Shown here one piece after another: positions 1 to 46,749 of a DNA stretch of 46,749 nt. The notes under the pieces are model-generated. The model searched no databases. It saw only the letters and a list, made by a program, of their open reading frames with translations, and was not told the DNA's origin. This DNA is from Nevskia sp. (GTDB taxonomy: Bacteria; Pseudomonadota; Gammaproteobacteria; Nevskiales; Nevskiaceae). The first letter of the stretch is position 1. Every line of letters begins with the position of its first letter. The DNA is taken from the NCBI GenBank assembly GCA_016779605.1, contig JADHNH010000016.1, forward strand, positions 1-46,749. The letters are read 5' to 3'. The translations under genes and the position numbers were made by a program.

Positions 1-145
1 CGGCGCGCGCCCGGTGCTGGTGCTTACCGGCAAGGGCGAGCGCACCCGCGCGCAGCACGTGCTGGACGGCGTGCCGGTCTACAAGGACCTGGCCGAGTTC
101 GCCCGCGCCTGGATCGCGGCGGGTGGCACGAGCCAGCCGTGGTAA
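1..145 (+). CDS. gmhB: C-terminal end of D-glycero-beta-D-manno-heptose 1,7-bisphosphate 7-phosphatase (partial)
   Basis: Only the last 47 codons are inside the window, read from base 2 to the TAA at 143-145. The peptide contains a V-L-V-L-T-G-K-G-E-R-T motif followed by G-V-P-V-Y-K-D-L-A-E-F. This is the usual C-terminal end of GmhB-type HAD phosphatases, where the TGKG segment closes the active site and a short helix ends the protein. GmhB removes the 7-phosphate of heptose bisphosphate in the cytoplasm during ADP-heptose synthesis for the LPS core. The assignment rests on this short tail alone; another histidinol-phosphatase-like HAD protein remains possible. It converges on folB across a hairpin-forming repeat. 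Confidence 0.6.
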   Translation, partial: GARPVLVLTGKGERTRAQHVLDGVPVYKDLAEFARAWIAAGGTSQPW

Positions 146-151
146 TCGGTG

Positions 152-240
152 CGCGAATGAACGCCAATAAACGCGAATAACAGCCAACCAAACTGATAAT
201 AAGGTTTGTTTTTATTGGCGTTTATTGGCGTTCATTTGCG
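152..240. repeat. 29-bp inverted repeat between convergent genes
   Basis: The left arm is 152-180 and the right arm 212-240, with a 31-bp spacer. The arms are reverse complements except at two positions. Each arm holds AATGAACGCCAATAAACGC. The repeat sits exactly between the stops of gmhB (+) and folB (-), so a transcript from either side would form the same long hairpin. It is AT-rich against a very GC-rich background. It may act as a bidirectional terminator or be a dispersed repeat. Confidence 0.8.
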
Positions 241-265
241 GACCGCATTTAGCTTTTCTCTACGC

Positions 266-649
266 TCAGCGCCCGCACACCGCGTAGTCCTCGCGCCGCC
301 GCTCGATGCGCACCGCCACGTTGCGCGCTTCCGGCACCGCACCGGGCTTGCCGATGGCCAGGCGCAGCCACAGGATCGGGTGGCGTTCGAACAGCAGCCG
401 CGCGATCGATTCGGCCAGCGTCTCCAGCAGGCGGAACTCGCGCGCGGCGGCGAAGGCGATCAGCTCGTCCGCCACCGCCTTGTAATCCACAGCGTCGCGC
501 AGCCGGTCGCTGGCGGCGGCGTTGCGCAGGTCGATGCCCAGCTCCAGGTCCAGCAGCAGCGGCCGCGGCTGATGCTGCTCCCAGGCATGCACGCCGATGA
601 TGGTGCGCACCTGCAGGCCTTCGATGAGGATGCTGTCACCGCTGGTCAA
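266..649 (-). CDS. folB: Dihydroneopterin aldolase
   Basis: The product has 127 residues, near the usual 118-125 for FolB. It starts D-S-I-L-I-E-G-L-Q-V-R-T-I-I-G-V, then D-Y-K-A-V-A-D-E-L and F-R-L-L-E-T-L-A-E-S-I-A, the conserved core of dihydroneopterin aldolase/epimerase. The enzyme cleaves 7,8-dihydroneopterin to 6-hydroxymethyl-dihydropterin and glycolaldehyde in cytoplasmic folate synthesis. The start is a TTG at 649-647, two bases after the tsaD stop, with GGAG inside the tsaD end as ribosome binding site. The frame stays open further upstream, but that would lie inside tsaD and resembles nothing. It is probably translationally coupled to tsaD. Confidence 0.9.
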   Translation of the reverse strand: MTSGDSILIEGLQVRTIIGVHAWEQHQPRPLLLDLELGIDLRNAAASDRLRDAVDYKAVADELIAFAAAREFRLLETLAESIARLLFERHPILWLRLAIGKPGAVPEARNVAVRIERRREDYAVCGR

Positions 650-651
650 GG

Positions 652-1701
652 CTATTGCGCTCCGGCCAGCGGCGCTGCGTCCGGCGGCGTCAGTTCCTGC
701 AGGGGCCAGCGCGCCCGCGCCTGCACGCCGGCGGATGCCGGCTGTGCGGATCCGCTGCGGGCCCAGCCGGCGTAGGCGATCATGGCCGCGTTGTCGGTGC
801 AAAACTCGGGCCGCGGGAAGAACAGCTCGATGCCCTGCCGTTGCGCGGCCTGCGCCAGCTTGTCGCGCAGGCGCCGGTTGGCGCCGACGCCGCCGGCCAC
901 GATCAGGCGCTCCAGGCCGGTCTGCTCGACCGCGCGCCGGCACTTGATCGCCAGGGTGTCGGTCACCGCCTCTTCGAACGCCAGGGCGATGTCGGCCCGG
1001 GTCTGCTCGTCGGCGTCCCTGGGCAGTGCGGTGAGCACCGCGGTCTTCAGGCCGCTGAAGCTGAACTCCAGCCCCGGACGGTCGGTCATCGGCCGGGCGA
1101 AGCGGAACCGGCCGGGGCTGCCGTGCTGCGCCAGCAGGGCGAGCTGCGGCCCGCCCGGGTAGGACAGGCCCAGCGCCTTGGCGGTCTTGTCGAAGGCCTC
1201 GCCGGCGGCGTCGTCGAGGGTGTCGCCGATGATGTCGTAGCGGCCCACGCCGTCCACCCGCGCCAGCATCGAGTGCCCGCCCGACACCAGCAGCGCCAGG
1301 AACGGGAATTCCGGCCGGCGCCGCTCCAGCATGGGCGCCAGCAGGTGGCCTTCCAGGTGGTGCACCGGGATCAGCCGGGCGCCGCTGGCCGTGGCCAGCC
1401 CGGCGGCGAACGAAGCCCCCACCAGCAGCGCGCCGATCAGCCCCGGCCCGGCGGTGTAGGCCACCGCCGCGATCTCCGGCAGGGTCACGCCGGCGGTGCG
1501 CAGCGTGTCCGCGACCAGGCCGTTGATGCGGCCGACATGGTCGCGCGCCGCCAGCTCCGGCACCACGCCGCCATATTCGGCGTGCAGCGCCGCCTGGCTG
1601 TGCAGGACGTGCGCCAGCAGCCCGCGCGCGCCGTCGTACACCGCCACCGCGGTTTCGTCGCAGGAGGTCTCGATGCCGAGGATGGGGCCGGAAGCGGGCA
1701 T
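652..1701 (-). CDS. tsaD: tRNA N6-adenosine threonylcarbamoyltransferase
   Basis: The 349-residue product is a full-length TsaD/Kae1/Gcp ATPase-fold protein. It opens with [11 protein letters not shown] and has the metal-binding H-H-L-E-G-H at residues 114-119, then L-L-V-S-G-G-H-S and the late V-A-G-G-V-G-A-N. It transfers threonylcarbamoyl from TC-AMP to A37 of ANN-decoding tRNAs, together with TsaB and TsaE, in the cytoplasm. The ATG at 1701 is the first codon of the conserved N-terminus. It is divergent from rpsU, a common arrangement in gammaproteobacteria, and folB follows two bases after its stop. Confidence 0.97.
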
Positions 1702-1718
1702 GGGGCGACTATTGTGAC

Positions 1719-1757
1719 GGGAATCGCGAATCGGGATTCGGGAATCGAGATTCCCGG
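1719..1757. repeat. GAATC-type short palindromic repeat cluster
   Basis: Closely spaced GAATCGCGAATC, GGGATTCGGGAATC and GAGATTCCCGG units alternate in orientation and can form small stem-loops. The same units recur at 18110-18141 inside the start region of the VirJ-like gene. Here they lie in the divergent tsaD/rpsU intergenic region. Confidence 0.7.
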
Positions 1758-1813
1758 CGGCTCGATCCCCGGCGGTGCAGTGAATCGCCGGAAAAGCCGG
1801 GCTGCCGCCATTT

Positions 1814-1842
1814 TTGCTTTACCGGCCGCAACCGTCTAGAAT
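1814..1842 (+). promoter_or_regulatory. Predicted sigma-70 promoter of the rpsU operon
   Basis: TTGCTT at 1814-1819 and TAGAAT at 1837-1842 are separated by 17 bp, close to the sigma-70 consensus. It lies about 50 bp upstream of the rpsU ATG. This is a sequence match only. Confidence 0.65.
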
Positions 1843-1891
1843 TTCGCCCCCTGCCCCCCGGGGATCGTCCCCATGTGCCGAGATTGATTGC

Positions 1892-2107
1892 ATGCCGAGC
1901 GTCCGCGTCCGCGAAAACGAGCCCTTTGAAGTCGCTCTGCGCCGTTTCAAGCGCACCTGCGAAAAAGCCGGCGTCCTCACGGACCTGCGCTCCCACGAGT
2001 TCTTCGAAAAGCCCAGCCAGGAGCGCAAGCGCAAGCGCGCCGCGGCGGTGAAGCGGCAGGCCAAGCGCGTTTCGCGGGAAACTACCCGTCAAACCCGGTT
2101 GTACTGA
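1892..2107 (+). CDS. rpsU: 30S ribosomal protein bS21
   Basis: The 71-residue, strongly basic product begins [27 protein letters not shown] and ends T-R-Q-T-R-L-Y, the standard bS21 sequence and length. bS21 sits by the anti-Shine-Dalgarno end of 16S rRNA and helps initiation. The frame is open 78 bases further up, but the conserved protein starts at the ATG at 1892. It is the first gene of the macromolecular-synthesis operon (rpsU-yqeY-dnaG-rpoD), with an attenuator-like hairpin directly after it. Confidence 0.97.
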
Positions 2108-2164
2108 CGTCCTGACAAGCACGGCGCCATCCGTGGCGCCGACTGTTGGAAAAGGCTAACTTGA

Positions 2165-2190
2165 ATCCGCGCCGGCCGGCGCGGATTTTT
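2165..2190 (+). terminator. Intrinsic terminator/attenuator after rpsU
   Basis: A perfect 22-bp palindrome at 2165-2186 (half-site ATCCGCGCCGG) is followed by a T-run at 2186-2190. This is the classic position of the attenuator in rpsU-dnaG-rpoD operons, letting rpsU be expressed above the distal genes. Confidence 0.85.
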
Positions 2191-2208
2191 CGTTTCTGGA
2201 GCATTCCC

Positions 2209-2661
2209 ATGTCCGATCTCAAGACCCGTGTCGCGGACGACGTCAAGGTGGCGATGAAGTCGGGCGACAAGGCGCGGCTTTCGACCCTGCGGCTGCTGTC
2301 GGCCGAGCTGAAGCAGCGCGAGGTGGTGGACGCGGTGGAGCTGACCGACGCGGTGGTGGTGGCGGCGGTGGAGAAGATGATCAAGCAGCGGCGCGACTCC
2401 GAGGCGCAGTTCCGCAGCGGCAACCGGCCCGAGTTGGCCGACAAGGAAGCGCAGGAAATCGCGGTGCTGGCGGCCTACCTGCCGCAGCAGCTCTCAGCCG
2501 CCGAGGTGGAAGCGCTGATCGGCGAGGCGATCGCCGCCACCGGCGCGGCGGGCGGCAAGGACATGGGCAAGGTGATGGCCTGGATCAAGCCGAAGGTCGC
2601 CGGCCGCACCGATATGGGCAAACTTTCCGGCCTGATCAAGGGCAAGCTGTCGGGGCCATAG
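2209..2661 (+). CDS. yqeY: GatB/YqeY domain protein
   Basis: The 150-residue product matches the YqeY family along its whole length: M-S-D-L-K-T-R-V-A-D-D-V-K-V-A-M-K, then L-S-T-L-R-L-L-S-A-E-L-K and G-K-D-M-G-K-V-M near the end. The family is related to the tRNA-binding tail domain of GatB and is thought to bind tRNA or influence amidation, but its role is not settled. The ATG at 2209 has TGGAGC upstream; the open frame before it overlaps the terminator and is not conserved. It lies between rpsU and dnaG, a common position in proteobacteria. Confidence 0.93.
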   Translation: MSDLKTRVADDVKVAMKSGDKARLSTLRLLSAELKQREVVDAVELTDAVVVAAVEKMIKQRRDSEAQFRSGNRPELADKEAQEIAVLAAYLPQQLSAAEVEALIGEAIAATGAAGGKDMGKVMAWIKPKVAGRTDMGKLSGLIKGKLSGP

Positions 2662-2870
2662 GGCGGGCAGTGCCCGCCATGACCACGGGTGCCTGCGCGT
2701 AGGCCCGGCCGCGCCCGCATCGATGCTGGCACCGGCGGTTGCGTCGGGTACGGCACAGCCCACACTGATATAAGCAGCAATGGCGGCCACGGCCCGCCCT
2801 ACCACCTCCGGTCTGCTGTGTCCGCCCTCACTGCCGGTGCTAGCATCGTGGCGGGCATGGCCCGCCCTAC
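2659..2870. repeat. Cluster of three REP-like palindromes in a larger inverted arrangement
   Basis: Three GGCGGGC-GCCCGCC-type hairpins occur at 2659-2680, 2780-2802 and 2849-2870. The first is inverted relative to the other two. A further pair, 2718-2736 and 2833-2850 (ATGCTGGCACCGGC and its near reverse complement), lies inside them. The region fills the 221 bp between yqeY and dnaG, where I see no gene. Confidence 0.75.
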
Positions 2871-2882
2871 CCTTAGGTGGCG

Positions 2883-4637
2883 ATGTCGAGGATTCCGCAA
2901 AGCTTCATCCAGGACCTGCTGGCGCGCACCGACATCGTCGAGGTGGTCGGCTCGCGGGTGGAGCTCAAGCGCGCCGGGCGCGAGTACAAGGGCCTGTCGC
3001 CGTTCACCAACGAAAAGACCCCCTCGTTCTTCGTTTCGCCGGCCAAGCAGATGTTCTTCTGCTTCTCCTCCGGCAAGAGCGGCAACGCCATCGGCTTCCT
3101 GATGGACAACGACCGCCTGAGCTTCGTCGAGGCGGTGGAGGAGCTGGCCAAGCGCGCCGGCCTGGCGGTGCCGCGCGAAGGCGGCGGCGCGCCGGAGCAG
3201 CTGGTGCTGGAAGGCCCGCTGGACGCCCTGGCGGCGGCCGAGCGCTTCTACCGCGGCCAGCTGCGCAAGCACCAGCCGGCGATCGACTACCTGAAGAAGC
3301 GCGGGCTGTCGGGCGACACCGCCAAGCTTTTCGGCATCGGCTACGCGCCGGAATCCTGGGACGCGCTGGCGCGGCTGTTCCCCGACCCCACCCATGCGCT
3401 GACCGCCGGGCTGCTGATCGAGCGCGACGGCGGCCACGGCGCCTACGACCGTTTCCGCAACCGCATCATGTTCCCGATCCGCGACACCCGCGGCCGGGTG
3501 ATCGCCTTCGGCGGGCGCACCCTGGGCAACGACCCGGCGAAGTACCTGAACTCGCCGGAGACGCCGCTGTTCCACAAGGGTCGCAACCTGTTCGGCCTGT
3601 ACGAAGCCAAGCAGTCGAGCAAGGCCGAACTGGCTTACCTGCTGGTGGTCGAAGGCTACATGGACGTAGTGATGCTGGCGCAGCACGGCATCCGCAACGT
3701 GGTGGCGACCCTCGGCACGGCCACCACGCACGAGCACCTGGCGCTGCTGTTCAAGTCCACCCCGCGCGTGGTGTTCTGCTTCGACGGCGACCGCGCCGGC
3801 CGCTCGGCGGCGTGGCGGGCGCTGGAGCAGGCCCTGCCGGAAGTCTACGAAGGCCGCGAATGCCGCTTCATGTTCCTGCCGGACGGGCACGACCCGGACA
3901 CGCTGGTGCAGGAAATCGGCGCCGAGGCGTTCCGGCAGCGCGTGGAGCAGGCGGTGGCGCTGTCGGATTTCCTGCTCGGCGAACTGGGCAAGCAGGTGCA
4001 GCTCGACACCCTGGACGGCCGCGCGCGCCTGGCCGGCCTGGCGCGGCCGCACCTGGAGCGCATGCGCCAGGGCGCCCTGCGCACCCTGATCGTGGACGAG
4101 CTGGCGCGCCTCACGCGCATGGGCCGCCAGGACCTGGACGCGCTGCTGGCCAGCCGCCAGGCGCCGGCGGCGAATGCGGAGGCACCGGCGGCACGCCCCG
4201 AGCACCCCGGTGCCCGGCCGGTGAAGCGCGCCCTGCAGCTGCTGCTGGAACGCCCCGACCTGGCGCAGCGGGTGGAGCACGTCGAGCAGCTTGCCGCCTC
4301 GGCGCAGCCGGGCATGGACATCCTGCTGGCGGCGATTGAAATATTCCGCGAGCAGCCCCAGCTTAAGGTCAGCCAGCTGCTGGAGCAGTGGCGCGATACC
4401 GCCCGCGGCGCCGCGCTGGGCCGCATCCTCGGCACGGAGATTCCGCTGGACCAGGCCGGGCTCGAACGCGAGTTCGACGACGCGGTGACCCTGCTGCGCC
4501 GCCGGGCGCTGCGGGGCCGGGCCCAGACCCTGCTGGAGCAGGCGCGCAGCGGCACCCTGGCGCCGGCGGAGACCCGCGAGCTCGAGCAGATCACCCGCCA
4601 GCTCGCCGGCCAGGCGCCCGATGGCGCCCCGATTTGA
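2883..4637 (+). CDS. dnaG: DNA primase with degenerate zinc finger
   Basis: The 584-residue product makes RNA primers on the lagging strand with DnaB. The order is an N-terminal CHC2 zinc-finger region (about 35-95), the catalytic core with TOPRIM domain (V-E-G-Y-M-D with E257; D301-G-D303), and a C-terminal DnaB-interacting domain. In the usual finger (C-P-F-H ... C-F-G-C) this protein has S39-P-F-T42 and C60-F-S-S63, so only one of four zinc ligands remains. A similar S-P-F ... C-F-S-S pattern is, from memory, normal in alphaproteobacterial DnaG, so this is probably functional. The ATG at 2883 has AGG five bases before it; a GTG two codons earlier is the alternative. Confidence 0.96.
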   Translation: MSRIPQSFIQDLLARTDIVEVVGSRVELKRAGREYKGLSPFTNEKTPSFFVSPAKQMFFCFSSGKSGNAIGFLMDNDRLSFVEAVEELAKRAGLAVPREGGGAPEQLVLEGPLDALAAAERFYRGQLRKHQPAIDYLKKRGLSGDTAKLFGIGYAPESWDALARLFPDPTHALTAGLLIERDGGHGAYDRFRNRIMFPIRDTRGRVIAFGGRTLGNDPAKYLNSPETPLFHKGRNLFGLYEAKQSSKAELAYLLVVEGYMDVVMLAQHGIRNVVATLGTATTHEHLALLFKSTPRVVFCFDGDRAGRSAAWRALEQALPEVYEGRECRFMFLPDGHDPDTLVQEIGAEAFRQRVEQAVALSDFLLGELGKQVQLDTLDGRARLAGLARPHLERMRQGALRTLIVDELARLTRMGRQDLDALLASRQAPAANAEAPAARPEHPGARPVKRALQLLLERPDLAQRVEHVEQLAASAQPGMDILLAAIEIFREQPQLKVSQLLEQWRDTARGAALGRILGTEIPLDQAGLEREFDDAVTLLRRRALRGRAQTLLEQARSGTLAPAETRELEQITRQLAGQAPDGAPI

Positions 4638-4705
4638 CGCGGCATCCCTCCCGCGCCGGCAGGCCCGGAGGATGTCGCGGCGCGGTCCGGCCGGCTCCCG
4701 CCGGC

Positions 4706-4735
4706 TGGTCTGAAACCATGGAGCTGGGGTAAAAT
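4706..4735 (+). promoter_or_regulatory. Possible internal promoter for rpoD
   Basis: TAAAAT at 4730-4735 is a good -10 in the 189-bp dnaG-rpoD gap. The best -35 candidate, TGGTCT at 4706-4711, is weak. Internal promoters before rpoD are usual in this operon. Confidence 0.4.
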
Positions 4736-4826
4736 GCCCAGTTCTGGGCCGGCTTTCAGCCGGGTCGGCCCACCGGACGGCGTCCCCACGCCCCCACCCG
4801 GACGAGCCAGGCTCGCGAGACGTTGA

Positions 4827-6671
<1,845 letters not shown>

Positions 6672-6695
6672 AGCCCGCCGTTCGGCATGGATCGA

Positions 6696-6726
6696 AAGGC
6701 CCCGCTACGCGGGGCCTTTTGTTTTG
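6696..6726 (+). terminator. Intrinsic terminator after rpoD
   Basis: AAAGGCCCCG and CGGGGCCTTTT pair around a short loop and are followed by GTTTTG. It lies 25 bp after the rpoD stop and closes the operon. Confidence 0.92.
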
Positions 6727-6815
6727 TGCGCCGCCGGGACGGACGCGGATGCGCATAGCCGGCCGTACCGCTTTTCTTCCCCTCCTCCGCGCGGGAGGTA
6801 ATTGAGTGGGGGGAC

Positions 6816-6880
6816 GCCTCTCCCTCCGGGAGAGGCCGCGCCGCCAGGCGCGGGTGAGGGTCGGCGGTTCGACGGAGTGT
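6816..6880. repeat. CTCTCCC/GGGAGAGG repeat unit
   Basis: GCCTCTCCC and GGGAGAGGC form a hairpin at 6816-6836. It is followed by GCGCC-GGCGC, a GGGTGAGGG tract and GGCGGTTCGAC. Related units occur at 7336-7373, 25446-25575, 36166-36283 and 46243-46280. I see no gene in 6727-6912. Confidence 0.8.
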
Positions 6881-6912
6881 TTGCACAGCCGAGCCCGCCC
6901 GACTGTCTTCAC

Positions 6913-7224
6913 TCACGGCGAGGGGACGGTGCGCACCGGCGCAGCCGCCCGGTCGCCGACGACGGTGGACCATTGCCGCACGCGCCAGCCCGTGACCAGG
7001 CCGTTGCGCACATAAGGATCCGCCTGCGCGAAGGCTTCGGCGACGGCCGGCGAGTCGCCGCGGAACAGGAGCATGGCGCCGTCCACCGGGTCGGCCAGGG
7101 CTCCGGCCAGGATCAGCTCGCCGCGCGCGTGCGCGGCCCAGGCCAGCGACAGGTGCCAGTTGCGGAACTGGGGGCGGCGCTCCAGGTAGTCGGGCGCCAG
7201 GTCGTAGAACAGCACGAAATGCAT
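6913..7224 (-). CDS. YciI-like family protein
   Basis: The 103-residue product has the ferredoxin-like YciI family pattern: M-H-F-V-L-F-Y-D-L start, R-N-W-H-L-S-L-A-W near residue 25, then G-E-L-I-L-A-G-A-L-A-D-P and D-P-Y-V-R-N-G-L. The central His and the Asp of A-L-A-D-P are the residues usually proposed as active in this family. The physiological role is not established; relatives include YCII-domain hydrolases. The ATG at 7224 has GGAGG eight bases upstream; an in-frame GTG five codons earlier overlaps that site and is less likely. It is monocistronic. Confidence 0.8.
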   Translation of the reverse strand: MHFVLFYDLAPDYLERRPQFRNWHLSLAWAAHARGELILAGALADPVDGAMLLFRGDSPAVAEAFAQADPYVRNGLVTGWRVRQWSTVVGDRAAAPVRTVPSP

Positions 7225-7335
7225 GGAGCTTGCCTCCACAATGCGCGCGACGTTTTACGCGAACCGCCGGCCCTTCATCCTGCCCGCCGCCCTGCGGAAG
7301 CGTGGGTGCAAGGGAGACGCCGTGAATGAACTGCG

Positions 7336-7373
7336 GCCCTCTCCCCTACCCCTCTCCCGCAGGCGGGAGAGGG
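7336..7373. repeat. CTCTCCC/GGGAGAGG repeat unit downstream of gltA
   Basis: CCCTCTCCCGC at 7350-7360 pairs with GCGGGAGAGGG at 7363-7373, preceded by a further CCCTCTCCCCTACCC. It lies 26 bp past the gltA stop, so it could stabilise or terminate that transcript, though there is no T-run. Confidence 0.75.
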
Positions 7374-7398
7374 AAACAAGCAGCGGAGCGCCGGCCGC

Positions 7399-8697
7399 TC
7401 AGCGGGCGCCCAGCGCCTTGTACTCGCGCACCGGGGCGCCCACGTAGACCTGGCGCGGGCGGCCGATGCGCGGGCCGCCCTGCTCGGCGACCATCTCGGT
7501 CCAGTGCGCCACCCAGCCGACGGTGCGGGCGATGGCAAACATTGGCGTGAACATGTTCACCGGGATGCCCAGGGCCTTGTAGATGATGCCGGAGTAGAAG
7601 TCGACGTTCGGGTAGAGCTTGCGCTCCTTGAAGTAGTCGTCCGACAGGGCGATGTTTTCCAGCTCCAGCGCCAGCTCCAGCTGCGGGTCGCCTTCCTTGC
7701 CCAGGTGCTTGAGCACCTTGTGGCACTGCTCGCGGATGATGGTGGCGCGCGGGTCGAAGTTCTTGTACACGCGATGGCCGAAGCCCATCAGGCGCACGCC
7801 GCTGTTCTTGTCCTTGACCTTGGCCATGAACGAGGGGACGTTCTTGACCGTGCCGATCTCGCCCAGCATCTTCAGTACCGCCTCGTTGGCGCCGCCGTGG
7901 GCCGGGCCCCACAGCGCGGCGATGCCGGCGGCGATGGCGGCGTAGGGGTTGCAGCCGGTGGAGCCGGCCAGGCGCACGGTGGAGGTGGACGCGTTCTGCT
8001 CGTGGTCGGCGTGGAGGATGAACAGGATGTCGAGCGCCTTGGCCGCAACCGGGTCCACGTGGTACGGCTCGGCCGGCACCGCGAACATCATGTGCAGCAG
8101 GTTGGAGCAGTAGTCCAGGTGATTCTGCGGGTACATGAACGGCTGGCCGAAGAAGCGCTTGAAGGCCGCCGCGGCGATGGTCGGGATCTTCGCGATCATG
8201 CGGTGGGCGAAGATCTCGCGGTGCTTGGGATCGCGGTTGTTGGTGGTGTCGTGGTAGAACGCCGACAGCGAGCCGACCACGCCGGTGAGCATGGCCATGG
8301 GGTGGGCGTCGTAGTTGAAGCCGTCGAAGAAGCGCTTCAACGACTCGTTGATCATGGTGTGCTTGCGGATCGAGGTCTCGAACTCCTCGAGCGCGGCCTT
8401 GCCCGGCAGCTCGCCGTGCAGGATCAGGTAAGCCACTTCGATGAAGCTGGAATGCGCGGCGAGCTGGTCCACCGGGTAGCCGCGATACAACAGCACGCCC
8501 TTGTCGCCGTCGATGAAGGTGATGGCGCTCTTGCAGGAGCAGGTGGACGTGAACCCGGGGTCGTAAGTGAACAAGTCCAGCTTGTCGTAGACCTTGCCGA
8601 CGTCGGCGCCGGCCGGCCCCAGCGTGCCCTGCACCAGGGGCAGCGCGACTTTTTCGCCGGTCTGGTCGTTGACCAGGCTATAGGTTGGACTCGTCAT
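7399..8697 (-). CDS. gltA: Citrate synthase, type II
   Basis: The 432-residue product is a full-length hexameric-type GltA. It condenses acetyl-CoA with oxaloacetate as the entry step of the TCA cycle in the cytoplasm. The catalytic His is H267 in W-G-P-A-H-G-G-A-N and the catalytic Asp D366 in [14 protein letters not shown] carries the oxaloacetate-binding His and Arg. The N-terminal beta-rich extension (T-Y-S-L-V-N-D ... [20 protein letters not shown]) marks the Gram-negative NADH-sensitive class. It is transcribed alone toward the YciI gene. Confidence 0.97.
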
Positions 8698-8932
8698 GAC
8701 TCACTCTCCAATGCTGCGACTTTCTGCGCTGATGGCCTGATGCGGCACTGCCACATCGACCCGCGTGACGCGGCCCGAGCCCGCACCTGAAGGGCTGCCG
8801 CGATCGGGGTCGTGGGGCTTTGTTACAGCGTAAGCATAGCGAGTTTTGGGCCGGCGCCGCCAGCGGGGGCGCGCGGCGGGAGCCCGGCTCCGGCAAGCCG
8901 GAGGGGGCCTTGGCGGTGGGGTCGCGGCCGGT

Positions 8933-10036
8933 TCAGGCCGGGTCGGCGCTGAGCACGCCGCGGCGCACCTGGTCTTCCTCGATGCTCTCGAACAGGGCCT
9001 TGAAGTTGCCCTCGCCGAAGCCTTCGTTGCCCTTGCGCTGGATGATCTCGAAAAAGATCGGTCCGATCACGGTGGCGGTGAAGATCTGCAGCAGGATGCC
9101 TTCGCGCCGGCCGCCGTCCAGCAGCAGGCGCAGCGCCCGCAGGCGCGCCAGGTCTTCGCCGTGGCCGGGCACGCGCGCGTCCAGCTTTTCATAGTAGGTG
9201 TCCGGCGTGTCCATGAACGCCACGCCGCGCGCGCGCAGGGCGGCGACAGCGGCGTAGATGTCGTCGGTGGCCAGCGCCAGGTGCTGGATGCCTTCGCCGC
9301 GGTAGTCGCGGATGAACTCGGCGATCTGGCTCCTGTCGTCGGCGCTTTCGTTGATGGGGATGCGGATCTTGCCGCAGGGGCTGGTCATGGCGCGCGAGAC
9401 GAGGCCAGTGTGGCGGCCCTCGATGTCGAAATAGCGCAGCTCGCGGAAGTTGGCGATGCGCTCGTAGAAGCCGGCCCACCGGTCCATGTTGCCGCGGGCG
9501 ACGTTGTGGGTGAGGTGGTCCAGCCGCGCCAGGCCCACGCCGGCCGGATTGGGGTCGGCGCCGGGGATGGGCACGAAGTCCACGTCGTAGATGCTGCGCT
9601 CGCCGTGGCGGCCGATAGCCCCGCTACGCTCCTCGTAGCGGTCGATGAAGTACAGGACGCTGTTGCCGATGCCGTAGACCGCCGGCAGGTTGAGCTCCAT
9701 GAAGCCGGGCTTGGTGTCGAACGGCACCGCGCCGCGCGACACGGCGTAGGCATGGGCCTTGGGCGCGTCCTTCACGCGCCAGCCCATGGCGCAGGCGCTG
9801 GGGCCGTGGGTCTGCGCGAACTGGGCGAAGTGGGTATAGGGCGTGCCGTTGACCAGGAAATTGATGTCGCCCTGGCGGAACAGTGTCACGTCCTTGCTGC
9901 GGTGGCGGGCGACGGCGGTGAAGCCGAGCAGGCCGAACAGGCGATGGAGCTGCTCGATGCCGGCGCGGTCCGGCGCGGTGAACTCGACGAACTCGAAGCC
10001 GTCGGTGCCCAGCGGGTTGCTCGCATCGTCTGCCAT
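8933..10036 (-). CDS. hpd: 4-hydroxyphenylpyruvate dioxygenase
   Basis: The 367-residue product converts 4-hydroxyphenylpyruvate to homogentisate, with decarboxylation and side-chain migration, in Phe/Tyr breakdown. The iron triad is visible as H174 (R-L-D-H-L-T-H-N), H252 (G-I-Q-H-L-A-L-A) and E330 (I-F-F-E-I-I-Q-R). Two vicinal-oxygen-chelate domains and the usual C-terminal G-N-F-K-A-L-F-E-S-I-E are present. The ATG at 10036 has a strong AAGGAGGG; the longer open frame is a run of Arg codons overlapping the end of phhA. It lies 13 bp after phhA, so the two are surely co-transcribed. Confidence 0.96.
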   Translation of the reverse strand: MADDASNPLGTDGFEFVEFTAPDRAGIEQLHRLFGLLGFTAVARHRSKDVTLFRQGDINFLVNGTPYTHFAQFAQTHGPSACAMGWRVKDAPKAHAYAVSRGAVPFDTKPGFMELNLPAVYGIGNSVLYFIDRYEERSGAIGRHGERSIYDVDFVPIPGADPNPAGVGLARLDHLTHNVARGNMDRWAGFYERIANFRELRYFDIEGRHTGLVSRAMTSPCGKIRIPINESADDRSQIAEFIRDYRGEGIQHLALATDDIYAAVAALRARGVAFMDTPDTYYEKLDARVPGHGEDLARLRALRLLLDGGRREGILLQIFTATVIGPIFFEIIQRKGNEGFGEGNFKALFESIEEDQVRRGVLSADPA

Positions 10037-10049
10037 CGCGAACCCTCCT

Positions 10050-10874
10050 TCAGGCGGCGTGCCGCCGCGCCGACGGCGCCGGCGGCGCCGCCGGTTCATA
10101 CAGCGGCGCGAACAGGCCGAGCTTCCGCGCCCGCGCCACCTGCGCCATCAGGTCCGTGCGGGCGACCTCGCACAGCTCGCGCAGGTCCTCGATCACATAA
10201 TAGAGCGGCTGCATGATGTCGATGCGGTACGGCGTGCGCAGCGCCTGCAGCACGCCGAAGCGGCGGCGCCGCGGCAGCGGGCTGGCCCATGCGTAGGCGG
10301 TTTCGCCGATCGAGGACAGGATGCCGCCGCCGTAGATGCGCGGCGCCTCACCGGGCCGCCCCACCAGGCCGAACTCCGCCGTGAACCAGTACAGGCGCGC
10401 CAGGAATTCGCGCTCCGCGCCGCCGGCCGCCAGGCCCAGCCGCCCGTAAGCCTGGGTGAAGTCGGCGAAGTACGGGTTGGTCAGCAGCGGCGCATGGCCG
10501 AACAGCTCGTGGAAGATGTCGGGCTCGCGCAGGTAGTCGAGCTCGCGGCGGCTGCGCACGAAGGTGGCGGCCGGGAAGCGGCGCTGCGCCAGCAGCGCGA
10601 AGAAATCCGCCAGCGGGATCAGCGCCGGCACCGGCGCCACCTCCCAGCCGGTGTGGCGCCGCAGCGCGGCCGACACCTCGGCAATCTGCGGCACCCGGTG
10701 TGGCGGCAGACGCAGCAAATCCAGCCCCTGCACGAACTCGTCGCAGGCCTTGCCGCGAATCGCCGCCTGCTGGCGCGCATACAGTTCCGCCCAGATCGCG
10801 TGCTCGGCCCTGGTGTAGCGCACCCGGCCGGACGCGTCGGGCGCGTGTGCCGCGTAGCGGCTGCCCTGAACCAT
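10050..10874 (-). CDS. phhA: Phenylalanine 4-monooxygenase
   Basis: The 274-residue product is the short bacterial, catalytic-domain-only aromatic amino acid hydroxylase. It turns phenylalanine into tyrosine using tetrahydropterin and O2. The non-heme iron triad is H122 and H127 in F-H-E-L-F-G-H and E167 in W-F-T-A-E-F-G-L. The tail ends in a low-complexity Pro/Ala/Arg stretch. With hpd it gives the route Phe to Tyr to (transamination) hydroxyphenylpyruvate to homogentisate; the later steps are not in the window. It is divergent from the Lrp-type gene, which probably regulates it. Confidence 0.96.
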   Translation of the reverse strand: MVQGSRYAAHAPDASGRVRYTRAEHAIWAELYARQQAAIRGKACDEFVQGLDLLRLPPHRVPQIAEVSAALRRHTGWEVAPVPALIPLADFFALLAQRRFPAATFVRSRRELDYLREPDIFHELFGHAPLLTNPYFADFTQAYGRLGLAAGGAEREFLARLYWFTAEFGLVGRPGEAPRIYGGGILSSIGETAYAWASPLPRRRRFGVLQALRTPYRIDIMQPLYYVIEDLRELCEVARTDLMAQVARARKLGLFAPLYEPAAPPAPSARRHAA

Positions 10875-10953
10875 GCTCTCCTCCAGGCCGGCGCCGTGGG
10901 AGCCGGCCGATCGATTCCAGTCATCACTTTATCCGGAATCCTGCGGCGTTTAG

Positions 10954-10987
10954 GCGCTTTCTTTTGCGATTTATCCGACGAAAGCGC
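10954..10987. promoter_or_regulatory. Inverted repeat in the phhA/lrp divergent promoter region
   Basis: GCGCTTTC at 10954-10961 and GAAAGCGC at 10980-10987 are perfect reverse complements with an 18-bp spacer. The 151-bp region is AT-richer than its surroundings and separates phhA from an AsnC-family gene. It is a candidate operator for that regulator. Confidence 0.5.
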
Positions 10988-11025
10988 ACTATTTCCCTAT
11001 CTTTCTATTGTTTAATGGTGATTTC

Positions 11026-11493
11026 ATGCAAACCGACCTGGATCGCACCGACCTGCGCCTGCTCGGCGAACTGCAGCGCCAGGGACGCATGCCGGTGGTG
11101 GAACTGGCCGAGCGGGTCTCGCTTTCGCCTACCGCCTGCCAGCGCCGCCTGCGGCGGCTGGAGGAAAGCGGCGTGATCGCCGGCTACGCGGCCGTGCTGA
11201 ACCCGGCGGCGCTGGGCCTGCGCATCGAGGCCTTCGTGCGGGTGACGATCGAGCGCCAGTCCAAGGATGCGGCGGAAGCGTTCCAACAGGCGGTGCGGCG
11301 GCTGCCGCAGGTGCGCGCCTGCTACGTCATGACCGGCGACCTGGATTTCCTGCTGCACGTGATGGTGCCCGACCTGCAGGCCTTCGCCGAGTTTTCCATG
11401 CGCGTGCTGATCGCCCTGCCCGGCGTGCGCGACGTGCGCTCCAGCCTGGTGCTGGAAGCGGTGAAGCAGGACGAAGGCCTGCCGCTGCAGTAG
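11026..11493 (+). CDS. Lrp/AsnC family transcriptional regulator
   Basis: The 155-residue product has an N-terminal winged helix-turn-helix (D-R-T-D-L-R-L-L-G-E-L-Q-R-Q-G-R then L-S-P-T-A-C-Q-R-R-L-R-R-L-E-E-S-G-V-I-A-G-Y, residues 5-50). A RAM/AsnC ligand-binding domain follows, with Y-V-M-T-G-D-L-D-F-L-L-H-V near residue 105. Such proteins are octameric feast/famine regulators that usually bind amino acids. The ATG at 11026 fits the family start; a TTG six codons earlier is possible. Divergence from phhA-hpd suggests it senses phenylalanine or tyrosine and controls that pair, which is inference from position. Confidence 0.92.
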   Translation: MQTDLDRTDLRLLGELQRQGRMPVVELAERVSLSPTACQRRLRRLEESGVIAGYAAVLNPAALGLRIEAFVRVTIERQSKDAAEAFQQAVRRLPQVRACYVMTGDLDFLLHVMVPDLQAFAEFSMRVLIALPGVRDVRSSLVLEAVKQDEGLPLQ

Positions 11494-11544
11494 ATTCGCT
11501 CCCGGCTTCCAGCTTTCCCGCCCCGCACCGCTATCGATGAACCT

Positions 11545-13452
11545 GTGACCCAAGCCCCCCTGCAAGCCCCGACCCAGGCACTGTTCGCCGACGCCGCCGC
11601 CGACGCGGTGCACGACACGCTCAAGCGCGTGTTCGGCTTCGAGTCGTTCCGCCCGGGCCAGGAGGCGGTGGTGCGCGACGCGCTGGCCGGGCGCGACCTG
11701 CTGGCGGTGATGCCTACCGGCGGCGGCAAGAGCCTGTGCTTCCAGCTGCCGGCGCTGCTGCGGCCCGGCGTGATGGTGGTGGTGTCGCCGCTGATCGCGC
11801 TGATGCAGGACCAGGTGCGGCTGCTGCAGGACATGGGCATCCCCGCCACCTTCCTCAACTCCAGCCTCGACGGCCGCGAGTCGGCGCAGCGCAGCGCGGC
11901 CCTGCTCGAAGGCCGCTACCGGCTGCTGTACCTGGCGCCGGAACGCCTGCTGCTGCCGGAGTTCCTGGGCGGCTTCCTGACCGAATTGCAGCAGCGGCGC
12001 GGCCTGTCCGGCTTCACCGTGGACGAGGCGCACTGCGTGTCGGAGTGGGGCCACGACTTCCGCCCGGAATACCGCCAGCTCGGCGGGCTGCGCGAGCGTT
12101 TCGGCGAGGTGCCGGTGTTCGCCTTCACCGCCACCGCCACCGGCCGCGTGCGGCAGGACATTGCCGCGCAGCTGCGCCTGCGCGAGCCGGCCATCCACGT
12201 CGCCAGCTTCAACCGCCCCAACCTGCGCTACGCGGTGCGGCCCAAGGCCAGCCGCACCTATGCCGAGGTGCTGGAGCGCGCGCGCAGCCAGCGCGGCGCC
12301 GGCATCGTCTACTGCCTGTCGCGCCGGCGGGTGGACGAGCTGGCCGCGCGCCTGGCGCAGGACGGCATTGCGGCGCTGCCCTACCACGCTGGCCTCGATG
12401 CGGAGACGCGCCGCAGCAACCAGGACCGCTTCATCCGCGACGACGCGCAGGTGATCGTCGCCACCATCGCCTTCGGCATGGGCATCAACAAACCGGACGT
12501 ACGCTGGGTGGTGCACTACGACCTGCCCAAGTCGATGGAAGGCTATTACCAGGAAGCCGGCCGCGCCGGCCGCGACGGCGAGCCGGCCGAATGCGTGCTG
12601 TATTTCGGCGCCGGCGACATCCGCACCGCGGAGTTCCTGATCGCGCAGAAGATCCACCCCGACACCGGCGAGCCGCTGGAGCAGGAGCAGCGCCTGGCGC
12701 GGCAGGCGCTGCGCAAGGTGCTGGACTACGCCGAGTCCGCCGAATGCCGCCGGGCGGTGCAGCTGCGCCATTTCGGCGAGGTGTTCCAGCCGCCCTGCGG
12801 CGCCTGCGACAACTGCCTGTCGCCGCGCGAGCTGCAGGACTGGACCCTGGAAGCGCGCCAGTTCCTGTCGGCGGTGGCGCGGCTGGCGCAGCGCGGCCAG
12901 CGCTTCGGCGCCGCCTACGTGATCGACCTGCTGCGCGGCGCCGAGAACCAGAAAGTCATCGACCGCGGCCACCAGCAGCTTTCGGTTTACGGCATCGGCA
13001 AGCAACGTTCGCAGGACGAATGGCGGCTGCTGGCGCGCGCGCTGCTGCACCAGGGCCTGGCCGAGGAAACCAGCGACGGCTACCCGGTGCTGAGCCTCAA
13101 CGCCGCCAGCCGCGCGGTGCTCAAGGGCGAGCAAAGCGTGTGGATGGCGCCGCCGCCGCCGCGCGAGCGCGCCGCCGGGCGGCGCCGCGGGCGCACTGCC
13201 GAGCCGGCCGCCGCGGCGCAGGGCGACGACGCGCTGTTCGAGCGCCTGCGTGCGCTGCGCAAGCGCCTGGCCGACGAGCAGCGGGTGCCGCCTTACGTGG
13301 TATTCGCCGACGCTTCGCTGCGCGCCATGGCGCAGAGCCAGCCGCAGGACCTCGACCGCTTCGCGGAGATTCCCGGCGTCGGCCGGCACAAGCTGGAGCG
13401 CTACGGCGCAGCCTTCACCGCGGAAATCCGCGCGCACTGCGCCGGCGGCTGA
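11545..13452 (+). CDS. recQ: ATP-dependent DNA helicase RecQ
   Basis: The 635-residue product is a complete RecQ. It has the F-G-F-E-S-F-R-P-G-Q-E motif 0, Walker A T-G-G-G-K-S at 58-63, DEAH at 160-163 followed by the RecQ-specific C-V-S-E-W-G-H-D-F-R-P-E-Y, and helicase motifs V-VI (G-Y-Y-Q-E-A-G-R-A-G-R-D). Next come the four-Cys zinc site (C-R-R-A ... P-P-C-G-A-C-D-N-C), a winged helix and a C-terminal HRDC domain. A Pro/Arg/Ala-rich linker precedes the HRDC. It is a 3'-5' helicase in recombination and fork repair. The start is a GTG at 11545. Confidence 0.96.
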   Translation: MTQAPLQAPTQALFADAAADAVHDTLKRVFGFESFRPGQEAVVRDALAGRDLLAVMPTGGGKSLCFQLPALLRPGVMVVVSPLIALMQDQVRLLQDMGIPATFLNSSLDGRESAQRSAALLEGRYRLLYLAPERLLLPEFLGGFLTELQQRRGLSGFTVDEAHCVSEWGHDFRPEYRQLGGLRERFGEVPVFAFTATATGRVRQDIAAQLRLREPAIHVASFNRPNLRYAVRPKASRTYAEVLERARSQRGAGIVYCLSRRRVDELAARLAQDGIAALPYHAGLDAETRRSNQDRFIRDDAQVIVATIAFGMGINKPDVRWVVHYDLPKSMEGYYQEAGRAGRDGEPAECVLYFGAGDIRTAEFLIAQKIHPDTGEPLEQEQRLARQALRKVLDYAESAECRRAVQLRHFGEVFQPPCGACDNCLSPRELQDWTLEARQFLSAVARLAQRGQRFGAAYVIDLLRGAENQKVIDRGHQQLSVYGIGKQRSQDEWRLLARALLHQGLAEETSDGYPVLSLNAASRAVLKGEQSVWMAPPPPRERAAGRRRGRTAEPAAAAQGDDALFERLRALRKRLADEQRVPPYVVFADASLRAMAQSQPQDLDRFAEIPGVGRHKLERYGAAFTAEIRAHCAGG

Positions 13453-13473
13453 GGTGCGTGCGGCAACACACCG

Positions 13474-14421
13474 CTAACTGCGCGCGAAGCGGTCCGCCGC
13501 GTCGATCAGCCTGCTCAGGGTGCCGCTTTCCGAAGCGGCGTGGCCGGCGTCGGGGACGATCTGCAGATCGGCTTCGGGCCAGGCGCGGTGCAGGTCCCAG
13601 GCCGACTTGAGCGGGCATACCACGTCGTAGCGGCCCTGCACGATCACCCCGGGGATGCGGCGGATGCGGCCGACGTCCTCCAGCAGCTGGTTGGGCGAGC
13701 GGAAGAAGCCGTCGTTGACGAAGTAATGGCACTCGATGCGGGCGAACGCGTCGGCGAAGCGGTCGCCGCCGTAGCGCGCGATCATGTCCGGGCTCTGCAG
13801 CAGCTTGCTGGTGGCGCCCTCCCAGGTGCTCCAGGCGCGTGCGGCGTCGCGGCGCACCTCGGGATTCTCGCTGGTCAGGCGCCGGTGGTAGGCGGCCACC
13901 AGGTCGCCGCGCTCGGACTGCGGGATCTGCTCGATGTAGCGCTCCCAGGCGTCGGGGAACAGCCAGCTGCAGCCTTCCTGGTAAAACCAGCGGATCTCCT
14001 CCGGGCGCAGCAGGAAGATGCCGCGCAGGATCATGGCGCGCACGCGCTCCGGGTGGGTTTCGGCGTAAGCCAGCGCCAGCGTGCTGCCCCAGGAGCCGCC
14101 GAACAGCACCCACTGCTCGATGCCCAGGGCGGTGCGGATGGTCTCCATGTCGGCCACCAGGTCCCAGGTGGTGTTCTGGCGCAGCTCGGCATAAGGCGTG
14201 CTGCGGCCGCAGCCGCGCTGGTCGAACAGCACGATGCGGTAGCGCCGCGGATCGAAGAACTGCCGGTGCCAGGGCTCGCAGCCGCCGCCCGGTCCGCCGT
14301 GGATGAAGACCACCGGCCGGCCGTTCGGGTTGCCGCACTCCTCCACGTAGATCTCGTGCAGCTCGGAGACCTTCAGGCGTTGGCTGCGATACGGTTCGAC
14401 CGGCGGATAGGCTTGGCTCAT
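13474..14421 (-). CDS. pip: Proline iminopeptidase
   Basis: The 315-residue product is an alpha/beta hydrolase of peptidase family S33, releasing N-terminal proline from peptides in the cytoplasm. The oxyanion-hole motif H-G-G-P-G-G-G lies at 41-47 and D-Q-R-G-C-G-R-S follows. The nucleophile S110 is in G-G-S-W-G-S, the acid is in G-R-Y-D-V-V-C-P and the His in D-A-G-H-A-A-S-E. The length and motifs are those of the monomeric bacterial Pip subfamily. It converges on recQ with only 21 bp between stops. Confidence 0.95.
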   Translation of the reverse strand: MSQAYPPVEPYRSQRLKVSELHEIYVEECGNPNGRPVVFIHGGPGGGCEPWHRQFFDPRRYRIVLFDQRGCGRSTPYAELRQNTTWDLVADMETIRTALGIEQWVLFGGSWGSTLALAYAETHPERVRAMILRGIFLLRPEEIRWFYQEGCSWLFPDAWERYIEQIPQSERGDLVAAYHRRLTSENPEVRRDAARAWSTWEGATSKLLQSPDMIARYGGDRFADAFARIECHYFVNDGFFRSPNQLLEDVGRIRRIPGVIVQGRYDVVCPLKSAWDLHRAWPEADLQIVPDAGHAASESGTLSRLIDAADRFARS

Positions 14422-14474
14422 GAGCGCTTGGAAAAAATCATCGGCGATGGAAGCAGCTTACCGGTAATTTTTTA

Positions 14475-14504
14475 TTGATGTGGCGGCGCGGCGCGGGCTA
14501 ATAT
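14475..14504 (+). promoter_or_regulatory. Predicted sigma-70 promoter of the MltD-like gene
   Basis: TTGATG at 14475-14480 and TAATAT at 14499-14504 are separated by 18 bp. Its -10 box overlaps the most upstream ATG of the next frame, so transcription would start after that ATG. This matters for choosing the translation start. Confidence 0.55.
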
Positions 14505-16464
14505 GACAGCCGGGCCAAGCAATGAACTTCACGCCCGGCCGCTGTTGCCGCAGGGGGTAGCGATTAAGCGTTCGAGTACGACTCTGCTGCTGTTGCTGGC
14601 GCTTCTCGGTGCAGGGGTCAGTTTCGCCGACGCCGGCAATCAGCCGCCGCAGAATCCGGCAAGCACCCCGGCCCCCGCCCCACCTCCCAGCGAAATTTCC
14701 ACGCCAGCCGAGCGCGCGCCCGCCGCGCCGGTGCCGGCGGCGCAAACCGCCGGCGACAGCGGCCCGACGCAGGCGGCCGGCGAGACCGCCGCGCCTGCTG
14801 CTGCAGCGTCGCAGCCTGCGGCGGGCGAGGCCGCGGCGGCAGCGCCCGGCGCTTCGGCCCCTGCGATCCCCGACGCCGCCACCGTGGCGCCGGCGATGGG
14901 CTCGGCGGTGCCGGCGGCGGCCGTGGTGCAGGAGGCCGCCGCCGCTCCGAGTGACGACCCGCTGTTTCCCCACGTTGCGATCCTGAAGCCGGAAGTGGCG
15001 TTCTGGACCCGGGTGTTTTCCGAGTATTCGGAGAACCAGAGCGTGGTGCACTCGATGGACGACGTGCGCAAGGTCTACACCACGCTGGACTTTCGCGGCC
15101 AGGCCGAGACGCTGAGCAAGGCCGCGCTCGGCGCGCTGCGCGCGCGCGAGGAGCGCCGGGCGCTGCAGCAGATCGACACGCTGCTGGAGCAGGTCGACGC
15201 GCTGCAGGCCACGCCGCAGAAGATGAACGCGGAGCAGCGCCGCATTTACCAGATGTACGCCGACAGCCGCGACCCGCACCGCTTCCGCGACGCCGTCGGC
15301 AGCTTCCGCGTGCAGCGCGGGCTGCGCGAACGCACCGCCCACGCGCTGACCGTGTCGGGGCGCTACCTGCCGCAGATGGAGCAGATCTTCTCGTCTTACG
15401 GCCTGCCGACGCGGCTGACGCGGCTGCCGCTGGTGGAGTCTTCGTTCAACCTCGAGGCCTACTCCAAGGTCGGCGCCGCCGGCCTGTGGCAGTTCATTCC
15501 GGCGTCGGCGCGCATCTACATGCACCTGGACGAGCTGGCCGACGACCGCCGCGACCCCTGGTTCTCGACCGACGCCGCCGCCCGCCACCTGCGCGACGAC
15601 TACGCCGTGCTGCAGAACTGGCCGCTGGCGGTCACCGCCTACAACTACGGCCGCGGCGGCTTGGTGCACGCGCTGGAGCAGACCGACGGGCATACGCTGG
15701 CGGACCTGCTGGTGCGCTTCAACGGCAACCGCTTCGGCTTCGCCTCGCGCAACTTCTACGCCGAGTTCCTCGCCGCCAGCGACGTCGAGCGCGAGTGGAA
15801 GAAGCACTTCGGCGCGATCGAGCGGCTGCCGCCGCTGCAGTTCGAGACGGTGGAAACGCGCGACTACGTGCCATTCGACACCCTGCGCCGCCTGAGCGGC
15901 GCCGACGAGGACCTGTTCCATCTCCTCAACCCCGCCTACAGCGAGGACGTGCTGAGCGGCCACCTGTACGTCCCGCCCGGCCAGCTGATCCGCGTGCCGG
16001 CCGGCACCGCCGAGCGCTTCCAGGCGGCGTACGCGGCGCTGGGCCCGGACCAGCGCTTCGAGCACCAGCGCATGTATTTCCTGGCGCACCGGCTGGTGCG
16101 CGGCGATTCGATCGGGCGGCTGGCGCAGCGCTACGGCGTCAGCAGCCGCGCCATCCTGGCCGCCAACGGGCTGAGCGCGGGCGCGCGGGTGCACGCCGGG
16201 CAGACGTTGAAGATCCCGCCGCGCGAAGCGCCGGTGCAGGTGGCCTCGGCTGTGCCGCGCGCGATCAAGACCTCGGCCCGCGCCGCGGCGCCCGCCCTGA
16301 CGGCGGAGGGTTCTTCCGGCCTGCGGCTGCACAAGGTGCGCTCCGGCCAGACCCTGGGCGAAATCGCCAGGCGCTACCAGACCTCGGTGCAACGCCTGTG
16401 CGAGCTCAACGGCCTGGGCAAGAGCGACCTGCTGCGCGTCGGCAGCACGCTCAAGGTGCCCTGA
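14503..16464 (+). CDS. mltD: MltD-type membrane-bound lytic murein transglycosylase with two LysM domains
   Basis: Read from ATG 14503 it has 653 residues. A hydrophobic signal segment lies at about 27-42, followed by a long Ala/Pro-rich linker, and a family-1 SLT domain starts near residue 285. The catalytic Glu is E312 in L-P-L-V-E-S-S-F-N, followed by G-A-A-G-L-W-Q-F-I-P-A-S-A-R. LysM domains lie at about 526-576 and 608-653. It cleaves peptidoglycan between MurNAc and GlcNAc in the periplasm, leaving 1,6-anhydro ends. I see no lipobox Cys, so it may not be a lipoprotein like E. coli MltD. The true start is doubtful: an ATT codon at 14563 preceded by AGGGGGT would give M-K-R-S-S-T-T-L-L-L, an ideal signal peptide. 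Confidence 0.9.
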   Translation: MTAGPSNELHARPLLPQGVAIKRSSTTLLLLLALLGAGVSFADAGNQPPQNPASTPAPAPPPSEISTPAERAPAAPVPAAQTAGDSGPTQAAGETAAPAAAASQPAAGEAAAAAPGASAPAIPDAATVAPAMGSAVPAAAVVQEAAAAPSDDPLFPHVAILKPEVAFWTRVFSEYSENQSVVHSMDDVRKVYTTLDFRGQAETLSKAALGALRAREERRALQQIDTLLEQVDALQATPQKMNAEQRRIYQMYADSRDPHRFRDAVGSFRVQRGLRERTAHALTVSGRYLPQMEQIFSSYGLPTRLTRLPLVESSFNLEAYSKVGAAGLWQFIPASARIYMHLDELADDRRDPWFSTDAAARHLRDDYAVLQNWPLAVTAYNYGRGGLVHALEQTDGHTLADLLVRFNGNRFGFASRNFYAEFLAASDVEREWKKHFGAIERLPPLQFETVETRDYVPFDTLRRLSGADEDLFHLLNPAYSEDVLSGHLYVPPGQLIRVPAGTAERFQAAYAALGPDQRFEHQRMYFLAHRLVRGDSIGRLAQRYGVSSRAILAANGLSAGARVHAGQTLKIPPREAPVQVASAVPRAIKTSARAAAPALTAEGSSGLRLHKVRSGQTLGEIARRYQTSVQRLCELNGLGKSDLLRVGSTLKVP

Positions 16465-16485
16465 GGCCCTGAGGGTGCAACGCGC

Positions 16486-16623
16486 TCAGCGGATCAGGCC
16501 AAGCAGGCCGACCAGGATCAGGTAGATCGCGATCACGTAGTTGAGCAGCTTAGGCCGCAGCAGGATCAGGATGCCGGCGACGAGCGACAGCAGCGGCGCG
16601 ATCGGGATGTGCAGGTTCAGCAT
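16486..16623 (-). other. DUF3096 segment, possible independent translation start
   Basis: From the in-frame ATG at 16623 the 45 residues M-L-N-L-H-I-P-I-A-P-L-L-S-L-V-A-G-I-L-I and onward form two hydrophobic helices with the pattern and length of stand-alone DUF3096 proteins (unknown function, inner membrane). The preceding bases contain only a weak GAG. It is either the fused tail of the VirJ-like protein or a small gene read from an internal start. Confidence 0.6.
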
Positions 16624-18156
16624 GGTGGGGCTCTCGGTGTGGTCGGTTGCGCCGGCGGCGGCCGTGGCGGCTGCGGACGGCGCCGCTGCCGGGGCATCGA
16701 CGCCCGCGGCCGCCAGGATTTCGCGCGCCAGGCGATCATAGTCGCCGTCGAAGTGGTGCCCGCCCTTGAGCTTGACCAGGTGCACGCGCGCCGCGTCCAG
16801 CCGCGGGCACAGCGAATCGGTCTCGTCCTCGCCGTAGATGCACAGCATCGGCGTGGCGGCGGCGCGCTGCATTTCCGGCAAGGTCGGCTGGCTGGGCCCG
16901 GTGACGCCGCCCATCCAGTTGCCCATGTGGAACTCGAACACCGCCTGCTCGGACAGGCCCATCACGGTGGCCAGCGCCACCTGGGCGCGCGTCGGCGGCG
17001 GCAGCCGGTTGACGACGAACGGCATCACGTCGGCACCCTGCGAATAGCCGACCAGCAGCACGCGCTTCTTGTTCCAGTGCGCCAGGTAATAGCGGACGAT
17101 ACGGTCGACGTCGGCCGCGGTACCCTCCGGCGTGCGTTTGCTCCAGAAATAGCGCAGCGAATCGACTCCCGCCACCGGGATGCCGTGCGCCGCCAGGGCG
17201 CCGGCGACTTCCTTGTCCAGGCCGGCCCAGCCGCCGTCGCCGCTGATCAGCACGGCGAACGTATCCTGCGCGGCGGTACCCGGCTGCGCCGGCACTTCCA
17301 CCAGCGGCAGATCGCCCAGCCCGGCCGGCGGCGGCGGCAGCTCCTGCGGACGGTTGGCCTGCGCCAGCGCGTCGAAGGCCTGCAGCACCTGCGCGTCGTC
17401 GGCAGCCGGCGGCAGCACAGTGATGCGCGCGCCGCCGCTGGCGCCGGCGAATCGGCCGACGTCCTGCGCGTCGCAGGCGCCGCCGGCGGCCGGCGCGCGC
17501 ACGCTCATCGGCGCGGCCAGGGTTGCGGCGGGCAGCAGGTCCACGCCGCCGGCACGCGGCTTGGACTGGTACGCGGTGCCGGCGCACAGCGGCTTGCGCA
17601 GCCGCATCTGCGGGCAGAAATCCAGCGCCAGCGCGCCGCCGAAGGTGCCGGCCGGCGCCTGCGCCAGGTTGGCGTAGGCGAACGCCGCGCCGGCGCCGGT
17701 GCCGGCCAGCAGCGGCGGCAGGTAGGTGGGCAGGTGGTAATAGGCCTGGATGAAGTGGCTGAGGTTTTCCAGGTCGCCGTCGGTGAATTCGCAGTCGGCG
17801 CCGTCCTTTTCCAGGACCGCGAAGAACGCGCGGGTGTCGATGCCCGCCACCAGCGCGCCGCGGCCGGCGACCGCGCGCGCCAGGCGGTCCGCAGCGGCAT
17901 CCCAGCCCGCGTCGCCCGACAGCAGCAGCACGAAGCTGGAAGCCGTGGCCGCCGGCGGGTACACCGCCAGGTCGTCGAAGCGCCCATGCGCGATGTGCTC
18001 GACCTTGGCGCCGGACGGCGCTGCCGCCGCCGGCGTCTGGCCCAGGCCAAGAGCGGCAGCGAGCACCGCGAACAGCGCAATGGCCGGCAAGCGGCCGCAC
18101 CCGCTTTTGCCGATTCCCGATTGCCGAATCCCGATTCCCGGCTTGGTCACTTCCAT
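16486..18156 (-). CDS. VirJ/AcvB-like periplasmic serine hydrolase with C-terminal DUF3096 membrane segment
   Basis: The 556-residue frame starts at an ATG (18156) overlapping the mprF stop. An N-terminal signal-like segment (L-P-A-I-A-L-F-A-V-L-A-A-A-L) is followed by two VirJ-like halves. The second half holds the nucleophile S372 in G-Y-S-Q-G-A-D, and G-G-H-H-F-D-G-D-Y supplies the His. In Agrobacterium, AcvB, encoded with the MprF homologue LpiA, hydrolyses lysyl-phosphatidylglycerol, so a similar role here is likely. The last 45 residues are a DUF3096 protein joined with no stop codon, through an Ala-rich linker. The first 15 codons lie in a GAATC repeat; a TTG just after it (R-L-P-A-I-A) is an alternative start. 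Confidence 0.85.
   Translation of the reverse strand: MEVTKPGIGIRQSGIGKSGCGRLPAIALFAVLAAALGLGQTPAAAAPSGAKVEHIAHGRFDDLAVYPPAATASSFVLLLSGDAGWDAAADRLARAVAGRGALVAGIDTRAFFAVLEKDGADCEFTDGDLENLSHFIQAYYHLPTYLPPLLAGTGAGAAFAYANLAQAPAGTFGGALALDFCPQMRLRKPLCAGTAYQSKPRAGGVDLLPAATLAAPMSVRAPAAGGACDAQDVGRFAGASGGARITVLPPAADDAQVLQAFDALAQANRPQELPPPPAGLGDLPLVEVPAQPGTAAQDTFAVLISGDGGWAGLDKEVAGALAAHGIPVAGVDSLRYFWSKRTPEGTAADVDRIVRYYLAHWNKKRVLLVGYSQGADVMPFVVNRLPPPTRAQVALATVMGLSEQAVFEFHMGNWMGGVTGPSQPTLPEMQRAAATPMLCIYGEDETDSLCPRLDAARVHLVKLKGGHHFDGDYDRLAREILAAAGVDAPAAAPSAAATAAAGATDHTESPTMLNLHIPIAPLLSLVAGILILLRPKLLNYVIAIYLILVGLLGLIR
18110..18141. repeat. GAATC-type short palindromic repeat cluster
   Basis: The units CCGATTCCCGATTGCC and GAATCCCGATTCCCGG match those at 1719-1757. 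Here they lie inside the first codons of the VirJ-like frame, encoding K-P-G-I-G-I-R-Q-S-G-I-G. Confidence 0.7.
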
Positions 18157-20714
18157 ACCACTTCCTTCACCCCGCCGGCGATCAGCGCGGCGGTGTCCAG
18201 CAGCACGCGCGGCAGCACCAGCCCGCCGGGCGACGCCAGGTAGCGCGGGCGCCACTGGGGCCCGAATTTGTCCTTGTAGCGCCGCAGGCCCTCGAAGTTG
18301 TAGAACGGCTCGCCGAAGCGGTGCACCAGCACCCCCAGCTTGTGCCAGAACGGCGCCAGCGGATGCTTTTCCAGGCCCGCCAGCGGCGCCATGCCCAGGT
18401 TGAACCAGCGGTAGCCCTGCGACTTGCCCCACAGCAGCAGCTCGACGAACAGGTAGTCCATCACGCCCTTGGGCGCGTCGCGGCCGTAGCGCATCAGGTC
18501 GATGGAGAACTCCTCGCGGTTGCTCCACAGCCACAGGTTGGTGAACGCCACCACCCGCCCGTCCAGCTCCACGCAGGCGCAGGAAAAGCGCCGCAGGTAG
18601 TCGGGCGAGAAGCGGCCTACCGAAAAGCCCTTCTCGGAGGTGGCCTTGGACAGCAGCCACTCGTCGGAGATCTGCTGCAGGCGCGGCAGCAACGGCACCA
18701 CTTCCGCCGGCGGCAGCACGCGGAACGCAACCTTCTGCTTGGCGCAGCGGCGGTAGTCGTTGCGCAGGCCGCTGCGCGCCGAACCCTCCAGGCCGAACTC
18801 CGGCAGGAACACGCGCGCTTCCTCGCCGAGCTTGGCCAGCTCCAGGCCGAGGTCCAGGTACAGCGGCAGCCGCTCGGCGCTGACCTGATAGAACACCGGC
18901 CAGCAGGAGCTGCGGTCGCACAGCTCGCGGAAGCTCCAGCACAGCGCCTCGAAGCGCGCCGGGTTGCCCGCCGGATCGCCCAGCGCCACCATCGAGCGGC
19001 CGGAGCGCTGGTACATGATGAAGGCGTCGCCGTCCGGCGCGAACAGCAGTTGCTTGTCGCCGAGCAGGGCCAGGTAGGCCAGCGTGTCCTGGCTGTCCAC
19101 GGCGATGCGCGCGGCCTTCTCGATGGCCGGCGCGTCGGGCATCGAGGGCTCCTCGCGCGAGGGGCTGAACAGGTGCCAGAGCATGAACGCGGTGGCCAGC
19201 AGCACCGTCAGCAGGCCGGCGCGCATGACGCGCGGGGCGTCGTCGTCGAAGGCGAACTGCCACCACAGCTCGTGCGCGTACTGCACGTCGCGGTAGGCCG
19301 CCACCGACAGCAGCACGGCCGCCGCCACCACCAGCACCACCGCCACCACCCAGGCCCGCGAGGAGCGCAGGTCCAGCAGCGAGGAACGCCGGTAGAAACG
19401 GCTGCGCGTGATCCACAGCACCATGCCGACCGCCGCCAGCAGGGTCGCCTCCTCGTAGTCCAGGCCCTTGAGCAGCGAGGCGCCGATGCCGGCGACCACC
19501 AGCACCATGGCGGTCCACCAGGCGCCGTCCAGCCGCTGCAGCAGCCCGCGCGCCAGGATCAGCAGACCCACGCCCACCGCGCTGCCGATCAGGTGCGACA
19601 GCTCCAGCACCGGCAGCGGCACGATGCCGCGCAGCCACTCCATGCGGCTGTCGATTTCCGGCGTGGCCCCGGACAGCAGCAGCACGGTGCCGCCCAGGAA
19701 CACCGCCGCGGCGACCGCGCGCGGCGCGAACCGCTCCATCCAGATCTGCACCGTGGCGGTCCAGCGCTGCAGGTGGCGGCGCCGGTCCAGGGCGCCGCGC
19801 CCGATCAGCAGGCCGATGCCCAGCACCAGGGGCACGAAGTAATAGATGAAGCGGTACAGCAGCACCGCGCCGGCGGTGGATTCGTCGGCCGCGCCCGGCA
19901 GCGCCGACAGCAGGCCGATCAGCACAGTCTCGAACACGCCCAGGCCGCCCGGCGTGTTGCTGAGCACGCCGGCCTGCAGCGACAGCACGTACAGGCCGAG
20001 GAAACCCAGGTAGTGCAGGCCGAATTGCGGCGGCAGCAGCACGTAGAGCGAGGCGGCGGCAAAGCACAGGTCGATGCTGGCGACCAACAGCTGGCCGAGG
20101 GTGACGCCGAACGGCGGCAGCTTGAACTGGTGCCGGCCGATGCGCATGGGCTCGGTCTTGCGCAATGTCAGCCACAGGTACAGGCACAGGCCGATAAGGA
20201 TCGCCGCGCCGAGCACGCGCAGCTGCCAGCCGTGCAGGAACAGCAGCTGCCTGGCCTCGTGCGCCGACAGCAGCAGGGACAGGCCCAGCAGCGTGCCCAC
20301 GCCCAGCGCGAAGGTGCCGGACACCAGGCCGACGACGCCGGCGATCTCCATCGTCGACAGCCCGTCCGCCGAATAGCCGCGGTAGCGCACCGAGCCGCCG
20401 GACAGCCAGGACATGCCGGTGCTGTGGCCGATGGCGAAGGCGGTGAACGAGGTCAGCGCCGCCTGGCGCCACGGCAGCGGATGGCCGACGCCGCGCAGCG
20501 CCAGGTAGTCGTAAAACGTGAGCATGGTGTAGCTGCACACGGTGAAGAACACGCAGGCCAGCACCCGCGACAGCGGGATCTCGCCCAGGCTCGACATCAC
20601 CTTGGCCGGGCTCAGGTCGGCCAGCAGGTGCCGCAGCACCACCACCGCAACCACGAACACGCCGATCGTGATCGCCGTGAGGACGATGGACTTGTAGTCG
20701 CGGACGGCGGTCAT
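18147..20714 (-). CDS. mprF: MprF-type bifunctional lysylphosphatidylglycerol synthase/flippase
   Basis: The 855-residue product has about 14 membrane segments in residues 1-515, with the flippase motif region (S-N-T-P-G-G-L-G-V-F-E). A cytoplasmic DUF2156/GNAT-like synthase domain at about 540-850 includes G-D-P-A-G, R-N-D-Y-R-R and F-N-L-G-M-A-P-L. It transfers an aminoacyl group, typically lysine, from tRNA to phosphatidylglycerol and flips the product, lowering surface negative charge. Its stop overlaps the start of the VirJ/AcvB-like gene, matching the lpiA-acvB pair. An ATG nine codons earlier (20741) is possible, but a TAGAAT -10-like box overlaps it, so 20714 is preferred. Confidence 0.93.
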   Translation of the reverse strand: MTAVRDYKSIVLTAITIGVFVVAVVVLRHLLADLSPAKVMSSLGEIPLSRVLACVFFTVCSYTMLTFYDYLALRGVGHPLPWRQAALTSFTAFAIGHSTGMSWLSGGSVRYRGYSADGLSTMEIAGVVGLVSGTFALGVGTLLGLSLLLSAHEARQLLFLHGWQLRVLGAAILIGLCLYLWLTLRKTEPMRIGRHQFKLPPFGVTLGQLLVASIDLCFAAASLYVLLPPQFGLHYLGFLGLYVLSLQAGVLSNTPGGLGVFETVLIGLLSALPGAADESTAGAVLLYRFIYYFVPLVLGIGLLIGRGALDRRRHLQRWTATVQIWMERFAPRAVAAAVFLGGTVLLLSGATPEIDSRMEWLRGIVPLPVLELSHLIGSAVGVGLLILARGLLQRLDGAWWTAMVLVVAGIGASLLKGLDYEEATLLAAVGMVLWITRSRFYRRSSLLDLRSSRAWVVAVVLVVAAAVLLSVAAYRDVQYAHELWWQFAFDDDAPRVMRAGLLTVLLATAFMLWHLFSPSREEPSMPDAPAIEKAARIAVDSQDTLAYLALLGDKQLLFAPDGDAFIMYQRSGRSMVALGDPAGNPARFEALCWSFRELCDRSSCWPVFYQVSAERLPLYLDLGLELAKLGEEARVFLPEFGLEGSARSGLRNDYRRCAKQKVAFRVLPPAEVVPLLPRLQQISDEWLLSKATSEKGFSVGRFSPDYLRRFSCACVELDGRVVAFTNLWLWSNREEFSIDLMRYGRDAPKGVMDYLFVELLLWGKSQGYRWFNLGMAPLAGLEKHPLAPFWHKLGVLVHRFGEPFYNFEGLRRYKDKFGPQWRPRYLASPGGLVLPRVLLDTAALIAGGVKEVVWK

Positions 20715-20993
20715 TGGCGGGCGGGCGGCACGATTGCACATTCTAGCGGGGCCGCCGCAGGCGCGGCCGGCGCGGCGCCATGCCGCCCGCGGGCGGGCGG
20801 CACGCGGCGGGGCGCAGCGCCACCCCGCGGGGTCTCAGGAAACGGCAAGTGGCGCCACCGGGCCGGCTCTCCGCCTTTTATGACCGTGTATCGGAAAGCG
20901 GGCGTCCGCCCGGCGCAAACGGTGGCGGCGGCGCCCCCCCGGCGACAACATGTGGCGGTCGGGGTTCACCTGTCCCACGGGAGCGCAGCGGCA

Positions 20994-21608
20994 ATGCGGC
21001 CAAACGAGCGGATGCTGACGGATCTGGTGCCGGTCACGGCGCGCGGCGAGGCAACCCGCCGCAAGCTGCTGGCGGCCGCCGAGGAGGAGTTCGGCGGCAA
21101 GGGCTTCCATCCCGCCTCGGTCAGCTCGATCACCACCCGCGCCGGCGTCGGCCAGGGCACGTTCTACCTGTATTTCCGCAGCAAGGAAGAGATCTTCGTG
21201 ACGCTGGTGCGCGAGATCGGCGGCACGCTGCGCCGGCGCATGCGCAGCGCCGCCGAGCAGGCCGCCGACCACCTGGAAGCCGAGCGCCTCGGGCTGCGGA
21301 CATTGCTGGACTTCACCTACGAGCATCCGGGGCTGCTGCGCATCGTGCAGGAATCGCAGTTCGTCGACGAGGCGGTGTTCCGCGAGTACCACGAGCGCCT
21401 GGCCAAGAGCTGCGCCGACAGCCTGCGCGACGCCGCGCAGCGCGGCGAGAGCACGCCGGGCGACGCCGATACGCGCGCCTGGGCGGTCATGGGCATCGGC
21501 CATGCCCTGGGCATGCGCTGGTGCCTGTGGCAAGGCCGGCTGCCGGACGACAAGGTGATCGACGAGGCGATGCAGCTGGTGTCGCGCGGCATCGCACTCA
21601 ACGCCTGA
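20994..21608 (+). CDS. TetR family transcriptional regulator
   Basis: The 204-residue product has an N-terminal TetR helix-turn-helix: R-R-K-L-L-A-A-A-E-E-E-F-G-G-K-G-F-H-P-A-S-V-S-S-I-T-T-R-A-G-V-G-Q-G-T-F-Y-L-Y-F-R-S-K-E-E (residues 22-66). An unassigned helical ligand domain follows. GGGAG precedes the ATG by 13 bases. It converges on an SMP-30 gene and is divergent from mprF across 279 bp of very GC-rich DNA in which I see no clear operator. The ligand and targets cannot be told from sequence. Confidence 0.88.
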   Translation: MRPNERMLTDLVPVTARGEATRRKLLAAAEEEFGGKGFHPASVSSITTRAGVGQGTFYLYFRSKEEIFVTLVREIGGTLRRRMRSAAEQAADHLEAERLGLRTLLDFTYEHPGLLRIVQESQFVDEAVFREYHERLAKSCADSLRDAAQRGESTPGDADTRAWAVMGIGHALGMRWCLWQGRLPDDKVIDEAMQLVSRGIALNA

Positions 21609-21671
21609 AGCGCGCACGGCGGGCGCCCGACCACCCCCGCGGGGCAGCCGGGCTTGCAGCGGCCCGGCGAA

Positions 21672-22580
21672 TCAGGGCAGCCCGGCGTGCGGCACCTTCA
21701 CCCGCACCGCGAGGATCTCCGCATCGGTGGCTTGCTTGCGCTCTTCCTCGCCGAACGACGGCGCGGCGCACAGGAACAGGGTGCGGCCGTCGTCGCCGCC
21801 CAGCATGCAGGCGTAGACACCGGTCTCGCCGCTGGAGATTTCCTCCAGGATGCGGCCGCCCTCGGCCACGCGCACCGCACGGTGGTGCAGCGCGTCGGCC
21901 ACCCAGATGGCACCCTCGGCGTCCAGGCAGATGCCGTCCGGGACGATCGCCGCGCTGCCCAGGAAGGCGTGCGCGTCGGTGGTCTTCGGCGGCTCGCCGA
22001 TCTGCGCCCAGATGCGCTGGTTGGACAGGCTGCCGTCCGCGCCCACGGTGAACGCGGCCAGGCTCTGGCCGAACGACTCGGCCACCACCAGGGTGCGGCC
22101 GTCGGGCGTCATCGCCATGCCGTTGGGGAAGCGCAGGCCGTGGGCGGCAACCTGCGCCTTGCCGTCCGCATCGACCCGGATCAGCACCGTGCTGGCCATC
22201 GGCGCGCCCGCCATCAGGTCGAAACCGAAGTTGCCGACCCAGGCGCGGCCCTTGGCGTCCACCAGCATGTCGTTCAGGTGGTGCGGCGCCAGCTTCGACA
22301 GGTCGGCGTGCTCCACCAGCGCGCCGGAAGGCTCGCGGCGCAACAGCTTGCGGTCGCGCATCGACACGATCAGGGCGCGGCCGTCGGGCAGGAAGCCGAG
22401 GCCGGACGGCTGCTGCGGCACGCGGGCGATGGTTTCCACGGTGCCTTTGGCATCCACCGCGACGACGCGGTGGCTGTAGAAGTCCGACAGCCAGAGGCGG
22501 CCCTGGTGCCAGCGCGGGCACTCCAGGAAGGTGAAGCCTCCGGCCAGCGTGGTCAGTCCGGGATGGGCAGGCGATGCCAT
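21672..22580 (-). CDS. SMP-30/gluconolactonase/LRE family protein
   Basis: The 302-residue product is a six-bladed beta-propeller lactonase. Candidate metal ligands are E20 (F-L-E-C-P-R-W), N103 (H-L-N-D-M-L), N153 (F-P-N-G-M) and D215 (V-P-D-G-I-C-L-D), as in regucalcin and gluconolactonases. It probably hydrolyses a sugar lactone or similar cyclic ester in the cytoplasm; no signal peptide is seen. The ATG at 22580 follows GGAGG by nine bases, and the longer open frame upstream overlaps the divergent ydfG. No sugar pathway genes adjoin it, so the substrate is open. Confidence 0.88.
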   Translation of the reverse strand: MASPAHPGLTTLAGGFTFLECPRWHQGRLWLSDFYSHRVVAVDAKGTVETIARVPQQPSGLGFLPDGRALIVSMRDRKLLRREPSGALVEHADLSKLAPHHLNDMLVDAKGRAWVGNFGFDLMAGAPMASTVLIRVDADGKAQVAAHGLRFPNGMAMTPDGRTLVVAESFGQSLAAFTVGADGSLSNQRIWAQIGEPPKTTDAHAFLGSAAIVPDGICLDAEGAIWVADALHHRAVRVAEGGRILEEISSGETGVYACMLGGDDGRTLFLCAAPSFGEEERKQATDAEILAVRVKVPHAGLP

Positions 22581-22698
22581 GTGGTTTCCTCCATTGGGCC
22601 TGGTCGGTTTTTTGAGTCGCCGACCGGAGGATAACAGACCGCTTCGCGCCTGACGGCGGTCATAATAGGACCATTCCCAAGCATCGCCGAGACCCGTC

Positions 22699-23442
22699 AT
22701 GATCGTCTTCGTCACCGGCGCCACCGCCGGATTCGGTGCCGCCATCGCCCGCCGCTTCGCCGCCGACGGCGCCAGGGTGGTTGCCGCCGGCCGCCGCGGC
22801 GACCGCCTGCAGGCGCTGCGCGAAGAGCTCGGCACGCGCCTGCTGCCGCTGGAGCTGGACGTGCGCGACCGCGCCGCGGTGGACGCGGCGGTGGCCGGCC
22901 TGCCGGCCGAATTCGCCGAGGTCGACATCCTGGTCAACAACGCCGGGCTGGCGCAGGGGCTCCACCCGGCGCAGACGGCCGACCTCGACGACTGGGATCG
23001 CATGATCGACACCAACATCAAGGGCCTGACCTACTGCACCCGCGCGCTGCTGCCGGGCATGGTGGCGCGCAACCGCGGCCACGTCGTCAACATCGGCTCG
23101 GTCGCCGGCGAATGGCCCTACCCCGGCGGCAACGTCTACGGCGGCACCAAGGCCTTCGTGCGCCAGTTCAGCCTGAACCTGATCGCGGACCTGTTGGGCA
23201 CCCGCGTGCGCGTCAGCGAGATCGAGCCCGGCATGGCGGAAACCGAGTTCTCGCTGGTGCGCTTCCACGGCGATGCCGCGCGCGCCGGCGCGGTCTACTC
23301 CGGCATCAAGCCGCTGTCGGCCGAGGACATCGCCGACACCGTGCACTGGATCGTGAGCCGGCCGCCGCACGTCAACATCAACACCATTTCGCTGATGCCG
23401 GTGAATCAGTCGTTCGCGGGATTCACCATAAAGCGCGAATGA
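22699..23442 (+). CDS. ydfG: NADP-dependent 3-hydroxy acid dehydrogenase YdfG-like SDR
   Basis: The 247-residue product follows E. coli YdfG closely from end to end: M-I-V-F-V-T-G-A-T-A-G-F-G at the cofactor site, N-N-A-G-L-A, S134/Y147/K151 as catalytic triad (G-G-N-V-Y-G-G-T-K-A-F-V-R-Q-F-S), and a tail with H-V-N-I-N-T-I-S-L-M-P-V-N-Q-S. YdfG oxidises L-allo-threonine, serine and 3-hydroxy acids and reduces malonic semialdehyde. It is cytoplasmic. It is divergent from the SMP-30 gene, and ada follows 139 bp later with its own apparent control site. Confidence 0.93.
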   Translation: MIVFVTGATAGFGAAIARRFAADGARVVAAGRRGDRLQALREELGTRLLPLELDVRDRAAVDAAVAGLPAEFAEVDILVNNAGLAQGLHPAQTADLDDWDRMIDTNIKGLTYCTRALLPGMVARNRGHVVNIGSVAGEWPYPGGNVYGGTKAFVRQFSLNLIADLLGTRVRVSEIEPGMAETEFSLVRFHGDAARAGAVYSGIKPLSAEDIADTVHWIVSRPPHVNINTISLMPVNQSFAGFTIKRE

Positions 23443-23488
23443 CACCACCGGCAGCCGGCAGGGTAAGGGGGCGCTGCCGCAGCTGCCG

Positions 23489-23501
23489 AATTCAAAAGCA
23501 A
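23489..23501 (+). promoter_or_regulatory. Candidate Ada box upstream of ada
   Basis: AATTCAAAAGCAA fits the AAT-N6-GCAA form of the E. coli Ada box (AATTAAAGCGCAA). It lies 80 bp before the ada ATG, where methylated Ada would act as activator. No strong -35/-10 pair is visible after it. Confidence 0.5.
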
Positions 23502-23581
23502 GAGCCGGAGTGCGGCGCAAGGCGCGGGCGCAGAACATACGTTCACCGCTCGAACCCAGAGCCGCAGAACGGAGACTTTCG

Positions 23582-24664
23582 ATGAACATGCCCGCCGCCA
23601 ACGCCGCACTCGCCGCCGCCACCCAGGCCGACCCGCGCTGGGCCGCGGTGGTCGCACGCGACCCCGCCGCCGACGGCACTTTCTACTACTCGGTGCGCAC
23701 CACCGGCGTCTACTGCCGCCCCTCCTGCGCCGCCCGCCTGGCGCGGCCCGAGAACGTGCGCTTCCACGACACGCCGCAAGCCGCCGCCGCGGCGGGCTTT
23801 CGCCCCTGCAAGCGCTGCCGGCCGGACCGGCCGGCGCTGGCCGAGCAGCACGCCGCGAAGATCACCCAGGCCTGCCGGCTGATCGAGCGCGCGGAGGAGC
23901 TGCCGAGCCTGGCGCAGCTGGCGCGGCGCGCCGCCATGAGCCCTTATCATTTCCATCGCCTGTTCAAGGCTGCCACCGGGCTGACCCCGAAAGCCTATGC
24001 GCTGGCGCACCGCGCCGGGCGCGTGCGCCGCGAACTCGGCCGCGGCGGCACGACGGTGACGCAGGCGATCTTCGGCGCCGGCTACAACTCCAATGCGCGC
24101 TTCTACGAAAAGTCCCGGGAGGTGCTCGGCATGACGCCCAGCGCCTATCGCGCCGGCGGCGCCGACACCGAGATCCGCTTCGCCGTGGGCCAGTGTTCGC
24201 TGGGCGCGATCCTGGTGGCCAGCAGCTCGGTCGGCATCTGCGCCATCCTGCTGGGCGACGATCCGGACGCGCTGGTCCGCGACCTGCAGGACCGATTCCC
24301 ACGTGCCACCCTGATCGGCGGCGACGCCGGCTTCGAGACCCTGGTCGCGCGCGTGGTGGGCTTGGTGGAACAGCCGGCGCTGGGCCTGGACCTGCCGCTG
24401 GACGTGCGCGGCACCGCCTTCCAGCAGCGGGTCTGGCGCGCCCTGCAGGAGATTCCCGCCGGCGCCACCGCCAGCTACACCGACGTCGCCCGGCGCATCG
24501 GCGCGCCGCGGTCGGTGCGGGCGGTGGCCCAGGCCTGCGGCGCCAACGCGCTGGCGGTGGCCATCCCCTGCCATCGCGTGGTGCGCAACGACGGTGGACT
24601 GTCGGGCTACCGCTGGGGCGTGGAACGCAAGCGCGCGCTGCTGGACAAGGAAGCGCGCGCATGA
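23582..24664 (+). CDS. ada: Bifunctional Ada: methylphosphotriester-accepting regulator and O6-methylguanine-DNA methyltransferase
   Basis: The 360-residue product has all the parts of E. coli Ada. The zinc domain has C45, C49, C76 and C79 (Y-C-R-P-S-C ... R-P-C-K-R-C); C45 takes the methyl from phosphotriesters. An AraC-type helix-turn-helix lies at about 90-185. The C-terminal MGMT domain has I-P-C-H-R-V-V with the acceptor Cys. Methylated Ada activates the adaptive response. The ATG at 23582 has GGAGA seven bases before it. Its stop overlaps the next start as ATGA. Confidence 0.96.
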   Translation: MNMPAANAALAAATQADPRWAAVVARDPAADGTFYYSVRTTGVYCRPSCAARLARPENVRFHDTPQAAAAAGFRPCKRCRPDRPALAEQHAAKITQACRLIERAEELPSLAQLARRAAMSPYHFHRLFKAATGLTPKAYALAHRAGRVRRELGRGGTTVTQAIFGAGYNSNARFYEKSREVLGMTPSAYRAGGADTEIRFAVGQCSLGAILVASSSVGICAILLGDDPDALVRDLQDRFPRATLIGGDAGFETLVARVVGLVEQPALGLDLPLDVRGTAFQQRVWRALQEIPAGATASYTDVARRIGAPRSVRAVAQACGANALAVAIPCHRVVRNDGGLSGYRWGVERKRALLDKEARA

Positions 24665-25401
24665 GCGCGGTGCTGGAGCCCCTTGCCGCGGCCGGCGGCC
24701 TGGAGGCGCGTATCGCGGCCCTGGACTGGCCGGGCATCGCCACCGCGCTCGACGCCGGCGGCGCAGCGGTGATCACGGCGCTGCTGGATGCGCAAGAGTG
24801 CGCGGCGCTGGCGCAGCTGTACCGGCAGGATGCCGGCTTTCGCAGCCGCGTGGTGATGCAGCGCCACGGCTACGGCCGCGGCGAGTACAGGTACTTCGCC
24901 TACCCGCTGCCGGCCATGGTTGCGCGCCTGCGCGAGGCGCTGTACCCGCACCTGGCGCCGGTCGCCAACCGCTGGAGCGCGGCCATGGGCAGCGCCGTGC
25001 GCTTCCCGTCAGTGCATGCCGAGTTCATCGCGCGCTGCCACGCCGCCGGACAGCTGCGGCCCACGCCGCTGCTGCTGGAATACTGCGCGGACGACTACAA
25101 CTGCCTGCACCAGGACCTTTACGGCGAGCACGTGTTCCCGCTGCAGGCGGCTATCCTGCTGTCGGCGCCCGGCCGCGACTTCACCGGCGGCGAGTTCGTC
25201 CTGACCGAGCAGCGCCCGCGCATGCAGTCGCGCCCCGAGGTGGTGCCGCTGCGCCAGGGCGACGCCGTGGTGTTCGCCGTGCATCACCGGCCGGTGCAGG
25301 GCACGCGCGGCATTTACCGCGTGAACATGCGTCACGGCGTGAGCCGCATCCGTTCGGGGCGGCGGCATACGCTGGGCGTTATTTTTCACGATGCGCTTTA
25401 G
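24661..25401 (+). CDS. 2OG-Fe(II) oxygenase, COG3826-like, Ada-associated
   Basis: The 246-residue product overlaps ada by four bases and is surely translated with it. The iron triad is visible as H150 and D152 in C-L-H-Q-D-L-Y and H225 in N-M-R-H-G-V-S, with an Arg-rich segment after it for 2-oxoglutarate. The P-L-L-L-E-Y-C-A-D-D-Y-N and F-T-G-G-E-F-V motifs are those of an uncharacterised dioxygenase family often found beside ada. Inference: it removes alkyl groups from nucleic acid or protein in the adaptive response, complementing AlkB. The substrate is unknown. Confidence 0.85.
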   Translation: MSAVLEPLAAAGGLEARIAALDWPGIATALDAGGAAVITALLDAQECAALAQLYRQDAGFRSRVVMQRHGYGRGEYRYFAYPLPAMVARLREALYPHLAPVANRWSAAMGSAVRFPSVHAEFIARCHAAGQLRPTPLLLEYCADDYNCLHQDLYGEHVFPLQAAILLSAPGRDFTGGEFVLTEQRPRMQSRPEVVPLRQGDAVVFAVHHRPVQGTRGIYRVNMRHGVSRIRSGRRHTLGVIFHDAL

Positions 25402-25445
25402 AGAAGTGCCCACGGAACCACACGAGCACGGCTCGCCTGCTGTTC

Positions 25446-25575
25446 GCCTCTCCCTCCGGGAGAGGCCGCGCCGCAAGGCGCGGGTGAGGGGCGCGGCATC
25501 GGCGAAGTTACGCGCCCTGTCGATCCGCCGGCCCCTCACCCTGCCCTCTCCCGAAGGGAGAGGGGGCGCGCTGAG
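25446..25575. repeat. Paired, oppositely oriented CTCTCCC repeat units
   Basis: A unit at 25446-25490 (GCCTCTCCC/GGGAGAGGC, then GGGTGAGGGG) is answered by an inverted unit at 25530-25565 (CCCCTCACCCTGCCCTCTCCC/GGGAGAGGG). The region between the dioxygenase and alkB (419 bp) holds this and the next repeat and no gene that I can see. Confidence 0.8.
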
Positions 25576-25774
25576 ACAATGACTCGATGTCATTGCCTGC
25601 GCCCCCGATGAATTCGCCTGGAGCCCCACTTTTTGACAGTGAGCACGCGAGCGAAGCGAGTCCGAAGGACGCACCCCAGGATGGGGTGCGCAACGCCCGG
25701 CCACCGATGCCCGGGCCGGGCGTTCCGGCAGCCGCACAGTCTCGCCATGGACGGCTGTGCTGAACATGCAAGGG
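25571..25774. repeat. Multi-hairpin dispersed repeat, copy A
   Basis: It contains four short stem-loops: 25577-25595 (CAATGAC/GTCATTG), 25660-25670 (GTCC/GGAC), 25671-25689 (GCACCCC/GGGGTGC) and 25692-25724 (AACGCCCGGCC/GGCCGGGCGTT). A second copy in the same orientation lies at 46281-46486. Some frames through it are open, but they are compositional and not convincing as genes. Confidence 0.85.
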
Positions 25775-25820
25775 AATTCAGCGCGATGAGGTTCGGTACG
25801 TGCTTACTTAGCAGCGGCAG

Positions 25821-26474
25821 ATGACTCTCGACCTGTTCACCGAACCGTCCACAGAACCCGCGCCGCCCGAAACCTTCGCTCCCGGCGCGGTGCTGCTGCG
25901 CGCCTTCGCGCTGAAGGACGAAAATGCCATCCTTGCCGCCATTGGGCAGGTGGCCGCAGCCGCCCCGTTCCGCCAGATGGAAACCCCGGGCGGCTTCCGC
26001 ATGTCGGTGGCCATGACCAATTGCGGCGCCCTGGGCTGGGTGACCGACCGCAGCGGCTACCGCTATACGAGCGAGGATCCGCAAAGTGGCCGGGCCTGGC
26101 CGGCCATGCCCGCGATCTTCCGCGCGCTCGCCCAAAGCGCCGCCGCGCAGGCCGGATTCGCGGGCTTCGAGCCGGACGCCTGTCTGGTCAACCGCTACCA
26201 GCCGGGCACGCGGCTGACCCTGCACCAGGACCGCAACGAGAAGGACTTTGCCCAGCCGATCGTGTCGGTGTCGCTCGGCATCCCCGCGGTATTCCTGTTC
26301 GGCGGCCCCAAGCGCGCCGACCGCTGCGCGCGCCTGCGCCTGCTGCACGGCGACGTCGTCGTATGGGGCGGACCCGCACGCCTGCGCTTCCACGGCGTGA
26401 TGCCGCTGGCGCCGGCGGTGCATCCGCTGCAGGGCGCACAGCGCATCAACCTGACCTTGCGCAGGGCCGGGTAA
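25821..26474 (+). CDS. alkB: Alpha-ketoglutarate-dependent DNA dealkylase AlkB
   Basis: The 217-residue product has the AlkB layout and length. Iron ligands are H135 and D137 (T-L-H-Q-D-R-N-E) and H191 (R-F-H-G-V), and R208/R214 in R-I-N-L-T-L-R bind 2-oxoglutarate. N-R-Y-Q-P-G-T-R-L and Y-T-S-E-D-P are the substrate-lid region. It oxidatively removes methyl groups from 1-methyladenine and 3-methylcytosine in DNA and RNA. It follows ada and the COG3826-like gene on the same strand, but a 419-bp repeat block intervenes, so it may have its own promoter. A terminator follows. Confidence 0.95.
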   Translation: MTLDLFTEPSTEPAPPETFAPGAVLLRAFALKDENAILAAIGQVAAAAPFRQMETPGGFRMSVAMTNCGALGWVTDRSGYRYTSEDPQSGRAWPAMPAIFRALAQSAAAQAGFAGFEPDACLVNRYQPGTRLTLHQDRNEKDFAQPIVSVSLGIPAVFLFGGPKRADRCARLRLLHGDVVVWGGPARLRFHGVMPLAPAVHPLQGAQRINLTLRRAG

Positions 26475-26483
26475 GGGCAGGCG

Positions 26484-26519
26484 AAACCCGGCATCGATCG
26501 AATCGAAATGCTGGGTTTT
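26484..26519 (+). terminator. Intrinsic terminator after alkB
   Basis: AAACCCGGCAT (26484-26494) pairs with ATGCTGGGTTT (26508-26518), with one G-U pair in RNA, and runs into TTTTC. It insulates the toxin-antitoxin pair downstream. Confidence 0.75.
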
Positions 26520-26579
26520 CGGTTTGGTTCAACCCAGACTGTCCGGGTTGCCCCGCGCTCGCAGATCGGATGGCGCAAA

Positions 26580-26597
26580 TGTATCCACATGGATACA
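26580..26597 (+). promoter_or_regulatory. Palindromic operator of the toxin-antitoxin pair
   Basis: TGTATCCA at 26580-26587 and TGGATACA at 26590-26597 are perfect 8-bp arms around CA, ending seven bases before the toxin ATG. Its position fits autoregulation by the downstream antitoxin, which has a helix-turn-helix. Confidence 0.75.
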
Positions 26598-26604
26598 ATT
26601 ACGC

Positions 26605-26895
26605 ATGATCGAAGTCCGGCAAACCACGGCGTACGCGGACTGGTATGCGGAGCTGCGCGATGTTCAGGCCAAGGCGCGGATCGACGTGCGTATTCGCCGC
26701 CTGTCGCTTGGTAACCCGGGCGACGCCAAGCCCGTGGGCAAGGGTGTCAGCGAACTGCGGGTCGATTACGGTCCCGGTTATCGGATCTATTTCGTGTCGC
26801 GTGGCAAAGCATTAGTGGTGCTCCTCGCCGGTGGCGACAAGCGCACACAAGCTATCGACATCAAGACCGCACACGCACTGGCGGAACAGGTTTAG
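26605..26895 (+). CDS. RelE/ParE superfamily toxin, HigB-like (addiction module killer protein)
   Basis: The 96-residue product has the signature of the short RelE/HigB-type toxins: V-R-Q-T-T-A-Y-A-D-W-Y-A-E-L-R-D, R-I-R-R-L-S-L-G-N-P-G-D-A-K-P-V-G-K-G-V-S-E-L-R, Y-G-P-G-Y-R-I-Y-F and G-G-D-K-R-T-Q. These toxins generally cleave mRNA at the ribosome. The toxin-first order, with the antitoxin nine bases after its stop, is the higBA arrangement. The ATG at 26605 sits directly behind the palindromic operator; the longer open frame would run through it. Confidence 0.9.
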   Translation: MIEVRQTTAYADWYAELRDVQAKARIDVRIRRLSLGNPGDAKPVGKGVSELRVDYGPGYRIYFVSRGKALVVLLAGGDKRTQAIDIKTAHALAEQV

Positions 26896-26904
26896 GAGGA
26901 ATCC

Positions 26905-27189
26905 ATGCGCAAGCTTGCAACTCGTCCCTGGGATGCCGCCGAGCATCTCACCAGCCCGGCCGCAATCGCGGCCTACCTCAACGCCGCCATGGAGGAGAAC
27001 GATCCTGACCTATTCCTCGCGGCGCTCGGCGACGTGGCGCGTGCGCGCGGCATGGCCCAACTCGCCCGCGATTCCGGTCTCGGCCGCGAAAGCCTTTACA
27101 AAGCACTCAGCCCAGGTTCGAAACCACGCTATGACACCTTGTTCAAAGTGCTGCACGGACTTGGCGTGAAGCTGGCCGTCGAAACTTGA
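26905..27189 (+). CDS. Addiction module antidote protein, HigA-like
   Basis: The 94-residue product starts at an ATG with AGGAGG seven bases upstream. Its C-terminal half is a Xre/HigA-like helix-turn-helix (G-M-A-Q-L-A-R-D-S-G-L-G-R-E-S-L-Y-K-A-L-S), and the N-terminal segment D-A-A-E-H-L-T-S-P-A-A-I-A-A-Y-L-N-A-A is typical of the probable-addiction-module antidote family. It should neutralise the preceding toxin and repress the operon through the TGTATCCA palindrome. It converges on the DapA-family gene. Confidence 0.9.
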   Translation: MRKLATRPWDAAEHLTSPAAIAAYLNAAMEENDPDLFLAALGDVARARGMAQLARDSGLGRESLYKALSPGSKPRYDTLFKVLHGLGVKLAVET

Positions 27190-27300
27190 GGAATCGCGGC
27201 GAATCGTGGCCGGGTACAGAAACGAATCCCCGCGTTCCACCGCCGTTGCCTGCCGGATTCTCCCTTCGGTTCATGTCAGCCCGTTCAATCTTCAACCAGC

Positions 27301-28200
27301 TCATGGTTCGCCGCCGTCCATCGGCGGCGCCTCGGGCATCGCGGCGAGCTGCGCGGCCAGCGCCTGCCTGCTCGCGGGCGATGCCGGGACCATGGGCAGG
27401 CGCACCTCCTCGCTGAAGCCGCGCTCCTCGCCTGCCAGCGCGGCCTTGATGACGCAGGGGTTGGGCTCGGCGAACAGGAGGCGGACGAGGGGCAGCAGGC
27501 GGTAGGACAATTCGCGCGCGTAGTCCCAGCGGCCGGCGCGGGCAGCCTCGTAGAGCGCCACGTACCAGCGCGGGCGGATGTGCGCGGCGGCGGCGATGGC
27601 ACCGCGGCCGCCCAGCGACAAGGTGGTGTAGATCAGGTGGTCGTCGCCGCTCAGCACGTCCAGCCGCGTGTCGCGGATCAGGTCCATCAGCTGGTCGATG
27701 TTGCCGCCGCTCTCCTTGATGGCGCGCACGTTGGCAAACTCGCACAAGGCCTGCACCGTTTCCAGTTCGATGTTGACGCCGGTGCGCAAAGGAATGTTGT
27801 AGAGCACCACCGGCAGCGGCGTGTGCGTGGCGATCTGCGCGAAATGGGCGCGGATGCCGGCTTGCGAGGGCCGCGTGTAGTACGGCGCCGCCACCAGCAG
27901 GCCGGCAAGCGGGCGCGTGTTGAGCGCCTCGAGCGCGTGCAGGGCCTTGCGCGTATCGTTGCCGCCGGTGCCCATCACCACGCCGCAGCGGCCTTGCGCC
28001 GCGTCCAGCACGGCGTCGAGCAGCCGCAGCTTTTCGGCTTCGTCCAGGGTGGCGGCTTCGCCGGTGGTACCGCAGACGACCAGCCCGTGGATGCCGGCCT
28101 CGGCATAGCGATGCACCAGGCGCCGCGCGGCGGGAAGGTCCAGGGCGCCGTCGCGGAACGGCGTGACCAGGGGCAACCAGATTCCTTCGAAACGTGTCAT
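27301..28200 (-). CDS. dapA: 4-hydroxy-tetrahydrodipicolinate synthase family protein
   Basis: The 299-residue (beta/alpha)8 product has the Schiff-base lysine K162 (A-I-K-E-S-G-G), the catalytic Tyr Y134 (V-L-Y-N-I-P-L-R-T-G) and C-G-T-T-G-E with T45/T46. DapA condenses pyruvate with aspartate semialdehyde in lysine and diaminopimelate synthesis. The N-acetylneuraminate lyase/DapA superfamily has members with other substrates, and no lysine gene adjoins, so the exact reaction is likely but not certain. The C-terminal Pro/Met-rich tail is slightly longer than usual. Confidence 0.82.
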   Translation of the reverse strand: MTRFEGIWLPLVTPFRDGALDLPAARRLVHRYAEAGIHGLVVCGTTGEAATLDEAEKLRLLDAVLDAAQGRCGVVMGTGGNDTRKALHALEALNTRPLAGLLVAAPYYTRPSQAGIRAHFAQIATHTPLPVVLYNIPLRTGVNIELETVQALCEFANVRAIKESGGNIDQLMDLIRDTRLDVLSGDDHLIYTTLSLGGRGAIAAAAHIRPRWYVALYEAARAGRWDYARELSYRLLPLVRLLFAEPNPCVIKAALAGEERGFSEEVRLPMVPASPASRQALAAQLAAMPEAPPMDGGEP

Positions 28201-28308
28201 GACATCTTCTCCGGTGCGAAATGCAATGCCGGAGGAAGGAGTCTGGATGCTGCGGTGTGGCCTGCTGCTGCGTCCTGTCCGGCGTGGGGGCCTGACAGGA
28301 AAACCCGA

Positions 28309-28431
28309 TCAGGCCGAAGGGGCTTTCTTGGATTTCTTGGACGCGGCCACGCCGCCGGCGCGCACACCCGCCGCCTGCGCCGCTTGGGCGAGGCGGGCGT
28401 GCAAGACGTATCGGCTGCGCGCTATTGGCAT
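28309..28431 (-). CDS. Possible small basic protein (unrecognised)
   Basis: A 40-codon frame starts at ATG 28431 and ends at TGA 28309: M-P-I-A-R-S-R-Y-V-L-H-A-R-L-A-Q-A-A-Q-A then a Gly/Ala stretch and K-K-S-K-K-A-P. I recognise no family and see no strong ribosome binding site. A 7-bp stem (GGCCTGA/TCAGGCC, 28289-28315) overlaps its stop and could be a terminator. The frame could be chance in GC-rich DNA. The rest of 28201-28586 shows nothing else that I can support. Confidence 0.25.
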   Translation of the reverse strand: MPIARSRYVLHARLAQAAQAAGVRAGGVAASKKSKKAPSA

Positions 28432-28586
28432 GGCGGCGGCAGTTTAGCGGAGCCGCCGCCGCTGCGTAAGGCCGCGCCCGTACAAAAGCGGAATGGCGCC
28501 AGGCAGGCGGAACTTGGGCGGACCTGCGGCGACCATTGCGTCCGGGGGACCATGCGGTCCCCCTCCCCTCGATCCCCTGCGCAGCC

Positions 28587-29759
28587 CTACTTTGCCGGCG
28601 CCGGAGCGGCGGCGGCGGGCGTGGTGTCCGAAGCCGGCGCCACCGGCTGGAAGGTCCAGGTCATGTGCACCTTGGCGATGCCGTCGAACACGCCGCCGAC
28701 GGTGGAGTCGGCGTCGATCGGCATGCCGATGTGCAGGTCGGCGCTGACGTCGCCGTGGTCCTTGCCCTTGCGCACGTTGGCGGTGATCCAGCCCAGCGCC
28801 TCGGTGACCAGCGGCAGGTTGCCCTCTTCGGCGTAGGTGCTGCCGCCCATGGTGCGCGCGGTGCGCCCCTTGGGCGTGGGCACGTAGACGTTGTCGATGT
28901 AGATGTCCTGAGTCTGCGTGTCGACGACGCCGGTGAAGTGCGAGCACAGGTAGGTGCGGTCGTGGTTGTCGCCGGTATAGTCGGCGTCGCGCGTGGTGAC
29001 GAACGGCACCAGGTTCTTCTTGGCCTTGTCGTAGGCCTTGGCACCCTCGATATGAGTGGCCTGGGTGACGTGCACCCGGCTCGGGCAGCCCTTGTAGGGA
29101 AAGAAATAGAGGTAGCGGCCGGGCTGGTCCAGCAGGGCGGCGCCGACGTCCCGCGTGGCCTTGCCGTTCTTGGCGTCGGTGGCGTCCTCCATCTGCGCGA
29201 ACACCGCCGATGCGCGCTCCACCACCTCGGTCATGCAGTCGGGGTCGCCGTTGCACTTCTCCATTTCTTCCTGGACTTTTTCCGAGGCTTTCTGCTTTTC
29301 TTCCGGCGTCTGCGGGATTTCGAGCTTGCCGCCGCTCATGCGCTTGGCATTCTCCAGTCCGCGGCGCCGCATGAATTCGCGCTTGATGGCGATGCGGCGG
29401 TCCTGGTCCAGGTCAAGCAGGTTGGCGCCCATCAGGCGGCCGTCGGTGCGCAGCCGCGTGACCATCTCGTAGCGCTGCTGCGAGGTGGACTTGGACCATT
29501 GCAGGCCGTCGTGCCATTCCTGGTGCGCGTCGATGGTGACGGCGATGTTCAGCTCGCGGTCCGAGGCGCCAACATTGGTCGGCGTCGCCGGCGCCTCCAC
29601 CTCCGGCTCCTGCGCGTTCGGCGCCGGCGTGTCGGCCGGCGGCGCGCCGGCGGCACCGGCCGCCAGCACCGCTGCAGGCAGGAATGCCGCGGCGGCGGCG
29701 CACAGCAGGCTGCCGCCGCACTGACCCAGAAGCTTCGAGATTTTCAAGCGCGCCTCCAT
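28587..29759 (-). CDS. Exported protein of unknown function
   Basis: The 390-residue product starts M-E-A-R-L-K-I-S-K and has a signal peptide core (L-L-C-A-A-A-A-A-F-L-P-A-A-V-L-A-A-G). An Ala/Pro linker and a soluble body of about 320 residues follow. There is one charged helical stretch (E-E-K-Q-K-A-S-E-K-V-Q-E-E-M-E-K) and four Cys that may pair (C-N-G-D-P-D-C, G-C-P-S-R, Y-L-C-S-H-F). The tail is Ala/Pro-rich. I recognise no catalytic motif; it is probably periplasmic. The open frame upstream of 29759 is Arg/Pro-rich and unlike a signal peptide. It stands alone between the dapA-like gene and an SDR, all on the minus strand. Confidence 0.75.
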   Translation of the reverse strand: MEARLKISKLLGQCGGSLLCAAAAAFLPAAVLAAGAAGAPPADTPAPNAQEPEVEAPATPTNVGASDRELNIAVTIDAHQEWHDGLQWSKSTSQQRYEMVTRLRTDGRLMGANLLDLDQDRRIAIKREFMRRRGLENAKRMSGGKLEIPQTPEEKQKASEKVQEEMEKCNGDPDCMTEVVERASAVFAQMEDATDAKNGKATRDVGAALLDQPGRYLYFFPYKGCPSRVHVTQATHIEGAKAYDKAKKNLVPFVTTRDADYTGDNHDRTYLCSHFTGVVDTQTQDIYIDNVYVPTPKGRTARTMGGSTYAEEGNLPLVTEALGWITANVRKGKDHGDVSADLHIGMPIDADSTVGGVFDGIAKVHMTWTFQPVAPASDTTPAAAAPAPAK

Positions 29760-29945
29760 CCGGTGCGCCCGCGCAATATCCGTCGGGCGCGGGCCTGGTC
29801 GATTGGACCGGCGCGCACCCGAAATGCTTCGCGCGCCGGCGTGTCGAGGCGCCAAGGGTAGCGCGGACCGGCTCCGGAAGCACCGGGCCGGCGCCGGAAA
29901 CGGAACAATCCGGATTTTTCGCGCCGGCGCCGCGGCGAAAGCGGC

Positions 29946-30683
29946 TCAGGACAGGATCAGCCCGCCGTCGACGATCAGGGTCTGGCCGTAGATGTAGGAC
30001 GACAGCGGCGAGGCCAGGAACAGGGTGGCCCCGGCGATGTCCTCCGGCGTGCCGAAGCGGCCGCTGGGAATGGCCTGCAGGGTGGCCTCGCGCCGCTTGG
30101 GGTTGGAGAAGGTGACTTCGGTGATCTTGGTTTCGACGAAGCCCGGCGCCACGCCGTTGACGCGGATACCGTCCGGCGCCCAGGCCTCGCCCAGCGTGCG
30201 GGTGAGGCCCACCGCACCGGCCTTGGAGGCGCCGTAGGCCGGGTTGCCCTTGGTGGCGTGAAATCCGGCGGTGGAGCTGATGATGATCAGCGCGCCCTTG
30301 GCCTTGGCCAGCATGTCGCGGAACTTGCCGCTGCAGGTCATCAGGCTGTTGAGGTTGACCTCGACCACCTTGCGGAAGCCGCTCATCTCGAACTCGGCGC
30401 GCTTGTACAGCACGATGCCCTGGGCCAGCACCAGCACGTCGAGCTTTTCGAACGGCGGCTGCCAGGCTTCCACCGCGGCCTGCTCGGACACGTTGACCTG
30501 CGCATACTCCAGGCCCTTGAGGTCCGAGCCCTTGACGCCGTCGTAGTCCTTGGCGCTGGGACGCGTGCCCCAGACGTAGACCTTGGCGCCGCGCGCGCGG
30601 AAGGCGTGCGCAATGCCGTTGCCGATGCCGCTGGAGCCGCCCACCACCAGCACGTTCTTGCCGCTGAAATCCAGGTCTGCCAT
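29946..30683 (-). CDS. SDR family oxidoreductase
   Basis: The 245-residue product is a classical SDR: V-G-G-S-S-G-I-G-N-G-I-A at 14-25 for NAD(P), and S137/Y150/K154 (Y-G-A-S-K-A) as catalytic set. A-Q-G replaces the common N-A-G. The C-terminus I-V-D-G-G-L-I-L-S is standard. GGGAGGAG lies seven bases before the ATG. It likely oxidises or reduces a secondary alcohol or ketone. Its neighbour on the same strand is the acyl-CoA racemase, which suggests lipid or steroid catabolism, but a 200-bp structured gap lies between. Confidence 0.88.
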   Translation of the reverse strand: MADLDFSGKNVLVVGGSSGIGNGIAHAFRARGAKVYVWGTRPSAKDYDGVKGSDLKGLEYAQVNVSEQAAVEAWQPPFEKLDVLVLAQGIVLYKRAEFEMSGFRKVVEVNLNSLMTCSGKFRDMLAKAKGALIIISSTAGFHATKGNPAYGASKAGAVGLTRTLGEAWAPDGIRVNGVAPGFVETKITEVTFSNPKRREATLQAIPSGRFGTPEDIAGATLFLASPLSSYIYGQTLIVDGGLILS

Positions 30684-30730
30684 GAAACGCTCCTCCCTCG
30701 TTTTTTTGCGGGCCGCGCCGGCCGCCCTTT

Positions 30731-30885
30731 AGGGAAGCTCTGATTTATCAGAGCTTCCTGTTTGGGCCACGGATGGCCCAACCCCTTTCAATGGCGCAAG
30801 CCATTGAAAGGGAAGGCCGTTGAAAATCACACTTTTCGACGGCCGTCTTCTGAATAAGTCCAGGACGGACTTATTCAGAGATTCC

Positions 30886-30888
<3 letters not shown>
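30731..30888. repeat. Five-hairpin intergenic element with imperfect terminal inverted repeats
   Basis: Consecutive stem-loops lie at 30733-30758 (11 bp, TTTA loop), 30763-30780 (7 bp), 30783-30812 (13 bp, GCAA loop), 30815-30844 (12 bp with one G-U) and 30849-30879 (13 bp). The outer ends AGGGAAGCTCTGA and TCAGAGATTCCTT are near reverse complements, like a MITE. It lies between the SDR and the racemase and overlaps the racemase stop codon. It is AT-richer than its surroundings. Confidence 0.85.
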
Positions 30889-32037
<1,149 letters not shown>

Positions 32038-32054
32038 CTTCTCCTCCTGGTGGT

Positions 32055-32078
32055 GCGCGGGTGTTTATCGACCCGCGC
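32055..32078 (-). promoter_or_regulatory. Hairpin in the racemase leader
   Basis: GCGCGGGT (32055-32062) and ACCCGCGC (32071-32078) pair perfectly around an 8-base AT-rich loop, just upstream of the racemase ATG. It may be an operator half of the divergent region or an mRNA leader stem. Confidence 0.4.
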
Positions 32079-32087
32079 GTTTCGTTT

Positions 32088-32129
32088 TCAAACGGCGGTT
32101 TGATTTTCGTACACGCCGGATAACATAAT
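32088..32129 (+). promoter_or_regulatory. Promoter with overlapping PsrA-like operator before the kinase/ACAD operon
   Basis: TCAAAC-GGCG-GTTTGA (32088-32103) is a perfect inverted repeat. Its core CAAAC-N4-GTTTG fits the published PsrA-box form G/CAAAC-N2-4-GTTTG/C. It overlaps TTGATT (32100-32105), a -35 that is 18 bp from CATAAT (32124-32129). This layout suits repression by an acyl-CoA-responsive TetR protein. Confidence 0.6.
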
Positions 32130-32165
32130 CAAGTCGTCAACCCGGCAACTAGCTTGGAGGAGAGC

Positions 32166-33179
32166 ATGTCGGCGATGCAACCAGCGGAGCTGGCCGCGAG
32201 GCTGCGCCCGCTGATCGAGAAAGAGTGCGGCGCGGGATCGCAAGCCGCCAATGTCGGCGTGATGGAAGACGGCCATGCCGGCCTGACCTTCGGCTTCGAC
32301 GTGGTCGACGCCGGCGGCCGCAACATCGGCTCGTACGTGATCAAGCTGGCGCCCAGGGGCGTCACCCGCCGCGGCAACACCGACGTCTACCGCCAGGCGC
32401 CGCTGCTGCGCGCGCTCAAGGCCGCCGGCCTGCCGGTGCCCGCAGTGCCCTGGGCCTCGCCGGACGAGGACCTGCTGGGCACGCCGTTCATCGTGATGGA
32501 AAAGCTGCCCGGCCGCGTGTTCCTGGTGTGGGAGCCGCACGCAGTGTTCAAGCGCGACACCGAGTCGGTGCGCGACATCTGGCTGCAGACCGCGCGCCTG
32601 CTGGCGCGCTTCCACCAGGTCGACGCCGCCACCGTGCTGCGCGGCTGGGAGCAGCCGCGCGGCCTGCCCGAGGAGCTGGCGATCTGGCCCAACGTGATCA
32701 AGCACGCGCAGGACCCCGCCTGGCTCGCCGCCGGCACCGCCCTGGGCGAGCAGCTGCGCGCACGCATGCCGGACGGCCAGCCGGTGGGGCTGATCCACGG
32801 CGACTACCAGCCCGGCAACATCCTGTTCGAGAACGGCCGCGTGTCGGGCGTGATCGACTGGGAGCTGTCCTTCATCGGCGCGCAGGGCCTGGACCTGGGC
32901 TGGCTGATGATGATGTCCGACCCCGCCGCCTGGGACGCCTCGTTCCCGCCCACCGCGCCGCCCTCGCAGGCCGAGCTGGTGGACGCCTACCGTGCCGCCG
33001 GCGGCCCGGCCTGGCGCGACGTCGGCTGGTACCAGGCGATGGCGCAGTACCGCATGGGCTCGATCGCCTGCCTGAACGTCAAGCTGCACCGCACCGGCAA
33101 GCGCCACGACCCGCTGTGGGAGCGCTTCGCGCCGTCGATCGCCACGCTGTTCTCGCGCGGCAGCGAGCTGGTCGCCTGA
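32166..33179 (+). CDS. APH-like phosphotransferase (ACAD10/11 N-domain type)
   Basis: The 337-residue product has the aminoglycoside/choline kinase fold: E-K-L-P-G-R-V hinge, catalytic L-I-H-G-D-Y-Q-P-G-N-I-L and metal-binding V-I-D-W-E-L. Kinases of this type encoded beside an acyl-CoA dehydrogenase resemble the N-terminal domains of animal ACAD10/11, which phosphorylate 4-hydroxyacyl-CoA before dehydration and beta-oxidation. That role is inferred from context; it is not an antibiotic-resistance gene on this evidence. GGAGGAG precedes the ATG at 32166. The dehydrogenase starts 52 bp after its stop. Confidence 0.88.
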   Translation: MSAMQPAELAARLRPLIEKECGAGSQAANVGVMEDGHAGLTFGFDVVDAGGRNIGSYVIKLAPRGVTRRGNTDVYRQAPLLRALKAAGLPVPAVPWASPDEDLLGTPFIVMEKLPGRVFLVWEPHAVFKRDTESVRDIWLQTARLLARFHQVDAATVLRGWEQPRGLPEELAIWPNVIKHAQDPAWLAAGTALGEQLRARMPDGQPVGLIHGDYQPGNILFENGRVSGVIDWELSFIGAQGLDLGWLMMMSDPAAWDASFPPTAPPSQAELVDAYRAAGGPAWRDVGWYQAMAQYRMGSIACLNVKLHRTGKRHDPLWERFAPSIATLFSRGSELVA

Positions 33180-33230
33180 ATCGCCGCCCCGGCGGGCGCC
33201 GACAAACTTGAAGAAGGAGGAGCACACAAC

Positions 33231-34433
33231 ATGATCGACTTTCAGCTTCCGGCCGAGCTGGTGGAGCTGCGCCAGCGGGTCGAGGAGTTCATCGCCGACA
33301 AGATCGTGCCGTTCGAGCGCGATCCGCGGCAGCGGCCGCACGGCGTGGACGAGTCGCTGCGGCGCGAGCTGGTGGCGCTGGGCCGGCAGGCCGGGCTGCT
33401 GTCGCCGCACGCGCCGAAGGAATACGGCGGCCTCGGCCTGGACCACCGCGGCATGGCGGTGGTTTTCGAAGCGGCCGGCTGGTCCACCCTGGGCGCGCTG
33501 GCGCTGAACATCCAGGCGCCGGACGAGGGCAACGTCAACCTGCTCAACCAGATCGCCACGCCGGAGCAGAAGGCGCGCTGGCTGGCGCCGCTGGTGCGCG
33601 GCGAGCTGCGCACCGTGTTCTCGATGACCGAGACCACCACCGACGGCGCCGGCGCGGACCCCTCGCTGCTCAAGACCGTCGCCCAGCAGGATACCGAGGG
33701 TTACCGCATCACCGGCCGCAAGTACATGATCTCCGGCGTGATCGACGCCGGCGTCAACATCGTCATGGCGCGCACGCTGGACCTGGGCGGGCGCGACCTC
33801 GGCGCCTCGATGTTCATGGTGGACATGGACGCGCCCGGCTTCAGCATCGTGCGCATGCTCGACACCATCGACACCAACACCGCCGGCGGCCACGCCGAGG
33901 TGCACTTCGAGGACGTGCGGGTGACGCCGGACCGCGTGCTCGGCGAGATCGGCCGCGGCTTCGCCAACGCGCAGGTGCGCCTGGGACCGGCCCGCCTGAC
34001 CCACTGCATGCGCTGGCTCGGCGCGGCGCGCCGCTGCCACGCCATCGCGGTGGAGCACGCCGGCCGCCGCCACTCGTTCGGCAAGACCCTGGGCGAGCAC
34101 CAGGGCGTGGGCTTCATGCTGGCCGACAACGAGATCGACCTGCACCTGTGCCGCCTGACCATCTGGCACGCCGCCTGGCTGCTGGACCAGCACCAGCGCG
34201 CCAGCAACGAAACCAGCATGAGCAAGGTGTTCTGTTCCGAGGCGCTCGGCCGCGTGGTGGACCGCTGCATGCAGATCCTCGGCGCGATCGGCATCACCGG
34301 CGACACCGTGATCGAACGCATTTACCGCGACATCCGGCCGTTCCGCATCTACGACGGCCCATCCGAAGTCCATCGCCACGCGCTCGCCCGACGCATCCTG
34401 TCGCGCCGCGCCAAAGCAGGAGACCACGCATGA
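33231..34433 (+). CDS. Acyl-CoA dehydrogenase, ACAD10/11-like
   Basis: The 400-residue product has the three-domain ACAD fold, with F-S-M-T-E-T-T-T-D-G-A-G-A-D-P and I-T-G-R-K-Y-M-I-S-G in the middle beta domain and I-L-G-A-I-G-I-T-G-D-T in the C-terminal helical domain. At the usual catalytic-base region it has Y-D375-G-P-S-E-V-H, with Asp in place of the common Glu; the same D-G-P-x-E-V-H form occurs in ACAD10/11-type enzymes. It oxidises an acyl-CoA to the 2-enoyl-CoA with FAD. A strong GAAGAAGGAGGAG precedes the ATG. Its stop overlaps the synthetase start (ATGA). Confidence 0.92.
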   Translation: MIDFQLPAELVELRQRVEEFIADKIVPFERDPRQRPHGVDESLRRELVALGRQAGLLSPHAPKEYGGLGLDHRGMAVVFEAAGWSTLGALALNIQAPDEGNVNLLNQIATPEQKARWLAPLVRGELRTVFSMTETTTDGAGADPSLLKTVAQQDTEGYRITGRKYMISGVIDAGVNIVMARTLDLGGRDLGASMFMVDMDAPGFSIVRMLDTIDTNTAGGHAEVHFEDVRVTPDRVLGEIGRGFANAQVRLGPARLTHCMRWLGAARRCHAIAVEHAGRRHSFGKTLGEHQGVGFMLADNEIDLHLCRLTIWHAAWLLDQHQRASNETSMSKVFCSEALGRVVDRCMQILGAIGITGDTVIERIYRDIRPFRIYDGPSEVHRHALARRILSRRAKAGDHA

Positions 34434-36091
34434 GCAACAACAGCATCCAGAAGCTGGGCAGCTACGAGGAGATCTACAAGGCGTTCCGCTGGAACATCCC
34501 GGCGCGCTACAACATCGCCAACGACGTCTGCGACCGCCACGCGGCGGCGCGCCCCGACGGCATCGCCCTGATCGGCGACGACCCGCGCGGCGGCACCTGG
34601 ACGATGAGCTTCCGGCAGATCCAGCGCCGCGCCAACCAGATGGCCAACATGCTGCTCGGCCTGGGCCTGAACCGCGGCGACCGCGTGATGCTGCTGCTGC
34701 CGCAGGACCCCTGGACCGCCATCGCCCACGTCGCCTGCTGGAAGGCCGGCCTGGTGTCGCTGCCGACCTCGGTGCTGTTCGGGCCGGACGCGGTGGCCTA
34801 CCGCCTGGACTTCGCCGGCGTGCGCGTGGTCATGACCGACCGCGCCAACCTCGACAAGGTGATGGAGGCGCGCACCAAGGCGCCGTCGGTCGAGCACATC
34901 TTCCTGGTCGACGGCGACGAGCCCGGCGCGGGCTCGCTGGAAAAGGCCGTGGACAAGGGCCGCGACAGCTTCACCAACGTCGACACCGCGGCCGACGACC
35001 CGGCGTTCTTCAACTTCACCTCCGGCACCACCGGCAACCCCAAGGGCGCGCTGCAGGCGCACCGCTCCATGCTCGGCCACCTGCCTGGCCTGGAGTTCAT
35101 CTACGACTTCTTCCCGCGGCCCAACGACGTGATCTGGTCGCCGGCCGACTGGGCCTGGCTGGCCGGCCTGATGGACGTGCTGATGCCGGCCTGGTACCAC
35201 GGCGTGCCGGTGGTGACGTTCCGCGGCCAGCGCTTCGACCCGGAGCAGGCCTGCGACCTGATGGGCCGCCACAAGGTCAACGTCGCCCTGCTCACCCCCA
35301 CCGCGCTGCGCATGATGCGGCAGATGAAGGACCCGCTGGCTTCCGGCATGCGCCTGCGCGTGGTGCTGTCGGGCGGCGAGTCGGTGGGCAAGGAGCTGCA
35401 CGAGTGGGCCAGCCAGGCGCTGAAGACGCCGATCAACGAGGGCTTCGGCCAGACCGAGTGCAACGTGGTGCTGGGCAACTGCGCCGGCGTCATGCCGATC
35501 AAGCCCGGCTCGCTGGGCCGGCCGATGCCCGGCCACGTCTGCGCCATCATCGACGACCAGGGCAACCCGGTGCCGGCCGGCACCATCGGCCACATCGCGG
35601 TCAAGCGGCCGGACCCGGTGATGATGATCGAGTACTGGCGCAACCCGAAGGCGACCCAGGAGAAGTACATCGGCGACTGGCTGATCACCGGCGACCTCGG
35701 CCACTGCGACGAGGAAGGCTACTTCTGGTACCAGAGCCGCGCCGACGACGTCATCACCAGCTCCGGCTACCGCATCGGGCCGTCCGAGATCGAGGACGCG
35801 CTGACGCGCCACCCGGCGGTGCTGCTGGCGGCCGCCATCGGCGTGCCGGACCCGCTGCGCACCGAGTCGATCAAGGCCTTCCTGGTGCTGCGCCAGGAGC
35901 ACAAGCCTTCGCCGGAGCTCGCCGCGCAGATCCAGGAGTTCGTGCGCAACCGCCTGGCCAAGCACGAGATGCCGCGCGAGATCGAGTTCGTCGCCTCGCT
36001 GCCGCTGACCACCACCGGCAAGGTGATGCGCCGCGAGCTGCGCGACGCCGAGCGCAAGAAGGCCGCGGCCAAGGCCGGCAAGCCCGGGTAA
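34430..36091 (+). CDS. Acyl-CoA synthetase (AMP-forming), medium-chain type
   Basis: The 553-residue product is an ANL-superfamily ligase. It has the phosphate loop F-T-S-G-T-T-G-N-P-K-G, Y/F-G-Q-T-E (N-E-G-F-G-Q-T-E-C-N), I-T-G-D-L-G-H, hinge region Y-Q-S-R-A-D-D-V-I-T-S-S-G-Y-R-I-G-P-S-E-I-E and the A10 lysine in L-T-T-T-G-K-V-M-R-R-E. It activates a carboxylic acid with ATP and CoA. The G-Y-R-I-G-P-S-E-I-E form is typical of medium-chain/ACSM-like enzymes. It is translationally coupled to the dehydrogenase and would supply its substrate. Confidence 0.92.
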   Translation: MSNNSIQKLGSYEEIYKAFRWNIPARYNIANDVCDRHAAARPDGIALIGDDPRGGTWTMSFRQIQRRANQMANMLLGLGLNRGDRVMLLLPQDPWTAIAHVACWKAGLVSLPTSVLFGPDAVAYRLDFAGVRVVMTDRANLDKVMEARTKAPSVEHIFLVDGDEPGAGSLEKAVDKGRDSFTNVDTAADDPAFFNFTSGTTGNPKGALQAHRSMLGHLPGLEFIYDFFPRPNDVIWSPADWAWLAGLMDVLMPAWYHGVPVVTFRGQRFDPEQACDLMGRHKVNVALLTPTALRMMRQMKDPLASGMRLRVVLSGGESVGKELHEWASQALKTPINEGFGQTECNVVLGNCAGVMPIKPGSLGRPMPGHVCAIIDDQGNPVPAGTIGHIAVKRPDPVMMIEYWRNPKATQEKYIGDWLITGDLGHCDEEGYFWYQSRADDVITSSGYRIGPSEIEDALTRHPAVLLAAAIGVPDPLRTESIKAFLVLRQEHKPSPELAAQIQEFVRNRLAKHEMPREIEFVASLPLTTTGKVMRRELRDAERKKAAAKAGKPG

Positions 36092-36165
36092 GCATGGACG
36101 AAGTCGATCGCCGGGTTGGAGCACGAGCCATGCGGCTGGGCAGGAAAGACTGCAGCGCCAATATT

Positions 36166-36283
36166 CCCTCTCCCTCCGGGAGAGGGGCTGGGGTGAGGGG
36201 CCGGCGGTTCGACAAGGTGCACTTCGTCGAACCGGCGGCCCCTCACCCGCGCCTATGGCGCGGCCTCTCCCGAGGGGAGAGGC
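36166..36283. repeat. Paired, inverted CTCTCCC repeat units
   Basis: The left unit starts with CCCTCTCCC/GGGAGAGGG at 36166-36186 and GGGTGAGGGG. A central GGTTCGAC/GTCGAACC stem (36207-36232) follows, then the inverted unit CCCCTCACCC and GGCCTCTCCC/GGGGAGAGGC to 36283. It fills most of the 253-bp gap between the synthetase and the transporter genes, in which I see no gene. Confidence 0.85.
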
Positions 36284-36344
36284 GAATATATGCGGTGCGG
36301 AACGCCGGCTTTCGGTACATCGCTGAACACGGGAGCTTCACCGC

Positions 36345-37346
36345 ATGACCGCGCAAAGCCGCGCCGCGCAGCCCGCGGCGCGCCGCTTCAAGCCCTCGCA
36401 GGAGCAGATCGTGTTCCTGGTGACGCTGGCGCTGGGGGTGGGCTTCGCGCTCACCCTGCCCGGCTTCGGCACCGTGTCCAACCTGCTGACCCTGACGCGC
36501 AGCGTGGCGATCCTGGGCATCCTGGGCATCGCCATGAGCGTGGTGGTGATCGGCCGCGGGCTGGACCTGTCGCTGGTGGCCTCGATGGCGGTGACCTCGG
36601 CCTTCACCCTGCAGCTGCTGCAGCGCGGCTGGCCGACGCCGGCGGCGCTGGGCCTGGCGCTGGCGCTGGCGGTGCTGATCGGCGTGGCCAACGGCTTCAT
36701 CATCGCCTTCGTCGAGGTGCCGGCGCTGTTCACCACGCTGGCCACCGGCTTCCTGGTGTTCGGCCTGGGCCGCGTGTTCCTGCTCGACGGCGTCATCACC
36801 TACCTGCCGGACCGCGCCGGCGGCCTGGCCTGGGTCGGCCAGGGCAGCCTGGCCGGGGTGCCGGCGCCGGTGCTGGCGTTCGCGCTGGCGGCGCTGGCGG
36901 TGCACCTGCTGATGTCGCGCACCGCCGTCGGCCGCTTCATCTACGCCCACGGCGACAACGCCGAGGCGGCGCGCCTGACCGGCATCGCGGTGCGGCCGCT
37001 GACCATGGCCGAGTACGCGCTGTCCTCGACCATCGGCTTCGCCGCCGGGCTGGTGATGGCGGCGTCCACCGCCAGCATGAACACGCAGGTGATCAACTCC
37101 ACCCTGATCTTCGACGTGATCCTGGTGGTGGTGCTGGGCGGCGTCAGCCTGGTCGGCGGGCGCGGCAGCGTGATCAGCGTGCTGGCGGGCACCGCGCTGA
37201 TCGGCACGCTGCTCAACGGCATGACCATCCTGGACCTCGACAACAACGTGCAGAACATCGTCAAGGGCGGCGTGCTGCTGGGCGCGATCATGCTGGACAA
37301 CCGCCTGCATCCGCGCGACGAGGAAACCGCGCGCCAGGGCGACTGA
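36345..37346 (+). CDS. RbsC-type ABC transporter permease (importer, stand-alone)
   Basis: The 333-residue product has about ten membrane segments and the conserved sugar-permease elements: G-R-G-L-D-L-S-L-V-A-S-M, A-H-G-D-N-A-E-A-A-R-L-T-G-I-A-V (ATPase-coupling loop) and V-L-G-G-V-S-L-V-G-G-R-G-S. It forms half of an inner-membrane channel of the ribose/monosaccharide family; the fused permease downstream is probably the other half. GGGAG precedes the ATG. It is the first gene of the transporter block and is followed 27 bp later by the first binding protein. Confidence 0.92.
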   Translation: MTAQSRAAQPAARRFKPSQEQIVFLVTLALGVGFALTLPGFGTVSNLLTLTRSVAILGILGIAMSVVVIGRGLDLSLVASMAVTSAFTLQLLQRGWPTPAALGLALALAVLIGVANGFIIAFVEVPALFTTLATGFLVFGLGRVFLLDGVITYLPDRAGGLAWVGQGSLAGVPAPVLAFALAALAVHLLMSRTAVGRFIYAHGDNAEAARLTGIAVRPLTMAEYALSSTIGFAAGLVMAASTASMNTQVINSTLIFDVILVVVLGGVSLVGGRGSVISVLAGTALIGTLLNGMTILDLDNNVQNIVKGGVLLGAIMLDNRLHPRDEETARQGD

Positions 37347-37373
37347 GTTCGGGAACCAACGACGGAGAACGCT

Positions 37374-38543
37374 GTGAAGCCTTGCATCGACAATCCGGCG
37401 GCCCCGGCGCGCGGCGCCGCGCGCCGCTGGCTGGCCGCGGCGGCCTGCGCATTCGTGCTGTGCGCCTGCGGCGGCGGCTCGTCCGGCCAGGGCGGCGGCC
37501 AAGCCGGGGGGCAGGCCGGGAGCGGTGCCGCGCCGCCGCCGGCTGCGGCCGCCGCGCCGGCGCCGGACCTGAGCGGCGCCGACAGCTCGGCCGCGCTGCA
37601 GGCGCACGCGGAGGGCGCGCTCAAGGGCAAGACCATCGCCTGGGTGCCGCTGGCGATGGGCCTGCCGCTGACCGAGATCTGGACCCGGGTGATGCGCGAG
37701 GAGGCGCAGGCGCGCGGCATGCGGCTGGAAGTGCGCGACCCCAACTGGAACACCACCGCCGCGCTGCAGGCGCTGTCCGCGCTGATCGGCGAGAAGCCGG
37801 CACTGATCGTGGTGCACAACCCCAACGTCCAGCTCTACGCCAAGGAGCTCAAGCGCGCCGAGGAAGCCGGCATCCCGGTGATCCAGGTCAACATGGTGTC
37901 GAACTACAAGACCGCCGCCTACATCGGGCCCGACTGGCACGAGGTGGGCCGGCTGCTGGCCGACGAGATCATCCACCAGTGCGGCGGCGGCAGCGGCCAG
38001 TCGGGCAAGGTGTCGATCGTGCAGGGCGAGCAGACCTCCGGCGTGTCGATCGAGCAGATGGAGGGCCTGAGCGCGGAGCTGGCCACCGACAAGGCGATCC
38101 AGGTGGTGTCGAGCCAGGCCGCCAACTGGGACACCACCAAGGCGCACGACATCACCGCCACCGTGCTGCAGCAGCACCCGGACCTGTGCGCCAGCGTCGG
38201 CTTCTGGAGCGGCATGGAGATCGGCGCGGCCGAGGCGATCAAGTCCGCCGGCAAGCTCGGCCAGGTCAAGGTCTACGCCTCCGGCGGCGAGGGCAAGGTC
38301 GACTGCCAGAACGTCGACAACGGCCTGCTGACCAAGGTGCTCAGCTACGACGCGCCGGACCAGGCCAAGGCGGTGATCCAGGTCGCCAGCTTCATCCTGC
38401 AGTCGGGCGCCAGGCCAGACGCCTTCCGTGCCGCCAATTATTCCACCCTGCACTGGATGGAGAAGGGCAAGTACGACCCGGCGCTGTGCTACGACTGGAA
38501 CAACCAATGGCGCGACTATGCCGACAGCGCGCCGGGGCAATGA
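37374..38543 (+). CDS. Periplasmic binding protein (lipoprotein) of RbsB-like type
   Basis: The 389-residue product starts with GTG and has a lipoprotein signal ending L-C-A-C, predicting lipidated C32. A Gly/Ala/Pro linker and a two-lobe type-1 binding domain follow (K-T-I-A-W-V-P-L-A-M-G ... T-E-I-W-T-R-V-M-R-E-E-A-Q-A-R-G, V-H-N-P-N-V, G-I-P-V-I-Q-V-N-M-V-S-N). Four Cys after the signal (Q-C-G-G-G, D-L-C-A-S, V-D-C-Q-N, A-L-C-Y-D) are shared with the next gene and may form two disulfides. It would present the ligand to the permeases. Its closest relative here is the adjacent paralogue. Confidence 0.9.
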   Translation: MKPCIDNPAAPARGAARRWLAAAACAFVLCACGGGSSGQGGGQAGGQAGSGAAPPPAAAAAPAPDLSGADSSAALQAHAEGALKGKTIAWVPLAMGLPLTEIWTRVMREEAQARGMRLEVRDPNWNTTAALQALSALIGEKPALIVVHNPNVQLYAKELKRAEEAGIPVIQVNMVSNYKTAAYIGPDWHEVGRLLADEIIHQCGGGSGQSGKVSIVQGEQTSGVSIEQMEGLSAELATDKAIQVVSSQAANWDTTKAHDITATVLQQHPDLCASVGFWSGMEIGAAEAIKSAGKLGQVKVYASGGEGKVDCQNVDNGLLTKVLSYDAPDQAKAVIQVASFILQSGARPDAFRAANYSTLHWMEKGKYDPALCYDWNNQWRDYADSAPGQ

Positions 38544-38544
38544 A

Positions 38545-39558
38545 ATGCTGAAGACCACTCGCTGCGCCGCCGCCGCGCTGGCCCTGGCGTTCGCCGCCGC
38601 CGCCGACCCGCCGGCCGGCTTGAGCGGCGCCAACAGCTCGGCCGAGCTGAACGCGCACGCGCTGGCCTCGCTCAAGGGCAAGACGGTGGCCTGGCTGCCG
38701 GTCAACATGGGCGTTCCGCTCACCGAGATCTGGACCAAGGTGATGCGCGAAGAGGCGCAGGCGCGCGGCATGAAGCTGGTCATGCGCGACCCCAACTTCA
38801 GCACCACCGCCGGCCTGCAGGCGCTGTCGTCCCTGATCGGCGACAAGCCGGACCTGCTGGTGGTGCACAACCCCAACGTCCAGCTCTACGCCAAGGAACT
38901 GAAGCGCGCCGAGGAAGCCGGCATCCCGGTGATCCAGGTCAACATGGTGTCGAACTACAAGACCGCCGCCTATATCGGCCCGGACTGGAACGCGGTGGGA
39001 CGCCTGCTCGGCCAGGAAGTGATCCGCCAGTGCGGCAGCGGCAGCGGCAAGTCCGGCAAGGTCTCGGTGATCCAGGGCGAGCTGACCTCCGGCGTTTCGA
39101 TCGGCCAGATGGAGGGCCTGAACGCGGCCTTCGCCAAGGACCCGTCGATCCGCGTGGTCTCCAGCCAGGCCGGCAACTGGGACGCCAACAAGGCGCACGA
39201 CATCACCGCCACGGTGCTGCAGCAGCACCCGGACCTGTGCGCCAGCGTCGGCTTCTGGAGCACCATGGAGATCGGCGCCGCGCAGGCGATCAAGTCCGCC
39301 GGCAAGCTCGGGCAGGTGAAAGTCTACGCCTCCGGCGGCGAGGGCAAGGTCGACTGCGAGAACGTCGACAGCGGCCTCATCACCAAGGTGCTGAGCTACG
39401 ACGCGCCGGACCAGGCCAAGGCGATCATCCAGGTCGGCAGCTTCATCCTGCAGTCGGGCGCCAGGCCCGACGCGTTCCGCGTGGCCAACTTCTCCACCCT
39501 GCACTGGATGGAGAAGGGCAAGTACGACCCGGCGCTGTGCTACGACTGGACCCTGTAG
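38545..39558 (+). CDS. Periplasmic binding protein, tandem paralogue without lipobox
   Basis: The 337-residue product is strikingly similar to the preceding protein over the whole binding domain, with long stretches identical even in DNA. It has a plain Sec signal (M-L-K-T-T-R-C-A-A-A-A-L-A-L-A-F-A-A-A-A-D) and lacks the Gly-rich linker and lipidation Cys. So one copy is membrane-anchored and this one should be free in the periplasm. The four domain cysteines are kept. Its ATG is one base after the previous stop. Ligand-pocket differences between the two are candidates for split specificity. Confidence 0.9.
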   Translation: MLKTTRCAAAALALAFAAAADPPAGLSGANSSAELNAHALASLKGKTVAWLPVNMGVPLTEIWTKVMREEAQARGMKLVMRDPNFSTTAGLQALSSLIGDKPDLLVVHNPNVQLYAKELKRAEEAGIPVIQVNMVSNYKTAAYIGPDWNAVGRLLGQEVIRQCGSGSGKSGKVSVIQGELTSGVSIGQMEGLNAAFAKDPSIRVVSSQAGNWDANKAHDITATVLQQHPDLCASVGFWSTMEIGAAQAIKSAGKLGQVKVYASGGEGKVDCENVDSGLITKVLSYDAPDQAKAIIQVGSFILQSGARPDAFRVANFSTLHWMEKGKYDPALCYDWTL

Positions 39559-39597
39559 TCCGGCAACCAGGCAAGACAAGGTGAGGAGACGCTTCAA

Positions 39598-41754
39598 GTG
39601 AGCAGCGGCGTGCGCTACAACGGGGCCCTGATGAGCGGCGGCATCGCGCGCCGGCTCTACCACCGCTGGTCCTTGCGGCTGTTCCTGTCGGAGCTGCTGG
39701 CCAAGCGCTGGATGGAACCGGCGATCCCGTTCGTGCTGATGCTGGCGCTGATCGCCTACTTCGGCGCGGTGACGCCCAACTACGCCACCTGGGGCAACGC
39801 GCGCCAGCTCGGCCGCGAGTTCGCCGAGATGGGCTTCGTCGTCATCGCCATGGCGCTGGTGGTGATCTCCGGCGGCATCGACCTGAGCGTGGGCTCGGTG
39901 TTCGCCTTCGCCAACCTGACCGCGCTGGGGCTGTTCCAGATCGGCCAGCTGCCGGTGCTGCCGGTGATCGCCGGCACGCTGGCCGCGGGCGCGGCCGTGG
40001 GCGCGGTCAACGGCGTGCTGGTCGGCTACTTCAAGACGCGGCCGTTCCTCACCACGCTGGTCACCCTGATCATCCTGCGCGCGGTGGTGGACCTGCTGTC
40101 GCAGCACTACTCGGTGCAGCTGGCGATGGGCAGCAACACCTCGGCGCTGTGGGACTTCCTCGGCGGCGGCGCGCTGCTCGGCATCCCGTCGAACCTGCTG
40201 GTACTGGGCATCGTCGGCGGCGTCGGCCACGTCCTGCTGAGCCGCTCGCGGCCGGGCTGGCACCTCACCGCCATCGGCTCCAGCCGCAAGGCCGCGCGCC
40301 ATGCCGGCATCGCGGTGGAGAGCACGCTGTGCCTGACCTACGTCGCCTCGGGCATGCTGGCCGCCGCCGGCGGGCTGTTCTACGCCGCGCGCCTGTCCAG
40401 CACCGGCTCCGACACCGGCGTCGGCTGGGAGGTGAACGCGCTGACCGCCGCGGTGCTGGGCGGCGTCAGCCTGTCGGGCGGGCGTGGCACGGTGGCGCGC
40501 GCAGTGATCGGCGCGGTGATCGTGTTCGTGCTGGTCAACGGCCTGGTGCGCATGGGCTTCCCCGGCGCGCTGACCTCCACCGCGCTGGGCGCCGTGCTGC
40601 TGTTCGCCGTCGGCGTGGACGTGAAGTGGGCCAAGAACCGCGTCAAGGCGATCCAGAAGATCTACCTCAACCCGACCGTGGTGGAGCTGCCGCCGGCGCC
40701 GTCGACCGCGCGCGACAGCGGCACGCCGTTCGCCGAGAACGACCGCCTGCGCGACTCCGAGGAGATCGGCCTGGACCAGGTGGAAGGCCCCGAGGACGTG
40801 ATCCTGGACCGCCAGGACCGCCTCTACTGCGGCACCCGCGACGGCCTGATCCTGCGCTTCTCCGGCCCGCGCTTCGAGCAGCGCGAGGTGTTCGCCCGCA
40901 TCGGCGGCCGCCCGCTGGGCATGGCCTTCGACCGCGACGAGAACCTGCTGGTGTGCGTCGGCGGCATGGGCCTGTACGGGGTGACGCCGCAGGGCAAGGT
41001 CTACAAGGCCACCGACGAGACCAACCGCAGCTGGTTCAAGCTCAACGACGACTCGCGCCTGCGCCTGGCCGACGACCTCGACATCGCGCCCGACGGCAAG
41101 ATTTATTTCAGCGAGGCGACCATCCGCTACGAGATGCATTCCTGGCACCTCGACGGCATGGAAGGCCGCGCCAACGGCCGCCTGATCTGCTACGACCCGG
41201 CGACCCGGCGCACCCGCACGGTGATCAAGGACATCGTCTTCCCCAACGGCGTTTGCGTGGCGCACGACGGCCAGTCGCTGCTGTTCGCCTCGACCTGGCT
41301 GTGCTCGATCTTCCGCTACTGGATCGACGGGCCGAAGAAGGGAAAGATCGAGACCCTGATCGACAACCTGCCCGGCTACACCGACAACATCAACCGCGCC
41401 TCCGACGGCTGCTACTGGCTGGCGCTGGTCGGCATCCGCTCGCCGGCCTTCGACCTCGCCATGCGCAACCCGGGCTTCCGCCTGCGCATGGTCAAGCAGA
41501 TCCCGCCGGACGAATGGATCCTGCCGGGCATCAACAACGGCTGCGTGCTCAAGTTCAACGAAAAGGGCGAGGTGCTGGAGTCGCTGTGGGATCCGGGCGG
41601 CCGCAAGCACGCCACGCTCACCTCGATGCGCGAGCACAAGGGCTGGCTCTACCTCGGCGGCCTGGAAAACAACCGCATCGGCCGCATCCGCCTGCCGGAC
41701 GCCGACCCCGACTGGAACGGCTTCGACGACTACTGGCGCAAGGGCAAGGCCTGA
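39598..41754 (+). CDS. ABC permease (RbsC-type) fused to C-terminal SMP-30/strictosidine-synthase-like beta-propeller
   Basis: The 718-residue product starts with GTG after AGGTGAGGAG. Residues 1-350 are a sugar-type permease (I-S-G-G-I-D-L-S-V-G-S-V-F-A near 90; V-L-G-G-V-S-L-S-G-G-R-G-T near 295). After a linker (about 352-392), residues 393-715 form a propeller with E396 (V-E-G-P-E-D-V), N550 (F-P-N-G-V) and D596 (G-Y-T-D-N-I), equivalent to the metal ligands of SMP-30 lactonases. No stop or frame break separates them. RbsC-type permeases usually have both ends in the cytoplasm, so the propeller should sit at the inner mouth of the channel. Confidence 0.9.
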   Translation: MSSGVRYNGALMSGGIARRLYHRWSLRLFLSELLAKRWMEPAIPFVLMLALIAYFGAVTPNYATWGNARQLGREFAEMGFVVIAMALVVISGGIDLSVGSVFAFANLTALGLFQIGQLPVLPVIAGTLAAGAAVGAVNGVLVGYFKTRPFLTTLVTLIILRAVVDLLSQHYSVQLAMGSNTSALWDFLGGGALLGIPSNLLVLGIVGGVGHVLLSRSRPGWHLTAIGSSRKAARHAGIAVESTLCLTYVASGMLAAAGGLFYAARLSSTGSDTGVGWEVNALTAAVLGGVSLSGGRGTVARAVIGAVIVFVLVNGLVRMGFPGALTSTALGAVLLFAVGVDVKWAKNRVKAIQKIYLNPTVVELPPAPSTARDSGTPFAENDRLRDSEEIGLDQVEGPEDVILDRQDRLYCGTRDGLILRFSGPRFEQREVFARIGGRPLGMAFDRDENLLVCVGGMGLYGVTPQGKVYKATDETNRSWFKLNDDSRLRLADDLDIAPDGKIYFSEATIRYEMHSWHLDGMEGRANGRLICYDPATRRTRTVIKDIVFPNGVCVAHDGQSLLFASTWLCSIFRYWIDGPKKGKIETLIDNLPGYTDNINRASDGCYWLALVGIRSPAFDLAMRNPGFRLRMVKQIPPDEWILPGINNGCVLKFNEKGEVLESLWDPGGRKHATLTSMREHKGWLYLGGLENNRIGRIRLPDADPDWNGFDDYWRKGKA

Positions 41755-41756
41755 TC

Positions 41757-42887
41757 ATGCTGTTCGAACACGTACTGTCGGACCTGAAGTTCATCCTGTT
41801 CCCCGAGCGCGAGGCGGACCAGGCGCTGCCGGTGATGGACGGCCCGTGGACCCCGAACCGCCGGCTCGACGAGGCGCAGCCGGTCGGCGAGGACATCCCC
41901 GGCTGCGACGACATCGCGGCCGGCGGCGACGGCGGCATCTTCGTCTCCGCCGGCCGCCAGGTGCTGGCGCTGTCAGGCGCGGGCCTGGCGCAGCGCCGCG
42001 TGCATGCCACCTTCGAGCAGGAGGTCGGCGCGCTGGCGGCGGCGGCGGACGGAACGCTGTATGCGGGGCTGGACGGCGCCGGCGTGGTGCGCCTGGACCC
42101 GCAGGGGCGCGCAACCGCGCGCCTGCAGGCCGCCGACGGCCGGCCGCTGCGCTGCCCCACCGCGCTGGCGCTGCTGCCCGACGGGCGGCTGGCGATCGCC
42201 GAAGGCTCGGCCGACAACACCGCGCAGCGCTGGTGCCACGACCTGATGGAGAAGCGCGCGTCCGGCCGCCTGCTGGTGGCCGACGCCGACCTGTCCGGCG
42301 CCGTCACCATCCTCGACGGCCTGGCCTGGCCGGCGGGGCTGCTGGTGCAGGACCGGCAGCTGTGGTTCAGCGAGAGCTGGCGCCACCGCGTGCAGGCGCT
42401 GCCGCTGCCGCTGAACGCCGGCGCGCAGCCGCAGCCGCTGGCGCGCAACCTGCCGGGCTACCCGGCGCGCCTGTCGCCCGACGGCGCCGGCGGCGCCTGG
42501 CTGGCGCTGTTCGCCGCGCGCACCCACCTGGTGGAGCTGGTGCTGCGCGAGCGCAAGTTCCGCCAGGAGATGCTCGCCGGCGTCGACCCGCATTTCTGGA
42601 TCGCGCCGAGCCTGCACGCCACCGGCCACTACCTGGAGCCGCTGCAGGGCGGCGCGCTGAAGAAGCTCGGCATGATGAAGCCCTGGGCGCCGCCGCGCTC
42701 GTACGGCCTGGTGGCGCACCTCGCCGCCGACGGCGCCTGCAGCGCCAGCCTGCACAGCCGCGCCGGCGGCCTGCACCACGGCATCACCGCCGCCCGCGTG
42801 CACGGCGGCCGCCTGCTCGCCGCGTCCAAGGGCGGCAGCCGGCTGCTCGACCTGGGCGCCGCCGCCGCGCCGGAGGCCGCGCCATGA
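41757..42887 (+). CDS. Stand-alone SMP-30-like beta-propeller with altered metal site
   Basis: The 376-residue product begins two bases after the fused permease gene and lacks a signal peptide. It follows the same order of segments as the fused propeller (H-D-L-M-E-K-R-A-S-G-R-L-L, L-P-G-Y, E-R-K-F-R-Q-E-M-L, a late repeat of blades), so it is a diverged paralogue. Where the fused copy has F-P-N-G and G-Y-T-D-N, this one has W-P-A193-G and G-Y-P-A237-R, removing both expected metal ligands. It is probably not a metal-dependent lactonase; it may be a binding subunit or use another mechanism. Its stop overlaps the ATPase start (ATGA). Confidence 0.82.
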   Translation: MLFEHVLSDLKFILFPEREADQALPVMDGPWTPNRRLDEAQPVGEDIPGCDDIAAGGDGGIFVSAGRQVLALSGAGLAQRRVHATFEQEVGALAAAADGTLYAGLDGAGVVRLDPQGRATARLQAADGRPLRCPTALALLPDGRLAIAEGSADNTAQRWCHDLMEKRASGRLLVADADLSGAVTILDGLAWPAGLLVQDRQLWFSESWRHRVQALPLPLNAGAQPQPLARNLPGYPARLSPDGAGGAWLALFAARTHLVELVLRERKFRQEMLAGVDPHFWIAPSLHATGHYLEPLQGGALKKLGMMKPWAPPRSYGLVAHLAADGACSASLHSRAGGLHHGITAARVHGGRLLAASKGGSRLLDLGAAAAPEAAP

Positions 42888-44398
42888 GCACCCGGCAGGA
42901 TGCGGCGCCGTTCCTGCGCATCGAGCAAGGCACCAAGGCCTACGCCGGCGTCAACGTGCTGCAGGACGTCGACTTCGACCTGCGCGCGGGCGAGGTGCAC
43001 GCCCTGGTCGGCGAGAACGGCGCCGGCAAGTCCACCCTGTGCAAGGCCATCGCCGGCGCCATCGAGCTGAGCGGCGGGCGCTACCTGGTGGACGGCAGGC
43101 CGGTGCGCTTCGCCCGCCCCGGCGAGGCGCTCAAGGCCGGCATCTCGATGGTCTACCAGGAAACCAGCCTGGTGCCGACGATGACGGTGGCGCAGAACAT
43201 CGAGCTGGGCCACGAGAAGCTGATCACGCGCTTCCGCTCGCTCAACATCAAGGCGCAGCAGCTGCTGCAGTCGCTGCGCTTCCACGTGGACCCGGCGGTG
43301 CTGGTCAGCGCCCTGGGCACCGCGCAGCGACAGATGGTGGAGATCGCCCGCGCGGCGCACCACAAGGCGCGCGCGATCATCTTCGACGAGCCCACCGCCA
43401 GCCTGACGCCGGAGGAAAAGCTCAACTTCTTCCAGCTCATCCGCGACCTGCGCGGCCAGGGCCTGGGCATCATCTTCATCAGCCACGCGCTGGAAGAGGC
43501 GCTGGAGCTGGCCGACCGCGTCACCGTGCTGCGCGACGGCCGCCACGTGGTGACGGCCGCCGCCGCCGAGCTGACGCGCGAGCAGCTGGTGCGGCACATG
43601 GTCGGCCGCGAGGTGGAAAAGACCCACTACGCGCGCGGCGTGCACCACGCCGCCGGCACGCGCCGCGAAAAGGTGCTGAGCGTGGAAAACCTGACCATGG
43701 GCAACACCGTCAAGAACATGTCGTTCACGCTGTACGCCGGCGAGGTGGTGGGCATCGCCGGCCTGATCGGCTCGGGCCGCACCGAGGCCGCCAAGATCGT
43801 GGCCGGCGCGCTCAAGCGCAACCTGATCCGCGGCGGCTCGGTGTTCCTGCGCGGCCGCGCGGTGCGCTACCGCGTGCCCAAGCAGGCGATCAACGACGGC
43901 ATCGCCTACATCACCGAGGACCGCAAGCTCAACGGCTTCTTCGAGACGATGACGGTGGAGGAGAACATCTACCTCGGCCACCTCGCCACGCGGCGCGGCT
44001 TCCGCTTCCTGGTGTCGGCGCGCGACCGGCGCGGCGTGGCCGGCCGCTTCATCGAGCGGCTGCAGGTGCGCGCGGCGAGCGCGCGGGCAAAGATCGTCGA
44101 GCTGTCCGGCGGCAACCAGCAGAAGGTGGTGGTGGCCAAGTCGCTGGTGCAGGAGCCGGAGGTGATCTTCTTCGACGAGCCGACCCGCGGCGTCGACGTC
44201 GGCGCCATCCCGGAGATCCACCAGGCGATCCGCCGGCTCGCCGCCGAGGGCAAGACGGTGTGCGTGATCTCCTCCTACCTGCCGGAGGTGCTGGCGGTGG
44301 CCGACCGCATCCTGGTGGCCCGCCAGGGCCGCATCGCCGAGGAGTTCTCGGCGCAGGACGCCACCGAGGACAAGATCATGTTCGCGGCGATCCACTGA
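42884..44398 (+). CDS. Sugar-type ABC transporter ATP-binding protein (two NBDs)
   Basis: The 504-residue product has two ATPase domains, as in RbsA/MglA. The first has Walker A G-E-N-G-A-G-K-S-T (43-51), I-I-F-D-E-P-T-A-S-L and signature L-G-T-A-Q-R-Q, lacking the canonical LSGGQ. The second has the degenerate Walker A G-L-I-G-S-G-R-T-E usual in this family, a full signature L-S-G-G-N-Q-Q-K-V and F-F-D-E-P-T-R-G-V-D-V-G-A. It powers import through the two permeases. It overlaps the propeller gene and the TetR gene starts two bases after its stop. Confidence 0.94.
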   Translation: MSTRQDAAPFLRIEQGTKAYAGVNVLQDVDFDLRAGEVHALVGENGAGKSTLCKAIAGAIELSGGRYLVDGRPVRFARPGEALKAGISMVYQETSLVPTMTVAQNIELGHEKLITRFRSLNIKAQQLLQSLRFHVDPAVLVSALGTAQRQMVEIARAAHHKARAIIFDEPTASLTPEEKLNFFQLIRDLRGQGLGIIFISHALEEALELADRVTVLRDGRHVVTAAAAELTREQLVRHMVGREVEKTHYARGVHHAAGTRREKVLSVENLTMGNTVKNMSFTLYAGEVVGIAGLIGSGRTEAAKIVAGALKRNLIRGGSVFLRGRAVRYRVPKQAINDGIAYITEDRKLNGFFETMTVEENIYLGHLATRRGFRFLVSARDRRGVAGRFIERLQVRAASARAKIVELSGGNQQKVVVAKSLVQEPEVIFFDEPTRGVDVGAIPEIHQAIRRLAAEGKTVCVISSYLPEVLAVADRILVARQGRIAEEFSAQDATEDKIMFAAIH

Positions 44399-44400
44399 CC

Positions 44401-45075
44401 ATGAAGCACTCGGCCAAGTCGGGCGGCGGCAACGGCAGCGGCAAGCCGGCGCGGGTGTCGCGCCACCCGGCCTTCGACCGCGACGACCAGTTCCAGCGCC
44501 GGCGCCTGGCGATGCTGGAAACCGCCATCCACTTCTTCAACCGCAGCGGCTTCCACGCCACCTCGATGGAGGCCATCGCCACCCAGCTCGGCCTGACCAA
44601 GGGCACGCTGTACCACTACTACGAAAGCAAGCTGCAGCTGCTCTACGAATGCATGCTGCACTCGGTGGAGGAAGGCCGCGTGGTGGCGCTGCAGGCGCAG
44701 GACGAGGGCGGCAGCGGCGCGCAGAAGCTGGAGCGCTTCCTGCGCCTGCAGTTCCGCACCCTGGCCGGGCACAGCGGCTCGTCGTGGATCTTCGCCGACA
44801 TCTCGGCCCTGCCCGCCGAGGAGTACGCCGAGGTGCGGCGCCGCCAGCGCGTGGTGGACCAGCTGGTGCAGCAGTTCATCGCGCAGGGCGTGGCCGACGG
44901 CAGCCTGGAGGCGACCAACCCCAAGATCGCCGAGTTTTTCCTGATGGGCGCGCTCAACTGGCTGCCGCGCTGGTTCCGGCCGGAAGGCCCGATGACCAGC
45001 GAAGAGCTGGCCGATATCTTCATCCGCATGGTGTTCGACGGCGTGCGCGCCAAGCCTGGCGCCGCCGGCGGCTGA
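44401..45075 (+). CDS. TetR family regulator, KstR2-like C-terminal domain
   Basis: The 224-residue product has a Gly/Lys-rich N-terminus and a TetR helix-turn-helix at about 35-80 (M-L-E-T-A-I-H-F-F-N-R-S-G-F-H-A-T-S-M-E-A-I-A, L-T-K-G-T-L-Y-H-Y-Y). Its C-terminal half (R-R-R-Q-R-V-V-D-Q ... G-A-L-N-W-L-P-R-W-F-R-P-E-G) resembles the ligand domain of KstR2 and related acyl-CoA-sensing repressors. It is inside the transporter operon, so it likely autoregulates it. A candidate target is the CAAAC-N4-GTTTG site at 32088-32103. Confidence 0.88.
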   Translation: MKHSAKSGGGNGSGKPARVSRHPAFDRDDQFQRRRLAMLETAIHFFNRSGFHATSMEAIATQLGLTKGTLYHYYESKLQLLYECMLHSVEEGRVVALQAQDEGGSGAQKLERFLRLQFRTLAGHSGSSWIFADISALPAEEYAEVRRRQRVVDQLVQQFIAQGVADGSLEATNPKIAEFFLMGALNWLPRWFRPEGPMTSEELADIFIRMVFDGVRAKPGAAGG

Positions 45076-45112
45076 CGGGCGGCAGCGCCCGGCAATTACC
45101 GAGGAAGTGCAC

Positions 45113-46228
45113 ATGGCACAGCAGCAGAGAAGGAAGATCCTGATCGCCGGCGCGCTGGGCCTCACCGGCCGCGCCGCCATCCGCCACTTCGAAAGCCGCG
45201 GCTGGGAGGTGGTCGGCCTGTCGCGGCGCACGCCGGCGCAGGCGTACCGCGACGATTTCCAGTCCAGGGCGCAGTTCATCGCCGTGGACCTGCGCGACCC
45301 GGCGGACTGCAAGGCCAAGCTGGCGGCGCTGACCGACGTCACCCACGCGGTCTACGCCGCGGTCTACGAGACCAGCGACCTGAAGGGCGGCTGGACCCAG
45401 GGCACCGAGGATTTCGTCGGCACCAACGTGCAGATGCTGCGCAACTTCCTGGATGCGCTGCTGCCCGCGGCCGGGGACCTGCAGCAGATGACGGTGTTCC
45501 AGGGCGCCAAGGCCTACGGCGCCCACACCGGCCAGATGAAGCTGCCCGCCAAGGAGACCGACCCGCGGGTGATCTCCATCGGCTTCTACACGCCGCAGGA
45601 GGAGCTGCTGCGCGCACGCCAGAAGGGCGCGCGCTGGACCTGGACCATCGTGCGGCCGCAGATGATCTCCGGCTTCGCCACCGGCGCGCCGATTTCCTGC
45701 CTGCCGGGCGTGGGCGTGTACGCCGCCGTGTGCCGCGAGCTGGGCCTGCCGCTGCGCTTCACCGGCCGCGCCGACGGGCCGCTGGAGGCGGTGGACGTGG
45801 CGCTGCTGGCCAAGGCGCTGGAATGGGCCGCGACCAACTCCAGCTGCGCCAACCAGATCTACAACATCGCCAACGGCGACTGCTTCTGCTGGCCCAACGC
45901 GTTCCGCCGCATCGCCGACGAGGTGTTCGGCATGGAGCTGGCGCCGGCGCACACCGACTACCTGGCGGTGGTGATGGCCGACAAGGCGCCGCTGTGGGAC
46001 GAGATCGTGCGCAAGTACGACCTGCGCCGCTACGCGATGAGCGAGATCGTCGCCTCCTGGCAGATCGTCGACTTCTTCCTCGACTACGGCGACCGCAACC
46101 GCCTGTCCCTCCTGTCCACCATCAAGGCGCGCAAGCACGGCTTCCTGGAATGCGAGGACAGCGAGGATATGGTGGTGCGGCAGCTCAAGGAGATGCAGGC
46201 GGACCGCATCCTGCCGCCGCGGCAGTAA
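45113..46228 (+). CDS. PRISE-type atypical SDR (progesterone 5-beta-reductase/iridoid synthase-like)
   Basis: The 371-residue product has the extended-SDR cofactor motif variant (I-A-G-A-L-G-L-T-G-R-A), Y-A-A-V-Y-E, Q-G-A-K133-A-Y, F-Y159-T160-P-Q-E-E-L-L, W-T-W-T-I-V-R-P-Q-M-I-S-G-F-A-T-G and late Y-D-L-R-R-Y. These place it in the VEP1/PRISE family, which reduces the double bond of 1,4-enones with NADPH. The second Tyr of the usual F-Y-Y motif, counted as catalytic with the Lys, appears to be Thr here. GAGGAA precedes the ATG at 45113. As last gene of the run it suggests a cyclic enone (steroid or terpenoid) substrate. Confidence 0.85.
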   Translation: MAQQQRRKILIAGALGLTGRAAIRHFESRGWEVVGLSRRTPAQAYRDDFQSRAQFIAVDLRDPADCKAKLAALTDVTHAVYAAVYETSDLKGGWTQGTEDFVGTNVQMLRNFLDALLPAAGDLQQMTVFQGAKAYGAHTGQMKLPAKETDPRVISIGFYTPQEELLRARQKGARWTWTIVRPQMISGFATGAPISCLPGVGVYAAVCRELGLPLRFTGRADGPLEAVDVALLAKALEWAATNSSCANQIYNIANGDCFCWPNAFRRIADEVFGMELAPAHTDYLAVVMADKAPLWDEIVRKYDLRRYAMSEIVASWQIVDFFLDYGDRNRLSLLSTIKARKHGFLECEDSEDMVVRQLKEMQADRILPPRQ

Positions 46229-46242
46229 TTCCAGGAAAAAAG

Positions 46243-46486
46243 CCCTCTCCCTCTGCGGGAGAGGGTTGGGTGAGGGGGCGCGTTTAGGCGATGACTCGAT
46301 GTCATCGCCTGCGGCCCCGATGAATTCGCCGAGAGCCCCGTATTTCAATAGTGGGCACGCGAGCGAAGCGAGTCCGAAGGACGCACCCCAGGATGGGGTG
46401 CGCAACGCCCGGCCAGGGATGGCCGGGCCGGGCGTTCCGGTAACCACGGAGCCTCGCCAGGGATGGCTGCGGTAAACATACAAGGG
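46243..46486. repeat. CTCTCCC unit plus multi-hairpin dispersed repeat, copy B
   Basis: GCCCTCTCCC/GGGAGAGGG and GGGTGAGGGG (46243-46280) lead into the repeat at 46281-46486, a same-orientation copy of 25571-25774. Stems: 46287-46309 (GGCGATGAC/GTCATCGCC), 46372-46382, 46383-46401 and 46404-46436. From 46487 to 46615 I see only a degenerate inverted CTCTCCC unit (about 46531-46562) and the start of the IS. Confidence 0.85.
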
Positions 46487-46615
46487 GTCGAATGGCTGCC
46501 GCGTTGGCAGCGCACTTCGTCGACGCTTACCCCTCAACCTGTCCTTCTCCCCCAAGGGGAGCTTTGCGGAATTCTTCTTGCATTGAAAGAGGCATTGAGC
46601 AGGAGGAGTTGAGCG

Positions 46616-46749
46616 ATGGCGCACAGAGGCGGAAGCAAGCAACTGGGATTGGCCGATGCTCTGGTGCATCCCGGAATTGGCAAGAACGCGCAACTGGATC
46701 GGATTAACGAAACGGTCGAGTGGGGCGCCATCGAGCAGGTGCTGTCGCC
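46616..46749 (+). mobile_element. IS5-like insertion sequence, N-terminus of transposase (partial)
   Basis: From the ATG at 46616, preceded by AGGAGGAG, the frame stays open to the window edge for 44 codons: L-G-L-A-D-A-L-V-H ... K-N-A-Q-L-D-R-I-N-E-T-V-E-W-G-A-I-E-Q-V-L-S. This L-x-F/L-A-D-A-L ... L-x-x-I-x-x-x-x-x-W-x-x-I-E pattern is the DUF772-type N-terminus of IS5-family transposases. The coding DNA is less GC-rich than the neighbours. The DDE domain and right end are outside the window, and I could not define the left terminal repeat. Confidence 0.75.

Follow-up and report, generated by a model that had tools for sequence, protein, structure and literature searches.

The window, i.e. 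the whole 46,749-nucleotide stretch of Nevskia sp. DNA that we analysed, carries on its forward strand a transport module with the order permease, binding protein, permease–propeller fusion, second propeller and ATPase, together with genes for acid activation and a regulator. Its features are as follows:

32154–33179, + strand: APH-type kinase (LvaA/ACAD11-kinase-like), proposed 4-hydroxyacyl-CoA kinase (Pfam APH, E 1.9e-33)
33231–34433, + strand: acyl-CoA dehydrogenase family protein with the ACAD11/LvaC signature, proposed 4-phosphoacyl-CoA eliminase (PDB match and motifs)
34430–36091, + strand: acyl-CoA ligase, AMP-binding (Pfam AMP-binding, E 5.9e-77 on the longer frame)
36345–37346, + strand: unfused RbsC-type permease, the partner subunit (Pfam BPD_transp_2, E 4.5e-28)
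37374–38543, + strand: periplasmic binding protein 1 (Pfam Peripla_BP_4, E 7.4e-41)
38545–39558, + strand: periplasmic binding protein 2, a tandem copy (Pfam Peripla_BP_4, E 4.4e-41)
39598–41754, + strand: permease–propeller fusion, 718 codons (frame check, Pfam, AlphaFold model)
39829–40611, + strand: permease domain of the fusion, residues 78–338 (Pfam BPD_transp_2)
40627–40740, + strand: linker stretch of the fusion, residues 344–381, of nearly constant length
40720–41748, + strand: six-bladed strictosidine-synthase-like (SSL) propeller of the fusion, residues 375–717 (fold match, ligand alignment)
40792, 41071, 41245 and 41383, + strand: metal-site codons of the fusion for E399, D492, N550 and D596 respectively (joint alignment)
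41757–42887, + strand: second, separate propeller (SSL2) without a metal site (alignment, structure prediction)
42884–44398, + strand: RbsA-type double ATPase (two ABC_tran stretches, E 7.7e-50)
44401–45075, + strand: TetR-family regulator (Pfam TetR_N and TetR_C_24)
45107–46228, + strand: PRISE-like short-chain reductase (Pfam PRISE, E 2.9e-12, above cut-off)

A BPD_transp_2 permease, a Peripla_BP_4 binding protein and a double ATPase thus stand in one operon, as in importers of the RbsABC type. The unfused and fused permeases are 29.5% identical, and the second propeller begins two bases past the stop of the fusion. The two binding proteins of the window (37374–39558) are 82% identical over 315 residues; a related operon (L112) and most other loci have a single copy. 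The PRISE-like reductase accompanies the operon both in the window and in L112 (near 4017), at different positions. PRISE is the family of iridoid synthase and progesterone 5-beta-reductase, and the presence of this gene may point to a lactone that is unsaturated or terpenoid. After the CoA ligase and ahead of the first permease, a 34-nt inverted repeat without spacer, 85% complementary, lies at 36186–36253, and a 17-nt inverted repeat at 46401–46439; both are possibly REP-like elements. Upstream, on the minus strand, a DHDPS-family protein (27304–28200) and a family III CoA transferase (30889–32037) are perhaps part of another acid-degradation operon.

Reading frame and distribution of the fusion

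The fused gene is a single open frame with a GTG start and no internal stop. The sequence GGTGAGGAG at 39580–39588 suits this GTG; an alternative ATG at 39631 agrees with the length of homologues and may, judging by the sequence, be the true start. Pfam recognizes both halves above gathering score, with BPD_transp_2 at residues 78–338 (E 3e-28) in the N-terminal half, and SSL_N at 377–421 (E 2e-15), Str_synth at 492–578 (E 3.4e-21) and SGL at 439–612 (E 5.3e-11) in the C-terminal half. An earlier note on this DNA had claimed a 718-codon frame joining a complete RbsC-type permease to a propeller, and this is borne out by the open frame, the Pfam matches in both halves and the intact copies found elsewhere. 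Since 62 of 62 copies, the window included, are uninterrupted, an artefact of frame or sequencing is ruled out. The genome of the window has one fusion, the remaining two matches being the adjoining permease and the adjoining propeller.

These 62 copies comprise the window, 47 further loci and 14 copies from a draw of Pseudomonadota genomes, so that the two-domain order, for which the earlier note had proposed a database search, is recurrent, and its taxonomic spread covers Pseudomonadota plus two Actinomycetota (Amycolatopsis deserti and a Mycobacteriaceae bacterium). The draw, which was made evenly, gave full-length fusions in ten of 299 genomes (that of the window included) with 15 copies, none of them with a stop; the 14 copies other than the window were all distinct from the earlier set, with nearest identities of 61–99%. 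Fifteen plasmid records match the fusion query over 80% or more of its length. Ten were inspected (two from Shinella and one each from Celeribacter, Paraburkholderia, a Paracoccaceae bacterium, Rhizobium, Paracoccus, Sulfitobacter, Pantoea and Salipiger), and in all ten the permease, binding protein, fusion and second propeller are present, with the ATPase next as an annotated gene in nine and as an open frame in Salipiger, where the end of the record truncates it. Among the best 80 loci of a scan of species genomes, 37 hold the fusion or part of one, including loci from Bradyrhizobium, Mesorhizobium, Variovorax and Yersinia proxima. For alignments we used a set of 48 fusions, i.e. the window, the relative L095 and the plasmid and scan loci, excluding L049, in which a contig edge inside the propeller leaves the fusion not judgeable.

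All five module genes keep the same order wherever the contig reaches; L027, L028, L032, L040 and L045 (the last cut at the permease end) are truncated at contig edges and have their remaining genes in order. L123 has an additional RbsC-type permease and ATPase immediately upstream of its module. The stop of the fusion overlaps the start of the second propeller in 40 of 47 loci, and the junction after the second propeller is overlapping in 32 of 44. The earlier note had also considered that homologues might always be split into two genes; we looked for such pairs and found none in the 43 more distant loci (L052–L094), where permease-only and propeller-only genes do not occur together. In a search of 41 relatives, the fusion was present in none of the 17 other genomes of the genus and in one of seven others of the family (76% identical). 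This patchy spread, together with 60% identity between the fusion of the window and an Amycolatopsis protein, suggests horizontal transfer.

Predicted structure and metal sites of the two propellers

An AlphaFold model of the fusion, built from 35 sequences, had a mean pLDDT of 86.1 and a pTM of 0.70. Residues 375–717 matched TGW6 best (Z 35.3, rmsd 2.4 over 279 residues), and TGW6 also matches by sequence (E 7.6e-27); strictosidine synthases followed with Z of about 34 and DFPase with about 30, and the lactonases RPA3624 (29.5), Drp35 (28.7) and PON1 (28.4) all ranked below TGW6 and the strictosidine synthases. A viral structure library gave weak, generic propeller matches only. Propellers filled the match lists, so these fold searches scarcely probed the permease half, which, searched alone against the PDB by sequence, had no match at E 0.01. 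Both in sequence (Str_synth/SSL_N) and in its six-bladed fold the propeller half is strictosidine-synthase-like, and it was this branch, not SMP-30 itself, that lay nearest. Because TGW6 and strictosidine synthases outrank lactonases, esters, glucosides or other chemistry are possible.

For topology, helices were taken from the model, sides were assigned by alternation and Lys+Arg counts were averaged over the 48 sequences. The N-terminus (4.10), two inside loops (1.85 and 3.75) and the C-terminus (4.71) are rich in these residues, the five outside loops have means of 0.04–0.23, and two short motif loops placed inside by alternation have 0.00 (residues 91–97) and 1.00 (288–297). These loop charges favour a cytoplasmic propeller with both permease termini inside, as the earlier note had expected, and disfavour a periplasmic one.

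The metal site was assessed at the positions of E399, D492, N550 and D596 in a joint alignment of 48 fused propellers, 49 second ones and 12 free SSLs, counting Glu or Asp at the first position and Asn or Asp at the other three as ligand-capable. All four positions were capable in 47 of 48 fused propellers (the window included) and in all 12 free SSLs, but in none of the 49 second propellers. Among the fused propellers E399 and D596 are invariant, D492 is Asp in 36 and Asn in 12, and N550 is kept in 47 of 48; a later fetch of 15 loci, in which L112 was L095 again, had the four positions kept in 15 of 15 fused copies. Of the ligands that had been claimed from the sequence (E396, N550 and D596), the last two stand. 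E396, however, is not conserved (34 Glu, 12 Asp, one Val and one Gln of 48) and gives way to E399, which is in register with relatives, and D492 had been missed. The neighbouring D493 is invariant too, but alignment to TGW6 puts D492 at the ligand position. The sole exception among the 48, L043, is the most divergent fusion, on a long branch, with Gly in place of N550, and its propeller is possibly losing activity. According to passages of PMC4215206, four metal ligands are retained in most SSL proteins, which are more likely to be hydrolases than condensing enzymes. Judged by its sequence, the fused propeller has an intact metal site of the hydrolase type.

Free SSLs also occur near other genes. 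One on a Pseudomonas aeruginosa plasmid (L014, 5905–6966), strongly similar to the fused propeller, lies near purine-degradation genes, and free SSL genes of the genus and family of the window (L097–L100) adjoin frames weakly matching CoA ligases (24–26%).

The second propeller is likewise predicted to be six-bladed (pLDDT 90.4; TGW6 match with Z 33.3), and at most two of the four ligand positions are kept in the 49 sequences and in the 15-locus fetch. The E399 position is Asp in 41 of 49, the D492 position Thr in 35, the N550 position Asn in only six, and the D596 position Ala, Gly or Ser in all 49; the residue after D596 is Asn in 48 of 48 fused propellers and Arg in 48 of 49 second ones. 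There was no support for an amphipathic membrane helix at the N-terminus of the second propeller (mean z 0.64 over 29 sequences). A quick tree was made of 60 propellers, with 24 fused and 24 second ones chosen as a subset of the 48 and 49 and 12 free ones as the root. A single branch separated each group from the rest, and the fused propellers stood with the second ones against the free ones (SH-aLRT 97). In the simplest history, a propeller would have entered the module once and been duplicated once, with a single loss of the metal site. The metal-less propeller probably assists the fused one without catalysis of its own, in a structural or product-sensing role. The fused propeller described in the earlier note is real, but the ligand-less propeller beside it and the five-gene module had been overlooked.

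The stretch between the two halves of the fusion (residues 344–381 in the window) has 34–37 residues in all 48 sequences, and 37 in 34 of them. Such a near-constant linker would fit a gating domain too. As a regulator or sensor, the propeller would control the importer by binding substrate or product on the cytoplasmic side, with catalysis incidental or absent, and the second propeller shows that a propeller without a metal site has a role in this module. Conservation of all four ligand positions in 47 of 48 fused propellers, however, goes beyond the needs of plain binding, and we consider a purely regulatory propeller improbable. The same linker also bears on a different alternative, in which the propeller is a true hydrolase that is merely tethered, so that the fusion determines its quantity and location while hydrolysis stays uncoupled from the channel. 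Fusion, stop–start overlaps and operon structure would all serve stoichiometry, and the AlphaFold model is silent on the orientation of the propeller to the channel; yet the constancy of the linker and the lack of any split version among the 43 more distant loci speak against it, leaving simple tethering a serious, if unlikely, explanation.

Neighbouring pathways and candidate substrates

The kinase of the window has an APH-type fold with the catalytic motifs HGDYQPGN and DWE, and the ACAD11 kinase is among its six PDB matches (8.7e-11). The dehydrogenase has ACAD11 as its best PDB match (E 1.1e-54) and carries the LvaC/ACAD10/11 signature, with an HCMR motif, an Arg upstream of it and, as the base, an Asp in place of the usual Glu. 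According to passages of PMC12440821, ACAD10/11 and bacterial LvaC use these Arg, HCMR and Asp residues on 4-phosphoacyl-CoA; the 4-hydroxy-acid pathway of LvaA/LvaC and ACAD10/11 is also treated in parts of PMC11342911, and passages of both papers describe 4-hydroxy acids prepared by lactone opening. In L112 the kinase, the dehydrogenase (HCSR with Arg and Asp), the PRISE-like reductase and the ligase are kept, and a Sulfitobacter locus (L010) has a phosphotransferase, a ligase and a dehydrogenase with HCMR. The signature was present in three of ten adjoining dehydrogenases (the window, L010 and L112), two of these three coming from related operons, with six lacking it and one too short. Because of the ligase, the kinase and the ACAD11/LvaC-type neighbour, the substrate in the window is most likely a gamma-lactone or 4-hydroxy acid.

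A different set of neighbours occurs elsewhere. A degradative HMG-CoA reductase, above the NCBIfam cut-off, adjoins the module in Shinella (L004, where it shares one base with the permease gene), Mesorhizobium (L022) and a Rhizobiaceae metagenome-assembled genome (L033). HMG-CoA lyase is above cut-off in L022 and L033, and L119 has both enzymes by BLAST label; in the tree L022 is not grouped with L004 and L033. Near the module the reductase was found in four of 62 loci compared with none of 43 unmatched control loci, a difference that could be due to chance. In this branch the substrate would be mevalonolactone or mevalonate. Mevalonate and 4-hydroxy acids have in common that they cyclize, to six- and five-membered lactones respectively. 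The genome of the window has a degradative HMG-CoA reductase elsewhere (G000:C1:37357-38511; L111 and L127), above the family cut-off and without a second fusion.

We compared neighbours at 1e-12 between the 37 scan loci (L015–L051) and the 43 unmatched controls, with labels assigned by BLAST against a small library built from annotated fused loci, which favours fused loci and in which unlabelled genes are not absent genes. The counts were two compared with none for HMG-CoA reductase, three and none for HMG-CoA lyase (that of L015 being isolated, on the opposite strand and without a reductase label), seven and none for CoA ligase, three and none for acyl-CoA dehydrogenase, six and none for aldehyde dehydrogenase, and three and four for zinc alcohol dehydrogenase. 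Other branches have zinc alcohol and aldehyde dehydrogenases or carboxymuconolactone-decarboxylase-family genes (one clade, 12 rows), and at most loci the neighbours are other than 4-hydroxy-acid or mevalonate genes. A single substrate for the whole class was rejected, as neighbours differ by clade.

The lactone idea of the earlier note thus holds in that some neighbour pathways fit lactone-forming substrates, although the 4-hydroxy-acid genes had gone unnoticed. The propeller might instead be a metal hydrolase of another kind, acting on an ester, a glucoside conjugate or a phosphotriester, with a substrate that is not a lactone. TGW6 is its nearest solved structure and the N6P/SSL superfamily is chemically diverse, as set out in passages of PMC4215206; on the other hand, two unrelated neighbour kits, for degradation of 4-hydroxy acids and of mevalonate, have lactone-forming substrates in common, which makes this alternative rather unlikely.

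Proposed mechanism and comparison with known systems

We lean modestly towards an importer of lactones or hydroxy acids in which an attached cytoplasmic metal hydrolase opens the ring on entry, beside a metal-less partner. The RbsABC-type importer would bring in lactones, or hydroxy acids in equilibrium with them, and the propeller beneath the permease, on the cytoplasmic side, would hydrolyse the arriving lactone or ester to a charged hydroxy acid and so trap it. This acid would, in the window, be handed over to CoA activation, with the ligase joining it to CoA, the APH-type kinase phosphorylating the 4-hydroxyl and the ACAD11/LvaC-type enzyme then yielding the enoyl-CoA. That the propeller faces the exit of the channel and couples transport to ring opening, as the earlier note proposed, is an inference beyond what the sequence shows. 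A more specific proposal, in which transport and metal-dependent hydrolysis would be united in a single machine across a widespread class of ABC importers, with the active and the dedicated inactive propeller as an asymmetric pair under the channel that takes the lactone from the translocation path and opens it before release, thereby pulling uptake, is speculative and should be regarded as unlikely on present evidence.

If the coupling is real, the module would exemplify an ABC importer in which chemistry at the channel exit traps what has been taken up, and the pairing of an active, permease-borne propeller with a metal-less neighbour would provide an internal comparison. If the proposal is correct, the transported substrate could be guessed from neighbouring genes and tested in culturable soil bacteria. 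The conserved fusion of importer and enzyme suggests a food molecule processed during cell entry, and it offers a hypothesis for proteins now labelled by one half, as ‘SMP-30/gluconolactonase/LRE family protein’ or ‘ABC transporter permease’.

The module shares its permease family (BPD_transp_2), Peripla_BP_4 binding protein and double ATPase with RbsABC-type sugar importers, but differs in having two different permeases, one with a C-terminal propeller, plus an extra lone propeller; matches to the NCBIfam sugar permease models were far below cut-offs. Fusions of carbonic anhydrase to SulP anion transporters are comparable in that a permease is joined to an enzyme for the species that it transports, although both the transporter class and the enzyme are different here. 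The six-bladed fold and four ligand positions are those of SSL/N6P hydrolases such as RPA3624, Drp35, PON1 and DFPase, whereas here the propeller is attached to an ABC permease and its role as a hydrolase is predicted from sequence. A Deinococcus Cu/Zn-SOD is naturally fused to a beta-propeller lactonase, as reported in passages of PMC12362111, and there too a propeller is joined to another functional domain, but the partner is a soluble enzyme and not a transporter. The kinase and dehydrogenase of the window carry the diagnostic residues of the LvaA/LvaC and ACAD10/11 pathway but are associated with an importer that has a propeller of its own, whereas passages of PMC12440821 and PMC11342911 mention no such transporter. 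We found no description of a permease–propeller fusion among the matches listed in the open-access literature (PMC). The parts come from known families, and their combination with a metal-less partner appears new within that literature.
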